From Natrononativus amylolyticus (lineage in GTDB: Archaea > Halobacteriota > Halobacteria > Halobacteriales > Natrialbaceae): 64,000 nucleotides of DNA. The notes beneath the pieces are model-generated. The model was not told the DNA's origin, made no database searches, and was given only the letters and a program-made list of their open reading frames with translations. Position numbers and translations under genes: made by a program. The stretch is taken from NCBI RefSeq assembly GCF_024362525.1, contig NZ_CP101458.1:310001-374000 (forward strand), read 5' to 3'. Shown here in pieces: positions 1-64,000 of this stretch (its first letter is position 1; each line of letters begins with the position of its first letter).

Positions 1-9
1 CGGGTACAT
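1..9 (-). CDS. Start of next gene in the molybdenum hydroxylase operon (partial)
   Basis: A minus-strand ATG at 9-7 overlaps the TGA stop (11-9) of the 2Fe-2S subunit gene in an ATGA arrangement, so a translationally coupled gene very likely begins here and runs off the left edge. Only three codons are visible. By context it would be another subunit of the same hydroxylase (medium FAD or large Mo subunit), but that is inference. Confidence 0.4.
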
Positions 10-494
10 CAGCGGTCCTCCTCGGCCCGGCTCGCGGCCGTCTCGACGGCGTCGACGACGTTCTGGTAGCCGGTGCACCGACAGCGGTTGCCCTTCAGTC
101 CCGCGCGAATCTCGTCTCTGGTGGGAGCGGAGTCGTCCGCGAGCAGCTGGGCGGTCGTCATCACCATTCCGGGGGTGCAGTAGCCACACTGCAGGCCGTG
201 TTCGGCGTGAAAGCTCTCCTGGATCGGATGGAGGGCGTCCTCGGGACCGCCCTCGAGTCCCTCGACCGTCGTGATCTCGGCGCCGTCGGCCTGCACCGCG
301 AGGAGCGCGCAGGATTTGACCGCGTCGCCGTCGACGTGGACCGTACACGCCCCGCAGGCGCTCGTCTCGCAGCCGACCTTCGGCCCCGTGTAGCCGAGTT
401 CGTCCCGGAGCGCGTGAATCAGCAGCGTTCGTGACTCGACGGTGAGCCGTTCGTCCGTCCCGTTGACCGTGAGTGTGATGTCGTGCTCGCCCAT
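9..494 (-). CDS. Molybdenum hydroxylase (CO/xanthine dehydrogenase-type) 2Fe-2S small subunit
   Basis: This 161-residue protein is the usual length for CoxS/XdhA small subunits, which pass electrons between the molybdopterin and FAD subunits. The N-terminal plant-type ferredoxin domain has the motif GCETSACGACTVHVDG. The C-terminal domain carries the second cluster ligands CGYCTPGMV and NRCRCTGYQ. I chose the ATG at 494 (MGEHDITLTV) because the long upstream extension is low-complexity shadow sequence. The gene lies downstream of xdhC on the same strand, and its stop overlaps the next start at position 9, so this is the left part of a hydroxylase operon. The substrate cannot be told from this subunit. 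Confidence 0.93.
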   Translation of the reverse strand: MGEHDITLTVNGTDERLTVESRTLLIHALRDELGYTGPKVGCETSACGACTVHVDGDAVKSCALLAVQADGAEITTVEGLEGGPEDALHPIQESFHAEHGLQCGYCTPGMVMTTAQLLADDSAPTRDEIRAGLKGNRCRCTGYQNVVDAVETAASRAEEDR

Positions 495-631
495 GACTGG
501 TCCGGCGGGGCCGACCTCGAGTCCCGCGACGTCGGTCGGGTCACCGACTCGAGCGGCCCCGCGCGTTCGTGGTGGCACACAGCCGCCAGCCACATGAGCG
601 TTCGGTAGCCGGCAGCCTCGAGCGGGCGACC

Positions 632-1810
632 TCAGCCGGACAGGTCGTCCGGCCTCGGCCGGTCGTGAATCGGCCCGCCGCGGTCGCGCAGGTGGCCCGG
701 CCGCCGGTCGCGCGAAACAGCGAGGAGTTCGGCGACGACGCTCTGGGCGATCCCCGCGGGCGTCCCCAGCCCCAGGTCGAGCCCGATCGGCGCGTAGATG
801 CGCTCGAGGTCGCCTTCGCTCACCGGGCGGCCGTCGGCCGCGAGCTCCGCGCGCAGTTCCTCGAAGCGTTTTCGCGGCCCCATGATCCCGACGTAGGGGG
901 CGGGGGAATCGAGCAGCGTCTCGAGGACGAGCCGGTCGTCGACGAAGTTGTGGGTCATCACGACGGCGTGGGTCCGCTCGTCGATCGCCACGGCGTCCTG
1001 GAGATCCCGCGGCGACGTCGTCACGGTCCGATCCGCCCCGGGGAACCGCCCCTCGAGGTCGACGGCACCCCGGAACCCGACGACGACGACCCGGAAGTCC
1101 GCACGCGAGGCGAGGTCGACGACCGGCGCGACGTCGGGGCCGCTTCCGAACACCAGACACGTCGGCGGCGCGGGGATGGCCTCGACGAACACGTCGAGTC
1201 GCCGTCCCCCGACGGAGAGTTCGACCACGCCGGAGCGACCTTCGCTCGTCATCTCGCCCGCCGGTCCGGAGACGGCAGCCGTCGGCCAGCCCGTCGCTGT
1301 CACGTCAGTTCCGGGCGTTTCGAACAGTCCCTCGTCCGGCAGGTAGTAGGCCCTGTCTCCGCGCTCGAGCGGTCCCTCGGCGGCGAGCACCGTACAGACG
1401 GCCACGTCCCGGCGGGTTCGAACCGGCTCGACGGCCCGCCGGTAGTGCGCCTCGAGGGGCTCGAGGAGGACGGTGACGACGCCGTTGCAGCCGAGACCGA
1501 GCCCCCAGACGCCGTCTTCGGCGGTGAGATCGTAGGTTTCGATGCGAGGGGCGCCGGTCGCCCGCACGCGCGCCGTCGCCCGGCGGAGGTCGTCCTCGAG
1601 ACAGCCAGCCGTGATCGCGCCGATCCCGTCGCCGCCGGCTTCGAACAGCGCCTTCGCGCCGGGGCGTCGGTAGGCGGCGCCCTCGACGGCGACGACGGTT
1701 GCGACGACGTCGGGTGGCCCCGTGGCGTCGGCCGCGTCGGCCGAGTCGAGCCGGTCGCCGATCCGCTCGAGCAGCGCCGTCTCCGGGAGTGGGTGGTTGT
1801 CGTGGGACAT
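632..1810 (-). CDS. XdhC/CoxI family molybdenum cofactor maturation protein
   Basis: This 392-residue protein has the two-part XdhC/CoxI layout. An N-terminal XdhC_CoxI domain contains the glycine-rich segments AAYRRPGAKALF and GCLEDDLRRA with the LGLGCNGVV motif. A C-terminal Rossmann domain begins near TCLVFGSGPDVAPVV and ends with the conserved YAPIGLDLG and TPAGIAQSV segments. The family delivers sulfurated Mo cofactor to xanthine/CO dehydrogenase-type enzymes. I chose the ATG at 1810 (MSHDNHPLPE). It diverges from the MocA-like gene across 69 bp and precedes the 2Fe-2S subunit gene, which fits a maturation role. Confidence 0.9.
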   Translation of the reverse strand: MSHDNHPLPETALLERIGDRLDSADAADATGPPDVVATVVAVEGAAYRRPGAKALFEAGGDGIGAITAGCLEDDLRRATARVRATGAPRIETYDLTAEDGVWGLGLGCNGVVTVLLEPLEAHYRRAVEPVRTRRDVAVCTVLAAEGPLERGDRAYYLPDEGLFETPGTDVTATGWPTAAVSGPAGEMTSEGRSGVVELSVGGRRLDVFVEAIPAPPTCLVFGSGPDVAPVVDLASRADFRVVVVGFRGAVDLEGRFPGADRTVTTSPRDLQDAVAIDERTHAVVMTHNFVDDRLVLETLLDSPAPYVGIMGPRKRFEELRAELAADGRPVSEGDLERIYAPIGLDLGLGTPAGIAQSVVAELLAVSRDRRPGHLRDRGGPIHDRPRPDDLSG

Positions 1811-1879
1811 CGTGTCGTCGTGCCGTGTCTCGGCGATCTTCGATGTACCCTTGTGGCTGGCCCCACTAAGAGGATCCGA

Positions 1880-2515
1880 ATGCAGCCGTCCCGGCAGCTT
1901 CCCGTCGTCGCGTTCGACGCCCCTCGAAACGACGACCCTCGAGAGACGACGGTCGCCGCGGTGGTGCTCGCCGGCGGCACCAGTTCGCGCTTCGGCGCCG
2001 AGAACAAGTTGCTCGCCGAGGTCGACGGCGACCCCCTCGTTCGACGCGCCGTCCGATCGGTGCTCGCAGCGAGCGTCGACTCGGTGGTCGTCGCTCTCGA
2101 CTACGACGCCGACGCGGTGCGGAGCGCGCTCGCCGATCTGCCGGTTACGACGGCGGAGAACGACCGCGAGGCGACCGAACAGTCCGCCTCGCTCGGGACG
2201 GGCGTCGCCGCCGCTCGCAGCGGCGCTCCCGACGCGCTCGTGGTCGCCCTCGGGGACATGCCGTTCGTCTCGCCGGAAACGATCGACGCGCTCGCCGCAG
2301 CTCACGCGGCGGGCGTCGGCGATGCGCTCGCGGCGGCCCACCGGGGCCTCAGAGGGAACCCGGTGCTGTTCGACCGGCGCTACTTTGACGCCCTCGAGTC
2401 CCTCGAGGGCGACCACGGCGCCAGGCGGCTCCTGCTCGAGGGCGACTCGAGCGCGCTCGTCGCTGTCCCCGATCCCGGTGTGCTGTCGGACGTAGACCAC
2501 CCGACGGACCTCTAG
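1880..2515 (+). CDS. MocA-like molybdenum cofactor nucleotidyltransferase
   Basis: This 211-residue GT-A-fold NTP transferase has the signature VLAGGTSSRFGAENKLL, where the nucleotide and metal are bound. It also has the GDMPFVSPETI metal-binding motif and the RGLRGNPVLF segment typical of MocA/MobA-like enzymes acting on molybdopterin. MocA makes the cytidine dinucleotide form of the cofactor used by xanthine/CO dehydrogenases, and this neighbourhood agrees. The ATG at 1880 leaves a 34-residue N-terminal extension before the fold; a later start cannot be excluded. It diverges from xdhC. The specificity (CTP or GTP) is inferred from context only. Confidence 0.87.
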   Translation: MQPSRQLPVVAFDAPRNDDPRETTVAAVVLAGGTSSRFGAENKLLAEVDGDPLVRRAVRSVLAASVDSVVVALDYDADAVRSALADLPVTTAENDREATEQSASLGTGVAAARSGAPDALVVALGDMPFVSPETIDALAAAHAAGVGDALAAAHRGLRGNPVLFDRRYFDALESLEGDHGARRLLLEGDSSALVAVPDPGVLSDVDHPTDL

Positions 2516-2756
2516 ATCGACCGCGGCGTCGGACCGACTGATCGGCTCCGGTCTGCTTCCCGTCCGCCCCGGTGGTCGAATCCCTTGAATATAAAATTGA
2601 TGATATGACTAATCGCTATCTCTACGTGTACTTTCCAGAGATCCGCCATTGGAGCGCCTACTGCGGGACCTTGTCCGTTATAGATAGTACGTACACATGT
2701 ATATATTCGGGGAGTAAGCACTGTATTTATAACTCTGGGGACGGTGAAAATCGACG
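2516..2756. promoter_or_regulatory. AT-rich intergenic region with TATA box at 2724-2731
   Basis: A 241-bp stretch without a gene between the mocA-like stop and the lipoprotein start. It is conspicuously AT-rich from about 2580. The element TTTATA at about 2724-2731 lies 27-28 nt before the ATG at 2757, which fits a leaderless transcript. I see no supported ORF here. Confidence 0.6.
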
Positions 2757-4007
2757 ATGGCCGACGACCGACCCGACGCCCCAGAGCGGGCCGGGTCACG
2801 ACTGGACCTCCGTTCTACGAGACGCGGATTTCTCGCCGTAACGACCGCAACGATGGCGGTTACTGCCGGGTGTGGAGACGACGGCCCCGGTGGTGGTGAC
2901 GCGAACGTCGCGGAACCCGAGCGACGCGACGAAAACGACTCCGACGACGAGTCCGACGCGACGAACGAGAGTACCGAGGAGACGGAGGAGTTGACGGATG
3001 ACGCGGGAGACGAGTCGGCCACCGAGTCCGACGACGCGGCCGGCGAGAGTGACGAACGGGCGTCCGATGACGGGGACGACGAATCGCCTACGGAGGGCGA
3101 CGAGTCGGCGGGCGATGGAGGCGACTCCGACGACGCCGAGTCGGACCACGAGGGAGACGACGACGGGAGCGGCGACGACGAAGATGGCGGCGACGGATCG
3201 TCGGACGGTGACGCCGACGATGACGCTGACGACGGTAACGCAGACGACGGCGACGCTGACGACGGTGACGCCGACGATGATGACGCCGACGAAGACGAGC
3301 CCGGAACGGATGACGCGTCGGAAGACGACGGCGAAGACGAGGGGGATCGCGAGAGCGAAGACGATGGGAACGCCGACACGGACGAGGAGGGTGAGGATGA
3401 AAGTGGTGACGAGGAGAGCGAAGATGACGAAGACGACGAACCGCCGTTCGAGCATCCCTCCGCCACGAACATGGACCACTCACCGATTCTCGGGCCTGAC
3501 CCGGAAGACGCCCCGGCGACGATACTCATGTACGACGACCCGTCGTGTCCGGCCTGTGCGTACTTCGAGGCGGAGATCTTCCCCGACCTCGAGCCGTACG
3601 TCGACGCGGGCGACCTCTCGGTCGTCTGGCGCGGTATTCCGGTGATCGAAGACTGGGCGGAGGGCGCACTGCAGGCGATGTGGGCGACCTACGAGCGCGA
3701 CGTCGACGCCTTCTGGGCGCTTCGGGACCACCTCTTTGCGATCCAGGACTCGATCGCCAGCGGCGAGGAGGCCATCGACGAGGCCGTCTCGTACCTCGAG
3801 GCCGAAACCGCCGTCGACGCCGACGGCGTTCGAGCCGACGCCGAGGGGGGTCGGTTCACCGACCGTCTCGCGAACGACGAGGACGCCGCGGCTCGCGCGG
3901 GCCTCGACGCGACGCCGTACTTCTTCCTCTTTCGGGACGGCGAGTTCCGCACGGAGATCCGCGGGGCACAGGACGCCCGCGTCTTTACGAGCACACTCGA
4001 GCTGTGA
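2757..4007 (+). CDS. DsbA/thioredoxin-fold lipoprotein with long acidic linker (paralogue 1)
   Basis: This 416-residue exported lipoprotein has a Tat signal (STRRGFLAV) followed by a lipobox ending in AGC. About 170 residues of almost pure Asp/Glu/Ser/Gly linker follow, then a C-terminal DsbA-like thioredoxin fold. The redox motif is C264-P-A-C267, and the conserved cis-Pro region is ATPYFFLF. It should act on the outer face of the membrane as a thiol oxidase, reductase or isomerase. The linker probably spaces the domain from the membrane. The TATA box places transcription start at the ATG. The thioredoxin domain is nearly identical at DNA level to that of the gene at 4810-5658, and a membrane protein lies between them. 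Confidence 0.88.
   Translation: MADDRPDAPERAGSRLDLRSTRRGFLAVTTATMAVTAGCGDDGPGGGDANVAEPERRDENDSDDESDATNESTEETEELTDDAGDESATESDDAAGESDERASDDGDDESPTEGDESAGDGGDSDDAESDHEGDDDGSGDDEDGGDGSSDGDADDDADDGNADDGDADDGDADDDDADEDEPGTDDASEDDGEDEGDRESEDDGNADTDEEGEDESGDEESEDDEDDEPPFEHPSATNMDHSPILGPDPEDAPATILMYDDPSCPACAYFEAEIFPDLEPYVDAGDLSVVWRGIPVIEDWAEGALQAMWATYERDVDAFWALRDHLFAIQDSIASGEEAIDEAVSYLEAETAVDADGVRADAEGGRFTDRLANDEDAAARAGLDATPYFFLFRDGEFRTEIRGAQDARVFTSTLEL
3210..3299 (+). repeat. Tandem 15-bp degenerate repeat encoding DADDG units
   Basis: Inside the acidic linker the DNA runs as repeated GACGCCGACGACGGT-like units, encoding DADDG with variations. This low-complexity tract could expand or contract by slippage. 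It differs strongly between the two lipoprotein paralogues. Confidence 0.6.
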
Positions 4008-4014
4008 CGTACAC

Positions 4015-4119
4015 ATGACACGAACGAACACGACGGACGCCGAATCGACTGCAACCGACGCCGAAACCGACGAGGCGGGATCGACGCTCCGCCGGGGGGT
4101 AACGAATGCGTCGCTATAG
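4015..4119 (+). CDS. Possible small 34-residue ORF upstream of the membrane protein
   Basis: An ATG seven bases after the lipoprotein stop opens a 34-residue frame rich in Thr, Asp and Glu. It ends 14 nt inside the next gene. Its composition is haloarchaeal-like and the overlap would allow translational coupling to the membrane protein at 4106. There is no recognisable domain, so it may simply be a leader or chance frame. Confidence 0.25.
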   Translation: MTRTNTTDAESTATDAETDEAGSTLRRGVTNASL

Positions 4120-4705
4120 CGGCTGGTTTCCGACCCGCCGGGACGACGTCCGCCTGGTCGGCTGGACCCTTCGTCGCGTCTTTTCGGGGCCGCTGTACGC
4201 GGCGATTGCGATCCTGGCCGCGTTCAGTTCGCTGCTGGTCATCGTCGTCGCCCAGAACCTCGCGCTGGTCCGCGACCTCGTGATATTCGGCCCGCTACCG
4301 CTCGAGAACCGGCTCGAGATCCTCCTCTACCTGTTCCCGTTCGTCGGAACCGGAATAGAACCCACGGCGGGGGTCGGCATGGTTGCGACGAGCGCCCTCG
4401 TCGGCGTCAACGTCGCGATTCTCGCCTACCACGTGAACGAACACGGCCTCTCGCTCGCTCACGGCTCCGGGAGCGTCACGGGCGTCGTTCTCGGAACGAT
4501 GGGGGCCGGCTGTGCGGCCTGCGGTGCGGCCGTCGCGAGCGCCATCCTCGGCCTCGTGGGTGCGGGCGGTCTGATCGCACTCCTCCCGTTCGGCGGCCTC
4601 GAGTTCGTGCTGGCGGCTGTCGTCTTCGTTCCCCTTTCGACGTTCTGGCTCGTCAAGGGAATCCACTACGGCGAGGCGGAGGCGTGTCCGATCGAACTCT
4701 CCTGA
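4106..4705 (+). CDS. Multi-spanning membrane protein with an intramembrane CxxC motif
   Basis: This 199-residue protein has about five hydrophobic segments. The third and fourth flank the motif GAGCAACGAAVASAILG, with two cysteines spaced CAAC in a membrane-embedded position. I do not recognise an experimentally defined family. The membrane CxxC and its position between two DsbA-like lipoproteins suggest that it exchanges electrons with them, by analogy with CcdA/DsbD- or DsbB-type partners; this is inference. It starts about 100 bp after the first lipoprotein, probably co-transcribed. The C-terminus ends with a short Cys-containing tail (EACPIELS). Confidence 0.75.
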   Translation: MRRYSGWFPTRRDDVRLVGWTLRRVFSGPLYAAIAILAAFSSLLVIVVAQNLALVRDLVIFGPLPLENRLEILLYLFPFVGTGIEPTAGVGMVATSALVGVNVAILAYHVNEHGLSLAHGSGSVTGVVLGTMGAGCAACGAAVASAILGLVGAGGLIALLPFGGLEFVLAAVVFVPLSTFWLVKGIHYGEAEACPIELS

Positions 4706-4778
4706 CCGATCTGGAGGGGGATTAATAGACTATTACCATATAATTTCTTCACTAGTATTTTGAACTAAAATCGCGCCG

Positions 4779-4786
4779 CTTATATC
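4779..4786 (+). promoter_or_regulatory. TATA box of the second DsbA-like lipoprotein gene
   Basis: The element CTTATATC sits about 27 nt before GTG 4807/ATG 4810, in a 100-bp AT-rich spacer. It predicts a leaderless transcript and separates this gene's expression from the upstream pair. Confidence 0.6.
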
Positions 4787-4809
4787 GGTGGGCTCGATTC
4801 GATGCGGTG

Positions 4810-5658
4810 ATGGACGACCGCACGCCCGGCGAACGGGCCGGAAGGACCCGAGCCGTACACAGACGCAGCGTTCTCGCAGCTGGCGTTGCAACGGTTGCAG
4901 CGCTCGCCGGCTGTGCGGACGAGGGTCCGGCCGACGAGGGCGACTCGAACGCAGCCGATCCCGCAGACGACGAGGCACAAGGCGCCGACGACGAAACGCA
5001 GAACGCCGACGAGCCGAGCGACGGCGGTGACGACGAGGATAAAACCGGTGAGGAGGGCGACCCCGGCAACGAGGACGAGTCAACGGACGAAGACTCGGCG
5101 CTCGAGCATCCATCCGCCAGGAACATGGACCACTCGCCGGTTCTCGGACCCGACCTCGAGGAGGGGGCGACGATACTCATGTACGACGACCCGTCGTGTC
5201 CGGCCTGTGCGTACTTCGAGGCGGAGATCTTCCCCGACCTCGAGTCGTACGTCGACGCGGGCGACCTCTCGGTCGTCTGGCGCGGCGTCCCGGTGATCGA
5301 AGAGTGGTCCGACGCGTCGCTTCAGGCGCTGTGGGCGACCTACGAGCGCGACGTCGACGCCTTCTGGGCGCTCCGGGACCACCTCTTTGCGATCCAGGAC
5401 TCGATCGCCAGCGGCGAGGAGGCCATCGACGAGGCCGTCTCGTACCTCGAGGCCGAAACCGCCGTCGACGCCGCCGACGTCCGCTCGGAGGCGGAGAGCG
5501 GCGAGTACAGCACGCGCATCAACCGGGACACCGACGCCGCGGCTCGCGCGGGCCTCGACGCGACGCCGTACTTCTTCCTCTTTCGGGACGGCGAGTTCCG
5601 CACGGAGATCCGCGGCGCGGAGGACGCTCGCGTCTTTACGAACGCGCTCGAGCTCTGA
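4810..5658 (+). CDS. DsbA/thioredoxin-fold lipoprotein (paralogue 2)
   Basis: This 282-residue paralogue of the protein at 2757-4007 has the same plan: Tat signal (HRRSVLAAG), lipobox LAGC, a shorter acidic linker of about 60 residues, and a DsbA-like domain with the CPAC redox motif. The predicted role is extracytoplasmic thiol chemistry. ATG 4810 is preferred; GTG 4807 is in frame three bases upstream. The thioredoxin part matches paralogue 1 in long stretches including synonymous sites, whereas the linkers are unrelated in length and sequence. This points to recent duplication or gene conversion confined to the catalytic domain. Confidence 0.88.
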   Translation: MDDRTPGERAGRTRAVHRRSVLAAGVATVAALAGCADEGPADEGDSNAADPADDEAQGADDETQNADEPSDGGDDEDKTGEEGDPGNEDESTDEDSALEHPSARNMDHSPVLGPDLEEGATILMYDDPSCPACAYFEAEIFPDLESYVDAGDLSVVWRGVPVIEEWSDASLQALWATYERDVDAFWALRDHLFAIQDSIASGEEAIDEAVSYLEAETAVDAADVRSEAESGEYSTRINRDTDAAARAGLDATPYFFLFRDGEFRTEIRGAEDARVFTNALEL

Positions 5659-5768
5659 GGTGCGCCGAGAGCCACCAACGTATCCGATCGTCTGACTTTC
5701 TTCGCGAGTTTTATCACTCACTGGCACTATCTGGTGGCTGGAATGGTAGCCGAGAGGAGGAATTTCCC

Positions 5769-6341
5769 GTGAGTGAACCGTCCGACGTCCTCGTCGTCGA
5801 CGACGAGAACCGACTCGCAGACCTGTTCGCTGCGTGGCTGTCCTCGGAGTGGACCGTCACCACCGCCTACGACGGCGAAGAGGCCCTCGAGGAGATCACC
5901 GACACCGTGCAGGTCGTCCTGCTCGACCGGCGGATGCCGGGGCTTTCAGGCGACGAGGTCCTTCGATCGATTCGAGCGGACGGATACGACTGTCGCGTCG
6001 TCATGGTCACCGCCGTCGACCCGGATTTCGACATCATCGAGATGGGATTCGACGATTATCTTGTCAAACCGATCGCGAAACAGGAACTCCTCGAGACCGT
6101 CGAGCACGTCGTGGCTCGCGGCGAGTACGAGCGTGCCGTCCAGCGGTACTACGCGCTCGTCTCGAAGAAGGGGCTCCTCGAGTCCGAAAAGTCCGACCGC
6201 GAACTCGCCGAGAACGAAGAGTACCGGGAACTGTGCGCGCGAGTCGACGAACTCGAAGCCCAGGTCGACGACCGCCTCTCGGAACTCTCCTCTCACGCGG
6301 AGTTCGTCGCCGCGTTCGAAGACCTCCGGTCGCGGAACTGA
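5769..6341 (+). CDS. Response regulator with HalX domain
   Basis: This 190-residue protein has an N-terminal receiver domain: acidic pair D11-D12, phosphoacceptor D53 in VVLLDRRMPG, and the conserved Lys in DDYLVKPI. A C-terminal helical HalX domain of about 70 residues follows, rich in Glu and Lys with heptad-like spacing. HalX regulators are common haloarchaeal receivers without a known DNA-binding domain. The GTG at 5769 is chosen because a strong Shine-Dalgarno sequence, GAGGAGGA (about 5753-5760), lies eight bases upstream. That is unusual here, where most starts look leaderless. No histidine kinase is adjacent. Confidence 0.9.
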   Translation: MSEPSDVLVVDDENRLADLFAAWLSSEWTVTTAYDGEEALEEITDTVQVVLLDRRMPGLSGDEVLRSIRADGYDCRVVMVTAVDPDFDIIEMGFDDYLVKPIAKQELLETVEHVVARGEYERAVQRYYALVSKKGLLESEKSDRELAENEEYRELCARVDELEAQVDDRLSELSSHAEFVAAFEDLRSRN

Positions 6342-6461
6342 CCGTCGAACTCCGGTTCGCTCTTATCACCCCCTTAACCCGGCTAATGCAGGCCCGGTCG
6401 AAACCGTCGTGGGCCTTACCCAGCGAATAAGGATATGTGAACGGACGCATTCTTTGAGCAA

Positions 6462-6560
6462 ATGACGGAACCGTACATCGTGACGACAGATGGGACTGGG
6501 GCAGTTCGTCTGCGGGTCGGCTCGGGATCGCCTCTCGACCCGGGGGGTGTGTCTCGATGA
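6462..6560 (+). CDS. Small 32-residue ORF coupled to the phosphodiesterase-like gene
   Basis: ATG 6462 opens a 32-codon frame beginning MTEPYIVTTDG. Its TGA overlaps the next ATG (6557) in a textbook ATGA junction. No domain is recognisable. The exact overlap suggests either a real microprotein or a translated leader that couples translation to the downstream gene. The rest of 6342-6461 shows only AT-rich, promoter-like sequence. Confidence 0.4.
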   Translation: MTEPYIVTTDGTGAVRLRVGSGSPLDPGGVSR

Positions 6561-8194
6561 CGGCCGACGACTACGAACTCGACACGCTGATCATCGGGAT
6601 CGACGCCGGCTGTCTGAACGTCTTCGAGCCGCTGTCCGATGACGGCGTGATCCCCACGATCTCTGCGCTCTGTGAGGACGGCGTCGCCGCCCCGCTCGAG
6701 TCCCAGATCCCCCCGTGGACGCCGAGCGCGTGGCCGTCGATCTACACCGGCGTCAACCCCGGTAAACACGGCGCCTGCGGCTTCGTCGACTTCGACGGCT
6801 ACGACTGGTCGGTCGTCTCGGCCGACGCCGTCCAGGAGCGGTCGATGTGGTCGCTGCTCGACGAACAGGGGCTCTCGAGCGTCGTCGTCAACGTTCCGGT
6901 AACGCATCCGCCGGAAGAGATCGACGGCGCCATCGTCCCCGGGTTCATCGGCCCGGAGAACCCGACCTGTTACCCGGAGGGAACCCTCGAGGAACTGCGC
7001 GAGCAACTCGGCGAGTACCGGGTCTACCCGAGTTACACGCGAGGCGACGACTCGCTGTCGGACGACGACAAGATCACCGAGTACTGTAACCTCGTTCGAA
7101 TGCGCGGCGCGGCGTTCTCGTATCTCGTCGACAAACACCGCCCCGACTTCGGGTTCGTCCAGTTTCAGAAGACCGACACCGTCTTCCACGAGTTCGAGGG
7201 CAACTGGGACCACGTCACGCGGGTCTACGAGGAGACCGACGACCAGATCGCGAAGATCCTCGAGCGCACCAACCCGAAGCGGGTGTTCATCGTCAGCGAC
7301 CACGGGATCGGCGAGTACGGCGACTACGAGTTCCGGACCAACGAGTACCTCCGCGAACACGGCTTCGTCGAACTCACCAACAGCGGGAAGGGGATGCCCT
7401 CCTGGAACCCCATCCGCAACGACCTCCGGGAGGGGAAAGACGTCGACTCCTGGGAGCCGAGCAGAACCGAACGGCTGGCCGCCGGCGCCGCTCGCTTCGG
7501 GCTGACCGCCTCTCGCGTCCGGCGCGGCCTCGAGAAGGTGGGCCTCGCCGAACTCGTGATCCGGTACGCCCCGGAGAACGTCACGCGGACGGCGAACAAG
7601 CAGGTCGACTTCGAGAACTCGCTCGCGTACATGCGCTCGCGGACCGAACTCGGCGTCCGGATCAACCTCGAAGGGAGAGAGCCGAACGGAAAGGTCCCCC
7701 GGGCGGAGTACGACGACGTTCGGGCGGAGCTCATCGAGTGTCTCCGTGCCGCCGAGTTACCGACCGGCGAGCCGGTGTTCGACGAGGTCGCCCCGCGCGA
7801 GAAGTACTTCGAGGGACCGTTCACCGAGAAGGCGATCGACATCGTCACGATCCCGAACGACTTCAACGTCTTCCTCTCGAACCGGCTGCTCGACGGCTTC
7901 TTCGGGCCGCCGACGGAGCCCTGGAACCACAAGATGCAGGGCGTCTTCGTCGCCAGCGGCGAGGGGATCGATACGGCCGCCGACCTCACCGGCGCGACGC
8001 TGTTCGACGTCGCCCCGACCGTGTTCTCCGCGCTCGGCGTGAAGTACAGCGACCGAATGGACGGCCGCGTGCTCCCGGTCGTCGACGACGTCGGGGCGAA
8101 GGGGTACCGCGAGTACGACGAGGCGAACGACGAGGTTTCGACGCCCGAAGACGCCGTCGAGGACCGCCTCGCCGATCTCGGATACCTCGACTGA
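6557..8194 (+). CDS. Alkaline phosphatase-superfamily phosphodiesterase/nucleotide pyrophosphatase-like protein
   Basis: This 545-residue protein has a type I phosphodiesterase/nucleotide pyrophosphatase fold. The N-terminal metal site is IIGIDAGCLNVFEPL. The nucleophile region PPWTPSAWPSIYTGVNPGKHG has the Ser/Thr expected in this superfamily. The downstream metal motif VFIVSDHGIGEYGDYEF and a C-terminal DVAPTVFSALG segment follow. Members hydrolyse phosphoesters or transfer phosphate groups; archaeal relatives often sit in surface-glycan loci, but none is adjacent here. There is no signal peptide, so it is predicted cytoplasmic. The start overlaps the small ORF at 6462. Confidence 0.85.
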   Translation: MTADDYELDTLIIGIDAGCLNVFEPLSDDGVIPTISALCEDGVAAPLESQIPPWTPSAWPSIYTGVNPGKHGACGFVDFDGYDWSVVSADAVQERSMWSLLDEQGLSSVVVNVPVTHPPEEIDGAIVPGFIGPENPTCYPEGTLEELREQLGEYRVYPSYTRGDDSLSDDDKITEYCNLVRMRGAAFSYLVDKHRPDFGFVQFQKTDTVFHEFEGNWDHVTRVYEETDDQIAKILERTNPKRVFIVSDHGIGEYGDYEFRTNEYLREHGFVELTNSGKGMPSWNPIRNDLREGKDVDSWEPSRTERLAAGAARFGLTASRVRRGLEKVGLAELVIRYAPENVTRTANKQVDFENSLAYMRSRTELGVRINLEGREPNGKVPRAEYDDVRAELIECLRAAELPTGEPVFDEVAPREKYFEGPFTEKAIDIVTIPNDFNVFLSNRLLDGFFGPPTEPWNHKMQGVFVASGEGIDTAADLTGATLFDVAPTVFSALGVKYSDRMDGRVLPVVDDVGAKGYREYDEANDEVSTPEDAVEDRLADLGYLD

Positions 8195-8772
8195 GACGGA
8201 CCGCCGCACACAGTTCCGCCACGGCCGTGAACCACCCTGCGGTTGGACCGACAGGTCGCTGTAACACACGGAACAACCGGCCGGCAGTTACCGACCGGAG
8301 CCGTCGCCTTCCAGCAGTTCGACCCGGTGATTTCGAAGCGTGCGCCGCCGTTTACCGCCGTCTCCGTGTCGATCGACCAGCCGTGAGCTTCGAGCGTCTC
8401 GTCGACGTCGATCCCGCCCTGGCGGAACGCCTCGAGAATCGTCGAAACCGCGTTCTCGCTGGCGAGGTACAGGCAGCGTTCGCCGCGCTCGAGCCCGGCC
8501 CGGACGAACGTCGCCGCCGTCTCAGGTTGGACGTCGCGCGACTCGTAGATCGACGCGAGGGGACGCCGGGAGGCGGGACCGGACCAGGGACCGCGAGCGG
8601 GGTCGGACGACCGCGGATCGAACGCCGATCGGAGGCCGAACACCTCGCTCGTGTGCGTTCGCTCACTCGTTCGTCCGGACGAGTACGTACGACGAGTTAG
8701 CCACGAAGTGATCACCAGTCCGAACGCAACTCCCCAATCACGGTTGCTTACATGGTCGCGTCGTTTATAAAC
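8195..8772. other. Gene-poor stretch holding a decayed MEDS fragment
   Basis: The 578 bp between the two convergent genes contain no intact gene. The only recognisable content is the minus-strand MEDS remnant at 8326-8562. The surrounding sequence has no codon structure that I can support. Confidence 0.6.
8326..8562 (-). pseudogene. MEDS (DcmR-like sensory) domain remnant
   Basis: The minus strand encodes about 79 residues matching the start of a MEDS domain, with segments IYESRDVQPETAATFVRAGL, ERGERCLYLASENAVSTILE and GGIDVDETLEAHGWSIDTET. In haloarchaea this domain normally sits at the front of Bat-like or HTH regulators. Here similarity stops after the ARFEI segment. The frame then runs into shadow sequence of the phosphodiesterase gene, with no C-terminal half and no HTH. 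The open frame begins at 8715 without a recognisable N-terminus. I read it as a truncated, decaying copy, not a working gene. Confidence 0.72.
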
Positions 8773-9927
8773 TCAGTTCGGCGTCTGTCGATAGATGAGG
8801 TTCCGCTGGACCTCGTTTACCCCCTCGTAGATGACCGGAATCCGCACGTCGCGGTACACTCGAGCGATTCGTCGATCGTCGAGGATCGAGCGGCCGCCGT
8901 GGAACTGCATCGCCCGTTCGGCGACGCTGGTCGCCGTCTCCGTCGCGTTGGTCTTCGTCATCGCCGCCCAGTAGCCGGCGTTTTCGCCCGCATCGACCTT
9001 CTCGCAGGCGCGCCAGGCCAGCGCTCGAGCGCTCTCGAACTCGGTGAGCATGTCGGCCAGTCCGTGCTGGACGGCCTGGAACTCGTTTACGGTGCGGCCG
9101 AACTCCTCGCGCTCGTGGGTGAACGCCCAGGCCTCCTCGATGGCGGCCGCCGCGAGGCCGAGGCCGTGGCCCGAGACGACGATCCGGCCGTGGTTGAAGA
9201 ACTCGGCGAGCAGCATGAAGCCGGCGCCCTCGTGGCCGATCAGGTTCGCCGCGGGGATCCGGCAGTCGTCGAAAGTGATGTGGGCCTGTTTCGACGCTCG
9301 CATCGCCATCTTCTCCGGGATGTGCTCGGCCTCGTAGCCGTCCGTATCGGTCGGGACGATGAACATCGAGTGGTTCCCGTAGCGGTTGTCCTCGTCGTCC
9401 CCGGTCCGGGCGTAGACGGTCACCCAGTCGGCCTCGACGCCGTTGCCGATCCAGTACTTTTCGCCGTTGAGGACGTACTCGTCGCCGTCTTCGTCCGCGC
9501 GAGTCTGCATCCCCGCGAGGTCGCTCCCCGTCTCGGGCTCCGAAACCGCGAGCCCGGAGAGCTGTTCTCCCTCCGCCACCGGCCGGACGTACTCCTCGCA
9601 CTGCTCGTCGGAGCCGTACTCGTAGGTGATCTCACAGCCGAAGCTCGCGAGCTGGAGCGTGAGCGCGATGCCGGCGTCGGCCCGGTAGAATTCCTCGGTG
9701 ATCGCGAGCAGTTGCGCGAGGTCGAACCCCCGCCCGCCCCACTCCTCCGGAACGTCCTGGGCGACGAGGCCCGCCTCCCGCCCCGCCTCGAGTATCTCGC
9801 GGGGGTACTCCCCCGAGCGGAAGTGCGCCTCCGCGTTCGGCTCGATGTGTTCGGTCGCGAACTCGCGGGCTTCGGCTTTCACCGCCCGGGCGTGCTCCGG
9901 GACGATGCTCTCTTCGAGCAGGTCCAT
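8773..9927 (-). CDS. Acyl-CoA dehydrogenase
   Basis: This 384-residue protein has the normal length and all three acyl-CoA dehydrogenase domains. They are an N-terminal helical domain, a middle beta domain with the substrate/FAD signatures GLAVSEPETGSDLAGM and YWIGNG, and a C-terminal helical domain. The C-terminal motif QFHGGRSILDDRRI and the catalytic-base region VIYEGVNEVQRNLI carry the expected Glu. It oxidises acyl-CoA thioesters to enoyl-CoA with FAD, donating electrons to ETF, in fatty- or branched-chain-acid degradation. Chain-length specificity cannot be read. A UspA gene follows on the same strand side, with its own start upstream. Confidence 0.95.
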   Translation of the reverse strand: MDLLEESIVPEHARAVKAEAREFATEHIEPNAEAHFRSGEYPREILEAGREAGLVAQDVPEEWGGRGFDLAQLLAITEEFYRADAGIALTLQLASFGCEITYEYGSDEQCEEYVRPVAEGEQLSGLAVSEPETGSDLAGMQTRADEDGDEYVLNGEKYWIGNGVEADWVTVYARTGDDEDNRYGNHSMFIVPTDTDGYEAEHIPEKMAMRASKQAHITFDDCRIPAANLIGHEGAGFMLLAEFFNHGRIVVSGHGLGLAAAAIEEAWAFTHEREEFGRTVNEFQAVQHGLADMLTEFESARALAWRACEKVDAGENAGYWAAMTKTNATETATSVAERAMQFHGGRSILDDRRIARVYRDVRIPVIYEGVNEVQRNLIYRQTPN

Positions 9928-9987
9928 ACGCCACCGACACGGCCGACGACCATATACCCGCGGGAGCTGACAGCGGTATTACGCGTT

Positions 9988-10389
9988 CTACTCGGCGGAC
10001 TCGACGGGCGCGGTCAGCACCGGCCTGTCGGCGCTCAGGATCACCGACTGGGTGACGCTGCCGAACAGCACCTTGCCCGTCGGTGTTCGCTTTCGCCCGC
10101 AGAGACAGATGAGGTCCGCCTCGAGTTCGCGTGCGGTTTCGAGGATGATCGTCGCGGGGTCGCCGCTGGACTCGCGGAGGGTGTAGTCGACGCCCGCCTC
10201 GTCGAGGGCGTCCGCCGCCCGGCGAACGGCTCGTACCTGCGTGACCGAGGCGCCCTCCGGGTTGCTCTCGAAGACGTGGAGCAGGACGACCCTGACCTCG
10301 TCGTCGGCTCCGGGGAGCGACGCGACCGCCTCCGCCTGTGCGACCGCACGGCGCTCGTCGGTGTCGGCTGCAACGATGACCGTGTACAT
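9988..10389 (-). CDS. Universal stress protein (UspA) family
   Basis: This 133-residue single UspA domain begins MYTVIVAADTDER and contains the C-terminal nucleotide-binding pattern GRKRTPTGKVLFGSVTQSVI, followed by a hydrophobic strand and PVLTAPV. ATP-binding Usp proteins dimerise and are stress-induced, but the cellular role is generally unclear. ATG 10389 is preferred over the TTG two codons upstream. It reads toward the acyl-CoA dehydrogenase gene and could be co-transcribed with it. Confidence 0.9.
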   Translation of the reverse strand: MYTVIVAADTDERRAVAQAEAVASLPGADDEVRVVLLHVFESNPEGASVTQVRAVRRAADALDEAGVDYTLRESSGDPATIILETARELEADLICLCGRKRTPTGKVLFGSVTQSVILSADRPVLTAPVESAE

Positions 10390-10395
10390 ACGCAA

Positions 10396-10545
10396 TCATT
10401 CACTGGAGTGTACAAAAAAGAATGCGTACACCGACCGATGGCGAACCCAATCACCGATGACGGTTACCGGAAACTGCCAGCCGACGGCGGGTTCGCGGCG
10501 GCACCACACTAAAAACCCGCGTATAGGCGGGAGAAGGTTTATCGA
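10396..10545. promoter_or_regulatory. Divergent intergenic region with hairpin at 10516-10531
   Basis: The 150 bp separate uspA from the ABC operon. A short inverted repeat, CCCGC-6 nt-GCGGG (10516-10531), lies before the operon start. TATA-like elements at about 10521-10526 and 10538-10543 could serve starts at 10546 or 10567. Confidence 0.4.
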
Positions 10546-11841
10546 GTGAAATCCGAATATAAGTGTGTGACTCATACTAGCAATTCTCACAGGGGGCGGC
10601 GGCCGTTTCTCGCGGCCGTCGGCGCCGCCGGGTTGACCAGTCTGGCGGGGTGCGTGACCGACGTCGACGACGGGGACGACGGGAACGGAAACGGCAACGG
10701 CGAGGAGTTCGACACCGTTCGCTGGGGGGCGCTCGAGCCGCTGAGCGGGCCGTTCTCCGACCTGGGCGAAGAACAGCTTCAGGGCGTCGAACTGGCGGTC
10801 GAACAGATCAACGAGAGCGACGAGTACGACTTCGAGATCGAACTCGAGAGCTACGACACCCAGTCCGAGTCCTCCGACGCACAGCGGGCGGCCTCCGAGG
10901 CGGTCGAGGACTTCGGCGCCCAGTACCTCGTGGGCTGTATCTCGAGTTCGGTCGCGCTGTCGATCAACGACTTCGCCCAGAACAACGAGGTGATCTACGC
11001 GCCGGGTGCGGCGGACGTCAGTATCACCGGGAGCAACTGCAACGAGTACGTCTTCCGGTTCGAGACGAGCACGGCGCCCATCGCCGAGGTGATGACGCAG
11101 TGGACCGTAGAGGAGCTGGGCGATCAAATCTTCTATCACATCGCCGACTACGCCTACGGCGAGTCGGTGCTCGAGGAGGTCGACTCCCGGATGGCCGAAC
11201 TGAGCGACTCCTACGAAGAGGTCGACGTAACCCGCTCGGAGTTCGGCTCGACGGACTTCGAGACGTTCATCAGCCAGATCGCGAGCGCTGCGGACGAGGC
11301 GGACGCCGCCGTCATCGGAATGACCGGCGCCGACCTGGCGATCTTCCTCCAGCAGGCGGGTCGGCAGGGGCTCCAGGAGGAGATTCCGATCGTCACGACG
11401 ACCGCCTCGTTCGTCCCCGTCCGCGCACCGGCCGGTGAGGACGCCTACGGCGTCTACAGCGGCGTTCGGTACGTCCCGGACGTCGATACGGGCGACAACC
11501 AGGCGTTCGTCGAGGCCTACCGCGAGGCGTACGACGACGACCCGGACAACTTCTCGCGCGTCGGCTACGAGTCGGTCCGCATGATCTCCCGGGGCATCCA
11601 GGCCGCCGGGACGCGAGATCCGACCGAGCTCAAGGACTTCCTGCCGGAGCACGAACTCGAGACGATATACGGAACGACGTACTTCCGCGACTGTGACCAC
11701 CAGTCGCTGAACCCGGTCTGGATGGGAGAGCTCGTCGAACCGGACGACGACGACCAGGAGATGGCAGACATCGAACTGCTCGCGGAGCTCTCCGGCGAGG
11801 AGGCGATCCAGGACTGCGACGAAACCGGCTGCGAGCTGTAA
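10546..11841 (+). CDS. Branched-chain amino-acid-type ABC transporter substrate-binding lipoprotein (LivK-like)
   Basis: This 431-residue type I periplasmic-binding-fold protein has a Tat-like signal (GRRPFLAAVGAAG) and lipobox LAGC. The mature fold starts with WGALEPLSGPFSDLGEEQLQ, as in LivK and amide/urea-binding relatives. The HAAT family binds branched-chain amino acids, amides or urea; the ligand cannot be assigned here. The GTG at 10546 is the outer start. An in-frame GTG at 10567 lies about 27 nt after a TATA-like element and would be leaderless, giving 424 residues. It heads a four-gene operon with fused permease and two ATPases, spaced by 20 bp or less. Confidence 0.9.
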   Translation: MKSEYKCVTHTSNSHRGRRPFLAAVGAAGLTSLAGCVTDVDDGDDGNGNGNGEEFDTVRWGALEPLSGPFSDLGEEQLQGVELAVEQINESDEYDFEIELESYDTQSESSDAQRAASEAVEDFGAQYLVGCISSSVALSINDFAQNNEVIYAPGAADVSITGSNCNEYVFRFETSTAPIAEVMTQWTVEELGDQIFYHIADYAYGESVLEEVDSRMAELSDSYEEVDVTRSEFGSTDFETFISQIASAADEADAAVIGMTGADLAIFLQQAGRQGLQEEIPIVTTTASFVPVRAPAGEDAYGVYSGVRYVPDVDTGDNQAFVEAYREAYDDDPDNFSRVGYESVRMISRGIQAAGTRDPTELKDFLPEHELETIYGTTYFRDCDHQSLNPVWMGELVEPDDDDQEMADIELLAELSGEEAIQDCDETGCEL

Positions 11842-11861
11842 GACGTGGTGTTTCAACGCAC

Positions 11862-13814
11862 ATGGTAGGCGATTTCTTCACGCAGCTACTGAACGGGCTC
11901 ACGATCGGCTTCGTCTACGTTCTGCTGGCGTCGGGGCTCTCCGTCATCTTCGGCGTCATGAACGTCATCAACTTCGCCCACGGCGAACTGTTCGCCCTGG
12001 GGGCGTACTTCGCGCTGGCGATCATCGTCCCGATCGGCGGCGGACCGGGGTTCGTCGCCGCGCTCCTCATCGCGCCGCTGCTCGTCGGCGTCCTCGGCGT
12101 CGCGATCGAGCGCTACACGGTCAGACCGCTGTACGGGCGGAACCCGCTCTATCACATCCTCCTGACGTTCGGGCTGGTGCTGGTGATCAACGACCTGATC
12201 TACATCGTCTGGGGCTCCGGCTCGCAGTACTTCCCGCTCCCCGGTATCTTCGCGGGAACGGTGACCGTCTTCGGGTTCAGCTACGCCGTCTACAACTACT
12301 TCATGATCGTCTTCGCGGCCCTCCTCGCCGTCGGCGTCTGGGCGCTGCTCGAGTACACCCGGTTCGGGCTCATCGTCCGTGCGGGCGCCCAGGACCGCGA
12401 GATGGTCCGCAACCTCGGCATCGACATCGACCGCTACTACTCGCTGGTGTTCGGCCTGGGCGCCGCGCTCGCGGCCGTCGCCGGCATCATCCTCGGCGGC
12501 TACCAGACCGTCAACCCCGACATGGGGATGAACATCATCATCCCGGCGTTCGTCATCGTCGTCATCGGCGGCCTCGGTAGCTTCAAGGGCGCCGTCGTCG
12601 CCGGCCTGTTCGTCGGCGTCGTCCAGACGATGCTGCGGTGGCAGGTGCCGATACTCGAGGGGCTGGTCGTCTTTCTGATCATGATCGGCATCCTCCTCGT
12701 GCGCCCGCAGGGACTGTTCGGCTCCGAGGCGCCGGAGGACGAGTCTCACGGCGACCTGATCGCAGGCTCCGGAGCGGCGGTGTTCGATCCCGAAACCCGA
12801 TTCCGACTGGGTGCGGTCGTCGTCGCGCTCCTCGCGCTCGTTCCCCTCGGCGCGGGGACGCTGTACTCGACGTTCATCGTCACGCTCACGATCGAGATCC
12901 TCATCTGGGCGCTGTTCGCGCTGAGCCTGGACTTCGTGATGGGGTATACGGGACTCGTTTCGCTGGGTCACGCCCTGTTCTACGGCACCGGTGCCTACGC
13001 GGTGATGATCGTCCTGCTCAACGTGACGGAGTCGGCGTTCGTCGCCATCGGCGCGGCCGTCGCGGTCAGCGCGCTGTTCGCCTGGATCGTCGGCTACCTC
13101 TCGATCCGGGTCCACGGCGTCTACTTCGCGATGATCACCCTCGGGTTCGCCGAACTGTTCTACAACCTCCTCTACAAGTTCCGGATAACGGGCGGCAGCG
13201 ACGGGCTGTTCGGGGCGAACGCCCTCTACGGGTTCAACGGCGTGGGCGTCCGCCTCGACGACATCGCGATCGGCGTCGGCCCGGTCGCGCTCACCGGTAA
13301 CCGGCTGTACTTCTACATCGTCCTCGCGGTCGTCATCGGCGCGCTGTTGGTGACCCGGCGGATGATGAACGCCCCCTTCGGCAGCGTGCTCGTCTCGATC
13401 CGCGAGAACGAGCAGCGCTCGACGTTCCTCGGCTACGACGTGACGACGTACAAGCGCCGTGCGTTCGTCATCAGCGGCGCGCTCGCGGGGCTCGCCGGCG
13501 GGCTGTTCACGCTGAACTGGGGCTACGTCGACCCCTCGTTCGCCTACTGGCTGCGCTCGGGCGAGGTGATCGTCATGGTGATCCTCGGCGGGATGGGGAC
13601 GCTGTACGGGCCGATGATCGGCGCGGGCGTCTTCTTCGGCCTCGAGCACCTCATCTCCGGGTTCACGACCCGGTGGCGGCTCCCGCTGGGCGTGCTGTTC
13701 GTCCTCTTCGTGCTCTTCTTGCCCCGCGGGTTCGTCTCGCTGCCGAGCAAGTACCGGTCGTTCGTCGGCCGCGGCGGCGCCGACCGTGACGCCGCAGAGG
13801 GAGGTGCCCGGTGA
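11862..13814 (+). CDS. Fused LivH-LivM branched-chain amino-acid ABC permease
   Basis: This 650-residue protein equals LivH plus LivM in one chain. The N-terminal half (about 1-290) carries the LivH start and GVMNVINFAHGELFALGAYF. The C-terminal half (about 310-640) carries LivM features such as MGYTGLVSLGHALFYGTGAY and ILGGMGTLYGPMIGAG. Many hydrophobic helices are present in each half, joined by a short polar linker around residue 290. It forms the membrane channel of the HAAT transporter. Its stop overlaps the next start by ATGA. The fusion is unusual compared with separate bacterial livH and livM. Confidence 0.92.
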   Translation: MVGDFFTQLLNGLTIGFVYVLLASGLSVIFGVMNVINFAHGELFALGAYFALAIIVPIGGGPGFVAALLIAPLLVGVLGVAIERYTVRPLYGRNPLYHILLTFGLVLVINDLIYIVWGSGSQYFPLPGIFAGTVTVFGFSYAVYNYFMIVFAALLAVGVWALLEYTRFGLIVRAGAQDREMVRNLGIDIDRYYSLVFGLGAALAAVAGIILGGYQTVNPDMGMNIIIPAFVIVVIGGLGSFKGAVVAGLFVGVVQTMLRWQVPILEGLVVFLIMIGILLVRPQGLFGSEAPEDESHGDLIAGSGAAVFDPETRFRLGAVVVALLALVPLGAGTLYSTFIVTLTIEILIWALFALSLDFVMGYTGLVSLGHALFYGTGAYAVMIVLLNVTESAFVAIGAAVAVSALFAWIVGYLSIRVHGVYFAMITLGFAELFYNLLYKFRITGGSDGLFGANALYGFNGVGVRLDDIAIGVGPVALTGNRLYFYIVLAVVIGALLVTRRMMNAPFGSVLVSIRENEQRSTFLGYDVTTYKRRAFVISGALAGLAGGLFTLNWGYVDPSFAYWLRSGEVIVMVILGGMGTLYGPMIGAGVFFGLEHLISGFTTRWRLPLGVLFVLFVLFLPRGFVSLPSKYRSFVGRGGADRDAAEGGAR

Positions 13815-14635
13815 TGAGCCGCCAGCCGTCCCAGGCCACCGACACCGGGTCGAACGCGGCGCAGACGAGCGCCGACGGTGAACTCATCCTCTCGACGCGC
13901 GGGTTGACGAAGCGATTCGGGCAGTTCGCCGCGGTCGACGACGTCGACCTCGACGTCCGCCGCGGCGAGTTCCGCAGCATCATCGGCCCCAACGGCGCGG
14001 GCAAGACCACGCTGTTCAACCTGCTGTCGGGGGCGCTGCCGGCGACCGAGGGCTCCGTCGAGTTCAACGGCGAGGACGTCACCTCGCTGTCGCCCGCAGA
14101 GCGAGTTCGGCGGGGGGTCGGCCGCTCGTTCCAGATCTCGAACGTCTTCGGCGGGCTCACCGTCCGCGAGAACGTCCGTCTGGCCGCCCAGGCGGTCCAC
14201 GACGACTACGGCTTCCTCGAGTCGCTGTTCACCCCGACCGACCGCTTCGGGACGATGAACGACCGGACCGACCGGGTCCTCGAGCAGATCCAGCTCGAGT
14301 CGGTCGCGGACGTGAAAGCCGACGCGCTGGCGTACGGCGACCGGCGCCGTCTCGAGATCGGCGTCGTCCTCGCGACCGATCCCGAGATCGTGCTGTTCGA
14401 CGAGCCGACCGCCGGGATGAGCGTCGAGGAGACCCGGGCGACGATCGATCTCATCGAGGAGGTGCTCGAGGAACAGACGCTGTTGCTGATCGAACACGAC
14501 ATCGAACTCGTCATGACGCTCTCCGACCGAATCACCGTACTGAACCGCGGCGAGATCCTCGCGGAGGGGCCGCCCGACGCGATCGCAGCGAACGAAACCG
14601 TCCAGGAGGCGTACCTCGGAGGGATGGTCGAATGA
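13814..14635 (+). CDS. livG: Branched-chain amino-acid-type ABC transporter ATPase, LivG
   Basis: This 273-residue ABC ATPase has Walker A GPNGAGKTT, the LivG-type Q-loop region RSFQISNVFGGLTVREN, a degenerate signature YGDRRRLEIG, Walker B EIVLFDEPTAG and the switch His in LIEHDIELV. The extended region with FTPTDRFG between the Q-loop and the signature is typical of LivG. The ATG at 13814 overlaps the permease stop. It powers the LivHM channel together with LivF. Confidence 0.93.
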   Translation: MSRQPSQATDTGSNAAQTSADGELILSTRGLTKRFGQFAAVDDVDLDVRRGEFRSIIGPNGAGKTTLFNLLSGALPATEGSVEFNGEDVTSLSPAERVRRGVGRSFQISNVFGGLTVRENVRLAAQAVHDDYGFLESLFTPTDRFGTMNDRTDRVLEQIQLESVADVKADALAYGDRRRLEIGVVLATDPEIVLFDEPTAGMSVEETRATIDLIEEVLEEQTLLLIEHDIELVMTLSDRITVLNRGEILAEGPPDAIAANETVQEAYLGGMVE

Positions 14636-15378
14636 GCGACGATACCGCCGGGTCGGCGACTCCCGACCCCCTGCTCGTTCTCGAGGACGTCGACGCCGGC
14701 TACGGCGAAACGCAGGTGCTTCGCGAGCTGTCGATGTCGGTCGGCCGCGGTGAGATCGTCTCGCTCATCGGTCGCAACGGCGCCGGGAAGACGACGACCC
14801 TGCGCTCGATCGTCGGCACGATCGCCCCGACGGCTGGAACGATCAGCTACGACGGGACGGACGTCACGGGCTGGTCGTCGACGAAGACCGCACAGCTCGG
14901 CATCTCACTGGTTCCCGAAGAGCGCCGGATCTTCCCCGAGCTGACGGTCCGGGAGAACCTTCGGCTGGCCTCCTACGGCGGCAGCGACGACAACGACGGC
15001 ATCACCGTCGAGGAGGCTCTCGGGATGTTCGAGAACCTCGAGGAGCGCCAGGACAACGACGGCTCCGCGCTCTCGGGCGGCGAACAGCAGATGCTCGCTA
15101 TCGCCCGCGCCCTGGTCGGCGGCGCCGACTGCATCCTGCTCGACGAGCCGACCGAGGGGCTCGCGCCGTTCATCGTTCAGGACGTCGTCGACATCGTCCG
15201 CGAACTCAACGAGCGCGGTATCACCGTCCTGCTCGTCGAACAGAACGTCCACGTCGCCCTCGACCTCGCGGACCGCCACTACGTGCTCAACCAGGGCGAG
15301 ATCGTCTATCACGGGACGAGCGCGGATCTCGAAGAGGATCAGGACGTGCTCGACCGGTACCTCGGGGTCACCGCCTGA
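14632..15378 (+). CDS. livF: Branched-chain amino-acid-type ABC transporter ATPase, LivF
   Basis: This 248-residue ABC ATPase has Walker A GRNGAGKTTT, signature LSGGEQQMLAIARAL, Walker B CILLDEPTEGLAP and switch segment LLVEQNVHVAL, all typical of LivF. The start overlaps the livG stop by four bases. It is the last gene of the operon. Confidence 0.94.
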   Translation: MSDDTAGSATPDPLLVLEDVDAGYGETQVLRELSMSVGRGEIVSLIGRNGAGKTTTLRSIVGTIAPTAGTISYDGTDVTGWSSTKTAQLGISLVPEERRIFPELTVRENLRLASYGGSDDNDGITVEEALGMFENLEERQDNDGSALSGGEQQMLAIARALVGGADCILLDEPTEGLAPFIVQDVVDIVRELNERGITVLLVEQNVHVALDLADRHYVLNQGEIVYHGTSADLEEDQDVLDRYLGVTA

Positions 15379-15489
15379 GCCGCGCTCGACCGGTCGTTTC
15401 TCGAGATATTCAACGCTGATAAATAGACCATCGAAATTATAACTCCGTGCGCCCAAACCGCTGGCAACGACGCCCTCCCCCGGATAGCC

Positions 15490-16731
15490 ATGACAGAGGA
15501 CCTGGATTTCTACGACCTGCTCGACATTCCGACGGACGCCTCCCAGGACGACGTCAAGCAGGCGTTTCGCGAACAGGTCCGGGTCTACCACCCCGACCTG
15601 AACGACGACGAGCGCGCTCGAGCGCAGTTTACCGCCCTCAAAAAGGCGTACGACATTCTCGGCGACCCCGTCGAACGGCAGGCGTACGACCGCCTCGGTC
15701 ACGCCGAGTACGTCGCCAAGCGGACCTCCGGACTTCCCTCCCCCGACGTCTGGAAGTCCGCCGCCGACAGCAGCGACGACCAGTCCTCGGAACCGACCGC
15801 CACCGACGACTCGTCGGCCTCCCGCTCGCGGGCGACGGCCTCGGCGACCGCGTCGGGGTCAGCCACCGCCTCGCAGGCGGCCTCGAGCGCCGGGCACTCG
15901 ACGCGAACCGGCCACTCGACGCGAGGCGCGAGTGCGGGCGGTAACGCGAACGGCGACCGGACTGGGCACGCCCGGACCCGCCGGACGTCGGCGGAGGCAA
16001 CGACTGAAGGGGCGGGCGCGACTCGCGAGCGACCGGCCGACGGCGACGGCGAGTCGCGAACCGCCGTCGGCCGCTGGTGGCACCGCCGAAACTTCGCGTG
16101 GCCGTTGATCTGGCTCTCGATTCTGACGTACGTCGCCGGACTCGCTCACTTCGCCCTCGAGAACGCGGGCCCGCTCGAGGAACTGCGTGCGGCGCTCGCG
16201 GCTGCGGGAACCGACCCGGCCGCCCTGTGGGCGGTGCTCTCGAGCGCGGGGACCGGCCTCGAGTCCGTGTTCGACTTCCTCGCGGGCGTCGAACTCGTCG
16301 CGCCGCCGCTCCCCGCGCTCGAGTGGTACGGCGTACTCGCCGGAATCGTCGCCCTCCCCGCACTCGGCCTGCTCGCGGCCCGGGTCGGCTGGCGGGAGGA
16401 CACCTGGGGGCCCGTCTCGATCGACGAGACGATCGTCTTCGCGGCCGCACTCGGCGTCGCGACGACGCTGCTCGCCGGACCGCTGCTCGCGGGTGCCGTG
16501 CTCATGCCGCTGCTGTTCGGCGTCGTCGTCCACCGCACGCGCCAGCTTCCCGGCTGGGCGCCGTCGTACGGCTACGTCTGTGCGGTCGCCGTTCCTCTGT
16601 TGGCTCTCGCGGCGGGAGCCGCCGGCTACGCGTCGCTGCCGACGGATCTGCTCGCATTCGTCCTCGTCCCGCTGACGGGTGCGTTCGGTCTGCCGCTGCG
16701 GGTCGGCGTGCGCAAACGGTTCGGCCGCTAG
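15490..16731 (+). CDS. J-domain membrane protein
   Basis: This 413-residue protein has an N-terminal J domain (about 4-70) with the HPD tripeptide in VYHPDLNDDERA, which stimulates Hsp70 ATPase. A disordered Ser/Thr/Ala-rich linker (about 80-190) follows, then about five to six C-terminal transmembrane helices. It lacks the zinc and substrate domains of true DnaJ, so it probably recruits DnaK to the membrane, which is inference. An AT-rich TATA-like region (about 15434-15443) precedes it. The last four bases overlap the convergent UDG-like gene. Confidence 0.88.
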   Translation: MTEDLDFYDLLDIPTDASQDDVKQAFREQVRVYHPDLNDDERARAQFTALKKAYDILGDPVERQAYDRLGHAEYVAKRTSGLPSPDVWKSAADSSDDQSSEPTATDDSSASRSRATASATASGSATASQAASSAGHSTRTGHSTRGASAGGNANGDRTGHARTRRTSAEATTEGAGATRERPADGDGESRTAVGRWWHRRNFAWPLIWLSILTYVAGLAHFALENAGPLEELRAALAAAGTDPAALWAVLSSAGTGLESVFDFLAGVELVAPPLPALEWYGVLAGIVALPALGLLAARVGWREDTWGPVSIDETIVFAAALGVATTLLAGPLLAGAVLMPLLFGVVVHRTRQLPGWAPSYGYVCAVAVPLLALAAGAAGYASLPTDLLAFVLVPLTGAFGLPLRVGVRKRFGR

Positions 16732-17360
16732 CCGACGAGCGTCGCCACGCCCTTCGTCTGTCTGTAATCGGCGGCGAGGATCGCCTCGAGGCGGTCGTGG
16801 ATCGCCTCGCGGTCGCCCTCCTCCCACTCGCTCGGTTCGCGGATCGGAACGACCATGAACCCGCGTCCGCGGATCTCGAGGGCGTGCAGCGCCGCCATGT
16901 CGAGGTCGAAGCGGTGGCGCTGGGTCGTGTACTCCTCGAGGACGTGGTCGGTCGCCCGCTCGCCGACAGGCAGCAGGATGTGGGCGTTGATCGCGCGCAA
17001 CTCGGCGTCGAAGTAGCGCTCGAGCTCGGCGTACTCCTCGGGGGTCGGCTCCCGACTCTGGGGAAGGGAGCACATGTGGAGATAGCTGCAAAAGAGGTTC
17101 GAGAGCACCGGCTGATCCTCGGGGCCGCTGGCGAAACCGACGTCGCGGGCGAGTTCCTGAATCGCCTCGCCGCTTTCGGTTTCGGTGAACGGAACGCCGG
17201 TCGTCTCACCGCCGTGGACGCCCGGATGGTCGCCGATGACGTGGAAGTCGGCGTTCGCGTCGCCGTAGCCGAAGACGGCGGGCACGCTGTCGGGGTCGTT
17301 TCGTTCGAACGGAGGGCGCATGCCGAACGGGTTGCTCGAGCGGTCGGTAACGTTCTTCAC
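16728..17360 (-). CDS. Uracil-DNA glycosylase-family protein
   Basis: This 210-residue protein has the UDG-superfamily motif GDHPGVHGGETTGVPFTET, comparable to the GEAPG...GxPF motif of family 4. A central VLSNLFCSYLHMC segment and ILLPVGERATDHVL follow. The usual C-terminal H-x-S/P motif is not obvious, so DNA repair activity is uncertain. It may be a divergent member of the family. ATG 17360 is the only sensible start. It converges on the J-domain gene. Confidence 0.75.
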   Translation of the reverse strand: MKNVTDRSSNPFGMRPPFERNDPDSVPAVFGYGDANADFHVIGDHPGVHGGETTGVPFTETESGEAIQELARDVGFASGPEDQPVLSNLFCSYLHMCSLPQSREPTPEEYAELERYFDAELRAINAHILLPVGERATDHVLEEYTTQRHRFDLDMAALHALEIRGRGFMVVPIREPSEWEEGDREAIHDRLEAILAADYRQTKGVATLVG

Positions 17361-17414
17361 GCTGGGTCAGAGGGGGTCTATCCCAATAATCGCCTCGGTC
17401 CGTTCCGACCGCGG

Positions 17415-17819
17415 TCACTCGCCTCGAGGTCGGTCGGCCTGTAACAGCGTCACCGTCACCCGGCCGACCGCGTCGAAGTCCTTCAGCCGGTAGACCAGCC
17501 GTCGGACACGCTCGGCGGAGCCGTGACAGAACACCGTCTCGAGACACCACTCGCCGTGGTGGACGTGACAGGTCGTGTCGATCTCCGCCTGGAACTCGTG
17601 CTGGACGGTGTGGAGTTCCTCGATGATCTCGTCGTGGACGTAGTCGAAGACGACCGTCGCCACGACGGTGCCGGTCGCGGCCTCGAGGCGGTTGTGCGAC
17701 TCGACGTACTCCTGGATCGCCTCGCGGAGCGCCCGCGAGCGGGAATCGAGTCCCTCTGACTGCCAGACGGCGTCGAACTCCGCGAGCATCTCCTCGGGAA
17801 CGTTGAGGCTCGTTCGCAT
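17415..17819 (-). CDS. nikR: Nickel-responsive regulator NikR (CopG/RHH family)
   Basis: This 134-residue protein is the size of NikR. An N-terminal ribbon-helix-helix (MRTSLNVPEEMLAEFD) binds DNA. The C-terminal ACT-like domain contains the nickel ligands in HTVQHEF and CHVHHGEWCLETVFCHG, matching the conserved His/His/Cys set. NikR normally represses nickel uptake genes when Ni(II) is bound; no such operon is visible nearby. The ATG at 17819 is chosen because the longer frame is low-complexity shadow. It is followed upstream by a metal-sensing Lrp-TRASH gene on the same strand, 43 bp away. Confidence 0.9.
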   Translation of the reverse strand: MRTSLNVPEEMLAEFDAVWQSEGLDSRSRALREAIQEYVESHNRLEAATGTVVATVVFDYVHDEIIEELHTVQHEFQAEIDTTCHVHHGEWCLETVFCHGSAERVRRLVYRLKDFDAVGRVTVTLLQADRPRGE

Positions 17820-17862
17820 GGCCCCGCATTCGGGTGGGAGCGGAAAAGCTCCCGCGGTCCGC

Positions 17863-18453
17863 TCAGGCGGAGTCGGCGAACCGGTCGTACCGGTCCTCGA
17901 ACGTCGACCGGCAGGTCGGACAGCAGAAGTGGTACAGCTCGCCGTCGATCCGGCTCGAGACGCCGTCGGCGCCCACGGTGTTGTCGCACTCGGCACACGA
18001 GAGCGCGAGGTCGGGCGAACCGACCGTCGGCGTCCACGATCGGTCGGCGAGCAGGTGGACCCGGTAGCGCCGGAGCCACTCGAGGTCGACTGCCTCGGCC
18101 AGCAGCCGTTTCGCCCGCCCCTGCTGGACGGTCGCGACGGCGAGCACCCTCTCGTCGGCGGTCTCGAAGACGTGTTCGACCGACTCGGCCGCCGCCAGCC
18201 GGTCGGCGGTGCGGTCGCCGGCGCCCGGACGACACTCGAGGTCGAGCAACACGTCGGTACCGCCGGTGATCGAGGCGTGATCGACGTCGGCGGTGAACCC
18301 CCGGACGACGCCGAGGTCGACGAGGCGGTCGATCCGGTCGGAAACCGTGGGCGCGGAGACGTCGACCCGGTCGGCGATCTCGCTGTACGGCCGCCTGGCG
18401 TCTTCGACGAGCAGGTGGAGGATCTCGAGGTCCGTCTCGTCCAGCGTTCGCAT
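17863..18453 (-). CDS. Lrp/AsnC-type regulator with C-terminal TRASH metal-binding domain
   Basis: This 196-residue protein has an N-terminal AsnC HTH (DETDLEILHLLVEDARRPYS), a middle effector-like region, and a C-terminal TRASH domain with Cys pairs in SCAECDNTVG and FCCPTCRSTF. Lrp-TRASH proteins in haloarchaea are copper sensors (VNG1179C of Halobacterium salinarum controls copper efflux). It probably senses Cu or another soft metal. With nikR downstream it makes a two-regulator metal pair. The ATG at 18453 directly starts the HTH. Confidence 0.9.
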   Translation of the reverse strand: MRTLDETDLEILHLLVEDARRPYSEIADRVDVSAPTVSDRIDRLVDLGVVRGFTADVDHASITGGTDVLLDLECRPGAGDRTADRLAAAESVEHVFETADERVLAVATVQQGRAKRLLAEAVDLEWLRRYRVHLLADRSWTPTVGSPDLALSCAECDNTVGADGVSSRIDGELYHFCCPTCRSTFEDRYDRFADSA

Positions 18454-18498
18454 ACCGCGTGGTTGGTCCGGAGTGGGTTTAGCCTTCCTGATCCCCGG

Positions 18499-19068
18499 TT
18501 AGCGCCCGAGGGTGTGGAACTCCTCGTTGGGCCGCATGTCGGCCAGCTGGGCCATCCGGTTCGAGAGGTTGAAAAACGCCGCCACGGAGCCGACGTCCCA
18601 GATCGCTCGCCGGCTGAAGCCGTGCTCCTCGAGTCGCGCCAGGTCGGCCTCCTCGACTTCCGCCTGGGACTCGGTGAGCTTCACGGCAAGGTCGAGCATC
18701 GCGCGGTGGCGCTCGTCGACGTCGGCGTTGCGGTAGTTGGCCACGAGCTGGTCCGCGAGCAGCGGGTCGTCGCCGTAGAGCCGCACGAGCGCGCCGTGGG
18801 CGACGTTGCAGTAGTAGCAGTCGTTCGCGCCGCTGACGGCGACGATGATCATCTCGATCTCCCGGCGGGTGAGTTCGGTGTCCTCGATCAGCGCGTCGTA
18901 GTAGCCGAAGAACGCCCGGAAGTGCGAGGGGCGGTAGGCGTACGCCAGGAACACGTTCGGCGTGAACCCGGCGCGTTCGGTTTCCTCGTCGATACGCTCT
19001 CTGAGGTCTTCGGGGAGCGACTCCTCCTCTGGCACCGGAAACCGCGTCATCGGATCGACGTCCGTCAT
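18499..19068 (-). CDS. AhpD/carboxymuconolactone decarboxylase-like peroxidase-related protein
   Basis: This 189-residue protein has the alkylhydroperoxidase AhpD fold with the redox pair in NDCYYCNVAHGA (CxxC, followed by His). A flanking pattern of helices matches the peroxidase-related subfamily. The expected role is thiol-dependent peroxide reduction in the cytoplasm. The ATG at 19068 (MTDVDPMTRF) is chosen; an ATG six codons later is possible. The partner for electron delivery is not visible. Confidence 0.87.
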   Translation of the reverse strand: MTDVDPMTRFPVPEEESLPEDLRERIDEETERAGFTPNVFLAYAYRPSHFRAFFGYYDALIEDTELTRREIEMIIVAVSGANDCYYCNVAHGALVRLYGDDPLLADQLVANYRNADVDERHRAMLDLAVKLTESQAEVEEADLARLEEHGFSRRAIWDVGSVAAFFNLSNRMAQLADMRPNEEFHTLGR

Positions 19069-19182
19069 GGGGGCGACAACGGCTCCGAGGACGATAACGT
19101 TCCGGCCGCCGGTCGGCGTCTGACGATTTCTCCACGCGATCGGCGGTGGATTTATGCTCCGGTGGTTCCTCGCGTGGAGCAG

Positions 19183-19668
19183 ATGTACCAGCTCGGCCAC
19201 TACGGCGCGGCCCTCCTCGCGTACGCGCCTCTCGGTGGCGCCGTCGCGCTTGCGGGCTACGAACCCGCCGCGGTCATCGGGGCGCTCGTCTGCGTCTCCC
19301 TGTCGACGCTTCCCGACTGCGACCACCGGCTGCCGATGATCGAACACCGCGGGCCGACGCACACCCTCCTGTTCGCCGTCCTCGTCGGGGCTGGTCTCGC
19401 CGCCGCGGCGGCGATGCTCGTCGGCTCCGCCTCGCCGATCGACGTCGGCGTCGTCGGGTTCGCCTTCCTCGTCGGCACGCTGTCGATCGGGTCGCACCTG
19501 GCGGCCGATGCGCTCACGCCGATGGGAATCCGCCCGTTCTGGCCGCTGTCGCGCCGACGGTACACGCTGGCGCTGACTCGAGCCGCGAACCCGATCGCGA
19601 ACTACGTCCTGTTCGCACTCGGCGTCGTCGCGTTCGTCACCGTCGCGGCGCTCGTCGTCGCACTCTGA
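19183..19668 (+). CDS. Membrane-bound metal-dependent hydrolase (YdjM/DUF457-like)
   Basis: This 161-residue protein has about four transmembrane segments. Between them lie His/Asp motifs typical of the YdjM family: STLPDCDHRLPMIEHRG, THTLLF and SHLAADALTPMG. The family is predicted to be a membrane metal-dependent hydrolase, and the substrate is unknown. A TATA-like TTTATG at about 19150 puts transcription start near 19177. The ATG at 19183 and an in-frame GTG at 19174 are both possible. Confidence 0.85.
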   Translation: MYQLGHYGAALLAYAPLGGAVALAGYEPAAVIGALVCVSLSTLPDCDHRLPMIEHRGPTHTLLFAVLVGAGLAAAAAMLVGSASPIDVGVVGFAFLVGTLSIGSHLAADALTPMGIRPFWPLSRRRYTLALTRAANPIANYVLFALGVVAFVTVAALVVAL

Positions 19669-19689
19669 GGAAGGCTGCGCTCGACTCCG

Positions 19690-20568
19690 CTACGCGCTGG
19701 CGGAGCCGTTCGGCTCCACTCTCTCGCGAACGAGCCAGATTCCGGCGACGAACGCGGCGAACAGCGCCCCCGCCGTCGCGACGTAGACGAGATCGAGGAC
19801 CGGCGAGAGCGTCATCACGGCCCGCCGGCCGAGAAAGAGGACGAGCATCGCGAGGGCGGGGAGCGCGAGGAACAGCCCGGTCAGCAGCCGCTGGTCGAAC
19901 CGGCGCCAGCCGACCATGGTGGCGGTGGTGACGGCCGCGAGCAACGCGAGGGTGATACCGTACTGGGCGGTCTGGATCGACGGCGAGTAGGTGGTGATGT
20001 CGGTGATGAACAGCGGGCTGAACGCGACGTGCAGCGGCACCATCACCGCTCCGGTTCCGAGTGCGATCGTGACGTGTCTCGCCCGGAGTCGGGAGCGCCA
20101 CACGATGACGGTCGCCACGACGAACAGCACGAAGATGAGGACGGCCGTCCAGAAGTGCAGCGAGAGGATCTCGAGTTCGTACTGGAGAACCGTCTCGCGG
20201 CCGAGGATCACCTGGATCGGCGTCAGGATCGTTCCGACGACGACCAGCCCCGTGACGCGGCGGTCGACGCTCGAGGCGAGCGCCGCGGCCGCGGCGGTAC
20301 CGACGATCGCGAAGCCGGCGAACATCGCGACGAAGCGGTGGATCCACTCGTAGAAACTCGGCAGATTCGCCGGGAGCAGGTTGTACGGGCCGGCGTCACA
20401 CTGGGGCCAGTTGGCCTCGCAGGCGAGTCCCGACCCCGTCGCTCGCGCGGCGACGCCGAGTAAGATCGTCGCCGCGACGAGAACGAGCGTCAGCGTCAGG
20501 AGGTGCCGGAAGTCGAACCGCCCGAGCAGCGTCGATGACGAATCGGAGGTGTAACTGTCGTACGACAC
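19690..20568 (-). CDS. ctaA: Heme A synthase (CtaA/COX15 family)
   Basis: This 292-residue protein has about eight transmembrane helices and the COX15/CtaA hallmark GVAARATGSGLACEANWPQC. Conserved membrane histidines lie in YEWIHRFVAM and LSLHFWTA. It oxidises heme O to heme A for aa3-type terminal oxidase. No other oxidase genes are adjacent. The start is the ATG at 20568. Confidence 0.9.
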   Translation of the reverse strand: MSYDSYTSDSSSTLLGRFDFRHLLTLTLVLVAATILLGVAARATGSGLACEANWPQCDAGPYNLLPANLPSFYEWIHRFVAMFAGFAIVGTAAAAALASSVDRRVTGLVVVGTILTPIQVILGRETVLQYELEILSLHFWTAVLIFVLFVVATVIVWRSRLRARHVTIALGTGAVMVPLHVAFSPLFITDITTYSPSIQTAQYGITLALLAAVTTATMVGWRRFDQRLLTGLFLALPALAMLVLFLGRRAVMTLSPVLDLVYVATAGALFAAFVAGIWLVRERVEPNGSASA

Positions 20569-20713
20569 GGGCCTTCAGCGGGGGTTGGGAGCGACCGTAC
20601 TTATCTTGCCCGTGTTTCGATCCCGCCGCCGGGCGGTCGTCGCGGCGGCGACGCGTCCGTCGCAGCGGCGACGCGTCCGCCGGATTCAAGAACCCGCCAC
20701 GCCAGCCTCGCAC

Positions 20714-21826
20714 ATGGAACAGGAGAAACTCGAGCGACTCGAGACCTACCTCGAGGCGACCGGCCTCGAGTCGGTCTGGTTCGCCCGTCCGAACGCGTTC
20801 GCGTGGCTCACCGGCGGGAGCAACGTCGTCGACCGCGAGACCGACGCCGGCGTCGCTGCCGTCGGCTACGACGGGGAGGATGTCACTGTACTCACCGACA
20901 CGATCGAGGCGCCCCGCATCGCAGACGAAGAGCTCCCGGATCTCGAGGGCGCCGCCGTCGAGTCCTACCCGTGGTACGAGTCCTCGCTCGCCGAGGCGCT
21001 CGCCGACCGCGTCGACGCACCCGCCGCGGCCGACGTCGACGTCCCCGGCTTCGACCGCGTCGATCCGACACCGCTGCGCCAGCCCCTGACGGAAACCGAC
21101 CGCGAGCGCTACCGCCAGCTCTCCCGACAGACCGCCGACGCCGTCGAGGCCGTCTGTCGCGAACTCCAGCCCGGCGACCGCGAGCACGAGGTCGCCTCGG
21201 CGCTGCTGGTGGCGCTCTCGGCCCGGAAAATCGAGGCGCCGGTGGTGCTCGTCGGCGGCGCCGAGCGCGCCCAGCGCCACCGCCACTACACGCCGACGGA
21301 CGCCGAACTCGGCGAGTACGCGCTGGTGTCGGTGACGACCCAGCGCCGCGGACTCCACGCGAGCTGTAGCCGCACGGTCGCCTTCGATCCGCCCGCCTGG
21401 CTCGAGGAACGAACCGGGTACGCCGCCCGCGTCGAGACGACGGCGCTGGCGGCGACCCGCGAGGCGGCCGCCAGCGGGGGGACGGCCGGCGACGTCTTCG
21501 GGGAGATTCAGAACGCCTACGACGCGGTCGGCTTCGACGGCGAGTGGGAACGCCACCACCAGGGCGGCGCCGCCGGGTTCTCGGGACGGGAGTGGATCGC
21601 GACGCCGGATCACGAGGCGTCCGTCGAAGCGCCGATGGCCTACGCCTGGAACCCGACGATCCAGGGCGCCAAGAGCGAGGATACGGTCCTCGTCGACGAC
21701 GGTGGCGAGGGGAGCGAGGCGTTCGACATTCTCACGGAAACCGGCGACTGGCCGACGGAGACGGTCCGCGCCGTCGGCTCCGACCTCGAACTCGAGCGCC
21801 CGGCGGTGCTCTCCCTCGAGTCGTAG
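20714..21826 (+). CDS. M24 (Xaa-Pro peptidase/creatinase) family protein with missing metal ligands
   Basis: This 370-residue protein has a creatinase-type N-domain (ARPNAFAWLTGGSNVV) and an M24 pita-bread fold (about 130-360). The active-site positions are degenerate. The first Asp region reads LVSVTTQRRG, and the second, normally SDxTRT, reads ASCSRTVAF. The Glu of EPGxY is replaced in PMAYAWNPTI. The final ED pair is kept in KSEDTVLV, and the His may survive in HHQGGAAG. It is therefore unlikely to be a normal two-metal aminopeptidase. It could be a metal-free hydrolase like creatinase or a binding protein. The ATG at 20714 was chosen over upstream frame. Confidence 0.83.
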   Translation: MEQEKLERLETYLEATGLESVWFARPNAFAWLTGGSNVVDRETDAGVAAVGYDGEDVTVLTDTIEAPRIADEELPDLEGAAVESYPWYESSLAEALADRVDAPAAADVDVPGFDRVDPTPLRQPLTETDRERYRQLSRQTADAVEAVCRELQPGDREHEVASALLVALSARKIEAPVVLVGGAERAQRHRHYTPTDAELGEYALVSVTTQRRGLHASCSRTVAFDPPAWLEERTGYAARVETTALAATREAAASGGTAGDVFGEIQNAYDAVGFDGEWERHHQGGAAGFSGREWIATPDHEASVEAPMAYAWNPTIQGAKSEDTVLVDDGGEGSEAFDILTETGDWPTETVRAVGSDLELERPAVLSLES

Positions 21827-21936
21827 CCAGCGCTCTCCGGTCGGGCGATTCGAACGCGAACGCGTCGCTCGAGTCGGTCCCGAACGCGGTCGGTGAAAAA
21901 CGATCGCGAGCCCGTGGCTCGGACGAGGAACGAGTG

Positions 21937-22530
21937 TTACGCCGACCCGTCGTCCGCGTCGCCCAGGTCGTCGTCCAGGTCGTCCTCGAGTTCGTCCGCG
22001 GGGTCGCCCCCCGGAACGACGTCTGCCTCGTCGGGGTCGTCGTCGCCGTCGACGGTGATCGTGACCGGTTCGACGCCGTCGCCGAACTCGTCCTCGCCGT
22101 CGCGTTCGAACAGCCGGTCGAGCGTGAAGATCGTGTTGAGTTCGTGCTGGACCTGGTCGACGACGCCGCCGACGAGCTCGCTCGGCTGGATCGCCGTGTA
22201 CTCGTAGGGGTTGTTCCCGGCGCCCTCGCTCGCGCGCTTCTCGCGGGACACCCGTTCCTCGTCGTGAAGCTCCGCGAGGGCCTCCCGGACGGTGCTCGGG
22301 TAGAGCCCCGTTCCCTGGGCGACCTCCTCGGACGTGCTGCCAGGGTGGGCGAGCAGGTGAACGTAAATCTTCGCGCGGGTCTCCGTGTCGAGAATCCACG
22401 ACAGGAGATCGACGATCCGCTGGTCGACTTCGTCGACTGCGGCACCCGCCACCCCGTCCTGTCCCTCCGGGTCGGTCCGCCTCGAGCCGTCGTCGGTTAC
22501 TGGATGCTCGTCAGTGTCGTCCGAAGCCAT
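21937..22530 (-). CDS. Winged-helix DNA-binding protein
   Basis: This 197-residue protein has a winged helix-turn-helix (about 40-105), with recognition segment GSTSEEVAQGTGLYPSTVRE and wing region AGNNPYEYTAIQP. A long acidic C-terminal tail follows. It looks like an ArsR/TrmB-type haloarchaeal regulator with no effector domain visible. It sits upstream of gshA on the same strand side but with its own start. Targets are unknown. Confidence 0.8.
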   Translation of the reverse strand: MASDDTDEHPVTDDGSRRTDPEGQDGVAGAAVDEVDQRIVDLLSWILDTETRAKIYVHLLAHPGSTSEEVAQGTGLYPSTVREALAELHDEERVSREKRASEGAGNNPYEYTAIQPSELVGGVVDQVQHELNTIFTLDRLFERDGEDEFGDGVEPVTITVDGDDDPDEADVVPGGDPADELEDDLDDDLGDADDGSA

Positions 22531-22578
22531 GTGCTCTCGTGTGAGAGGATGATTCGTGCGATGTTAAACCTTTGTGGC

Positions 22579-23661
22579 TCACTCGACGGCGAGTAACAGC
22601 GACTCACAGAGGGGCTCTTCCCCGCGCTCCTCGAGCAGTCGGCGCTGGCGGCTCGCGCCGCTCTCGCGGTCGTACACCTCCCGAATGCCGTCGATCCCCA
22701 GCCGCTCGCACTCGCGGTCGACGAGCTCGCCCAGATCGACGGTGCCCTCGAGATCCCGGGCGATGAACGTGGCGTCGTGACCGTGGCGGATCGCCCGCCA
22801 CTTGTTCTCGTCGAGCAGCTCCCGGCGGTGCTGGTAGCCGAGCGCGCCGTCCTCGTACTCCTCGGCCAGGGCCATCACGAGCGCGTGGGTGTACTCGACG
22901 AACGCGAGGACGACATCGGGATCGGCCTGGCCGTCCGGCGTGCGAACCTCGACCGTCCCGTGGCCCGTGTGCGGCCGGACGTCGTACCAGAGCTCGCCGC
23001 GGTCGTTGATCGCCTCGGACTCGAGCATCCGCCGTTCGAAGGTGTCGAACGCCTCGTAGTCCTCGAAGCAGGTCGGCATCCCGGTGTTCGGCAGCGCCTC
23101 GAAGATCTTCGCGCGGGCCGACTGGAGGCCGGTGTCGAAGCCGTTCCAGAACGGCGAGTTCGCCGACAGCGCCAGCATGATCGGGACGTACCACCGCAGT
23201 TCGTTGGCGATCCAGACCGCCTTGTCGGCGTCGTCGACGCCGACGTGGACGTGGACGCCCGCCGTCGTGTTCCGGTGTTGGGGGTACTGGATGCGATCGA
23301 GCTGCGAGCGGTACCGGGGCTTTTCGGCGTGCTCGAGTTCGCGCCACTTCGCCAGCGGGTGAAGCCCCGCGGCGGCGACCCGAAAGCCGTGGGCTTCGGC
23401 GTGGTCGACGAGCGCCTCGCGCACCTCGAGCAGCGCCTCGCGGGCGTCTCCGGGGCGTTCGATCAGCGGGGTCTGGGTCTCGATGACGCACTTGAACAGC
23501 TCGTGATCGAGTCGCCCCTCCAGGATCGCCGGCGGCTCGTGGTCGTAGACGAGTTCGTCGGTCCCGCTCGTGGGTCGGCCGCGCTCGTCGACGACGAAGC
23601 ACTCCTCTTCGATTCCCAGCGTCCCCAACCGCGTGAACGAATCCGGCGACCCGCGTTCCAT
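22579..23661 (-). CDS. gshA: Glutamate-cysteine ligase (gamma-glutamylcysteine synthesis)
   Basis: This 360-residue GCS2-family ligase has the N-terminal [13 protein letters not shown], the ATP/Mg segments [18 protein letters not shown] and the C-terminal [14 protein letters not shown] motif. Haloarchaea use gamma-glutamylcysteine instead of glutathione as the main low-molecular-weight thiol, made by this enzyme from Glu, Cys and ATP. Length and motifs are complete. No glutathione synthetase is present, which fits. Confidence 0.92.
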
Positions 23662-23794
23662 CGATCACTGATTTTCCCTCCGACGGTAAATACGGTTTGG
23701 AGTCGGCAGGCGAACGAGCGGAACTGACACGCCAGACGGTAACGCGCCCGCCATCACCAGCGACGGGTCTCCACGGGAGAGACGCCCGCGGTGG

Positions 23795-24244
23795 CTACTC
23801 GTACAGGTCGGTCGCGAGGCGTTCGTACGCCGGCGAGGCGGTTCGGATCGCGTTCCCGACGTGCTGGAGCTCCATCCCGAGGAGGACGACCACGTCGCTC
23901 AGCGAGACGATCCCGACGAGCGAGCCGTCGTCGTCGACGACCGGGATGCGCTGTGAGCCGGTCCGCGAGAGCTCCTCGACGACCTCGTAGATCCCGGTGT
24001 CGGCGGTGACGGTGACCAGATCGTCCGCGAGCAGCTCCGCCACCGCCTGCGACTCGGGAGCGGGGTCGTCGGTCAGCAGCACCATCGCGAGGTCGCGGTC
24101 GGTGACGATCCCGAGGGGCTCGCCGTCCTCGGCGACGACGGCGCTCCCGACGCTCTCGGCTCGCATGGTCTCGACGACCTCGGAAAGCGGCGACTCGGGG
24201 GCGACGGTGACCACGCGCGTCCGTGCGATGTCGATGACGGGCAT
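23795..24244 (-). CDS. CBS-domain pair protein
   Basis: This 149-residue protein consists almost wholly of two CBS repeats (about 5-60 and 70-125), with the motifs VGSAVVAEDGEPLGIVTDRD and QRIPVVDDDGSLVGIVSLSD. CBS pairs bind adenosine nucleotides and act as energy sensors; the partner protein is unknown. ATG 24244 (MPVIDIARTR) is preferred. Confidence 0.9.
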   Translation of the reverse strand: MPVIDIARTRVVTVAPESPLSEVVETMRAESVGSAVVAEDGEPLGIVTDRDLAMVLLTDDPAPESQAVAELLADDLVTVTADTGIYEVVEELSRTGSQRIPVVDDDGSLVGIVSLSDVVVLLGMELQHVGNAIRTASPAYERLATDLYE

Positions 24245-24342
24245 ACCCCCGGTACGACCTCGAGGCCCTTGAGTTCGCCCGCCCCTCGCGGACGCCCCGG
24301 AGTCCAAGCGGGTAAGTACACCGCCGGCCAACCGTCACACGA

Positions 24343-26049
24343 ATGCACGGACGGCGGCTCGCGACGACGGACGAGATCATCGCCGTCGTCAGTCCCGACA
24401 GCGAGGACGCCCTCGAGCGCCTCGAGCGATGGACCGACGACCGGGAGCTACGGCTGGCCGTCGTCGACGTCGGCCGGGACATCAGCGACGTCTACACCGA
24501 GGACCGGCCGACCCTCGGCGTCACCATCGGCGGCGACGGCACGTTCCTCGAGGGGATCAAGACGTTCGCCCCGCGGGGGATCCCGCTGCTGGGCGTGAAC
24601 ACCGGCACGCTGTCGTTTCTGGCCCGGGTCGAGCCCGACGAACTCGAGGACGCGCTCGAGGAGGCCCTCCGCGGGCGGGCGGTCGTCGACAGCCGCCAGC
24701 AGCTCCACGTCAGCGCGCGCGGGGTCGACGCGACCGGGATCAACGACGTCACCCTCGAACACGTCCTGCCGGAGAACCCCGTCAACCGCAAGATCACCCG
24801 GCTGCACGTGTTCGCCAACGACGAGTACGTCGGCGAGTTCGAGGGCTCCGGGCTGGCGGTGTCGACGCCCACGGGGTCGACCGGCCTCTCACTGTCGGCG
24901 AACGGACCGGTCCACTATCCGGTGAACAACGAGTCCCTCCAGCTCGTCCCCCTCCACACCCACCAGCTCGGCGTGCGTCCGGTCGTGATGGCGCCGTCGA
25001 CCGAACTGCGGATCGTCACCGGCGGGCGAGCGAGCCTGCTGGTCGACGGCGGTCGGGCGCACACGATCCTCCGCGAGAACGAGGAGGTGCTCGTGACCGG
25101 CGCCGACCGACACGCCCACATCGTCCGGACGAGCTACGACGACCACTTCTTCACCGCGATCACCAAGAAGCTCGGCTGGGACGTTCGCGGCGAGGACGAC
25201 GCCGGTCCCGACGCGAGCGCCGCGCCGGCCCCGCTCTCGAGGAACGGCGCGGACGAAGGCGAGGACCTCGTCGAACGGGCCCGCGTCCTCGCCGAGGAGG
25301 TCGCCCAGAGCGCCGGCGAGCCGCTCCGAGAGCTCCACGGCCGCGTCGAGTCGATCACGGTCAAGACGGACAAGGCGGACATCGTCACCGAAGCCGACCA
25401 CCAGGCGAACCGGATCATCACGACCGCCATCGCGAACGAGTTCCCCGACCACGGCATCTTCTCGGAGGAGGGTGGCCGAATCGAGGCCGACGGTCCCTAC
25501 ACCTGGGTGATCGACCCCCTCGACGGAACCGGAAACTTCGCTCACGGCAACCCCAACTACGCGGTGTCGGTCGCCCTCGTCGAGGAGCGGTACCCGGTCG
25601 TCGGCGTCGTCTACGTGCCCGAAACCGACGAACTGTTCAGCGCGGTCGCGGGCGGCGAGGCGACGGAGAACGAGACGCCGCTGTCGACGACCGACCGGGA
25701 CCGCCTCGACGAGAGCATGCTCCTCTCGGGGTACGACCCCGACGGCTCCTTTCTCTCGAACTTCTACCAGGAGGCTCGCGGCGTCCGCCGGCTCGGTTCG
25801 GCGGCGCTCAACCTGTGTTACCTCGCCAGCGGCAGCGCGGACGCGGTCTGGGAGTACGACACCTACCCCTGGGACGTCGCCGCGGGGCTGGTGATCGCCC
25901 GTGCGGCCGGCGCGCGGATCACCAACGCCGCCGGCGAGCCGTTCACGTTCGACTTCGAAACCGGCAGCCGAAAGATGCTCCTGGGCTCGAACGGGCCGCT
26001 GCACCCGGCCCTGCTCGAGCACCTCGAGGCGGGCGTCGTCGACAGGTGA
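24343..26049 (+). CDS. NAD kinase-inositol monophosphatase-type phosphatase fusion
   Basis: This 568-residue chain has two enzymes. Residues about 10-275 form an NAD kinase with the GGDG motif (63-66, in TIGGDGTFLEG), LLGVNTGTLSFL and STPTGSTGLSLSA. Residues about 305-565 form an IMPase/FBPase-type phosphatase with the metal motif WVIDPLDGTGNFAHGNP and a C-terminal WDVAAGLVIARAAG. NADP phosphatase-NAD kinase fusions exist in archaea (MJ0917 of Methanocaldococcus), with the phosphatase first; here the order is reversed. It could both make and remove NADP, setting the NAD/NADP balance. The substrate of the phosphatase half is inference. Confidence 0.9.
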   Translation: MHGRRLATTDEIIAVVSPDSEDALERLERWTDDRELRLAVVDVGRDISDVYTEDRPTLGVTIGGDGTFLEGIKTFAPRGIPLLGVNTGTLSFLARVEPDELEDALEEALRGRAVVDSRQQLHVSARGVDATGINDVTLEHVLPENPVNRKITRLHVFANDEYVGEFEGSGLAVSTPTGSTGLSLSANGPVHYPVNNESLQLVPLHTHQLGVRPVVMAPSTELRIVTGGRASLLVDGGRAHTILRENEEVLVTGADRHAHIVRTSYDDHFFTAITKKLGWDVRGEDDAGPDASAAPAPLSRNGADEGEDLVERARVLAEEVAQSAGEPLRELHGRVESITVKTDKADIVTEADHQANRIITTAIANEFPDHGIFSEEGGRIEADGPYTWVIDPLDGTGNFAHGNPNYAVSVALVEERYPVVGVVYVPETDELFSAVAGGEATENETPLSTTDRDRLDESMLLSGYDPDGSFLSNFYQEARGVRRLGSAALNLCYLASGSADAVWEYDTYPWDVAAGLVIARAAGARITNAAGEPFTFDFETGSRKMLLGSNGPLHPALLEHLEAGVVDR

Positions 26050-26107
26050 GCGCCCGTCGTGGGCGTCGCCGGCTGGCACTGCTCGAGCGCGCGGATAACC
26101 GGGTCCG

Positions 26108-26638
26108 TCACAGCACGTCGGATTCGATCGCCGAGAGGTACAGGAAGTACGCCAGGGCCGCCACGATCAGGGAGACCGCAAGGACGGTCACTCCGACGAA
26201 CCCGTCGAGCGCCGCTCCGGGGTCGTTCCAGAGGTAGACTCCACCCTCGATCGCGAACGCGGTCAGCCCGCCGTAGAACAGCGCCAGGGCCGTCGCCCGA
26301 ACCACGGCCACCCCGCCGCGGTCGCGGCTCTGGAACAGTTCGAGGACGAACAGGAGCGCGAAGATGAGGAGGTAGAACGGGCTCGGGATCGCCTGGCCGA
26401 GCGTCTGCGGGCCGGTCACCGCGACGTAGCCGTAGTACGCCAGCGCGAGCAGGACGCCCCCGACCAGCGTCAGCGAGAGCCCGTAGCCGCTGGCGTCGGT
26501 GACGGTCGCCGGGACGAAGCCGTCGCTCGAGTCGGTCCCGTCGGCGTCGGCTGTCGCGGTCCGTCCCCGATCGCTCGTCGAATCGGCTCGGACGTTCGAG
26601 TCCGACGGGGAACCGTCGGGGTCGTCGTCTCCGGACAT
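26108..26638 (-). CDS. Hypothetical four-helix membrane protein with acidic N-terminus
   Basis: This 176-residue protein has a disordered Asp/Ser/Thr-rich N-terminus (about 1-50) and four hydrophobic helices. I do not recognise the family. ATG 26638 (MSGDDDPDGS) is preferred over an ATG 13 codons upstream. It is convergent with the NAD kinase fusion gene. Confidence 0.7.
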   Translation of the reverse strand: MSGDDDPDGSPSDSNVRADSTSDRGRTATADADGTDSSDGFVPATVTDASGYGLSLTLVGGVLLALAYYGYVAVTGPQTLGQAIPSPFYLLIFALLFVLELFQSRDRGGVAVVRATALALFYGGLTAFAIEGGVYLWNDPGAALDGFVGVTVLAVSLIVAALAYFLYLSAIESDVL

Positions 26639-26723
26639 ACCCGTCCCTTCTCCGGCGTGCATTACAAGCGTTGGCACGGAAATAACGCGTTGACACGGAA
26701 CTCGCGGTGTGCCCGGTCGCTCG

Positions 26724-27359
26724 CTACGACCGCGGTCGCGCGACGACCCCGAGGTGGTCGACGTGGTACTCGTCGAGCGGGCGGGACTCGAGCACTTCGT
26801 ACCCGCTCTCGAGCTCCGCGCTGACGTCCTCGAAGACGTCCTCGGGGTTGTGGGTGACGTCCTCGCTGCGGGCTTTCACCGCGAGCAGCAGGCGGCCGTC
26901 GTCGGCGAGAAAGCGCCGGTTCTCGAGGGCGACCCTCGCCTGGCCGCGGGTGGCGACGTCCTGGACGACGACGTCGACGTCGGATTCGACGACGTGGGCG
27001 TACGTCTCGGGTTTCCGGGCGTCCTTGAGCAGCGGGAACAGCCGCGGGCGGGAGTCGGCCGCCGAGAGCAGGTCCCGCGCGGGACGGGGGGCGAACTCCA
27101 CGGCGTACGTCGGCCCCGCGAAGTCAGCGACGTGACTCACGGTCGTCCCGCTGGCGGCACCCAGGTAGAGCACCGTCTCGCCGCCCTCGAGACCCGTCTC
27201 CATCCCCAGCTCGAGCATCGCGCCGAGTTTCGAGCGATGCGGGTCCCAGGCGCGCCAGGCTCCATCGGTAGGTTCGCCGTACACCGGCTCTCCCCGGGTC
27301 GCGAGCCGCTCTGCCCCGTCGATCTCGCGGCGCTCGACGCCGACGGGACGCTCACTCAC
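26724..27359 (-). CDS. flpA: Fibrillarin-like rRNA/tRNA 2'-O-methyltransferase
   Basis: This 211-residue archaeal fibrillarin has the AdoMet motif LYLGAASGTTVSHVAD and the segments YAVEFAPRPARDLL and VVVQDVATRGQARV. With Nop5 and L7Ae it forms the C/D-box snoRNP that methylates rRNA and tRNA guided by small RNAs. The GTG start at 27359 overlaps the nop5 stop by eight bases, so the two are translationally coupled. Confidence 0.95.
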   Translation of the reverse strand: MSERPVGVERREIDGAERLATRGEPVYGEPTDGAWRAWDPHRSKLGAMLELGMETGLEGGETVLYLGAASGTTVSHVADFAGPTYAVEFAPRPARDLLSAADSRPRLFPLLKDARKPETYAHVVESDVDVVVQDVATRGQARVALENRRFLADDGRLLLAVKARSEDVTHNPEDVFEDVSAELESGYEVLESRPLDEYHVDHLGVVARPRS

Positions 27360-28221
27360 CGCCGTCACCCCCCGACTCCGCGTCGGCCCGTGCCTGGATC
27401 GTCTCGAGGCGCTCTGTGAGTTCGGCCTCGAGTTCCGGTCGCACCTCGCCGGAGTAGTGGTCGACGCGGGCGGCGATCGCGAGCTTTCCGGCGACGGCGC
27501 GGGCGGCCGACCCCCGATCCTCGAGGCGGGTGCCCCGGACCCCCTCGTGGGTGTAGATGACCCCGTGTTTGGGCGACGGAGCGTGGCCCTCGAGGTGGGC
27601 GAACAGCGCGTCCTCGGCGCCCAGCACCTGAACGGTGCCGCTGGGCTGTTTGGCGAGGGGTTCGAGGCCGCCCGCCAGGGAGATGAGCCGCGCGGCGAGG
27701 ACGGGACCGGCGAGGGCGGCGAGGTTCGGCGCCACGGCGGGCGTTCGGCGCTCGACGAACGCCCGCAGGTCGTCGGCTTCGTCCGCGAGACCCGCGACGC
27801 GTCCCGCGAGCGACCGAATCGACTCCCGTCCGGGTTCGGGCTCTCGAGCGGCCAGTTCGCGGGCGTAGTCGATGCCGGTTCCGGGGTCGTCGTCGACCGT
27901 GCCGGCCCACTCGGCGAGCCGTTCGGCGAGCTCGTTGGCCGTCCGCTGGCAGTCGTCCATCGCGCGAATCGCGTGGACCAGCTGGCGGTCGTCCGCGCGC
28001 TCTCGCTCCGCGACCGCGGCGCGGGTCGCAGCCGTCGCCGCCGCGCGGAGGGCGTCGTAGTAGTCGTCCTCGTCGTCGACGAAGCCGGCGGCGACGGCGA
28101 GTTCGGGCCACGCCCGCGGCTCCTCCGCAGCTCCCTCACGAACCCTGGTGGCGAGTTCGTCCGTCGCCGCGGCGTCGATGGGGGCGCCGTCGTCGACGAA
28201 CCATCCCTCGGAGTCGGTCAT
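27352..28221 (-). CDS. nop5: Nop5/Nop56/58 C/D-box RNP core protein
   Basis: This 289-residue protein has a divergent N-terminal domain, a coiled-coil region (about 80-150), and the conserved Nop domain (about 150-270) with APNLAALAGPVLAARLISLA, GTVQVLGAEDALFAHL and SPKHGVIYTH. It scaffolds guide RNA, L7Ae and fibrillarin. ATG 28221 follows after a 98-bp spacer from the next gene. Operon nop5-flpA is conserved in archaea. Confidence 0.95.
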   Translation of the reverse strand: MTDSEGWFVDDGAPIDAAATDELATRVREGAAEEPRAWPELAVAAGFVDDEDDYYDALRAAATAATRAAVAERERADDRQLVHAIRAMDDCQRTANELAERLAEWAGTVDDDPGTGIDYARELAAREPEPGRESIRSLAGRVAGLADEADDLRAFVERRTPAVAPNLAALAGPVLAARLISLAGGLEPLAKQPSGTVQVLGAEDALFAHLEGHAPSPKHGVIYTHEGVRGTRLEDRGSAARAVAGKLAIAARVDHYSGEVRPELEAELTERLETIQARADAESGGDGGE

Positions 28222-28319
28222 ACCGTCTCCTTTCGCCCCGCGGCGATTAAACGCCCCGCTCTGGGTCGGTTCCACGCGGGGATCGAACTCGTGGTCGACT
28301 CGAGAACGAAGGCGGCGAC

Positions 28320-28706
28320 CTACGGCCCGAGCAGGAAGATGACCACGAGAAAGACGAGGACCGCGAGCACCAGCGACGCCTCGACCCAGGTGTTGTACGC
28401 CGGGTCGCCGAGCATCCGGAGCCAGTCGTCGAAGACGTCGTACAGCAGCGAGAGCCCGAACAGGACGAACGCGGCGACCGCGATCGCCAGCACCGCGCCG
28501 ACCGGCTCCTCCTGGGGTACCTCGACGACGATGGTGAGCAGGACGGTCAGCAACACCAGGTACGCGATCCCGAGCGTCGTCAGCGAGACGAACTTGCGGT
28601 AGCTCCGTCGCATCGCGTCGACCCGCGGGACCAGCGACGTCAGAAAGTACGCGATCGTGGCGACGGTGAGCAGTGCGAGGACGAGGGACGTGTCGACGTC
28701 TACCAT
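28320..28706 (-). CDS. Hypothetical membrane protein, about four helices
   Basis: This 128-residue, mostly hydrophobic protein has about four transmembrane helices, the last near the C-terminus (LVLAVLVFLVVIFLLGP). No domain is recognised. It is upstream of nop5 on the same strand. Confidence 0.7.
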   Translation of the reverse strand: MVDVDTSLVLALLTVATIAYFLTSLVPRVDAMRRSYRKFVSLTTLGIAYLVLLTVLLTIVVEVPQEEPVGAVLAIAVAAFVLFGLSLLYDVFDDWLRMLGDPAYNTWVEASLVLAVLVFLVVIFLLGP

Positions 28707-28802
28707 GCGAAACGCTGGTCACTGCGGTGACAATACGCTTTCCCCGCAGACCCGCCGTCGTCGGTCCCGAGAACTCATTACCCGCCGGCGGGTACGACCG
28801 GT

Positions 28803-29558
28803 ATGGACATCGGCGTCACCGTCGGCGACTCGATCGAGCGACTCGAGGCGACGAGCGCCGACTTCGACTTCGCGGAGTTCGGCCTGAGCGAGGGGGTCGA
28901 TCCCGCAACCGACGTCGACGGCAACCGCCTCGAGGCGGCCCTCGAGGAAACCGGGACGGACCTCTGCGTCCACCTCCCGTTCAAGCAGGTGGTCGTAACG
29001 CCGGTTCCCGAGATCAACGACGCCATCGTCGCCCACCAGACGCGGCTGCTCGAGTGGGCCGGCGGCGTCGGCGCCGAGAAGGCCGTTCTACACGGGACGG
29101 CGCGCAACCCACACGAGACGGACCTCCGTCCGGCGTTCGCCGAACAGGTGCGCGCGATCGACGAGGCCGGCGAGGCGGCCGGCGTCGAGGTCGTCCTCGA
29201 GAACGTCGGTCACCAGAAGCGCGGCTTTCCGCTCTCGGTGCTCGGCGACATCGCCCGCGACACGGGAACGGCGGTCTGTTTCGACGTCGGACACGCCTAC
29301 ATGGAGGATGGCGACGACGGCGTCGAGCGGTTCCTCCGGGGGTACGCCGACCTGATCTCGCACCTCCACGTCCACGACGCGCGCAGCCGCGGCGACACGC
29401 ACATCCCGATCGGCGCCGGCGAGATCGACTATTCGATCCTCGAGGACCGGCTCGCGGGGTTCGACGGCACCGTCGCCGTCGAGGTGTTCACCGACGACGT
29501 CTCGCTGCTGACCGACACGGCCGGCCGCGTGGCCGACGCGCTCGGCGAGCCGTTCTGA
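28803..29558 (+). CDS. Sugar-phosphate isomerase/epimerase (xylose isomerase-like TIM barrel)
   Basis: This 251-residue TIM barrel of the AP-endonuclease 2/xylose isomerase-like superfamily has a metal-binding Glu and His at VVLENVGHQKRG, FDVGHAYMEDG and LHVHDARSRGDTHIPIGAG, and a C-terminal Glu in VAVEVFTDD. Members isomerise sugars or act on inositols; the substrate is unknown. The start is the ATG at 28803. It diverges from the membrane protein gene at 28320. Confidence 0.88.
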   Translation: MDIGVTVGDSIERLEATSADFDFAEFGLSEGVDPATDVDGNRLEAALEETGTDLCVHLPFKQVVVTPVPEINDAIVAHQTRLLEWAGGVGAEKAVLHGTARNPHETDLRPAFAEQVRAIDEAGEAAGVEVVLENVGHQKRGFPLSVLGDIARDTGTAVCFDVGHAYMEDGDDGVERFLRGYADLISHLHVHDARSRGDTHIPIGAGEIDYSILEDRLAGFDGTVAVEVFTDDVSLLTDTAGRVADALGEPF

Positions 29559-29621
29559 AGACCGGGGACCGACGGCGCGGTGAACGCGCCGCTCGCCGGC
29601 TTCGCTCACTTCGCTCCGGCG

Positions 29622-30971
29622 TTACGCCCGATCCCGGTCGGCCGGCCGCGCCGACGCGTCGACAGCCGGCCCGTCGGCGACGACCGACCGGCCGGGGAGC
29701 TCCGGACTGGGCTCGCGGCCGAGCGTTAGCAGCCGCTCGGTGAGCGTGATCTCCTCCGCGCTGGGGCTTCGCTTCTCGATCTCCTCGTACTCGACTACCA
29801 CGTCACCGGCCTCGGCGCCGATCCGGACGGCACAGAGCTGGTACGACGGGTAGTACACGGGCGGCAGTATCCCCGCGACGACCTCCCGGCGGTGGAGGCG
29901 CTTGAGCCACGTCCCGCTGTTGACGAGCAGCCGGCCGTCGACCTCCCGAAGCCCCGGGCGGTGGGTGTGTCCGTAACAGAACACCGCCGTCTCCGGACGG
30001 TCGGCGAACACCGCTCGAGCGGCCTCACGGTAGGGCTCCTCGGGGTCGACCGTGAGCTCCTCCTCGAGGAGACCGAATCGGTCGACCGTCGCTCGCAGGT
30101 CGCGGAAGACGAGGTAGACGGGGATTCCCGCCAGGAGGAGCACGCCGGCGATCGCGGCGGTGGCGACGAGGAGGAAGTGGACGGCCTCCCCGACCAGCCC
30201 CAGCCGGGCGAGCGCCGCGTCGACCGTCTCGACCGGCAGCGTCCAGACGCCGGCGACGTCCAGTCCGGCCAGGACCGCGACGACGACACAGAGGTTGAAC
30301 AGCAACAGGAACGGTATCACGGCGTACCGCAGGAGGGGGTTCATCTCCCGGTAGAAGTACTTCGAGAGCAGCCAGTGGGGCACCCGGTCGGTCGGGGTAA
30401 CCGCCTGGACGTCCTTCAGCCAGTTGTACCGACCCCGATCGGAGAGCTGGCCCGCCTTGCTCGTCACGTGGGTGTTGTAGTGGTAGCCGATCGGCGTCTC
30501 GTAGGGGTTGCCGAAGTCCTCGAACCGGTTGTTGGAGTCCTGCTGGTGACCGTGTTCGAAGTGGATCGTCCGGTTCCCGACCGGACGCGTGATCGACGAC
30601 GACCGGACCAGGTCGACGTTGTACCGGGCCAGCCGCTCGCGGTACTCCTCGTAGGCCGCGAGTTCGTTGTCGTGGTTGCCCGGCAACAGCGTGATCGGGA
30701 CGTTCTCGCCGGTCGCACGCAGCTGTGAAAACAGTTCGGGGTACCGCTCGATCAGGGCATCGAGCTTCGCCGGGCCGTCGACCGCGGTGAACTCCCACAG
30801 CCCGAACAGATCGCCGTTGACGATCAGCTCGGCGTTCTCGTCGGTCGTCTCGAGTCGCTCGAGGAAGGCGAGTAGCTCCTCGAGAAAGTCCACCTCGCCG
30901 AGTTGCTCGTCGCCGCCGATGTGGAGGTCGCTGATCACGTAGTAAACCGGCTCGCCGCCCTCGTCGGCCAT
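29622..30971 (-). CDS. Calcineurin-type metallophosphoesterase with two inserted membrane helices
   Basis: This 449-residue protein has the full metallophosphoesterase motif set: SDLHIGG, VNGDLFGLWEF, LLPGNHDNEL, FEHGHQQDS and YGHTHRPG. Between the last two, about residues 215-300, lie two clear hydrophobic helices (FLLLFNLCVVVAVLAGLDV; AVHFLLVATAAIAGVLLLAG). The catalytic domain is therefore split around a membrane hairpin, anchoring it at the cytoplasmic face. The family is related to UDP-diacylglucosamine hydrolase-like enzymes, so a lipid-linked substrate is plausible, but this is inference. Confidence 0.85.
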   Translation of the reverse strand: MADEGGEPVYYVISDLHIGGDEQLGEVDFLEELLAFLERLETTDENAELIVNGDLFGLWEFTAVDGPAKLDALIERYPELFSQLRATGENVPITLLPGNHDNELAAYEEYRERLARYNVDLVRSSSITRPVGNRTIHFEHGHQQDSNNRFEDFGNPYETPIGYHYNTHVTSKAGQLSDRGRYNWLKDVQAVTPTDRVPHWLLSKYFYREMNPLLRYAVIPFLLLFNLCVVVAVLAGLDVAGVWTLPVETVDAALARLGLVGEAVHFLLVATAAIAGVLLLAGIPVYLVFRDLRATVDRFGLLEEELTVDPEEPYREAARAVFADRPETAVFCYGHTHRPGLREVDGRLLVNSGTWLKRLHRREVVAGILPPVYYPSYQLCAVRIGAEAGDVVVEYEEIEKRSPSAEEITLTERLLTLGREPSPELPGRSVVADGPAVDASARPADRDRA

Positions 30972-31082
30972 AGGGTCAGGCGTTCGACTCGAGTACGTAT
31001 AGTGCTGATCCAGCCGGGAGAGACTGTCACCAGTCGGGAGGGGTTTATGCCGGCGTTCGGGAAAGGGGGAGCGACTCGAGTC

Positions 31083-32210
31083 TCAGACGCCGAAGACCGC
31101 ACGCAGCATGTCGCGGGTTCCGGGGCCGAGGCCGACGGCGACGACGGTGATCATCAGCAGCGTCGCGTAGCGCGGACTCTCATCGAACACCGTCTCGTCG
31201 AAGATCCAGATGACGACGACGGCGGCGACGATCTTGACGATCAGGAACGGCCACGCGACGCCGGTCACTTCGGCGATCGAGGCGGGGAGGATCGAGCCGG
31301 TGTAGTTCACGATCGCCTCGTTGATGGGGTGTTTCGGCGTGAGGTTGTAGCCTGGGCCCAGCCGGTAGGCCCAGTCGAGGCCGATCACGTTCGCGACGCC
31401 GTCGACGGCGTGCGCCCAGATGACGACTAGCCCCATGTACTCCGTCCCGCGGTTGATCTCCGGTGCGAACGCCTGGAGGGCGTACCAGGTGATCGCCGTG
31501 ACGGCCGTCGCCCCGACGAGCGTGAGGACGAGGATCAGCCAGTGGAACTCCGCGAACGGCTCGGTTACGGCGAGGTAGCCGAGGTAGCCGACCGTGACCG
31601 CGAGCGCGGCCGTCCCGATCCCCGCCAGCGGGTACTCGTAGCCGCTGACGTAGCCGTTTCGCTCGAGCCAGACCGAGAGCAACAGCGCGAGGAGCGTTAC
31701 GAGGAAGACGGTGACGTAGATGAAGGGGCTGATGAGCGCGGCCACGTACGGTAGCTGCATCACCATCTCGCCGGTTTCGCGCGCGCCGGCGACGTTCGCG
31801 TCCTCGACGACGCGGAGCGTGCCGCCGAACAACATGAACGGGAACAGCGCGTAGAAGCCGGCCCGGTAACGCTGGATGTCCAGCCGCCGGATGAGCAGGA
31901 TGATTCCGACCAGCAGCAGGATCAGAATCGGGATGTAGCCCGCGTAGGAGACGAAGGTGTACCCCGGCGACGCCGTGGGACCGTCGCCCGCTCCGGCGTC
32001 GGCACAGGGGATCTCCGCGCCGCCGGCCCACGCGACACAGCCCAGCCCTCGCGCGTCGGCAACGACCGGTCCCCAGTAGTACTGCCAGATGAGATCGACG
32101 TACACCCGCTGGGGAAACGCCAGCGCGGCGAACGTGATCGCGAGCGCGACGATACCGGTGAGCGCGGCCCACGCACCCATCGGCCCGACGCGGTCGATGT
32201 ACTCGTCCAT
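31083..32210 (-). CDS. DUF63-family membrane protein
   Basis: This 375-residue protein has about eight to nine transmembrane helices and the DUF63 hallmark segments [15 protein letters not shown] and [16 protein letters not shown], with conserved charged residues in the membrane. The family is archaeal and of unknown function. ATG 32210 was chosen because the longer frame is shadow sequence. Confidence 0.88.
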
Positions 32211-32293
32211 ACACGATATCCTGCGACGGCGACCGCTTACCGCTTCCGGTTTTCTGTACGAACCGAGACCCCCTCCCTCGAGAGGGGGCTCGC

Positions 32294-32743
32294 TCAAACC
32301 GGGAGCTCGTCGCTCTCGTAGGTCGTGCCGAGGATGACCATCGTCTGCGATCGGGCGAAGCCGTCCATCCGGGCGATCCGCTCGAACATCAGCTCGCGCA
32401 ACCCGTCGGCGTCCTCGGCGTAGACGCGCATCATCACGTCCCACTCGCCCGTCGTCAGGTGAACCTGCTGGACGCCCTCGATGTCCGTGAGCCGCTCCAA
32501 GGTGTCCTGCTCGCGACCCTGTTCGACGCGGAGTCCGACGAGCGCCGAGATGCCGAGTCCGACCGCCTTCGGCTCGACCCTCGCGTGATACCCCTCGATG
32601 ACCCCCGCCTCCTCCATTCGGCTGACCCGGTCGTGAACCGTCGCGCTCGACATGTCGATCTGGCGGGCAATTTCGCTGAACGGTGTACGGGCGTTTCGCT
32701 GGAGAATCCGGAGAATCGCCCGATCGGTGTCATCGAGTTCCAT
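32294..32743 (-). CDS. Lrp/AsnC-family transcriptional regulator
   Basis: This 149-residue, typical-size Lrp has an N-terminal HTH ([20 protein letters not shown]) and a C-terminal RAM/ActR domain ([18 protein letters not shown]). Lrp proteins form dimers or octamers and respond to amino acids. The downstream tail ends in YESDELPV. It lies between DUF63 and the IMPase gene. Targets are unknown. Confidence 0.92.
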
Positions 32744-32805
32744 ACCTCGTTCGCCGAACGCACCGGTAAAAATACTTCTGACGCGTCGGTCGCTCCCGGG
32801 TCGAG

Positions 32806-33609
32806 CTACCGTTCGATCTCGCGAGCCGCCTCGAGGACGTGCTCGTGGACGGCGCCGTTGGAGGCGACCAGTCCCCTGCTGTCGTGGCGCCAGCGCTCGC
32901 CCTCGAGGTCCGTGACGGTTCCGCCGGCCTCCCGGACGTGGTGAACGCCGGCGACGGAGTCCCACGGGTTCGCCTGCACGTTGGTGAGGACGCCGTCGAG
33001 GGCGCCCGAGGCGACCATCGCGAGCACCGCCTGGGCGCAGCCGAACCGGCGCATATCCGCGAAGCGGTCGACGATCGCCTTGCTCGCCGCGGCGTACTGA
33101 TCCCGGTCGTCGTACCCCCACCAGATCGTCGGACAGACGGTACAGAGCTCGGGATCCGCCCGGTCGCTGACCGCGATCGGCTCGCCGTTCAGCGCCACGC
33201 CGTCCGGCCCCGCGAGGTAGCTGTCGCCGAGTGCGGGGAGCACCGTCGCCGCACCGACGGGCTCGCCGTCGATCACGGCCGCGACCGCGGTTCCGAACAC
33301 CCGGATTCCGCGAACGAAGTTGTTCGTCCCGTCGATCGGGTCGACGATCCAGGCCGGCCCCTCCTCGGGAACCGCCTTCAGTTCCTCGTCCTCCTCGCCG
33401 ACGACGGGATCGTCCGGGTACTCCTCGCGGACGACCTCGATCACCGCCCGCTGGGCGTCGCGGTCGGCCTGCGTGACGACGTCGGTCTTGCCGTTTTTCG
33501 TCTCGACTGCGATCCCGGATCGGAACGCCTCCTCGGCGACGGCCGCACCCGCGCGCGCCGCCCGCTCGGCGAGGTCGGCGCGTCGCTGCGCGGACTCGAG
33601 TTCGGTCAT
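32806..33609 (-). CDS. Inositol monophosphatase-family phosphatase
   Basis: This 267-residue IMPase-fold enzyme has the metal motifs VVGEEDEEL and WIVDPIDGTNNFVRGI, plus a C-terminal WDSVAGVHHVREAGG. It could act on inositol-1-phosphate, fructose-1,6-bisphosphate or NADP. It is a separate homologue of the C-terminal half of the fusion at 24343-26049. The ATG at 33609 was chosen over a GTG 17 codons upstream. Confidence 0.92.
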   Translation of the reverse strand: MTELESAQRRADLAERAARAGAAVAEEAFRSGIAVETKNGKTDVVTQADRDAQRAVIEVVREEYPDDPVVGEEDEELKAVPEEGPAWIVDPIDGTNNFVRGIRVFGTAVAAVIDGEPVGAATVLPALGDSYLAGPDGVALNGEPIAVSDRADPELCTVCPTIWWGYDDRDQYAAASKAIVDRFADMRRFGCAQAVLAMVASGALDGVLTNVQANPWDSVAGVHHVREAGGTVTDLEGERWRHDSRGLVASNGAVHEHVLEAAREIER

Positions 33610-33700
33610 TACCCGTCCTGGTGGGTGCGCGCGCAAAGAGGTGGCGGTTTCGGCCGCCACGCGTCGCTGGTCGGCGCGTCGGTCTCGAGAATGTTGCGAG

Positions 33701-33723
33701 GGAAGATCGCTGTAGGATCTTCC
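33701..33723. repeat. Perfect 8-bp inverted repeat (hairpin)
   Basis: GGAAGATC, a 7-base loop and GATCTTCC form a perfect stem just before the tRNA-derived repeat. It could be a processing or termination signal of the tRNA transcript or the edge of a small element. Confidence 0.55.
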
Positions 33724-33780
33724 GCATCTCGCGCAGCGCGTACGTGCGCTTCGCTTCGATGCGAGGGGAGGGAATCGAAC
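33724..33780. repeat. Partial copy of tRNA-Leu 3' end with flank (att-like repeat A)
   Basis: A 57-bp segment matches 33835-33891 at 45 of 57 positions, 111 bp away. The last 23 bases (33758-33780) are identical and contain the T-arm and acceptor 3' end of the tRNA-Leu gene. The unmatched inner part shows that the copy is old. Such tRNA-tail duplicates are the usual trace of integration by a tyrosine recombinase. Confidence 0.7.
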
Positions 33781-33834
33781 TACCTCCTGGAACCTGCGCG
33801 AAGCGCAGAACCCCGGCGTAATTCGGTCCCTCCT

Positions 33835-33891
33835 GCATCTCGTTCGGTGCGTTTTTGCACCTCACTGTGATGCGAGGGGAGGGAATCGAAC
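33835..33891. repeat. Matching segment over the tRNA-Leu 3' end (repeat B)
   Basis: The partner of 33724-33780. It spans the 3' flank and the last 21 bases of the tRNA-Leu gene (minus strand), which would be the original recombination target. Confidence 0.7.
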
Positions 33892-33953
33892 CCACGAACT
33901 CCTACGAGAGCGGATCTTGAGTCCGCCGCCGTTGGCCGCTTGGCTACCCTCGC
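33871..33953 (-). tRNA. tRNA-Leu (CAA)
   Basis: An 83-nt minus-strand cloverleaf. The acceptor stem GCGAGGG pairs with CCCTCGC, with discriminator A. The D-arm is present, and the anticodon stem GCGGA/TCCGC encloses loop CTCAAGA with anticodon CAA. There is a long class II variable arm and a T-arm with GGTTCGATTCC. CCA is not encoded. TATA-like AT-rich sequence at about 33995-34017 lies upstream on this strand. Confidence 0.95.
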
Positions 33954-34120
33954 ACCCGTCGTGCTTTTCTGCGGGTAATCCCCGCACTCGTACCCTATAG
34001 CTGGCGAATATATACCACCTGCGGTGTGGGCCACCTGATGGTGACTGTGGAGCGGTCGTCGACTCGAGACCTCTGCGGGAAAACAAAACAGTCTACTCGC
34101 CTGTCTGCGAGCACTCGACT

Positions 34121-34384
34121 GTGACCGAACGCAGGGACTCCACCGGAAAACGCGTGGTGGTCGGACTCCTCCTCGGAATCGTCGCCCTCACGGCAGCCCT
34201 CGGCGCCGTTCTGGGCGCCGTCGTCCCCGCCCAGACCGGTCTCGAGGAGGTGACGATCCTCGCGATCACGTTCACCGTCTCGCCGACGTCGTTCGCGCTG
34301 TACGGCGCCGTCACCGTCGGCACGTTCCTCGGGGTCACCATCCTCGTCGTCCGGGCGATTTCGCAGTTCGAAGACGGCGTCTGA
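34121..34384 (+). CDS. Small membrane protein, two helices
   Basis: This 87-residue protein has two hydrophobic helices (VVVGLLLGIVALTAALGAVL and the region around SFALYGAVTVGTFLGVTILV) and a short charged N-terminus. It begins at GTG 34121. The family is not recognised beyond being a typical small haloarchaeal membrane protein. It is convergent with acs1, 5 bp apart. Confidence 0.7.
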   Translation: MTERRDSTGKRVVVGLLLGIVALTAALGAVLGAVVPAQTGLEEVTILAITFTVSPTSFALYGAVTVGTFLGVTILVVRAISQFEDGV

Positions 34385-34389
34385 GCCGG

Positions 34390-36360
34390 CTACTCCTCGA
34401 CCTGCTCGACGATCTCGTCGACGATCTCCGGATTACGCAGCGTGGAGGTGTCGCCCAGTTCGTTTCCGGAGGCGATGTCCTCGAGGAGCCGCCGCATGAT
34501 CTTTCCGGAGCGAGTCTTGGGGAGTTCGGGCGTGAAGATCACCTCCTCGGGGCGGGCGATCGGGCCGATGGCGTCTTCGACCTCCTCGACGATCCGGTCG
34601 GACATGGCGTCGGTGGGGTCCTGACCGTCCTCGAGGATCACGTAGGCGTAGACGGCCTCGCCCTTGAGGTCGTGGTCGCCGCCGACGACGGCGGCCTCGG
34701 CGACGCCTTCGGTGCCGACGATGGCGCTTTCGATCTCCATGGTCCCCAACCGATGGCCGGAGACGTTGATGACGTCGTCGACGCGCCCGAGGATGGTGAT
34801 GTAGCCGTCGTCGTCGATCTTCGCGCCGTCTTCGGGGAAGTAGACCCACTCGTCGGTCTCCTCGTCGGAGTACTCCTGCCAGTACTCAGAGAGGAACCGC
34901 TCGTCGTTCTGATAGAGGGTCCGCAGCATTCCCGGCCACGGTTTCTGTACCGTGAGATATCCGGCGTCTCCGGCCTCGACGTTCTCGCCGGCGGCGTCGA
35001 CGATCCGGGCGTCGATGCCGGGTAATGGGGGACCGGCGGAACCGGGTTTCATGGTGCCGATGCCGGGGAGGGTGGTGATCATCATGCCGCCGGTTTCGGT
35101 CTGCCACCAGGTGTCGACGATCGGGCACTCATCGCCGCCGATATGAGTGTAGTACCACTTCCAAGCGCGGGGGTTGATCGGCTCGCCGACGGTGCCGAGC
35201 AGTCTGAGCGAGGACAGGTCGTGTTTCTCGGGGTACTGACTGCCCCACTTCATGAACGCGCGGATCGCCGTCGGCGCGGTGTAGAAGATGTCCACGTCGT
35301 TCTTCTCGACGAGCTCCCAGAGGCGGTCGCGGTCGGGATAGTCGGGCGTCCCCTCGTACATCATCGTGGTGGTGCCGAGGGCGAGGGGACCGTAGACGAT
35401 GTAGGAATGACCGGTGATCCAGCCGATGTCGGCCGCACACCAGTAGGTGTCCTCGGGCTTGACGTCCAGCACCGCGTGTGAGGTCCAGGCGGCGTAGGCG
35501 AGGTAGCCGCCGGTCGTGTGTTTGACCCCCTTCGGCTGGCCCGTGGTGCCCGAAGTGTACATCAGGAACAGCATGTCCTCGGCGTCCCGGGAGACGGGGT
35601 CGACCGACGCCCCCTCGTGTTGCTCGACCAGCTCGCCGTAGTCGTGGGCACTATCCCCGAGGAAGTGTTTCAGCTCGTCGCCCAGCCGATCGACGACGAC
35701 TGAGGTGACGTCGTGGTCGACGCCTCGAACCCCCTTGTCGGCTTTCTCCTTGTGGTTCAGCGCGTCGCCGCGGCGGTAGTAGCCGTCGCAGGTCACCAGA
35801 TACTCGCTGTCGGCGGCGTTCATCCGCGTCGCCAGCGCATCCGCCGAAAAGCCCGCGAATACCACCGAGTGAGGGGCGCCGATCCGAGCGCAGGCGAGCA
35901 TCGCGACCGGTAACTCGGGGATCATCGGCAGGTACAGCGTCACGACGTCGTCCTCGCCGACGCCCAGGTCGCGCAGCGCGGCGGCGAACGCCTCGACTTC
36001 GTTCAACAGGTCGCCGTAGGTGTAGGTGCGCGTCTCGCCGAGTTCGCCCTCCCACTTGATCGCCGCGCGATTCTTCGCCCCGTTCTCGACGTGGCGGTCG
36101 AGACAGTTCGCTGAAGCGTTCAGCTCACCGCCGGTGAACCACTTGTAGAACGGCGCGTCGTCGTCCTCGAGCACCGTCTCGTACTCACGATCCCAGGAGA
36201 GCAGGTCGGCGGCCCCCTCCCAGCACTCCGGCCAGTTCTCCTCGAACTCCTCGTAGATCCCCGGATCGGAGACGTTCGCCTGCTCGACGAACGACTCCGG
36301 GGGGTCGAACGACTCCTGTTCTTCCAGTCGTGCCTCCAGTCCGACGTCCTCCTCTGACAT
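34390..36360 (-). CDS. acs: Acetyl-CoA synthetase (AMP-forming), copy 1
   Basis: This 656-residue acyl-adenylate-forming enzyme has the full length of Acs and the AMP-binding P-loop YTSGTTGQPKGVKHTTGGY. WWQTETGGMM, the hinge GRVDDVINVSGHRLGTMEIE and the catalytic Lys in KTRSGKIMRR (the Pat-type acetylation site) are present. It converts acetate, ATP and CoA to acetyl-CoA. The ATG at 36360 is preceded by a TATA-like GTTTACTA (about 36390-36397). A second copy lies 2.3 kb upstream beyond a Bat-type regulator. Confidence 0.95.
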   Translation of the reverse strand: MSEEDVGLEARLEEQESFDPPESFVEQANVSDPGIYEEFEENWPECWEGAADLLSWDREYETVLEDDDAPFYKWFTGGELNASANCLDRHVENGAKNRAAIKWEGELGETRTYTYGDLLNEVEAFAAALRDLGVGEDDVVTLYLPMIPELPVAMLACARIGAPHSVVFAGFSADALATRMNAADSEYLVTCDGYYRRGDALNHKEKADKGVRGVDHDVTSVVVDRLGDELKHFLGDSAHDYGELVEQHEGASVDPVSRDAEDMLFLMYTSGTTGQPKGVKHTTGGYLAYAAWTSHAVLDVKPEDTYWCAADIGWITGHSYIVYGPLALGTTTMMYEGTPDYPDRDRLWELVEKNDVDIFYTAPTAIRAFMKWGSQYPEKHDLSSLRLLGTVGEPINPRAWKWYYTHIGGDECPIVDTWWQTETGGMMITTLPGIGTMKPGSAGPPLPGIDARIVDAAGENVEAGDAGYLTVQKPWPGMLRTLYQNDERFLSEYWQEYSDEETDEWVYFPEDGAKIDDDGYITILGRVDDVINVSGHRLGTMEIESAIVGTEGVAEAAVVGGDHDLKGEAVYAYVILEDGQDPTDAMSDRIVEEVEDAIGPIARPEEVIFTPELPKTRSGKIMRRLLEDIASGNELGDTSTLRNPEIVDEIVEQVEE

Positions 36361-36569
36361 GGTACACACACTCAATGTAGAATAGTGGTAGTAAACACCG
36401 AATCTAGGTGTACAAAACCAGTCGCGGTATGCTTCCGACACGATCTATTCTCGTGGAGAGTTCGCGCCGCAGTATCGCGTTTTCGCGTCCTCGAGGCGAC
36501 TCCTCTCGCCCGGTCCTCTAGCACCCCACGCGTGGTCCACAACGCTGGGGCCTGACGACCCCGCAGCAC
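36361..36569. promoter_or_regulatory. Upstream region of acs1
   Basis: The 209-bp gap between the regulator and acs1 is AT-richer near acs1. It contains a TATA-like element about 27 nt before the acs1 region and no gene. It is the expected place for regulator binding. Confidence 0.5.
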
Positions 36570-38441
36570 TTACCCTCGAGTCCTCGAGTCGACGGCCTCG
36601 TCGTCGAAGAACGTCCGCAACAGCTCGTGTTGGCCCTTCCGGAGGTGGCTGTGCAGCGTCGGTGAGGAGATCCCCATTGCGTCCGCGAGCTCCTCGGCCG
36701 TGCTCTCGCGGGGCCAGTCGTAGTAGCCGCCGAAGTACGCCGCTCGCAGGGTCGTCTCCTGTCGATCCGTCAGCCGCTCCTCGAGGCCGGCCCGGAACTC
36801 GCGGGCGGTCTGGACGGTGCGCTCGACCTCGCGTTTGCCGCGCAGTTCCGAGGTGGGAAAGACCGATCGCAGCCCGCCGACGATCGTTCGGAGGTCGGCG
36901 TCGGCGGCACACTCCGCGGTGATCGTCGCGATGCCGTCGTCGACGACGGCGTCGGTGACCGTCACGCCGTACTCCGAGAGCGTGAGCGTCGGCGAGGAGC
37001 CCTCGACGACGAACTCGACGCGCCAGCCACCCTCGTACGTCTCGATCAGTCGGCAGTCGTCGATTCCCGTATCGGCTTCGGCGAGGTCGAACACGTCCGC
37101 TGGCGGGGCTCCCGAGAGGGACACGTAGTACAGCTGAGTCGTCTCCGACACCGAGACGAGCGAGTCGAGTTCGAACCGACAGCCGAGTCGGCTCGAGGCG
37201 TCGACGAAGAACGAGCGGTCGTCGCGGACCGTAAACTCGAGTTCGAGCAGCGTATCCGACAGCAACAGAGTTCGCCGGCGGACGGCCGCGATCGCGTGTC
37301 CGAGCTGTCGACCGACGGTCTCGAGGCGGTCGCGCTCGGGTGGGGAAAACGCCCCGTCGCGGTCGGTGACGACCGAGAGGGTTCCGTAAACGGTGTCGCC
37401 GTACCCGATCGGCACTCTCGCGAGCGCCCCTTCGAACCGGTCACCGCCGACCTCGCCGCCGACGGCCCCCTCGACGGTGATCGAGGCGGGTACGGATTCG
37501 GATCGGGCGGCCGGCGGTCGTGGCTCGCCCTCGGGGTCGGGGTCGGCGCTCTCCGATTCGTCGCCGGTCGCGTCCTCGAGGCGGTCGATCTCTGCGGCCG
37601 CGATGCCGGCTGCGGTTCGCCACTCTCGTGGCCGACGTCGGGAGCGCGCGGGACCGGACGTCCGCTCGATCCAGGCCGCCTCGTAGGCGGTGCTGTCGGC
37701 CAGCACCTCGCAGGCGCCGGTCTCGAGCTCCTCGTGGCTCGAGGCCTCGAGGACGATATCGGTGATCGCCTGCTGGTAGCCGGCCGGGCCGGAGTGTGGG
37801 TCTTCGCCGGTCTCCCCGGGCCGATCGTCACCCGCGCTCGCGCCCGATCGCGTCGTTCGAGACGCGCCGTCTTCGACCGCGGCGAAGGCGGCGACGATCT
37901 CCGCGTCGGTGGGCTCCGGGAGGTACGGCTCGAGCGCCTCGAAGCTCCGCCAGCCGCCGACGGCCTTCACGACCCGGGGGTTGATCCCGTCGTCGACGAG
38001 CGCGGTGCGGGCGAAAAACCGCCGCAGGTCGCTCGTCGAGACCGCCCCGAGGCCGGGGTCGTCGAACCGGTCGCTCGCACGGTCGGCGACGGCGGCCGCG
38101 AGCATCTGGAGCCGCCGCGGAGTGACGTCGAAGACCCGCTCGTCGGCCCCGATGTCGTTGCTCCGAACGTACCGGCGCAGCTCCCGCTCGAGGGTCGCGG
38201 GGAGGTACGCCCGTCGGGAGCGGCCGCCGTCGCTCGAGGGGACGACGAGGAGATACCGCGCGGGCTCGCTGCTCGCCTCGACGACGGCGGACGGGGTCAG
38301 CCGCGCGAGTTCCGCGGGACGGAGCCCGACTTCGCCGCAGAGCCGGACGACGAGCGCCTCGCGGTACGTTTCCGCGGCGTCGAGGAGACGGTCGTACCGC
38401 GGCCGGGTGAGTCGGTCGGCGTCGGACGCCTCGCGTACCAT
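36570..38441 (-). CDS. Bat-type HTH_10 regulator with N-terminal tyrosine-recombinase-like and GAF domains
   Basis: This 623-residue protein has three parts. Residues about 10-180 resemble a phage-integrase catalytic domain: R41 in GLRPAEL, S137-D-L-R140 in place of HxLR, W164 and Y173 spaced nine apart as in recombinases. Residues about 215-400 are GAF-like. Residues about 410-620 are a bacterio-opsin-activator domain with C-terminal HTH_10 (LTDRQETTLRAAYFGGYYDW). With box II His replaced by Ser it may bind DNA without recombining. The TATA ACTATATA (38466-38473) gives a leaderless start at 38441. It sits between two acs genes, so acetate control is likely. Confidence 0.88.
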   Translation of the reverse strand: MVREASDADRLTRPRYDRLLDAAETYREALVVRLCGEVGLRPAELARLTPSAVVEASSEPARYLLVVPSSDGGRSRRAYLPATLERELRRYVRSNDIGADERVFDVTPRRLQMLAAAVADRASDRFDDPGLGAVSTSDLRRFFARTALVDDGINPRVVKAVGGWRSFEALEPYLPEPTDAEIVAAFAAVEDGASRTTRSGASAGDDRPGETGEDPHSGPAGYQQAITDIVLEASSHEELETGACEVLADSTAYEAAWIERTSGPARSRRRPREWRTAAGIAAAEIDRLEDATGDESESADPDPEGEPRPPAARSESVPASITVEGAVGGEVGGDRFEGALARVPIGYGDTVYGTLSVVTDRDGAFSPPERDRLETVGRQLGHAIAAVRRRTLLLSDTLLELEFTVRDDRSFFVDASSRLGCRFELDSLVSVSETTQLYYVSLSGAPPADVFDLAEADTGIDDCRLIETYEGGWRVEFVVEGSSPTLTLSEYGVTVTDAVVDDGIATITAECAADADLRTIVGGLRSVFPTSELRGKREVERTVQTAREFRAGLEERLTDRQETTLRAAYFGGYYDWPRESTAEELADAMGISSPTLHSHLRKGQHELLRTFFDDEAVDSRTRG

Positions 38442-38465
38442 CGTTCGTACACTCCGGAACCGCGA

Positions 38466-38473
38466 ATATATAG
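38466..38473 (-). promoter_or_regulatory. TATA box of the Bat-type regulator
   Basis: On the minus strand the sequence reads CTATATAT, about 27 nt before the ATG at 38441. It predicts a leaderless mRNA. Confidence 0.65.
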
Positions 38474-38546
38474 TAACAACTGAAACGGGTTACACACTGC
38501 TCGCACGCGACGCCCGAAACCGGCGCGGTGGGGCGGCTTCGGGCGA

Positions 38547-38607
38547 GCCTGCGCGAGCAGGCGTGTACTGATTTTCAGTGGCTACGATAGTGCTGTCGTC
38601 CCGACAG
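38547..38607. terminator. Two hairpins between acs2 and the regulator
   Basis: The first is GCCTGC-GCGA-GCAGGC (38547-38562), with a GNRA-type loop. The second is CTGTCG-TCC-CGACAG (38593-38607). Both lie downstream of acs2 on its strand, within the 255-bp gap that precedes the regulator. They could end the acs2 transcript or shape the regulator's promoter region. Confidence 0.4.
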
Positions 38608-38696
38608 ACACGGACACAGAACCGTCGAGAGCCGCCGTCTGTCGCGCCCGCGACCGTTTCGTGATCGCTGAATGTGCGAAATTCGTCCGAACCGGC

Positions 38697-40673
38697 TCAC
38701 TCCCCCCGGATCGTCGCCCGAAGCTCGCCGACGATCTCGGGGTTGCGAAGCGCGCTCGTGTCTCCGAGCTCCTGGCCGTTCGTGACGTCCTCGAGGAGCC
38801 GTCGCATGATCTTGCCGGAGCGGGTCTTCGGAAGCTCGGGTGTGAAGACGACCTCCTCGGGGCGGGCGATCGGCCCGATCGCTCGCTCGACCCTCGAGAC
38901 GATCGCCTCCCGGATCGCGTCAGCGGGGTCGACGTCGCGCTCGAGGCTCACGTAGGCGTAGATTTCGCCGTCGCCGGCTCCCGTCGTGCTGGCGACGACG
39001 GCAGCTTCGGCGACGCCGCCGGCATCGAGGATGGCGCTCTCGATCTCCATCGTACTCAGCCGGTGTCCGGAGACGGTGATGACGTCGTCGACGCGCCCGA
39101 GAACGGTGACGTAGCCGTCGTCGTCGATGCGGGCGGCGTCGCCGCTGAAGTAGACCCAGCGGTCGTCCTCGGGGTCGGAGAAGCGCCGCCAGTACTCGTC
39201 GAGAAACCGGTCGTCGCCGTCGTACAGCGTCCGCGCCATCCCCGGCCAGGGTTTCTGGAGTGTCAGGTAGCCCGCGTCTCCGGCCTCGACCTCATCGCCG
39301 GCGGCGTCGACCACCCGCGCGTCGATGCCGGGCAGCGGCGGACCGGCGGCGCCGGGTTTCATGTCGTCGATGCCGGGCAGCGTCGAGACGACGACGCCGC
39401 CGGTTTCGGTCTGCCACCAGGTGTCGACGACCGGGCACGTCCCGCCGCCGACGTGCTTGTGGTACCACTCCCAGGCGCGGGGGTTGATCGGCTCGCCGAC
39501 GGTGCCGAGCAGCCGCAGCGACGACAGATCGTGGCGCTCGGGGTACTGACTGCCCCACTTCGTGAACGCGCGGATCGCCGTCGGCGCGGTGTAGAAGACG
39601 TCGACGGCGTTTCGCTCGAGGAGTTCCCAGAGGCGGTCGCGGTCGGGATAGTCGGGCGTCCCTTCGTACATCATCGTCGTTGTGCCGAGGGCGAGGGGGC
39701 CGTAAACGATGTAGGTGTGGCCGGTGATCCAGCCGATGTCGGCCGCACACCAGTAGGTGTCCTCGGGCTTGACGTCCAGCACCGCGTGTGAGGTCCAGGC
39801 GGCGTAGGCGAGGTAGCCGCCGGTCGTGTGGACGACCCCTTTCGGCTGGCCCGTGGTGCCCGAAGTGTACATCAGGAACAGCATGTCCTCGGCGTCCCGG
39901 GAAACGGGATCGACCGTCTCCCCGGCGTGTGCGTCTCGCACCGCGTCGTAGTCGCACTCGTCGTCGCCGACGACGTGCGGGAGCTCCTTGCCGAGGCGGT
40001 CGACGACGACGGTCCGGACGCCCTGGTCGACCGCCAGACGGGCGTTGTCGGCCTTGCTCTTCTGATTGAAGGCGTCGCCGCGGCGGTAGTAGCCGTCGCA
40101 AGTGACGAGGTACTCGCTGTCGGCGGCGTTCATCCGGGTTGCGAGGGCGTCCGCCGAAAAGCCCGCGAACACCACCGAGTGGGGTGCCCCGATGCGGGCA
40201 CAGGCGAGCATCGCGACCGGTAACTCCGGGATCATCGGCAGGTACAGCGTCACGACGTCGTCCTCGCCGACGCCCAGGTCTCGCAGCGCGGCGGCGAACT
40301 CGTTGACCTCGACGTACAGCTCGCGGTAGGTGTACGTCCGGGATTCGCCCTGCTTTCCCCCCCACCTGATCGCGGCGTGGTTCTTCCGGCCGGCCTCGAG
40401 GTGCCGGTCGAGGCAGTTGTACGAGGCGTTCAGCTCACCACCGGTGAACCACCGGTAGAAGGGGGCGTCCTCGTCCTCGAGTACGGTGTCGTACGCCCGG
40501 TCCCACGCGAGCAGCGCGGCCGCTCGCTCCCAGCAGTCGGGCCAGTTCTCCTCGAACGCCTCGTACCGTTCGGCGTCGGCGGCGTTCGCCCGTTCGACGA
40601 ACGCCGGCGGCGGGCGGCGACGCGCTCCGATCGGGTCGTCCCGGCCGCGGCCCCACCCGTTCCGGTCGACCAT
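38697..40673 (-). CDS. acs: Acetyl-CoA synthetase (AMP-forming), copy 2
   Basis: This 658-residue paralogue of the acs at 34390-36360 has the same motif set: YTSGTTGQPKGVVHTTGGY, WWQTETGGVV, GRVDDVITVSGHRLSTMEIE and KTRSGKIMRR. It shares a tract of 110 identical bases with copy 1 (39721-39830 against 35411-35520) amid otherwise divergent sequence. This suggests gene conversion. TATA-like AATAAAC (40703-40709) is about 30 nt from the ATG at 40673. The difference in substrate or regulation from copy 1 cannot be read. Confidence 0.94.
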   Translation of the reverse strand: MVDRNGWGRGRDDPIGARRRPPPAFVERANAADAERYEAFEENWPDCWERAAALLAWDRAYDTVLEDEDAPFYRWFTGGELNASYNCLDRHLEAGRKNHAAIRWGGKQGESRTYTYRELYVEVNEFAAALRDLGVGEDDVVTLYLPMIPELPVAMLACARIGAPHSVVFAGFSADALATRMNAADSEYLVTCDGYYRRGDAFNQKSKADNARLAVDQGVRTVVVDRLGKELPHVVGDDECDYDAVRDAHAGETVDPVSRDAEDMLFLMYTSGTTGQPKGVVHTTGGYLAYAAWTSHAVLDVKPEDTYWCAADIGWITGHTYIVYGPLALGTTTMMYEGTPDYPDRDRLWELLERNAVDVFYTAPTAIRAFTKWGSQYPERHDLSSLRLLGTVGEPINPRAWEWYHKHVGGGTCPVVDTWWQTETGGVVVSTLPGIDDMKPGAAGPPLPGIDARVVDAAGDEVEAGDAGYLTLQKPWPGMARTLYDGDDRFLDEYWRRFSDPEDDRWVYFSGDAARIDDDGYVTVLGRVDDVITVSGHRLSTMEIESAILDAGGVAEAAVVASTTGAGDGEIYAYVSLERDVDPADAIREAIVSRVERAIGPIARPEEVVFTPELPKTRSGKIMRRLLEDVTNGQELGDTSALRNPEIVGELRATIRGE

Positions 40674-40763
40674 CTATGGTTCGAACCGAGGGAAGTGACA
40701 CGAATAAACGTTGCTCCGGTGACCGAAAGTCGGCCGGGAGTCCGTAGCGCTGGCCCGGTCGTC

Positions 40764-41096
40764 TCAGGCCGTCACGTCGGTTCTGGCCTCGCAGGTCCGG
40801 TTCTGTGCCCGGAGCTCGGCGACGGCGGTGTACGTCCCCTCCTGGGGGTCGTCCCAGCTCCCCTCGTAGCGCGCCTCTTCGCCGGGGCCGACGGTTTCGG
40901 AGCTGATCACCTGTGCGAACATCCGGCCGTCGGTGAACCGCCAGACCTCGCGCCCCTCGTCCTCGAGGACGAACTCGGCCTTGCAGCTGTCGGAAAACTG
41001 CAGTTCGACCGGCTCGTCGCCGGTGTTCGTTACCGTGAACGCGAACCGCACCTGGCCGTCCGTGGCCGTCGCGTCGAGTGATCCCTCGAGCGTCAT
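40764..41096 (-). CDS. BsuPI-domain protein (intracellular proteinase inhibitor-like)
   Basis: This 110-residue all-beta protein resembles the BsuPI domain of bacterial intracellular proteinase inhibitor. It has the Ig-like pattern VRFAFTVTNTGDEPVELQF, SCKAEFVLED and a C-terminal GTYTAVAELRAQNRTC. There is no signal peptide. It lies just 72 bp from a subtilisin-like protease gene transcribed in the same direction, so an inhibitor or chaperone role toward that enzyme is tempting but unproven. Confidence 0.8.
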   Translation of the reverse strand: MTLEGSLDATATDGQVRFAFTVTNTGDEPVELQFSDSCKAEFVLEDEGREVWRFTDGRMFAQVISSETVGPGEEARYEGSWDDPQEGTYTAVAELRAQNRTCEARTDVTA

Positions 41097-41168
41097 GCCT
41101 GACCCTTTGCCGTGGGCACGAATAGGTGTTGTTCCGGCACTCGAGTGTGCCGTCGGCGGGCGTCGGTC

Positions 41169-42341
41169 CTACAGGTCGAGCGCGTCGTCGACGCGGAGGA
41201 GGCCGTGTCCCTGCTCGTTCTCCTCGAGGCCGATGTCCTCGGCGCTCTCGTGGAGTCGGTCGCGGGCCGCCTCGTGATCGTAGCCGTTCGCCATCAACTG
41301 GCCGGCGGCGCCGGCGACGTGCGGGCAGGCCATCGAGGTCCCCGAAAAGGTGTCGTAGCCGCCGGCGACCGTCGAGTAGACGTCCTCGCCCGGCGCAGCG
41401 AGTTCGATCTCCGGACCGGTCGAGGAGAAAGAGGCGAGCGAGTCGTCCTCACTGGTCGCGCTGACGGCGACGACCTCGGGCTCTGCGGCGGGGTAGCTCA
41501 CGCAGTCGGTACACGGCCCGTCGTTGCCTGCGGCTGCGACCAGGAAGACGCCGCGCTCGTGGGCGTAGCTGACCGCGTCGGAGACGGCGTCGGACTGGCC
41601 GCCCCCGAGACTCATGCTGCAGACGTCCCAGCCCTGGTCGGCGGTGTACTCGATCCCGGCGGCGATGTCGGACATCGAACCGGAGCCGAGGCAGTCGAGC
41701 ACCTTCACGGCGTGCAACGTCGCCTGCGTCGAGACGCCGACGACGCCGACGCCGTCGTCCGGCGCGACCGCGGTCCCGGCGCAGTGGGTCCCGTGGTCGT
41801 TGTCGTCGTCCCACGACTCGTTGCAGTCGTTGCCGTTGCCACCGAGAAAACAGGTGAGGCCGCCACAGCCGGTGAACGACTCGCCCTCGCCGAGTACGTC
41901 CTGAAGGGCCTCGTGCGTCGAGTCGATCCCGGTGTCGAGGATCGCGATGTGTGCCCCCTCGCCCGTCTCGTCCGCGTCGTGTGCCGTCGGCGCGCCGACC
42001 CGGTCGACGCCCCACGGCGTCGTCTGTTCGAGTGCGTGCATCTCGCCGTTCTCCTCGACGTAGCGGACGTTCGGGTTCCGCCTGAGTCCCGAGACCGCCT
42101 GTTCGGGAACCGTCATCGTCAGCGCGTCGAAGGCGAACTCGCGACGGACGTCCGTCGCCGCGTCGACCGCAGCCTGCCGCCCTCGTTCGTTGGCGAAGCC
42201 GACGTTCACCTCGAGGCGGTCCCCGGACTCTGCCGCCGCGAGGCCGGTGGCGCCCAGACCGGCCACCGCGCCGGTCGTCGCTCGGAGAACCGATCGTCGG
42301 GTCGTGTGCGAACCGCCGTTACCTGTGGTATCGTTTGTCAT
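41169..42341 (-). CDS. Secreted subtilisin-like serine protease (halolysin type)
   Basis: An S8 protease of 390 residues, or 397 from ATG 42362. It has a Tat signal (HTTRRSVLRATTG), an I9-type propeptide (about 45-105) and a catalytic domain with Asp in AILDTGIDSTHE, His in NDHGTHCAGT and Ser in SGTSMACPHVAG. Several Cys pairs may form disulfides. It lacks the C-terminal extension of classic halolysins. The TATA CTATTAAT (about 42367-42374) places transcription start at the ATG at 42341, which I prefer over the outer ATG. The BsuPI gene follows downstream. Confidence 0.93.
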   Translation of the reverse strand: MTNDTTGNGGSHTTRRSVLRATTGAVAGLGATGLAAAESGDRLEVNVGFANERGRQAAVDAATDVRREFAFDALTMTVPEQAVSGLRRNPNVRYVEENGEMHALEQTTPWGVDRVGAPTAHDADETGEGAHIAILDTGIDSTHEALQDVLGEGESFTGCGGLTCFLGGNGNDCNESWDDDNDHGTHCAGTAVAPDDGVGVVGVSTQATLHAVKVLDCLGSGSMSDIAAGIEYTADQGWDVCSMSLGGGQSDAVSDAVSYAHERGVFLVAAAGNDGPCTDCVSYPAAEPEVVAVSATSEDDSLASFSSTGPEIELAAPGEDVYSTVAGGYDTFSGTSMACPHVAGAAGQLMANGYDHEAARDRLHESAEDIGLEENEQGHGLLRVDDALDL

Positions 42342-42486
42342 CCGGCCATCGGTAATTTCCATAGTGAATTAATAGTTTTGATGGACAGTCAGAGAGTGCA
42401 GACGGTCAACACGAACTGGGTATCGACGCGCCACCGTCCGCGGGCCGAACGGCACGCCTATCACCGCGCCGACCGTACGCCGTCGC

Positions 42487-43239
42487 GTGCAGATCGTCGG
42501 CTACGAACCGAGCGGCGTCGGCCCCGCGCTTCTCCTCAGCGACGGGGGCGACGTGACGCGCCGTCCCCTCGAGGCCGGCGATCGACTCTCCTACGCGCTC
42601 GACGCTCGCCACTGCGCCGGCGTGATCGACGAGGACGGCCACCGCCGCTGTGACCGGCCGACCGCGCCCTACTGCGACGACCACGCGAGCACCTGGGTCT
42701 GCGCCCGCTGTACCGGCACCTGCCTGAAAGACGAGATGGACTGCTACGAGGAGCACGCGGTCTACCTCGCGGCGTTCGCCCCCGACACGTTCAAAGTCGG
42801 CGTCACCAAGCTGTGGCGCCTCGAGACCCGCCTGCGCGAACAGGGAGCCGACCGCGCGGCACACGTTCACACCGTCTCGAACGGCCGCATCGCCCGCGAA
42901 CTCGAGGCCGAGATCGCCGAACGACTGGTCGACCGGGTGCGAACGCCGACGAAGGTCGACGCCCTCGCCGAACGGGTCGACGCCGACGCCTGGGAGGCGC
43001 TGCTCGCCGAGTTCGACGTCATCGAGCGCTTTTCGTTCGACTACGGGCTCTCATTCGACTCTCGGCCCGTCCAGGAGACGATCGCGAGCGGCACCGTCGT
43101 CGGCGTCGTCGGTCGGCTGCTCGTCCTCGAGCGCGGCAACACCGACTACGCCGTCGACATGCGCGACCTGGTGGGCTACGATCTCGAGCGCGGCGACACG
43201 GGTCGGCGTCTCCAGTCGTCGCTGGCCGCTTTCGAGTGA
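42487..43239 (+). CDS. DUF2797 zinc/GIY-YIG-like protein
   Basis: This 250-residue protein has Cys/His clusters suggesting zinc (CAGVIDEDGHRRCDRPTAPY, then CDDHASTWVCARCTG). A middle segment YLAAFAPDTFKVGVTKLWR resembles GIY-YIG-type nuclease strands, as in the DUF2797 family. The function is unknown. It starts at GTG 42487. Confidence 0.78.
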   Translation: MQIVGYEPSGVGPALLLSDGGDVTRRPLEAGDRLSYALDARHCAGVIDEDGHRRCDRPTAPYCDDHASTWVCARCTGTCLKDEMDCYEEHAVYLAAFAPDTFKVGVTKLWRLETRLREQGADRAAHVHTVSNGRIARELEAEIAERLVDRVRTPTKVDALAERVDADAWEALLAEFDVIERFSFDYGLSFDSRPVQETIASGTVVGVVGRLLVLERGNTDYAVDMRDLVGYDLERGDTGRRLQSSLAAFE

Positions 43240-43326
43240 GTCCCTCGCCGGCCGATTCGCTCGCCGTACCGGCAGCTAACGCCCGACATGGCAACCCTTT
43301 TCCGCGCCGCTACTGAAGCCGAACGC

Positions 43327-43677
43327 ATGGTCGACGAGCACGACAACGACGCCGACGACGGCGAGGAGGGAGAGGAGAAATCGTTCCGCGAGCGAGTCGA
43401 GGAGATCCGCGAGAAGCGCGCCGAGGAAGGAGAGGGTGAGGCCCCCGAGAGCCCATTCGGGGGCGGTGGCGGTCCCGGCGGCCCCGGCATGGGCGGCAAC
43501 CCGTTCGCCCAGATGATGGGCGGTATGATGGGCGGCGGCCCCGGTGGGCCCGGCGGCGCCGGCGGCGAGGCGGGCAACGAGGAACTCGTCCGCGAGGTCC
43601 GCCAGCTTCGAGACGAGATGCGCGATCAGACCCGTGCGCTCAAGCGAATCGCCGACGCGCTCGAAGACGACGACTAG
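43327..43677 (+). CDS. Small acidic protein with Gly/Met-rich middle
   Basis: This 116-residue protein has a charged N-terminus, a low-complexity Gly/Pro/Met segment (about 45-80) and a C-terminal helix with heptads (EVRQLRDEMRDQTRALKRI) that may be a coiled coil. ATG 43327 is preferred to the upstream ATG at 43288. I do not recognise a function. Confidence 0.72.
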   Translation: MVDEHDNDADDGEEGEEKSFRERVEEIREKRAEEGEGEAPESPFGGGGGPGGPGMGGNPFAQMMGGMMGGGPGGPGGAGGEAGNEELVREVRQLRDEMRDQTRALKRIADALEDDD

Positions 43678-43701
43678 ATCCCGGTCGCTTTTCGTTCGGT
43701 T

Positions 43702-44832
43702 TCACCCCGCGACCGCCGCGTACAGCTCGTCCAGTCGCTCGAGCGACCGGTCGACGCAGTACGCATCCCGGCGGTCCAGACAGCGCCGACCGAGGCGGTC
43801 GCGGCGGCCGAGCGCCCGCTCGAGCGCTCGAGCGAACGCGGCGACGTCGCCGGCCGGGTAGTGGTAGCCGGTCTCGCCGTCGATCACCGTCTCCGCGAGC
43901 GCCCCGGCGTCGGCGGCGACGACGGGCGTCCCACAGCAGATCGACTCGAGGGCGACCAGCCCCTGGGTCTCGACCGGGCTCGGGAACGCGAAGACGTCGA
44001 GCGCGGAGTAGAGCGCCGGGAGCTCCTCGCGCTCGAGGAAGCCGAGAAACCGCGCGTCGACATCCAGCTCTCGAGCGCGACGCTCGAGACCCGCGCGGGC
44101 GGGGCCGTCGCCGCCGACGACGAGCGTCACCGGCGCGTCGGCACCCGGGAGCGCGGCGACGGCCGCGAGCAGCTCGTCGAGTCGCTTTTCGTGGCCGTGG
44201 CGGCCGGTGTACCCGACGAGGAGCCGGTCGCGCTCGAGGGCGAAGCGTTCCCGGATGGTTGCGGGGTCGACCGGTCGGAACCGCGCGGTGTCGACGCCGT
44301 TCGAGACGACCCGGACCGGTGTCGAGACGCCGAGGGTGTCGAGGACGCGCTGGCGGGCGGTCACCGACGGCGCGATCACGAGATCGGCCCGGTCGTAGTA
44401 CCGGCGTTCGTAGCCGTTCGCCAGCCGCCGGACGCCGTCGACGAGTCGCGCCGTCGGCGCGAGGTAGCCCGCGTACTCGGCTGCGGGGGTGTGATAGGAG
44501 GCGACGAGCGGACGCTCAGCCCGACGGGCGAACCGGAGCGCCGCCAGGCCGATCGAGAACGGCGTGTGGGCGTGGACCACGTCGGGGTCCACACTCGAGA
44601 GCGAGTCCGGAACCCGGGGCTGGCCGAGGCGGTAACCACCGTAGAACGGGAACGGAACGCTCCGAACGGGGTGCTCGAGGGCGGCGGGATCGTACGCCGT
44701 CGCCGCCGGGTAGGCGACGTCCATCCGACCGCCCCGGGCCTGCCACCGGTCCCGCCAGGTCCGGACGGTGTAGCTCACCCCGTTCACCGTCGGCAGGTAC
44801 GTGTCGGTGAACGCGGCGACCCGATCGACCAT
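43702..44832 (-). CDS. GT4-family glycosyltransferase
   Basis: This 376-residue GT-B enzyme has the N-terminal motif FTDTYLPTVNGVSYTVRTW and HAHTPFSIG. The C-domain has GRHGHEKRLDELL and the E-x7-E-type motif SPVETQGLVALESICCGTPV. The start resembles lipid glycosyltransferases (SqdX/mannosyl type), which make sugar-lipid headgroups. It sits in a cluster with PAP2, a binding protein and another GT4. The donor and acceptor are unknown. Confidence 0.9.
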   Translation of the reverse strand: MVDRVAAFTDTYLPTVNGVSYTVRTWRDRWQARGGRMDVAYPAATAYDPAALEHPVRSVPFPFYGGYRLGQPRVPDSLSSVDPDVVHAHTPFSIGLAALRFARRAERPLVASYHTPAAEYAGYLAPTARLVDGVRRLANGYERRYYDRADLVIAPSVTARQRVLDTLGVSTPVRVVSNGVDTARFRPVDPATIRERFALERDRLLVGYTGRHGHEKRLDELLAAVAALPGADAPVTLVVGGDGPARAGLERRARELDVDARFLGFLEREELPALYSALDVFAFPSPVETQGLVALESICCGTPVVAADAGALAETVIDGETGYHYPAGDVAAFARALERALGRRDRLGRRCLDRRDAYCVDRSLERLDELYAAVAG

Positions 44833-44863
44833 CGTACGGCGGAATTCGACCACGCCGCTTAAG

Positions 44864-45721
44864 TCATTTGTTCGAGCGGCCGGGCCACGGGATCCGCGGC
44901 GACGGCAGTCGGCCCTCGAGGGACTCCGACAGCGACCACCGGCCGACGAGGTGGGCCGCGAGGACGACGCTGACGTACGCGAGAACGACGCCCGCGACGA
45001 CGTCGATCGCCCAGTGGATCCCGAGGTACATCGTCGAAATCGCGACGCTGACCGCGAGGACGAGGGCGACGGGGTACCACCTCGGGTAGACGTCGCGGCT
45101 CCGGTGGGCGAGCAGCGCTACCGTGACCGCGAGCGACGTGTGCAGCGACGGAAACACGTTGGTGTTGCGGTTGACCTGCCGCGTGAGGTGCTGGTACTGG
45201 GGATAGGTGTCGTACAGCAGCGCCTGGACGAGTTCCGGAATCATGTTTCGCGGGCCGTAGGCGATCACGAGGATGTAACACACCAGCCCGAGGGTGTAGT
45301 TGAGCGTGTACGCCGCGAGGAGCTCCCGAAGCGGCCTGGTATTCGACAGCGCGAAATAGGCGACGACGGGGAAGACGAGCAAGAAGACGTAGCCGTAGAT
45401 GTAGATGAACGAGAAGTACGCGGTCAGTTCCGGCGTCGCGTACGACTGCAGCCAGAGGATGAACTGCCCCTCGACGTCGTAGATCCACCCGGTCAGGTTG
45501 ACGCCGATCATCCAGGAGAGATCCGGAACGACCTGCCTGGCGACGCTGTTAAACAGGAGAACGATCGCCAGCAGGACGGTGATCGGCGCCGCGGCTTTGA
45601 CCCTGGTCGGCCACTCCTCGAGGGTCGCCTGTAGCCGGTAGCGGCCGACGAACAGCGCCATCGAGACGATCACCATGACCGTCACCACGATCGCCAGCTG
45701 GGTGAGGACGCGAACGAGCAT
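44864..45721 (-). CDS. PAP2-superfamily membrane protein (inositolphosphotransferase-like)
   Basis: This 285-residue protein has about six transmembrane helices. The PAP2 motifs are degenerate, as in the Aur1/IPC-synthase-like branch: NVFPSLHTSLAVT replaces PSGH, and TMYLGIHWAIDVVAG carries the catalytic His and Asp. It should remove or transfer phosphate on a lipid. The start overlaps the preceding stop (TGATG), so it is coupled to the binding-protein gene. A lipid-glycosylation role is inferred from neighbours. Confidence 0.86.
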   Translation of the reverse strand: MLVRVLTQLAIVVTVMVIVSMALFVGRYRLQATLEEWPTRVKAAAPITVLLAIVLLFNSVARQVVPDLSWMIGVNLTGWIYDVEGQFILWLQSYATPELTAYFSFIYIYGYVFLLVFPVVAYFALSNTRPLRELLAAYTLNYTLGLVCYILVIAYGPRNMIPELVQALLYDTYPQYQHLTRQVNRNTNVFPSLHTSLAVTVALLAHRSRDVYPRWYPVALVLAVSVAISTMYLGIHWAIDVVAGVVLAYVSVVLAAHLVGRWSLSESLEGRLPSPRIPWPGRSNK

Positions 45722-47568
45722 CAGCGCCTCACCAGGAGGTCGCCCCCCTCTCCGTACCGGAAGCCGGCGTCTTCGAACCCCGCCTTCGCGGCCGCGACGT
45801 CGAGGTCGCCGTCGGAGCCGACGAACGGGACGACGGGGTCCTCGCCGTCCCACGCAAGCTCGTCGGGGACCCACTCCCGGCTGAGCGGCGTGTCGACGGG
45901 CGTCGCGATCGGCGTCGCGTGCCCCTCGAACACCGTCTCCGCCAGCCACTCCTTGTCGAGCAACCGTGCGACGGCACGACGGAAGTACGGGTTGCCGAAC
46001 GGGGCGTTCCGGGCGTTGAACCCGACGTGGTAGAACGTCTGGGAGGGCGACTCGAGCAGCCGCGTCTCCTCGGCGTCGGGGATCTCCGCGAGCGAGTACA
46101 TCTCGAGGGGCGTCGACGTGACGTCGGCGTCACCGCCGTCGACGAGCGCGATCGCTGAGGCGCTGCGCGGGTCGATCTGAAGGCGCAGCTCCTCGACGGT
46201 CGCCTCGGGGAGGTCGACGCCGTCGCGGCGGGTGAAGTGCTCCTCGAAGCGCTCGAGGGTGAGGTGTTCGCGCTCGGTGCGGCTCTCGAAGCGAAACGGG
46301 CCGCTGCCGACGGCGGGAACGTTGTCGGTGACCAGCGCCTCGGTGGTCCCCTGGGCGACGCTGACGCCCCGAACGGTCGCCTCCGCCTCGCGCTCGCCCC
46401 AGACGTGCTCGGGGAGTACCGGCACGGTGAACGCCCGCTCGGCGACCGCTCGGCCGGTCGACACGGACAGCGAGAGCGTCCGTTCGTCGTGTACCTCGAT
46501 CTCCTCGATGGCGGCCGCCTGACCGCGGTAGCGCGGCGACGGCGCGGGAACGTCGCTGTTCCCCCGCGACGTGTCCGCGAGGAAGTCGTAGGTGAACGCG
46601 ACGTCGTCGGCGGTGACGAGTTCACCGTCGTGAAACCGGCAGTCCTCACGGATCGTGACCTCGACGGTCGATCCCTCCCACTCCCAGGACTCGGCGAGCC
46701 AGGGGAGCAGGTCGCTGTCCGCCTCGGACTCGAGAGCGTCGTCCTCGTCGGGGTCTGCGGTGTCGACGTCGGCCTCGAGTTCGTCGCTCGAGCCGGGCAG
46801 CGTCTCCGTCGCCAGCGAGTCGTACAGCAGGTCGACGACCGTTCCGCGGTTGCGGTACTCCGCCGAGAGCGGGTTGACGTTCTCGGAGGGGCGGGCGTCC
46901 ATCACCGTCGCCCGGAGCCGGGCGTCGGCGCCTTCCGCGAGCGGCTCGAGGCCGAGGTAGCCGAGGCGGGTCGCGAGGTGGTCGTCCCAGCCGTCGAACC
47001 GGTCCGTGCGAACGAGGCGGTACTCGTCGGGGACACAGACCGGAACGAACGGCTGCTCGCGGGCCAGCTCCTCGAGCATCGTCGCTACCGCCTCCCGTCG
47101 CTCCTCGCCGTCGGCCGCCCGCTGGTCCTCGAGGAGGTCGTCGAACAGCATGCTGGTGAACCCGAAGGGGTTCTGCCAGCCCGACTCGTCGGCGTAGATC
47201 GAGTGCAGCGCCTCGTAGAGGAAGTCGGGGTCGGTCGCGCCCGGGTGGCGGCCGACGTAGAGGTCGTAGTCGTGGTTGACGAGGATCGCCCGGAGGAACT
47301 CCTCGTTCGAGCGCAGGTCGATCGAGACGTCGACGCCCACCGCCTCGAGGTTCTCGGCCAGCCGTCGGGCGAGCTGGATCCCCTCGCGGTCGCCGTCGGC
47401 CGGCAGGGTGGTGATCGTCAGCGAGAGCTGTTCGATCTCGTCCCGGTTGACGACCGTGCGAACGTCCCTGACACAGCCGGCGAGCGCGCCCGTCAGCCCC
47501 GCCCCCGCTGCCAGGACCGACCGACGACGCCAGCCACCCGCACTCGAAGCGGTCGGATCTCGGTCCAT
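45721..47568 (-). CDS. Family 5 substrate-binding lipoprotein with apparent circular permutation
   Basis: This 615-residue lipoprotein has a Tat signal (WRRRSVLAAG) and lipobox LAGC. In the usual order the SBP_bac_5 N-lobe (LAESWEWEGSTVEVTIRED, DGELVTADDVAFTYDFL) comes first and the C-lobe (RLAENLEAVGVDVSIDLR, DPDFLYEALHSIY) last. Here the C-lobe is residues about 45-205 and the N-lobe about 215-610. The chain ends in AKAGFEDAGFRYGEGGDLLV, where a normal C-lobe would begin. It looks like a circular permutation. The ligand is unknown, no ABC permease is adjacent, and it may be a structural or lipid-cluster protein. Confidence 0.85.
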   Translation of the reverse strand: MDRDPTASSAGGWRRRSVLAAGAGLTGALAGCVRDVRTVVNRDEIEQLSLTITTLPADGDREGIQLARRLAENLEAVGVDVSIDLRSNEEFLRAILVNHDYDLYVGRHPGATDPDFLYEALHSIYADESGWQNPFGFTSMLFDDLLEDQRAADGEERREAVATMLEELAREQPFVPVCVPDEYRLVRTDRFDGWDDHLATRLGYLGLEPLAEGADARLRATVMDARPSENVNPLSAEYRNRGTVVDLLYDSLATETLPGSSDELEADVDTADPDEDDALESEADSDLLPWLAESWEWEGSTVEVTIREDCRFHDGELVTADDVAFTYDFLADTSRGNSDVPAPSPRYRGQAAAIEEIEVHDERTLSLSVSTGRAVAERAFTVPVLPEHVWGEREAEATVRGVSVAQGTTEALVTDNVPAVGSGPFRFESRTEREHLTLERFEEHFTRRDGVDLPEATVEELRLQIDPRSASAIALVDGGDADVTSTPLEMYSLAEIPDAEETRLLESPSQTFYHVGFNARNAPFGNPYFRRAVARLLDKEWLAETVFEGHATPIATPVDTPLSREWVPDELAWDGEDPVVPFVGSDGDLDVAAAKAGFEDAGFRYGEGGDLLVRR

Positions 47569-47680
47569 CTGGTTCTCTCAGTGTCTTCGCCGGTAGCGAT
47601 ATAACAGTATTGCGCCACGCGGTCGTCGTCTCTCGCCACGCTGTCACGTCCGTCGCGTTCCGCTCGGACTCGCTCGCGGC

Positions 47681-48739
47681 TCACGCTCGCCCCAGCACCC
47701 GGCGATAGTGCTCGTACAACCGCTGGCCGACGACCTCGAGGCGGTGGTCCCTGGCCGTCTCGCGGGCGTTTTCGCCGAGTCGATCCCTGAGCGACGGGTC
47801 GGCGGCGAGGCGCTCGAGGGCGTCTCGAAACTCGGCCTCGGTCTCGCACATGAGACAGTCGACGCCGTCAGCGTAGTACTCCCGGAACACCGGGAGGTCC
47901 CGCAGGACGACGGGTTTGCCACAGGCCATCGCCTCGAGGACGGCGATCCCCTGGTTCTCGGCGCGGGTGGGGAAACAGAAGACGTCGCCAGCGCCGAACG
48001 CCTGGCGTTTGTCGGGAACCCAGCCGGTGAACGTGACGTTCTCGGGGGGATCGCGCGTCCAGCGGCGAACCGCCGCGCTCGCCTGCGGACCCGTATCGTA
48101 GGGGCCGAACCACGCGAACTCGTAATCGGTCCGCCGGGCCAGCCGACAGAACGTCGACAGCCCCTTGCGCTCGAAGACGTTGCCGACGGCGAAGACGACG
48201 AGTCCCTCGAGGCCGAACCGCTCTCTGGCCGGCTCTCGGAACCGTTCGTGGCCGGCGAGGGAGTCGTGGTCGACGCCGTTCGTGAGCGCTTCGATCGGCG
48301 CGTCGACGGGGTAGGACTCGAGAACCCGTTTCGTCTGGCCGCTCGGACACAGCACGAGGTCCGCTCGCGAGTACAGCCACCGAAGGTACCGGCCGAGCGG
48401 GCGAGCGAGGCGCGTCGAGCCGCGAAAGCTCCCCCGGAAGTCCTCGCGCGTGACGTGGGCGTGGAGGATCAGGGGCCGTCCCGTCCGTCTCGCGTGGACG
48501 GCGAGCGCGACCGATCCGGGGCCGATCGCGTTGCAGTGGACGAGGTCGTAGTCGACGGGAACCTCGCCCCGGACCAACCGGCGTGAAACGGCGCGCAGCG
48601 GTTCGCCGCCGGTCCACGGCTCGGTTCGGATCTCGAGGTCGCTGAACGGCTCGAGGGCCCGCCGCTGGTGGGCGGCCGCAGTCGAGATGCCGCTTCGCTC
48701 GAGGGGGCCCTCGAGTTCGAGGTAGTTCAGCACGCGCAC
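47681..48739 (-). CDS. GT4-family glycosyltransferase
   Basis: This 352-residue GT-B enzyme has an N-domain with VHCNAIGPGSVALAVHARR and a C-domain with TNGVDHDSL, GNVFERKGLSTFCRLA and the donor-site motif PTRAENQGIAVLEAMACGKP. It begins with GTG 48739 (VRVLNYLELEG). It is the first gene of the minus-strand cluster with the permuted binding protein, PAP2 and second GT4. The role is probably in glycolipid or surface glycan synthesis. Confidence 0.9.
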   Translation of the reverse strand: MRVLNYLELEGPLERSGISTAAAHQRRALEPFSDLEIRTEPWTGGEPLRAVSRRLVRGEVPVDYDLVHCNAIGPGSVALAVHARRTGRPLILHAHVTREDFRGSFRGSTRLARPLGRYLRWLYSRADLVLCPSGQTKRVLESYPVDAPIEALTNGVDHDSLAGHERFREPARERFGLEGLVVFAVGNVFERKGLSTFCRLARRTDYEFAWFGPYDTGPQASAAVRRWTRDPPENVTFTGWVPDKRQAFGAGDVFCFPTRAENQGIAVLEAMACGKPVVLRDLPVFREYYADGVDCLMCETEAEFRDALERLAADPSLRDRLGENARETARDHRLEVVGQRLYEHYRRVLGRA

Positions 48740-48832
48740 GTCCGCTCAGTCGGCGATCGGTTCCAAAACGCTACCGCTCTCGACCCGTTCGAGAGCGTAA
48801 CACCGATAGGCGGCCCGACGAAACTCGACGCA

Positions 48833-49108
48833 ATGAGCGTCGCCGAGGAGCGACTCGAACGCCTCCACGAACTGGCCCGCGAGGCCGCGATCGCGGGCGA
48901 GGACGAGCGGGCGCGCTACTACGTCCGGCTGGCCCGCCGGGTCGCCGAGCGAAATCGGCTGACGCTGCCGCGGTCGTTCCGGCGCTTTACCTGCGACGAG
49001 TGCGACGCCTACCTTCGTCCGGGCGCGAACGCCCGGGTGCGGTTGCGAGACGGCCACGTCGTGATCACCTGCGACTGCGGCGCCCAGGCGCGGTACCCGT
49101 ACGACTGA
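48833..49108 (+). CDS. rnp4: Ribonuclease P protein component 4 (Rpr2/Rpp21)
   Basis: This 91-residue protein has a helical N-terminus (LERLHELAREAAIAGEDERA) and a zinc ribbon with FTCDECDAYLRPG and VITCDCGAQARYPY. It is a subunit of archaeal RNase P that matures the tRNA 5' end. It is followed by yhbY and mscS as a likely operon. ATG 48833. Confidence 0.93.
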   Translation: MSVAEERLERLHELAREAAIAGEDERARYYVRLARRVAERNRLTLPRSFRRFTCDECDAYLRPGANARVRLRDGHVVITCDCGAQARYPYD

Positions 49109-49162
49109 CCGCGCTCGTTCCGGTTCGGGAACATTGAAACCGCTCGGCGGAATATTCGACCC

Positions 49163-49411
49163 ATGGACCGACAGGAACTCAAGCGCCGCGCACACGACCT
49201 CGACGTCACCGTCTGGGTCGGCAAGGGCGGCCCCGAGGCCGTCGTCGACGAACTCAACGACCAGCTCGCGAACGAGAACCTGGTCAAGGTGAAGTTCCTC
49301 CGGGCGGCTCGAGCGGGCGGCTCCACCGAGGAGAAGGCCCGAGAACTCGCCGAGGCGGTGAACGCCGACCTGATCGAAACGCGCGGACACACCGCCGTCG
49401 TACATCGATGA
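49163..49411 (+). CDS. YhbY/CRM-domain RNA-binding protein
   Basis: This 82-residue single CRM domain has the GxxG-like loop (VGKGGPEAVVDELNDQL) and RGHTAVVHR at the C-terminus. It binds ribosomal or precursor RNA. The stop overlaps the MscS start by four bases (ATGA), linking RNA metabolism with the channel gene. Confidence 0.93.
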   Translation: MDRQELKRRAHDLDVTVWVGKGGPEAVVDELNDQLANENLVKVKFLRAARAGGSTEEKARELAEAVNADLIETRGHTAVVHR

Positions 49412-50337
49412 GCGGGGTGGGGGCGGTAGCGCCGGTACCGCTACAGGCGACCGAAACGCTCGGCGAGTGGCTCCACGGCAACGCGCCCGGCCTCGAGGGG
49501 GCTCTCGCCGAGACGGTCGCCGGCGTCGTCGTCTTCGCGCTCGCCTTTCTCGCGCTCGTCGCGCTCGGCCGCGCGGTCGTCGTTCCGCTGGTCAGGCGGG
49601 CGTTCGACCGCCGCGGACTCGATCGGCACGCCCAGACGCCGCTGCTGCTCGCGACCCGAACCGGCGTACTGTTCGTCGCGATCGCACTGGCGTTCGGCTT
49701 CGCCGGCTTCGAGAACGTCCTCGTGTCGATGGCCGGCATCGCCGCCGCCGGGGCGCTCGCGGTCGGCCTCGCTCTCCAGAACGTCATCTCGAACTTCGTC
49801 GCCGGCGTGTTCATCTACACGGACAAACCGTTTCGCATGGGCGACTGGATCGAGTGGGACAACGGCGACTACTCGGGGACCGTCGAGGACATCAGTCTTC
49901 GGGTCACTCGAGTCCGGACCTTCGACAACGAGCTGTTGACGGTTCCGAACAGCGTGCTCACCGGCGGCGTGCTCAAAAACCCCGTCGACGGAGACAGGCT
50001 CCGCCTGAAGTTCGTCTTCGGGATCGGCTACGACGACGACATCGAGGAGGCCACCGGGATCATCGTCGAGGAAGCAAAGCGACACCCCGACATCATGGAC
50101 GACCCCGCGCCGTCGGTGCGACTGACGGAACTCAACGACTCCGACGTCGGCCTCCAGTCCCGGATCTGGATCGCAGATCCCTCGAGAGCCGACTTCGTGC
50201 GGATCAAAGGCGAGTACGTACGGGCGGTCAAAGAGCGGTTCGACGAGGAGGGAATCGACATCCCCTACCCCGTTCGGACGCTCGAGGGCGGCCTCCAGAT
50301 GGAGAACCCGGCGACGCTCGAGGCAGCGGACGACTGA
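49408..50337 (+). CDS. mscS: Mechanosensitive ion channel, MscS family
   Basis: This 309-residue channel has about three N-terminal transmembrane helices and the pore helix with GIAAAGALAVGLALQNVISN. The beta domain has DKPFRMGDWIEWD and GTVEDISLRVTRVRTFDNEL. It gates under membrane tension to release solutes on hypo-osmotic shock. It overlaps yhbY by ATGA. Confidence 0.93.
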   Translation: MSGVGAVAPVPLQATETLGEWLHGNAPGLEGALAETVAGVVVFALAFLALVALGRAVVVPLVRRAFDRRGLDRHAQTPLLLATRTGVLFVAIALAFGFAGFENVLVSMAGIAAAGALAVGLALQNVISNFVAGVFIYTDKPFRMGDWIEWDNGDYSGTVEDISLRVTRVRTFDNELLTVPNSVLTGGVLKNPVDGDRLRLKFVFGIGYDDDIEEATGIIVEEAKRHPDIMDDPAPSVRLTELNDSDVGLQSRIWIADPSRADFVRIKGEYVRAVKERFDEEGIDIPYPVRTLEGGLQMENPATLEAADD

Positions 50338-50391
50338 TCGAGACCTCGGCTCACCTTCTCGTGTCGTGTTCCTCCCTCGGCTTCTCGCGTT

Positions 50392-51405
50392 TCAATTCGG
50401 GTGGCGTCGCCGACTGTCGGCTGTCGCCACCGGAACCGATTCGTAGGCGGTTTCGTCCGGCCGGCCACCGGCGAGGTGCGGCTCCGGTCCGTCGAGCGTC
50501 GCCGTCCACGACCAGAGCGTTTCGACCGGGTCGTCGGCGTCGTCGCCACAGACGCAGACGCCGCTCGAGGGGTCTCCGAGCCGTCGCTGGAGGTCTTCGA
50601 TCGTCGCCAGCGAGGTCCCGTCGAACCAGGCCTCGAGGGCCGTGAGGCGAGCGGTGCTGTTCGTCCGATCGATTCCGCGAGGCTCGTGTTCGACCATCGA
50701 GTCGGAGGGGAAGTGGTTCGTCACGGCGGCGAACCCGTTCGAGGGCCCCGTGACACGGGTTCGCGCCGGGCTCGCCTCGACGACGGCGATCTCGCCCGCC
50801 GCGTCGGCGAGCAGAAAATTCGTGTTGCGAGCGTGGGGAATCCGCTCGAGGAACGCGACTCCCTCTTCGACCGTCTCGCACGTATCGAGGACCCACCTCG
50901 CCGCCAGTCCGAAGGCGACGCCGGCCTCGAGCCCAGCGTGGGGAACGTAGGTGTGGCCGACGGCCAGCCCGGCCTCGTTGATGCCGTCCTGACGCCCGGT
51001 CCAGTGATCCGAGCAGCCGACGCTGGCCAGTCGACCGGACGGGACCGTCCGAAACAGTTCGGCGAAGTCGGCGAACGACCGGTAAAAGTCGTAGTTCCGC
51101 CCGAAGAGCGGCCGCCCGTCGGCCGTGCGGTCGCCCGAGACGGCGACGACCGAGCAGCCGGACTCGTAGCCGAGCGCGAGCGGGACGGCGAGAATCGCCG
51201 CTCGCTCCCAGCCGCCCGCCGTCGCGATTCCCTCGAGTTCCTCGAGCAATCCGGGCGCGTGGGTTCGAACGGCAGGTTCGCACTCGCGGACGAGCGCCCG
51301 TTTCTCGGAAGGGACGGGCTCCGGTGCGAACCCGACGCGCTCGAGGATCGCCCCGTACTGACGACCGATCTCGCGGTAGGTTCCGGTCAGTTCCGTCGGT
51401 TGCAT
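50392..51405 (-). CDS. C45-family acyltransferase/peptidase (Ntn hydrolase, penicillin acylase-like)
   Basis: This 337-residue Ntn-hydrolase homologue resembles acyl-CoA:6-aminopenicillanate acyltransferase/C45. The likely nucleophile is Cys in YESGCSVVAVSG, with GRNYDFYRSF and ARNTNFLLADAAGEIAVVEA downstream. The family often self-cleaves before the Cys. The natural substrate is unknown. The ATG at 51405 begins MQPTELTGTYREIGRQYGA. Confidence 0.85.
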   Translation of the reverse strand: MQPTELTGTYREIGRQYGAILERVGFAPEPVPSEKRALVRECEPAVRTHAPGLLEELEGIATAGGWERAAILAVPLALGYESGCSVVAVSGDRTADGRPLFGRNYDFYRSFADFAELFRTVPSGRLASVGCSDHWTGRQDGINEAGLAVGHTYVPHAGLEAGVAFGLAARWVLDTCETVEEGVAFLERIPHARNTNFLLADAAGEIAVVEASPARTRVTGPSNGFAAVTNHFPSDSMVEHEPRGIDRTNSTARLTALEAWFDGTSLATIEDLQRRLGDPSSGVCVCGDDADDPVETLWSWTATLDGPEPHLAGGRPDETAYESVPVATADSRRRHPN

Positions 51406-51675
51406 GCCCCTGAGACCGCACACCTGATAATAAACCCGGAGGAATTCCGGTTCGCTCGAGGATTTCCCGCTCGGCCATCGAATCGGATCGGAGCCGGGGT
51501 ATACGGCCGCAACCGCGACGAGGAACGGCGGTGACGAGTCGCGGTTGCCGGGGAAGGGCAGGCAGTTCGCCGATGCGAACCGCGAGTGAGCGCCATCGGC
51601 GCGAACGAGCGGGCCGCCGACTGACCCAGAAGCCGCGCGACGCGCGGCTGGCGGGGAAGGAGAAGTGCTTTTGAT
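51406..51675. other. Non-coding spacer upstream of the C45 gene
   Basis: About 270 bp with GC-rich, purine-rich tracts and no supported gene. Frames crossing it in either direction lack codon bias. Confidence 0.4.
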
Positions 51676-51753
51676 CGAAATTTTGCCGAGTGACGGTCCA
51701 CTGTGCGGCAGCGATGCTGCCGTCAGTGTACCTGAACGCAGCGTAAAATTTCG
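51676..51753. repeat. 78-nt imperfect hairpin between SRP RNA and C45 gene
   Basis: The outer arms CGAAATTTT (51676-51684) and AAAATTTCG (51745-51753) are perfect inverse copies. Inside, CACTG/CAGTG and CGGCAG/CTGCCG form further stems around a CGATG loop. It lies next to the 3' end of the SRP RNA, so it may contribute to 3' processing. It could also be a small element or an independent RNA. Confidence 0.6.
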
Positions 51754-51754
51754 G

Positions 51755-52069
51755 TGGGTATGAATGCGGACGCCCGCGGTTGCCCGGCGTTCCGGCCGGG
51801 GGAATCCCGGTTGCCTTCTCCACCCCGCGACCCGTCGAGCGACAGGTGTCCGACGGTCCACTGCTCGCTTCCGCGCCTGATGGGCTGTCGCCGATTAGCC
51901 ACGACGAGACGTCCCTGCGGACGGTCGCCGTGGCCCGCTGTCCCCGACGGACGAGGTTTCTACGTTGGCTCCCGGGGCCCCGGCCGGTCTGACCGGACGC
52001 CCGCGGGGTTCGGTCCCCGCTGAAGACCATAGCGCGGGTTTCGAGCAGGGCCTAACTGCCCGACCTAGT
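51755..52069 (-). ncRNA. ffs: Signal recognition particle 7S RNA
   Basis: The minus strand shows a conserved archaeal SRP RNA. The 5' part has GGGCAGTTAGGCCC. A long helix 5 pairs CCGGCCGGGGCCCCGGG with CCCGGG...CCCCCGGCCGG. Helix 6 is a GNAR hairpin (CGTCC-GCAG-GGACG). The SRP54-binding helix 8 reads ATCAGGCGCGGAAGCGAGCA (within 51857-51884), with a GGAA tetraloop and asymmetric loop. The TATA CTTAAG at 52094-52099 sets the 5' end near 52069. The 3' end is approximate (51745-51760). The RNA targets nascent membrane and secretory proteins. Confidence 0.92.
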
Positions 52070-52093
52070 CCACTTCAGAGTAGCGGCGGATCA

Positions 52094-52099
52094 CTTAAG
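52094..52099 (-). promoter_or_regulatory. TATA element of SRP RNA
   Basis: CTTAAG centred about 27 nt upstream of the predicted 5' end of the 7S RNA on the minus strand. Confidence 0.6.
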
Positions 52100-52194
52100 G
52101 CCCTTTCGCCTCCCGAACCGGGTGGGACTCGAGGCCCGACGCGAGCTTCCGGCCGGCCACCGTTCGAACGGGTCGTCACGAGGGACCGTCGGAG

Positions 52195-52614
52195 CTACAG
52201 CAACTCGAGGCTCTTCGCGTACCACAGCGAGCAGGCGACCATCGCGAGCCCGGCGAGAAGAACGAGCCAGCGGTGGTACTCGAGCCAGGACGCCTCGCCG
52301 ATGCTGAGGACGACGTTTTCGGGGACCGAAATCGCCCAGATCGCGATCAGGGCGGTGAGCACCATCCCGAGGACGAGGGTCAACCCCGCGACGTAGTCGG
52401 GCTCGGTTCGCTGCTGTCGCCCGGCGGCGAACAGGACGAGTCCGACGAGGGGCAACACCGCGAGGAACTGCGGTCCCGCGAGACCGAAGTCGTAGTAGGT
52501 GGGGAGTGCAGCGGCTTCCGTCTCACTGAGGAGGACGTACGGAACGAAGACCACGACGAGATAGGAGATCGAGGCGACGATGCCGGCGGTGGGCGGCCGT
52601 TGCTCGGGACGCAT
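52195..52614 (-). CDS. Hypothetical four-helix membrane protein
   Basis: This 139-residue protein has four hydrophobic helices and short loops, ending WYAKSLELL. It starts at ATG 52614 (MRPEQRPPTAG). No family is recognised. It lies upstream of the SRP RNA on the same strand. Confidence 0.72.
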   Translation of the reverse strand: MRPEQRPPTAGIVASISYLVVVFVPYVLLSETEAAALPTYYDFGLAGPQFLAVLPLVGLVLFAAGRQQRTEPDYVAGLTLVLGMVLTALIAIWAISVPENVVLSIGEASWLEYHRWLVLLAGLAMVACSLWYAKSLELL

Positions 52615-52781
52615 ACGCGAGGCGTGGGCGCGCCGTTGCTTAAGGCCGACGGTCCTCACGGCGGGCGAAACGCCCGGAGACGCGATCAGGGCCGAGCGCC
52701 TCGAGGGCGAGCCGAAGCGCGTCGCGCCGTCGCGCGAACGGAGGAAAAGGCCCAATTAGGTGGACGATAGAGGCAGTAGAT

Positions 52782-53099
52782 ATGGGACTCGGCAGCACTG
52801 CCAAAAAGATCCAGCTGGTTTCCGACCGCGCAGAACAGATGTACAAGCAGGTCCAGGAGCTCCAGGGACGGATCGTCAACCTCGAGGAGGAGGTCGACGA
52901 CACCCACGACACCGTCAAGAAGATGGACCACCAGCTCACCGAACAGCGGGCACTGTTGCTCGCGCTAGCCGAAGAACGGGGCCTCGACGGCGAGGAGATC
53001 CTCGCGGAGGTCGCTATCGACGACCTCGACGACGCCGACGACGCGGCCGAGACGGCAGAAGAGACGACCGATGAGTCTTCCGCTCCGAGCGGCGAGTAA
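52782..53099 (+). CDS. Small coiled-coil protein (DUF5798-like)
   Basis: This 105-residue protein has a long amphipathic coiled-coil (about 8-65) containing KQVQELQGRIVNLEEEV, then an acidic disordered tail. It is found widely in haloarchaea as an uncharacterised small protein. ATG 52782 is preceded by AT-containing promoter-like sequence. Confidence 0.75.
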   Translation: MGLGSTAKKIQLVSDRAEQMYKQVQELQGRIVNLEEEVDDTHDTVKKMDHQLTEQRALLLALAEERGLDGEEILAEVAIDDLDDADDAAETAEETTDESSAPSGE

Positions 53100-53181
53100 T
53101 CTGTCGATCAGTCGCCGAATTCGCCCGCCTGGGCGCTCCTGATGGCAAGACCTAACAACAGGGGCAACATTTGCCCTGACG

Positions 53182-54162
53182 ATGACGACCCACGAGCGAC
53201 CGTTGGACTCGGTGCTCGAGACCATCGGCGAGACGCCGCTGGTCCGAATCCACGACGCGCCGGCCGGCGTGCCGGTGTACGCGAAACTCGAGTCGTTCAA
53301 CCCCGGAGCGAGCGTCAAAGACCGTATCGGGAAGTACATGCTCGAGCGGATGCTCGAGCGCGGCGATCTCGCGGCCGGCGGGACGGTCGTCGAGCCGACC
53401 GCGGGTAACACGGGGATCGGACTGGCGGTCGCGGCCGAGCAACTCGGCGTCGACGCGATCTTCGTCGTGCCGGAGCGATTCAGCGTCGAAAAACAGCAAC
53501 TCATGGCCGCGCTGGGCGCGGAGATTATCAACACGCCGACGGACGACGGGATGGGCGGCGCGATCGAGCGGGCCCACGAACTCGCCGAGGAACTCGAGGA
53601 CGCCGTCGTCCCCCAGCAGTTCGCGAATCCGCTGAACACCGAAGCTCACTACGAGACGACCGGACCGGAGATCTACGAGGCGCTCGACGGCGACGTTGGC
53701 GCGGTCGTCGCCGGCTGTGGGACCGCCGGGACACTCATGGGAATCGCCCGCTACGCGAGAGAGCAAGACGCCGAGACGTACGTCGCGGCGGTCGAACCCG
53801 AGGGATCGCTGTACGGCGAGTTCCTCGGCGAAGAGCGGGAGGAAGGTGAGTACAAGATCGAGGGTATCGGCACCCACAACACCGACACGAACGAGCTGTT
53901 CGATCCGGCGCTCGTCGACGAGGTGTTCGCGGTTCCCGACCGCCGGGCCCACGAGGAACTCGCACGTCTCGCCCGCGAGGAGGGCCACCTCGTCGCCTCG
54001 AGCGCTGGCGCTGCGAGCGTCGCCGCACGGCACGTGGCGACGAAGATCGCCGACGGCGAGATCGACGCCCCCTACGAGTCCGTGGTGACGGTGTTCCCCG
54101 ACTCGAGCGAGCGCTACCTCTCGAAAGGTATCTACCGCTCGTTCGAGGAGTGGGACGGGTAG
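53182..54162 (+). CDS. PLP-dependent cysteine synthase / cystathionine beta-synthase-type enzyme
   Basis: This 326-residue fold-type II PLP enzyme has the Schiff-base Lys in NPGASVKDRIGKYM and the phosphate loop GCGTAGTLMG. Substrate and cofactor motifs are PTAGNTGIGLA and SSAGAASVAA. It may form cysteine from O-acetylserine or O-phosphoserine, or act as cystathionine beta-synthase; sequence alone does not decide. ATG 53182 follows a short spacer. Confidence 0.9.
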   Translation: MTTHERPLDSVLETIGETPLVRIHDAPAGVPVYAKLESFNPGASVKDRIGKYMLERMLERGDLAAGGTVVEPTAGNTGIGLAVAAEQLGVDAIFVVPERFSVEKQQLMAALGAEIINTPTDDGMGGAIERAHELAEELEDAVVPQQFANPLNTEAHYETTGPEIYEALDGDVGAVVAGCGTAGTLMGIARYAREQDAETYVAAVEPEGSLYGEFLGEEREEGEYKIEGIGTHNTDTNELFDPALVDEVFAVPDRRAHEELARLAREEGHLVASSAGAASVAARHVATKIADGEIDAPYESVVTVFPDSSERYLSKGIYRSFEEWDG

Positions 54163-54183
54163 TCACAAGAGCGCACCGACAGG

Positions 54184-54816
54184 CTACGGTGAGCGACCCG
54201 CGGTCCGGATCGTCGGCTTCGTCTCCGATCCCGCTTCGACCTCGACGATCGCGTCGAACAGCTGTGTCAGGGTGTTCATCGTCCGGTCGTCGTGGGACGT
54301 CGAATCGATCACGTAGACGCCGAGGCCGTTCGCGCTCTGGACCCGTCCGGTAAACACGTGCAAGAACCGAAACACCGCCTGCAGATCGGCGTACATCAGA
54401 AGCGTCGAGATCGAACTGAGTAGAATCCGGTTCTTCGTCCGCCCGTGCACCTCGTAGAACTCCTGGAGGAACTCCGAGACGCTGATTCCGATACCGGTCA
54501 TATCGACGGGCGAGGCCGCATACTTCACCCGGAGGTCGTCCTCGAGCGTGCCGCCTCGCTGTTTGGTTACGCAGTCGACGACGCCGACGCGAGGGACCTC
54601 ACCCTCGAGATGCTCGACGGTTTCGCCGAACGTCCTCAGGATCGAACTCGCGTCGTCTTTCGTCGTCACGACGATCGATCCATCCCCGCGTTCGGCACCG
54701 CTCGCGAGTACGTCGAGTGCGAGCTCTCGCTTCCCGGCCAGCGGTGGGCCCGCGACGAGGACGTTCGTCCCGGGTTTGACCTCGGCCTCTTCCAGGATTG
54801 GTGGGAGTTCATACAT
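54184..54816 (-). CDS. RecA-superfamily ATPase (KaiC/RAD55-like)
   Basis: This 210-residue protein has a Walker A-like loop (VAGPPLAGKRELALDVL) and a Walker B-like strand (ILLSSISTLLMY) in a minimal RecA core. It resembles haloarchaeal KaiC-like/DUF7504 proteins often linked to signalling. No second domain is visible. It is convergent with the cysteine synthase gene. Confidence 0.8.
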   Translation of the reverse strand: MYELPPILEEAEVKPGTNVLVAGPPLAGKRELALDVLASGAERGDGSIVVTTKDDASSILRTFGETVEHLEGEVPRVGVVDCVTKQRGGTLEDDLRVKYAASPVDMTGIGISVSEFLQEFYEVHGRTKNRILLSSISTLLMYADLQAVFRFLHVFTGRVQSANGLGVYVIDSTSHDDRTMNTLTQLFDAIVEVEAGSETKPTIRTAGRSP

Positions 54817-54990
54817 ACCAGATTCTCACTTCAGCGGTCTCGTGCGCCGACCAGTGTGGCGGACATCGGCTGCTGTAAGTACGCTATGGGAATGTCACAA
54901 CGAGGGTATATTACTTTTGATCAACACTCTGTTACCGTCGGAAATCGAACTCGCTGGCCGATGGCGCGCTCCGAGACGAACTTGCGGTCG

Positions 54991-55842
54991 TCAGAGCGAC
55001 GGCAACTCGGTCGCAACCCGACCCACGATAAACGCGAGCGCGGCGAGAAACATTCCGTACTTCAGATGCGACTGACCGGCCGTCGGGTCCTCGAAGCTCT
55101 CGTAGGCGGCGTACACCATCACCGCGTTCGCCGGAAGCACGACGAGCAGATACGCGGTCTCGAAGTACCCGAGAAGATACGGTGCCGGGCTCGCGAGCAC
55201 GGCGAGGACGAGCAGACCGGTCGCGACGAGTAACGCCCGCCGCTCGCCGATTGCGATGGGAAGCGTGTTTAGCCCCTCCTCGCGGTCTCCCTCGATATCT
55301 TCGACGTCTTTGATGATCTCCCGGGTCAGCGTCGATACCGCCGCGAGGACGAACAGAACGACCGCTGGCCCGACGTTGCCCACGGCCGCCGCACCGAACA
55401 GGAACGTACTCCCGACGAGACCGGCGACGAGCGCGTTTCCGAGGCCTGGCAATCCCTTGAAGAGCTTCGTGTACGTGACCAGTGCGAGCAGATTGACTCC
55501 GGCGATGGCGATCGCGACTCGAGGGAGCGTCAGCGCCAGTGCCACTGCGACGGCGAACAGACAGACGCTGTAAACCAGTGCACCCCGTGGGCTTACCGCC
55601 CCTCGGGGAATCGCACGATCGGGCTGGTTGATCCGGTCGATCTCGCGGTCGAAGTAGTCGTTGATCGCGTTCCCCGCCCCGACCGCGAAGGCGGTCGCCC
55701 CGATCGCTGCCCCGACTGCGAGCGGATACGCGGTGAGTCCCCCCGCGATGAACGCACCGATGAACGTCAGCACGCTCGCCGCAACGACGTTGACCGGCCG
55801 CGCCAACTCGAGTAATCCGCGCGCCGTCTCCCCCACACTCAT
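54991..55842 (-). CDS. UbiA-family geranylgeranylglycerol-phosphate geranylgeranyltransferase
   Basis: This 283-residue protein has about eight to nine transmembrane helices and the two aspartate motifs NAINDYFDREIDRINQPDRA and KDVEDIEGDREEGLNT of UbiA prenyltransferases. In archaea this subfamily adds the second geranylgeranyl chain to GGGP, forming the lipid core (DGGGP synthase). The start is ATG 55842. Confidence 0.9.
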   Translation of the reverse strand: MSVGETARGLLELARPVNVVAASVLTFIGAFIAGGLTAYPLAVGAAIGATAFAVGAGNAINDYFDREIDRINQPDRAIPRGAVSPRGALVYSVCLFAVAVALALTLPRVAIAIAGVNLLALVTYTKLFKGLPGLGNALVAGLVGSTFLFGAAAVGNVGPAVVLFVLAAVSTLTREIIKDVEDIEGDREEGLNTLPIAIGERRALLVATGLLVLAVLASPAPYLLGYFETAYLLVVLPANAVMVYAAYESFEDPTAGQSHLKYGMFLAALAFIVGRVATELPSL

Positions 55843-55891
55843 GCTCGGGAGTGTTAAGCGACGGTGTATAAACGGTCCGATACGACCCCGA

Positions 55892-56074
55892 TCAGCGCCA
55901 CTCTCGCAGATCACAGAGGACCTCGCCGGGAACGGAGATCCAGTGAGTCATTCGCTCGTCCCCGGTCGCTTCGGCCGGGACGATCGTCCAGACGTCGTCG
56001 TCGACGAGTAACTCGAGGGCGGCGGGCGACTCGTCGGCATCGGCGGCTCCGACCGGAAACTCTGTTACAGTCAT
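55892..56074 (-). CDS. Small haloarchaeal hypothetical protein (DUF7511-like)
   Basis: This 60-residue acidic protein reads MTVTEFPVGAADADESPAA and contains ELLVDDDVWTIVP. Similar short proteins occur widely in haloarchaea without known function. ATG 56074 is preferred; an upstream ATG at 56089 with a nearby GGGGAGA is possible. Confidence 0.65.
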   Translation of the reverse strand: MTVTEFPVGAADADESPAALELLVDDDVWTIVPAEATGDERMTHWISVPGEVLCDLREWR

Positions 56075-56218
56075 GGCTTCGATCAACATTTGTCTCCCCT
56101 GTCTCATGAGATGTGGCGACGGTTTTCACCGCTCGAGAACGAGCGATATCTCTCGGACGCCTCTGGCTCAACTATACGATCGTCGTCACTCGCTTGCTAC
56201 CGGACCGAATCGAGTGAC

Positions 56219-56225
56219 TTATACG
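56219..56225 (+). promoter_or_regulatory. TATA box of tRNA-Arg
   Basis: CTTATAC about 27-30 nt before the tRNA 5' end at 56251. Confidence 0.6.
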
Positions 56226-56250
56226 GAGTCGACGGGAACTCCGAAGCGAG

Positions 56251-56325
56251 GGCGCTTAGCTCAGTCTGGACAGAGTGCTTGGCTTCGGACCAAGTTGTCG
56301 CGGGTTCAAATCCTGCAGCGCCCAT
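56251..56325 (+). tRNA. tRNA-Arg (TCG)
   Basis: A 75-nt cloverleaf. Acceptor GGGCGCT pairs with AGCGCCC, with discriminator A. The D-arm is CTCAG...GGACAGAG. The anticodon stem CTTGG/CCAAG has loop CTTCGGA and anticodon TCG, and the T-arm has GGGTTCAAATCC. CCA is not encoded. It marks the left border of a less GC-rich, accessory-looking region. Confidence 0.95.
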
Positions 56326-56906
56326 CCCGCCGCGTGACGCTCAGGAGTCACAACACGGCGTCGACTTCCTTATAAAGAAGCCACCCGCTTCGCGCGAGAG
56401 TTCATCACGTCGCGTAAAGGGAGGTCGCCTCCGTCATGGGATTCGCCGGAGCCAACCACTCGGCGCGGCGGCATAACGCTGGCGCAACGTTCAATCGAAT
56501 CGAACCGTCGCTTCCGAAAGCGGTCCCGCCCCGCGTTCATCGGCGAGCACAAACGCACACCACCGGGCCGTCGAGACAGCGGCTTGGACACGGTGATGTC
56601 AGTGACTGTTTGTGTGCTGCTCGTCAACATTGCCGATGACTGGTTGTAAAGGGCTACCGCAGCTCTCGATGCAGCCTTTCCGAGTTTCGAAGCCGTCGTC
56701 GGTTTCTTCGACGAGTGATCCTTGCTGTAGTATGCTTTGAAGGAGACTTCTGGATACCGTTCGTAAGATCGTTTCGTGCGCAGTTCCGATTCCGTCAAGC
56801 AGCATATTCCTCCCCTTAATATTTTATTCAGGCTTCAATAAATTCTTATCTTCTTATCATGTTGGGTGGTAAATGTTATGTGTTTTCAGTTCACACGCCA
56901 ACTCAT
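56326..56906. other. Gene-poor AT-richer stretch after tRNA-Arg
   Basis: About 580 bp without a clear gene. Minus-strand frames at 56370-56798 and 56599-56805 have no recognised domain and look like remnants. From about 56810 the sequence is very AT-rich (TATA-like TTTTATT, AATAAATT) and probably carries the promoter of the next regulator. An ATG at 56859 is in frame with that regulator. Confidence 0.5.
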
Positions 56907-57605
56907 ATGGGTGAACAGGCACCAACCTGGCTCGAAATCGAAATTACTCATCCGGATTGTTGGACTCTGGAGGTTACCGAGCACGCCGACGTTGAGTTGC
57001 TGAGTCAGCAGGTCAATCAGGTGAAAGACGACACTGTCAAAGGCTACTTCATTGCTAGTGGAAAGTCAGTCACGGAGGTCGATAGGATGATTGACGACGT
57101 CGAACGATCGGATTTGACCGAGAAAATGTACTCGCTTGAGAGCGCAGCTGGAAACGAGATCGTCACGGCCCAGGGAAAGAATAACCAGGGATTCGTCGTT
57201 GAGTACAATTCGAATAACAGCATCACGAGTACGCTGGTCGACCAGGGGTTTCTCGTCCAGCGGCCAGTTCGAATCCACGATGGCGTTGAGAACTGGACAG
57301 TCATCTCAACGGGGCAACGAACGAAGATCCGCAACAAGATCGCATATATACGAGACCAAATGGATGCCACCGTGAACATCAAGCGGATCTCTACGGGTAA
57401 CTTGGCCGGGACGGGGTCATCCGTAGGACCTGATCTAACCGCTCGACAACGGGAGGTGTTCGAACACGCACAGACCCGGGGATACTACGCATGGCCACGG
57501 GAGGTAACGGCCAAAGAACTCGCCAGAGATCTCGATATCACGAAAACGACGCTCCTCGAACATCTCCATAAAGCGGAGTCGAAACTACTCGGTCCGCACG
57601 AGTAA
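56907..57605 (+). CDS. HTH_10 (Bat-type) regulator of the peptide/D-glutamate locus
   Basis: A 232-residue protein, or 248 from ATG 56859. It has an N-terminal sensory domain (LEIEITHPDCWTLEVTEHAD...) and a C-terminal HTH_10 (LTARQREVFEHAQTRGYYAW; TAKELARDLDITKTTLLEHL). It resembles haloarchaeal bacterio-opsin-activator-type regulators that control neighbouring catabolic genes. I prefer ATG 56907 because the extra residues are poorly typical. It has lower GC than the rest of the window. It lies 65 bp before the binding-protein gene on the same strand. Confidence 0.85.
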   Translation: MGEQAPTWLEIEITHPDCWTLEVTEHADVELLSQQVNQVKDDTVKGYFIASGKSVTEVDRMIDDVERSDLTEKMYSLESAAGNEIVTAQGKNNQGFVVEYNSNNSITSTLVDQGFLVQRPVRIHDGVENWTVISTGQRTKIRNKIAYIRDQMDATVNIKRISTGNLAGTGSSVGPDLTARQREVFEHAQTRGYYAWPREVTAKELARDLDITKTTLLEHLHKAESKLLGPHE

Positions 57606-57670
57606 GTGATGGATTGTTCTTTCGGTAGGTACCCTCTTTATAATCCTATAGTCTCATTTCGTGATAGACA

Positions 57671-59512
57671 ATGAGTACCAATACCGGTTTCGGAGATACC
57701 GTTTCTCGACGAAGGTTCCTGTACGCGACTGGTAGCGCCGCGGGGGCGGCAGCGATCGCCGGGTGCTCCGGAGATGACCCGGAAGCTCTAGAGAATGGCG
57801 ACGATGACCAACCCGATGTCGACGGCCCCGACGAAGAAGACGGAAAGGTGTTTCGGGGGATCAACGATCAACCGGATACACTGGATCCTGCCGCAGTGAG
57901 CACTGTCGCCGGGCGACAAGTGTTCTACCAAATTCTCGAAACGCTCGTCCATCATCCGAACGCAGAACCGCAAATCGAGGGGATGCTCGCGGAGGATTAC
58001 GAACTATCCGACGACGGCATGACGATCACTCTCGATCTCGTTGAAGGCGTGGAGTTCTCGGACGGTCGAGAACTGACCGCAGACGACGTCGTGTACACGT
58101 TCGAGCGGGTCGCCGGCGGCGAGGAATCGACGGAGAGTTCAACAATGCTCGATGATCTCGGTGTCGTCCACGAAACGGAGACTGTCGAAGAAGAGGGCGA
58201 AGAGTTCGATGATTACGTCGCCGGCAGTGCGGGTGTCACCGCAGTTGACGAGTACACGGTCGAGATAGAGCTCGAAGAACAGTTCCACATGCCGTTCGAG
58301 TTCCTGGCTCAACATACATTCAGCATCCTTCCGGAAGGGTACGTCGGTGACGTTGAGGGATACGATGGTGAGGTGGACTACGAAGACTTCGCGCAGGGTG
58401 ACCTCGTCGGAACGGGACCGTTCGTGTTTGACGAGTGGCAGCCCGGTTCGCACATTCAGATTTCTGCACGCAACGATTACTGGGGCGACGGCCCCGAGAT
58501 CCAGGGCGCCCATTGGGCACTCACAGACGACGGAAACGCGTCAGAGGCGTACGCCCTAGCCCTGAACTCCGATCAGGTCTCACTGACGTCCGGGACAATG
58601 GATCGAGATCTGATCGAGATCGAAGGAACGGACGATGAGGGGAGAGAGTACGGAACGTACGGTCCGATCGAAGACAACGGGGAGACCGTCGACTACTACC
58701 GGACGGCTGAGTTGAACACGTACTACCTCTGTTTCAACCTGGATCGAGTTCCCCGTGAAGTCCGGGAAGCGTTCGCATACGCTATCGATCGTCAACAATT
58801 CGTCGAAGAAGCGATGGACTCCCCTAACGATCCCGGGATTCACCATTTCGCGCCCTCTATCTTTCCGGGCGGTGTCGAGGAAGCCGAAGCCCACGCGGAA
58901 GAGAACTGGCCGTACGGCTACCGTGAAATGGGCCTTGACAGGGCAGTCCAGATCATGGAGGATGCGGGGTACGACGATGACAATCTGTTCGAGATCGAAC
59001 TCACGACCTATCCGGCGAGTGGGGATCTCGGGGAGTACCTCCGAGACATTTTGCGGGCGGCACACATCGAAACGTCGGTCTCACCCACGGACGTTTCAGT
59101 GCTGCTCGAGCAGGCCAGCAACGGACAACTCGACGCGTTCATTTCGAACAACACCGGGCAGGCGAGTCCGTATACGTTCGTCGACCGCTACACCCCAACG
59201 TACTGGGAGGGAAACGATGACGACTGGCGAGGGTCGATGTGGATCCCCGAAGAGTACGAGACGGCCCAGCGTGCGCGCGATGCATGGAACGAGATCAACG
59301 ACAATCTCGGTCCCTCGGAAGAAGAAGAGCAGAACCGCGCCGAGGCGTATCTGGAAATCGAGGAGGCGAACTGGGAGGAGATCGTTCGCATCCCGATGTA
59401 CTATCTGACCAGCGAACACATGCACTATGAGTGGGTCGATCGGCCACGAATCGGCTCGCTCCGGCGTCACTACCAGCGACTCAATACGGTCGAGATAGGC
59501 GAGCGACCGTAA
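57671..59512 (+). CDS. Family 5 peptide-binding lipoprotein (ABC transporter)
   Basis: This 613-residue SBP_bac_5 protein has a Tat signal (SRRRFLYATGSAAGAAA) and lipobox IAGC. The normal lobe order is kept: N-lobe INDQPDTLDPAAVST and GRELTADDVVYTFERV, then C-lobe YLRDILRAAHIETSVSPTD and FVDRYTPTYWE. It likely binds oligopeptides or dipeptides, but no permease or ATPase genes are adjacent. Regulator upstream and D-glutamate-type genes downstream suggest peptides carrying D-amino acids, which is inference. Confidence 0.9.
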   Translation: MSTNTGFGDTVSRRRFLYATGSAAGAAAIAGCSGDDPEALENGDDDQPDVDGPDEEDGKVFRGINDQPDTLDPAAVSTVAGRQVFYQILETLVHHPNAEPQIEGMLAEDYELSDDGMTITLDLVEGVEFSDGRELTADDVVYTFERVAGGEESTESSTMLDDLGVVHETETVEEEGEEFDDYVAGSAGVTAVDEYTVEIELEEQFHMPFEFLAQHTFSILPEGYVGDVEGYDGEVDYEDFAQGDLVGTGPFVFDEWQPGSHIQISARNDYWGDGPEIQGAHWALTDDGNASEAYALALNSDQVSLTSGTMDRDLIEIEGTDDEGREYGTYGPIEDNGETVDYYRTAELNTYYLCFNLDRVPREVREAFAYAIDRQQFVEEAMDSPNDPGIHHFAPSIFPGGVEEAEAHAEENWPYGYREMGLDRAVQIMEDAGYDDDNLFEIELTTYPASGDLGEYLRDILRAAHIETSVSPTDVSVLLEQASNGQLDAFISNNTGQASPYTFVDRYTPTYWEGNDDDWRGSMWIPEEYETAQRARDAWNEINDNLGPSEEEEQNRAEAYLEIEEANWEEIVRIPMYYLTSEHMHYEWVDRPRIGSLRRHYQRLNTVEIGERP

Positions 59513-59909
59513 CTGGTAGACCCCACCGACCGTTCAAATCAGTCGATTGCCGACATTCTCTGTCTCTGTTCGTGCGTAGTTGATGGACCACACCACTAAC
59601 GCCAGGAACGAGCGGTTGTTCTCGGGCGTTACACAAAATCGAAGAGAACGCCTACGACTAAAGCCGAGGACGAATGTCAGGAGAAGCTCCCCACATTGTG
59701 GGCAACAGACGACTACGTACTCCAAGTTATTCAGTCAATTCGTTGCTGAGCGAACTTGACATCACCTCTACACGCCCATATAATTTTCTTCGTTAGATTC
59801 CCTGATAGAACCCGTTCGAACTCCGCACAACTGGCAGGGATTGTGCATATGCAGAAGGACCTGTTATGTGAGGTGGAGGGGTGATAGGCTTACTCTTCCC
59901 ATACAATAT
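59513..59909. other. Spacer with possible Zn-ribbon fragment
   Basis: About 397 bp separate the binding protein from the DUF1611 gene. A minus-strand frame 59534-59725 (63 residues, with a CPQCGE-like start) could be a decayed fragment, but I see no confirmed gene. AT-rich segments around 59770-59860, such as CATATAATTT and GCATATGC, may hold the promoter of the next operon. Confidence 0.45.
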
Positions 59910-60950
59910 GTGAACTTAAGAGACCACTTCGACGTACCAGCACAGACTATCGTTCTCGCCGAAGGAAAGTTCGGAACCACGGGTGCTAAGACAGCCAACG
60001 GCGTTGTCGCCCAAAGCGAACTGTTCGATGCGTGTGCAGTGGTCGACTCGACGAACGCCGGCCGGACGGCGGCCGACGTGCTTGCTCGAGACGACGTCGA
60101 TCCCGTTCCGATCGTCTCCTCCGTCGAGGAGGCGCTGGAGAACAATCCGGATGTAACAGCGTTAGTTATCGGCGTCGCCCCGGCAGGAGGTGCCCTCCCG
60201 GAATCATGGAAACCGAGCATTCGACAGGCGATGCAGAACGGATGTCACATCGTCTCCGGTATGCATACGTATCTGAGCGAGGACGCCACGTGGCAATCGC
60301 TCGCTGAAGAGTACGACGTCACCCTATTCGACGTTCGAAAACCGCCTGAAGAGAACGATCGCACTATCGCTGATGGGTCCGTCGATGACCTCGACTGCGA
60401 TATCGTCCTCACCCTGGGAACCGACTGTTCAGTCGGGAAACGAACCACCACGTTCGAGCTATACAAGGCAGCGCAGGATGCAGGGCTCGACGCTGGATGG
60501 GTCGCCACCGGGCAGACCGGGATAATGACCGGTGCTCATCGAGGCGTTGCGATCGACGGCGTCCCCGCTGACTTCACCTCCGGTATCGTCGAGCGAATGG
60601 TCGTCGAAGTCGGCAGAGAACACTCTCTCGTCTTCGTCGAGGGGCAGGGGGCGCTCACGCATCGAGCCTACTCGGGCGTGACCCTCGCAATACTTCACGG
60701 TAGCTGGCCCGATGTGGCCGTTCTTGCCGATCAACCCGATCGTAACCGACGCACGCATCCCCATTTCCCCGTCGAAGGAGTCGAAAAAGAGCGAGCGCTC
60801 GTCGAATCACTGTCGGACGCCGACGTGGTGGCACTCTCCACGTGGGGTGAACCTGACGCCGAGCGTGACAAACACGAGCTCCCTGCGGCGAACATCTACC
60901 ACGAAAACGGCCCCCAGGACCTGTTGACTGCGGTTTGTAAGCACCTATGA
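59910..60950 (+). CDS. DUF1611 protein, DgcN-like D-glutamate N-acyltransferase
   Basis: This 346-residue protein has the N-terminal LAEGKFGTTGAKTANGVV and VVDSTNAGRTAADV, the middle VIGVAPAGGALPESW and HTYLSEDATWQSLAEEY, and a C-terminal P-loop-like LGTDCSVGKRTTTFEL with GQTGIMTGAHRG and FVEGQGALTHRAYSGVTL. These are the hallmarks of DUF1611. In marine Pseudoalteromonas the DUF1611 protein DgcN N-acylates D-glutamate for its partner DgcA. The stop overlaps the epimerase start by ATGA, as expected for a coupled pair. The start is uncertain; GTG 59910 is chosen over GTG 59868 and TTG 59841. Confidence 0.85.
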   Translation: MNLRDHFDVPAQTIVLAEGKFGTTGAKTANGVVAQSELFDACAVVDSTNAGRTAADVLARDDVDPVPIVSSVEEALENNPDVTALVIGVAPAGGALPESWKPSIRQAMQNGCHIVSGMHTYLSEDATWQSLAEEYDVTLFDVRKPPEENDRTIADGSVDDLDCDIVLTLGTDCSVGKRTTTFELYKAAQDAGLDAGWVATGQTGIMTGAHRGVAIDGVPADFTSGIVERMVVEVGREHSLVFVEGQGALTHRAYSGVTLAILHGSWPDVAVLADQPDRNRRTHPHFPVEGVEKERALVESLSDADVVALSTWGEPDAERDKHELPAANIYHENGPQDLLTAVCKHL

Positions 60951-62005
60951 GCGAGATTACGCGTGTCACGGTCGAGCCCCTCGACTTAGCGTTACATCAC
61001 CCGTTCGAAATCGCGCTTGGGACTCAGACGAGTGCCTCGAACGTTTTAGTTACCGTCGAAACAGACGCTGGTATTACCGGATACGGTGAAGCAGCCCCAA
61101 CGCCACATGTTACCGGAGAAACGCAATCGAATTCCATTGCGACCATCCGATCGGTAGCAACACTTCTCGAGGGGCGCGACGTTCGACGGCACCGCGAACT
61201 GAACGCCGACTTACACGCTGCGATCCCCGGCGCGGTCGCGACACTCTACGCGCTCGAGACAGCGATTCTCGACGCCCACTGCCGGGAACTTGAGATTCCA
61301 CTCGCGGCGTTGTTCGGTGGTGTACCGGACCCCATCGAAACCGACATGACGATCCCGATAGTTTCGGCGGCGGCAGCGCAAGAACGGGCGAGCGCCGCTG
61401 TCGACCGCGGATTCGAGAGCCTGAAAATCAAGACGGGAACGGATCTGGAACAGGATATTGAGCGCGTATGTGCGGTTGCGGAGGCGGCGCCAGCCGCGGC
61501 CTTGAAAGTTGATGCGAACCAGGGCTGGACGCCAAAGGAAACGGTGCGCTTCGACTCTCGACTTCGAGACAGGGGTGTTCCGCTGGAGCTGATAGAGCAA
61601 CCGGTCGCCCGGGATGACGTGGACGGACTGCAGTGGCTTACCAACCGCGTGTCCACCCCGATCGCTGCGGATGAGACTGTGTTCACGCCATCGGATGCGA
61701 CGCGAATCGTTCGCGAACGCGCCGCTGACGTTCTCAACATTAAGCTAATAAAATCCGGTATATGCGGGGGTGCCAGCATCGCGACGATTGCCGACTCCGC
61801 ATCGCTCGAGTGTATGGTCGGCTGTATGCTTGAGAGTTCGATCGGAATCCACACGAGTGCGCATCTCGTGTCGGCACTGGGGACGTTCGAATACGTTGAC
61901 CTCGATTCGGTTCACCTGTTGGCCGATGACGTCGTTTCAGCATCGAGTGACGGGCCGATGATCGAACCGTCCGGCCCCGGGCACGGAATCACCCCCGAAA
62001 GCTAA
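60947..62005 (+). CDS. Enolase-superfamily epimerase/racemase (DgcA-like, dipeptide epimerase family)
   Basis: This 352-residue muconate-lactonizing/dipeptide-epimerase-type enzyme has LKIKTG (catalytic Lys), the metal ligands DANQGW, LIEQPV and ADETVFTP, and the second Lys in LNIKLIKSG. Relatives epimerise Ala-Glu dipeptides or racemise N-acyl amino acids. DgcA of Pseudoalteromonas converts N-acyl-D-glutamate to the L-form. The ATGA overlap with the DUF1611 gene favours that role. No deacylase gene is visible next to it. Confidence 0.88.
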   Translation: MSEITRVTVEPLDLALHHPFEIALGTQTSASNVLVTVETDAGITGYGEAAPTPHVTGETQSNSIATIRSVATLLEGRDVRRHRELNADLHAAIPGAVATLYALETAILDAHCRELEIPLAALFGGVPDPIETDMTIPIVSAAAAQERASAAVDRGFESLKIKTGTDLEQDIERVCAVAEAAPAAALKVDANQGWTPKETVRFDSRLRDRGVPLELIEQPVARDDVDGLQWLTNRVSTPIAADETVFTPSDATRIVRERAADVLNIKLIKSGICGGASIATIADSASLECMVGCMLESSIGIHTSAHLVSALGTFEYVDLDSVHLLADDVVSASSDGPMIEPSGPGHGITPES

Positions 62006-62029
62006 CTAATTCGGCTAGCATTCATACCT

Positions 62030-62557
62030 ATGGACATAAACCGCCACGATGCAAGCGGCACGAACGGTGCGATAAATGCGCAGAAAACCGCCTGGAAGCA
62101 AACGATCGAGGAGATGGCCAATCTGGCCTCTAGTCTGGAAGCCGATGGCTGGGATGTCTGTGAGATTCCCGCTGGGCACACATCGGCGGAAACGCGGACC
62201 CAGGGAGACTCAGATCGGTTTGGGCTCGTGTATGTAATTCCCGGAAACAAGGTCGAACCGTTCGAAAAGGCGTTCGTTGAGGGTGGATTCCCTCAGTACC
62301 GCGTCTTCAAGCGGGATCTGACGGGGCGAACGTACCTCCTTACGCAGTTACTCGAACCGTCGAACGGGCGGGCGATCTTACTGGCAGGAAACGTCTCGAT
62401 GTACGATCTCGCGACACTCGTGGATGTCGCTGTCGAAGAGGACGAGATGTACACGCACGTTCAGACGCTAGACACGACGCATATGGGAAGTTTCCGACAC
62501 GACTCCTACGAGCACTTCTTTCCGAATCCGGAACGGTACAGTCAGCACCGCCGGTAA
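62030..62557 (+). CDS. Hypothetical protein (DUF7529-like)
   Basis: This 175-residue soluble protein is predicted alpha/beta, with MANLASSLEADGWDVCEIPA and LTQLLEPSNGRAILLAGNVS. No catalytic motif is recognised. It lies 24 bp after the epimerase on the same strand and could be part of its operon. Base composition is similar to the island. Confidence 0.6.
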   Translation: MDINRHDASGTNGAINAQKTAWKQTIEEMANLASSLEADGWDVCEIPAGHTSAETRTQGDSDRFGLVYVIPGNKVEPFEKAFVEGGFPQYRVFKRDLTGRTYLLTQLLEPSNGRAILLAGNVSMYDLATLVDVAVEEDEMYTHVQTLDTTHMGSFRHDSYEHFFPNPERYSQHRR

Positions 62558-62655
62558 CGCTCTTTCGAACAACACCTTCGCCGTGTGCATTGCCGGTTCG
62601 GGTTTGAAATCGAGCACCGTTCAACGGTGAATTCCAAACGGATAGCGTGGGGTGG

Positions 62656-64000
62656 CTACGGCCGGGACGGGAAGTCGTTACGGTGTTCTGCATCCCGGAG
62701 TGCCGGATACGGATCGTACCGAGGTCCGGCTGCCAACCCGACCGCATCGAAGTCCGAGGGCTGATCATCGCTCAGCAGTCCGGCGTTGTCCCGGATTTCG
62801 AAGTGGAGGTGAGGGCCCGAGCCGGTGACGCCGGACTCGCCGAGCCAGCCGATGTGCTGGCCGCGCTCGACGGTGTCACCCGGCCCGAGCGTCCGGTCCT
62901 CCTCCGGGTGGGGAGCGTAGGCTTGGTCGTGTGCCCCTTGTTCGTCGATTCCGAGGTGGAGATACCCGTACATGTACTTATCATCGTGTGAATCGACGTG
63001 GATCTGATACCCACCGCCGCTACCCGGCGTCATATCGACATGCGAATCCGGGTGGCCGGGCATCCAGTCACGGATGACTCCGCCTCGGGCTGCATACACC
63101 TTGGCACCCGCTACCGGGTATCCGTCTTCGTCTTCGTCACGTGGGAGATTCTGTACGGTTCCGTCATCTCCCCACTCCTCGTACATATCTACACCACGGT
63201 GAACGCGAGCCCCGCCATCGCGATGCTCGGCCCATCCATCCGGATACCAGATATCGCGTTTGTTCGCCGCGAGTGGGTGTGTGATCTCCTCCGGGAATGA
63301 CATGAAATCGAGCTCCGGATCGCGCTGAAGGGCCCAGAACGTTCTCGCAGAGGCCCGGGGCGGCGTATCCGGTGGCGTCTCGCCCGGTCGCCATTCTCCA
63401 GGATGGTTGGGAACGGCAATACCGATCTCCCAGACGACGATATCGGTCTCTTCTCCGTCAGCGCCGGGTACGAAAAGCCCAACGCCACCTTCGAGCGTGA
63501 CGTCGACATCGACCGGGCCGAGCGTCCACCCTCGCGGTTCACGCGCACCCCACTCCCAGACTCGTAGCCAAGCTTGGTCGTCAACGACGCGGAGTCGCTG
63601 GGCGATCTCGGTACCCGAATCGATCGCGTCTCCTGCGGCTCCTTTGATTGTCACTTCGGAATCGTACTGAGCGAGTCGGGCCTTTTCCGACGTCGAACTG
63701 CCGCCGAGGACACCGCTGTTCTCGTCATCTGAGGCGCGTGCGAGAAGTTTGAGTCGGTTCGTCAGTGAGGACGCCGCTTCGTTTCGCCACACGCAAAACA
63801 ACTCACAGTCGTCGACGTCGGGAACGCTTGTCAAACGCACGCCGTCTGTCCCGGTGCCACTCTTTTGCAGTCTGAGACAGCGTTCCGTTCCGTCGATTTC
63901 TCGCCGCATCTCTTCGTCGACATTCACCGACAGACCGTCTCCGGCGGTCGGGTACGCCGCCTCTACGTCTTCCGGCGTCGAGCCGATCGAATCTTCGCTG
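62656..64000 (-). CDS. M23-family metallopeptidase, N-terminus beyond the window
   Basis: A partial protein of at least 447 residues, open to the right edge. The C-terminal peptidase domain has RVHRGVDMYEEWG (metal His and Asp), VYAARGGVIRDW, YMYGYLHL and SGVTGSGPHLHFEIRDNAG, the M23/LytM HxHFE-type site. The N-terminal part has no recognised domain in view. M23 enzymes usually cut peptidoglycan cross-links, which archaea lack, so the target may be bacterial wall or a protein. The GTG at 63927 is not the true start because the frame continues upstream. Confidence 0.85.
   Translation of the reverse strand, partial: SEDSIGSTPEDVEAAYPTAGDGLSVNVDEEMRREIDGTERCLRLQKSGTGTDGVRLTSVPDVDDCELFCVWRNEAASSLTNRLKLLARASDDENSGVLGGSSTSEKARLAQYDSEVTIKGAAGDAIDSGTEIAQRLRVVDDQAWLRVWEWGAREPRGWTLGPVDVDVTLEGGVGLFVPGADGEETDIVVWEIGIAVPNHPGEWRPGETPPDTPPRASARTFWALQRDPELDFMSFPEEITHPLAANKRDIWYPDGWAEHRDGGARVHRGVDMYEEWGDDGTVQNLPRDEDEDGYPVAGAKVYAARGGVIRDWMPGHPDSHVDMTPGSGGGYQIHVDSHDDKYMYGYLHLGIDEQGAHDQAYAPHPEEDRTLGPGDTVERGQHIGWLGESGVTGSGPHLHFEIRDNAGLLSDDQPSDFDAVGLAAGPRYDPYPALRDAEHRNDFPSRP

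Follow-up and report, generated by a model that had tools for sequence, protein, structure and literature searches.

The minus-strand gene at positions 45721-47568 of the window, the whole 64,000-nucleotide stretch of DNA analysed here, almost certainly encodes a natural circular permutant of the cluster C fold (SBP_bac_5, Dpp/Opp/Nik-type) of substrate-binding proteins (SBPs). As judged from sequence comparisons, a short, variable linker connects the two canonical ends, and the chain has been opened anew within lobe II. The swap is ancient, and it arose at least three separate times in the SBP_bac_5 family. An earlier note on this DNA had proposed a permutation of this protein over the same span, and the ORF found there (ATG at 47568, TGA at 45723-45721, minus strand) indeed codes for 615 residues. 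The features of the locus are as follows.

45721-47568, minus strand: permuted SBP_bac_5 (cluster C) substrate-binding lipoprotein, 615 aa (ORF, Pfam, PDB profile, model)
47473-47568, minus strand: Tat signal (RRRSVL) and lipobox (LAGC, Cys32), residues 1-32 (read from the sequence)
46954-47436, minus strand: 'C-part', residues 45-205 (profile match to 1xoc 356-502; C-part HMM, 269 bits)
46906-46953, minus strand: variable hydrophilic linker, residues 206-221 (alignment A1)
45724-46905, minus strand: 'N-part', residues 222-615 (Pfam, residues 288-609 on profile 3-284; model against 1xoc 17-357)
46714-46803, minus strand: acidic disordered insert, residues 256-285 (length variable in alignment A1; low pLDDT)
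44864-45721, minus strand: PAP2_3 membrane enzyme, translationally coupled to the SBP (Pfam PF14378, E 2.9e-19; TGATG overlap)

The Tat signal and the lipobox were described from the start as intact, and both motifs are present, with Arg15, Arg16, Gly31 and Cys32 invariant across 17 relatives (alignment A1). The C-part that follows corresponds to the later part of lobe II and the segment that is C-terminal in canonical proteins, relocated to the N-terminus. The linker connects the canonical C- and N-termini, and its length among the relatives in alignment A1 ranges from a few residues to about 35. The N-part covers domain I/II and the beginning of lobe II, and it stops after the AGF-motif helix. 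The acidic insert is strain- or species-specific, with pLDDT values below 50 at model positions 227-252 (residues 259-284).

The protein scores 155 bits against PF00496 (SBP_bac_5; gathering cut-off 32.4) and belongs by profile to the same family as the canonical cluster C SBPs (E 3.5e-45). The Pfam match aligns residues 288-609 with positions 3-284 of the 368-position profile, and a second matched stretch lies elsewhere in the protein. A single-sequence phmmer search against PDB chains aligned residues 291-566 with 1xoc (AppA) 69-319 and residues 46-197 with 1xoc 358-505. The profile of 17 relatives gave the same picture, with positions 231-576 matching chain residues 35-346 (i-E 6e-41) and positions 43-193 matching residues 356-502 (i-E 6e-9); 5isu yielded the same swapped pattern. 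As 1xoc is matched in the window family first by its C-terminal and then by its N-terminal stretch, the order is swapped: residues 46-197 represent the C-terminal third of a canonical SBP_bac_5 protein and residues 231-615 its N-terminal two thirds. Both segments of a complete protein are thus present, and the canonical N-to-C order is absent. The proposal that a C-terminal-type segment precedes an N-terminal-type one is therefore borne out by the Pfam, phmmer and 1xoc profile matches, the two halves aligning with 1xoc in swapped order. As an internal control, the window carries a second SBP_bac_5 gene (57668-59509, plus strand), whose product matches profile positions 2-361 in one unbroken stretch of canonical order. 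The swapped arrangement is kept in relatives at 40-67% identity, which excludes chance or an assembly error. Swapped-order matches to one PDB chain were also obtained for the Natrialbaceae and archaeal-genus types discussed below and for one bacterial member; no permuted chain was found among the PDB matches of these queries or of the window family.

A first AlphaFold model of the window SBP, built with 14 sequences, was too poor for use (pLDDT 54). A deeper model (21 sequences including tandem paralogues, signal peptide removed) reached a pLDDT of 83 and a pTM of 0.85. VIA-align superposed its residues 179-583 on 1xoc 17-357 (Z 22.2, rmsd 2.8, 334 residues). Structural aligners follow sequence order and the superposition with 1xoc covers the N-part; hence, the moved segment (model residues 12-173, mostly at pLDDT 80-95) is placed by sequence profiles and model confidence. 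The best 50 Foldseek matches of the deeper model are SBP_bac_5-type proteins, and no PDB match outside these cluster C proteins occurred among the fold-search matches listed. With an SBP_bac_5 sequence profile and only cluster C proteins among those fold matches, a cluster B (type I) fold is very unlikely. The chain is predicted to fold as one SBP. The earlier note had asked for a structure prediction and had pointed to a different fold of the first 200 residues or a normal second C-lobe after residue 600 as outcomes that would speak against a permutation. In the confident model, the first about 200 residues correspond to the canonical C-terminal segment by sequence and by confident secondary structure, and no second C-segment is present after residue 600.

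The position of the breakpoint differs from that first proposed. The end of the protein had been put at the point where the C-lobe would begin; this is not quite correct, because the cut lies inside lobe II of Dpp/Opp structures and not between the lobes. The protein ends just past the helix 'AxxAFExAGF', and the strand that follows this helix in lobe II is where it starts. This cut, at about position 284 of 368 of the Pfam SBP_bac_5 profile, presumably corresponds to about residue 350 of AppA and 340 of DppA, inside lobe II. On a common alignment, the cuts of permuted proteins map to positions 323 (the main type), 324/325 and 303. From this map and from the linker in alignment A1, the native termini have been joined and the new termini opened at a single site. 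The permutation would thereby move the lipid anchor from domain I to lobe II.

We analysed the gene neighbourhoods of the permuted proteins. In the same genome (L086, L087) and in other haloarchaea, operon-type permuted SBP genes precede a pair of permease genes and a pair of ATPase genes; on bacterial plasmids, too, permease and ATPase genes follow the permuted SBP gene. As permuted SBPs stand at the head of complete dppBCDF operons, the permuted fold very likely still docks to and serves Dpp-type importers. No ABC permease or ATPase genes are found next to the window SBP gene. Its TGA stop codon (45723-45721) overlaps the ATG (45721-45719) of the PAP2_3 gene as TGATG, and almost every member of the window (P0001) type is followed by a PAP2_3 gene, mostly with a TGATG or TAATG overlap. 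The SBP-PAP2 unit is often duplicated in tandem, and the copies devoid of PAP2 are mostly second tandem copies. The PAP2 partner keeps FPSLHT and GIHWAID, which we take to be motifs typical of the PAP2_3 active site. This coupling of PAP2_3 to an orphan permuted SBP extends across Halobacteria, with a second example at L085 5635-6510 (minus strand). Group 1 glycosyltransferase genes are located on either side of the pair in the window (43702-44853 and 47681-48739, minus strand); they are conserved in a few relatives only, e.g. L007.

The window SBP would be exported by the Tat system, lipidated at Cys32 and act as an extracytoplasmic Venus-flytrap receptor. It may capture a ligand outside the cell and lend it to an ABC permease encoded elsewhere, or it may present the ligand to the PAP2 enzyme; we propose a direct hand-over to PAP2 only tentatively. 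The SBP-PAP2 pair might also be a signalling or lipid/glycan-processing module in which the SBP feeds or regulates PAP2, rather than a transporter part. The nearly constant and mostly overlapping PAP2 gene, the tandem duplication of the whole unit and the glycosyltransferase genes around it in the window and in L007 are consistent with such a module. However, these glycosyltransferases are not conserved in most relatives, and orphan SBPs often share permeases, so that we regard this possibility as somewhat doubtful.

Whichever partner the window SBP serves, the circularly permuted architecture is widespread. ORFs were classified as permuted or canonical by the order of their N-part and C-part HMM hits. 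Every full-length relative of the window type is permuted. Outside Halobacteria, archaeal relatives have the canonical order, as do those bacterial relatives for which an N-part and a C-part were both detected; the exceptions are noted separately. A profile search covered 295 Halobacteriota genomes, including 53 of haloarchaea. Hits were counted by hand when they spanned the junction or lay in a single frame, which gave permuted SBPs in at least 40 of these 53 haloarchaeal genomes; this is a minimum, since scoring was limited to four candidates per genome. The genome of N. amylolyticus has 17 SBP_bac_5 genes, four of which are permuted.

Among bacteria, we sampled genome-contig hits (L014-L024), PDB chains and plasmids. 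The contig hits have the canonical order wherever the C-part was detected, which was not the case for L017 and L024 with the HMM. A tblastn search of plasmids returned one-piece matches over most of the permuted query in Nitratireductor, Ketogulonicigenium, Microvirga, Maritalea, Roseomonas, Neorhizobium and haloarchaea. The plasmid loci examined are permuted by HMM order (7/7), and those of them that carry annotation lie in complete ABC operons. Thus, the count of homologues with the same swapped order that had been suggested as a check extends from haloarchaea to alphaproteobacterial plasmids. A permutant of this fold had been expected to be rare; the permutation is real, but it is not an isolated case, as it characterizes a large subfamily and was re-invented independently at least twice more. 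No permuted member tested reached an NCBIfam equivalog.

The alphaproteobacterial megaplasmids carry their permuted SBP genes in ABC operons (L180-L183, L185, L186). Two of these loci (L181, L185) adjoin hydantoinase/oxoprolinase and M20/M28 peptidase genes, and a haloarchaeal locus (L184) adjoins a creatininase and an M20/M25/M40 hydrolase gene. These neighbours give hints of cyclic amide or peptide ligands.

For phylogenetic analyses, permuted sequences were un-permuted in silico and then aligned with canonical ones; about 64 ORFs of permuted and 46 of canonical order went into a first tree. A mixture-model tree computed from 53 rows places the alphaproteobacterial sequences in one group with both haloarchaeal types, the PAP2-linked and the operon type (support 99/97). 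On these sequence data, the main permuted architecture appears as a single clade spanning Halobacteria and Alphaproteobacteria. The label 'permuted' requires three changes on this tree, forced by the starred branches, and the same number on a tree of 56 rows. A single origin of all permuted forms was rejected: none of 200 bootstrap trees needs only one change, and an AU test rejected the union of the main clade with the Natrialbaceae (L137) type (p 8e-59).

The second origin is represented by the following gene.

L137 1361-3028, minus strand: permuted SBP of the Natrialbaceae type (relatives L155-L174)

This type occurs in 25 Natrialbaceae genomes, at 43-74% identity over the whole length. L137 nests with L136, its nearest canonical relative, with which it shares 45% and 33% identity in the two parts. 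Its cut precedes that of the main type by about 20 residues and lies on the opposite side of the lobe II helix (303 vs 323 on the common alignment; 257 vs 284 on the Pfam profile).

The third origin lies outside the haloarchaea, in a single genus of a class that is probably Archaeoglobi. The protein is permuted in three genomes of this genus, G285, G293 and G332 (L122/L143, L144, L145), and canonical orthologues are found in four others (G269, G281, G392, G419) and in other genera; the canonical orthologues of sister species include L146, L148 and L150. Within the genus, permuted and canonical orthologues are 83-88% identical, and L143/L145 share about 86% and 84% identity with the canonical L146 in the two segments. 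This permutation is very recent, the sister species having retained the canonical orthologue at about 85%. At the join, the sequence is MIFRYYLVYSEDGKDTITIGV; the chain was cut between LKKAGYSE and KLKLELWW. The gene is head-to-head with an intact dppBCDF set. An assembly artefact is unlikely since the arrangement occurs in three independent assemblies, one of which is a single contig.

Probably, an ancestral SBP gene would have been duplicated in tandem and the copies fused in frame; loss of the outer segments with retention of the signal peptide would then have generated the permuted SBP. We looked for remnants of a second, duplicated copy beside the young archaeal-genus gene and saw none. 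Descent of both segments from a single canonical parent is directly apparent for the L137 and archaeal-genus types, and by profile only for the main clade. For that clade, the C-lobe fragment of one SBP might instead have been fused ahead of a truncated SBP from another lineage: the canonical parent is too distant to prove a one-gene source, and the first matches of the moved segment were weak in single-sequence searches. However, every permuted protein contains a single N-part and a single C-part, which adjoin at points that complement each other, and in the two independent cases both segments best match one canonical gene (L136 for L137; L146 for L143/L145), which makes such domain shuffling very improbable. 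Decay or loss of function of the window SBP, which would make its segment order irrelevant and which the absence of adjacent ABC permease genes might suggest, is hardly credible: the ORF is intact, dozens of positions are conserved, as are the Tat motif and the lipobox, and the operon with PAP2 and the synteny across Natrialbaceae are conserved as well.

We therefore retain circular permutation of a single SBP, and the helix of lobe II, with breakpoints on both sides, is likely to be a permutation hot spot of cluster C. It would have been used at least three times independently, once recently enough for canonical and permuted orthologues to exist in one archaeal genus. The resulting design, which shifts the membrane anchor or the free N-terminus to lobe II, is likely to have been selectively maintained in two domains of life. 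Lipid anchoring as a general reason for permutation was considered and dropped, because the bacterial plasmid members have cleavable-looking signal peptides that, by eye, are devoid of a lipobox.

Natural circular permutations are mostly inferred from comparisons of distantly related proteins. The present family offers a large, ancient permuted clade, an independent case with a shifted breakpoint and a recent case with an unpermuted orthologue of ~85% identity, so that the mechanism, the folding cost, the docking to ABC importers and the membrane tethering become directly testable. The permuted subclass is easily missed, because pipelines label all these proteins simply 'ABC transporter substrate-binding protein' and their coverage by profile models is only partial. 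For the design of biosensors on Dpp/Opp-type scaffolds, permuted SBPs also offer breakpoints that nature has already tested.

The window SBP resembles canonical cluster C SBPs (AppA 1xoc, DppA 1dpp, OppA, NikA) in family and, for the N-part of the model, in predicted fold (Z 22.2 with 1xoc), and many of its permuted relatives share their operon partners. It differs from them in its swapped segments, its fused native ends and the location of the new termini and lipid anchor in lobe II. The PAP2_3 protein carries the same active-site-type motifs as the membrane phosphatase/phosphotransferase family PF14378; we found no description of its co-translation with a substrate-binding lipoprotein. We also found no report of a permuted cluster C SBP in the open-access literature, an absence that is weak evidence. 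Among other SBP classes, a tethered ABC SBP with a natural circular permutation is TpMglB-2 (Tp0684) of Treponema pallidum, which has Gram-positive relatives and was proposed as 'Cluster Bc' (PMC4990184); it retains ligand binding by experiment, and its authors suggested that tethering favoured permutation. In contrast to the window SBP, it belongs to cluster B (type I, sugar-binding), has another breakpoint and forms a single subfamily; near-identical unpermuted orthologues, as in the archaeal genus, are not described in the text consulted. Glycine betaine-binding proteins (OpuAC vs the ProX group), for which CPSARST found circular-permutation relations (PMC2395249), are likewise binding proteins mutually related by permutation, but they form another, smaller SBP class whose relation was recognized from structures at low sequence identity. 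Thus, permutants are known for other SBP classes, and what appears to be new here is their occurrence in cluster C, their recurrence and a before/after pair within one genus.
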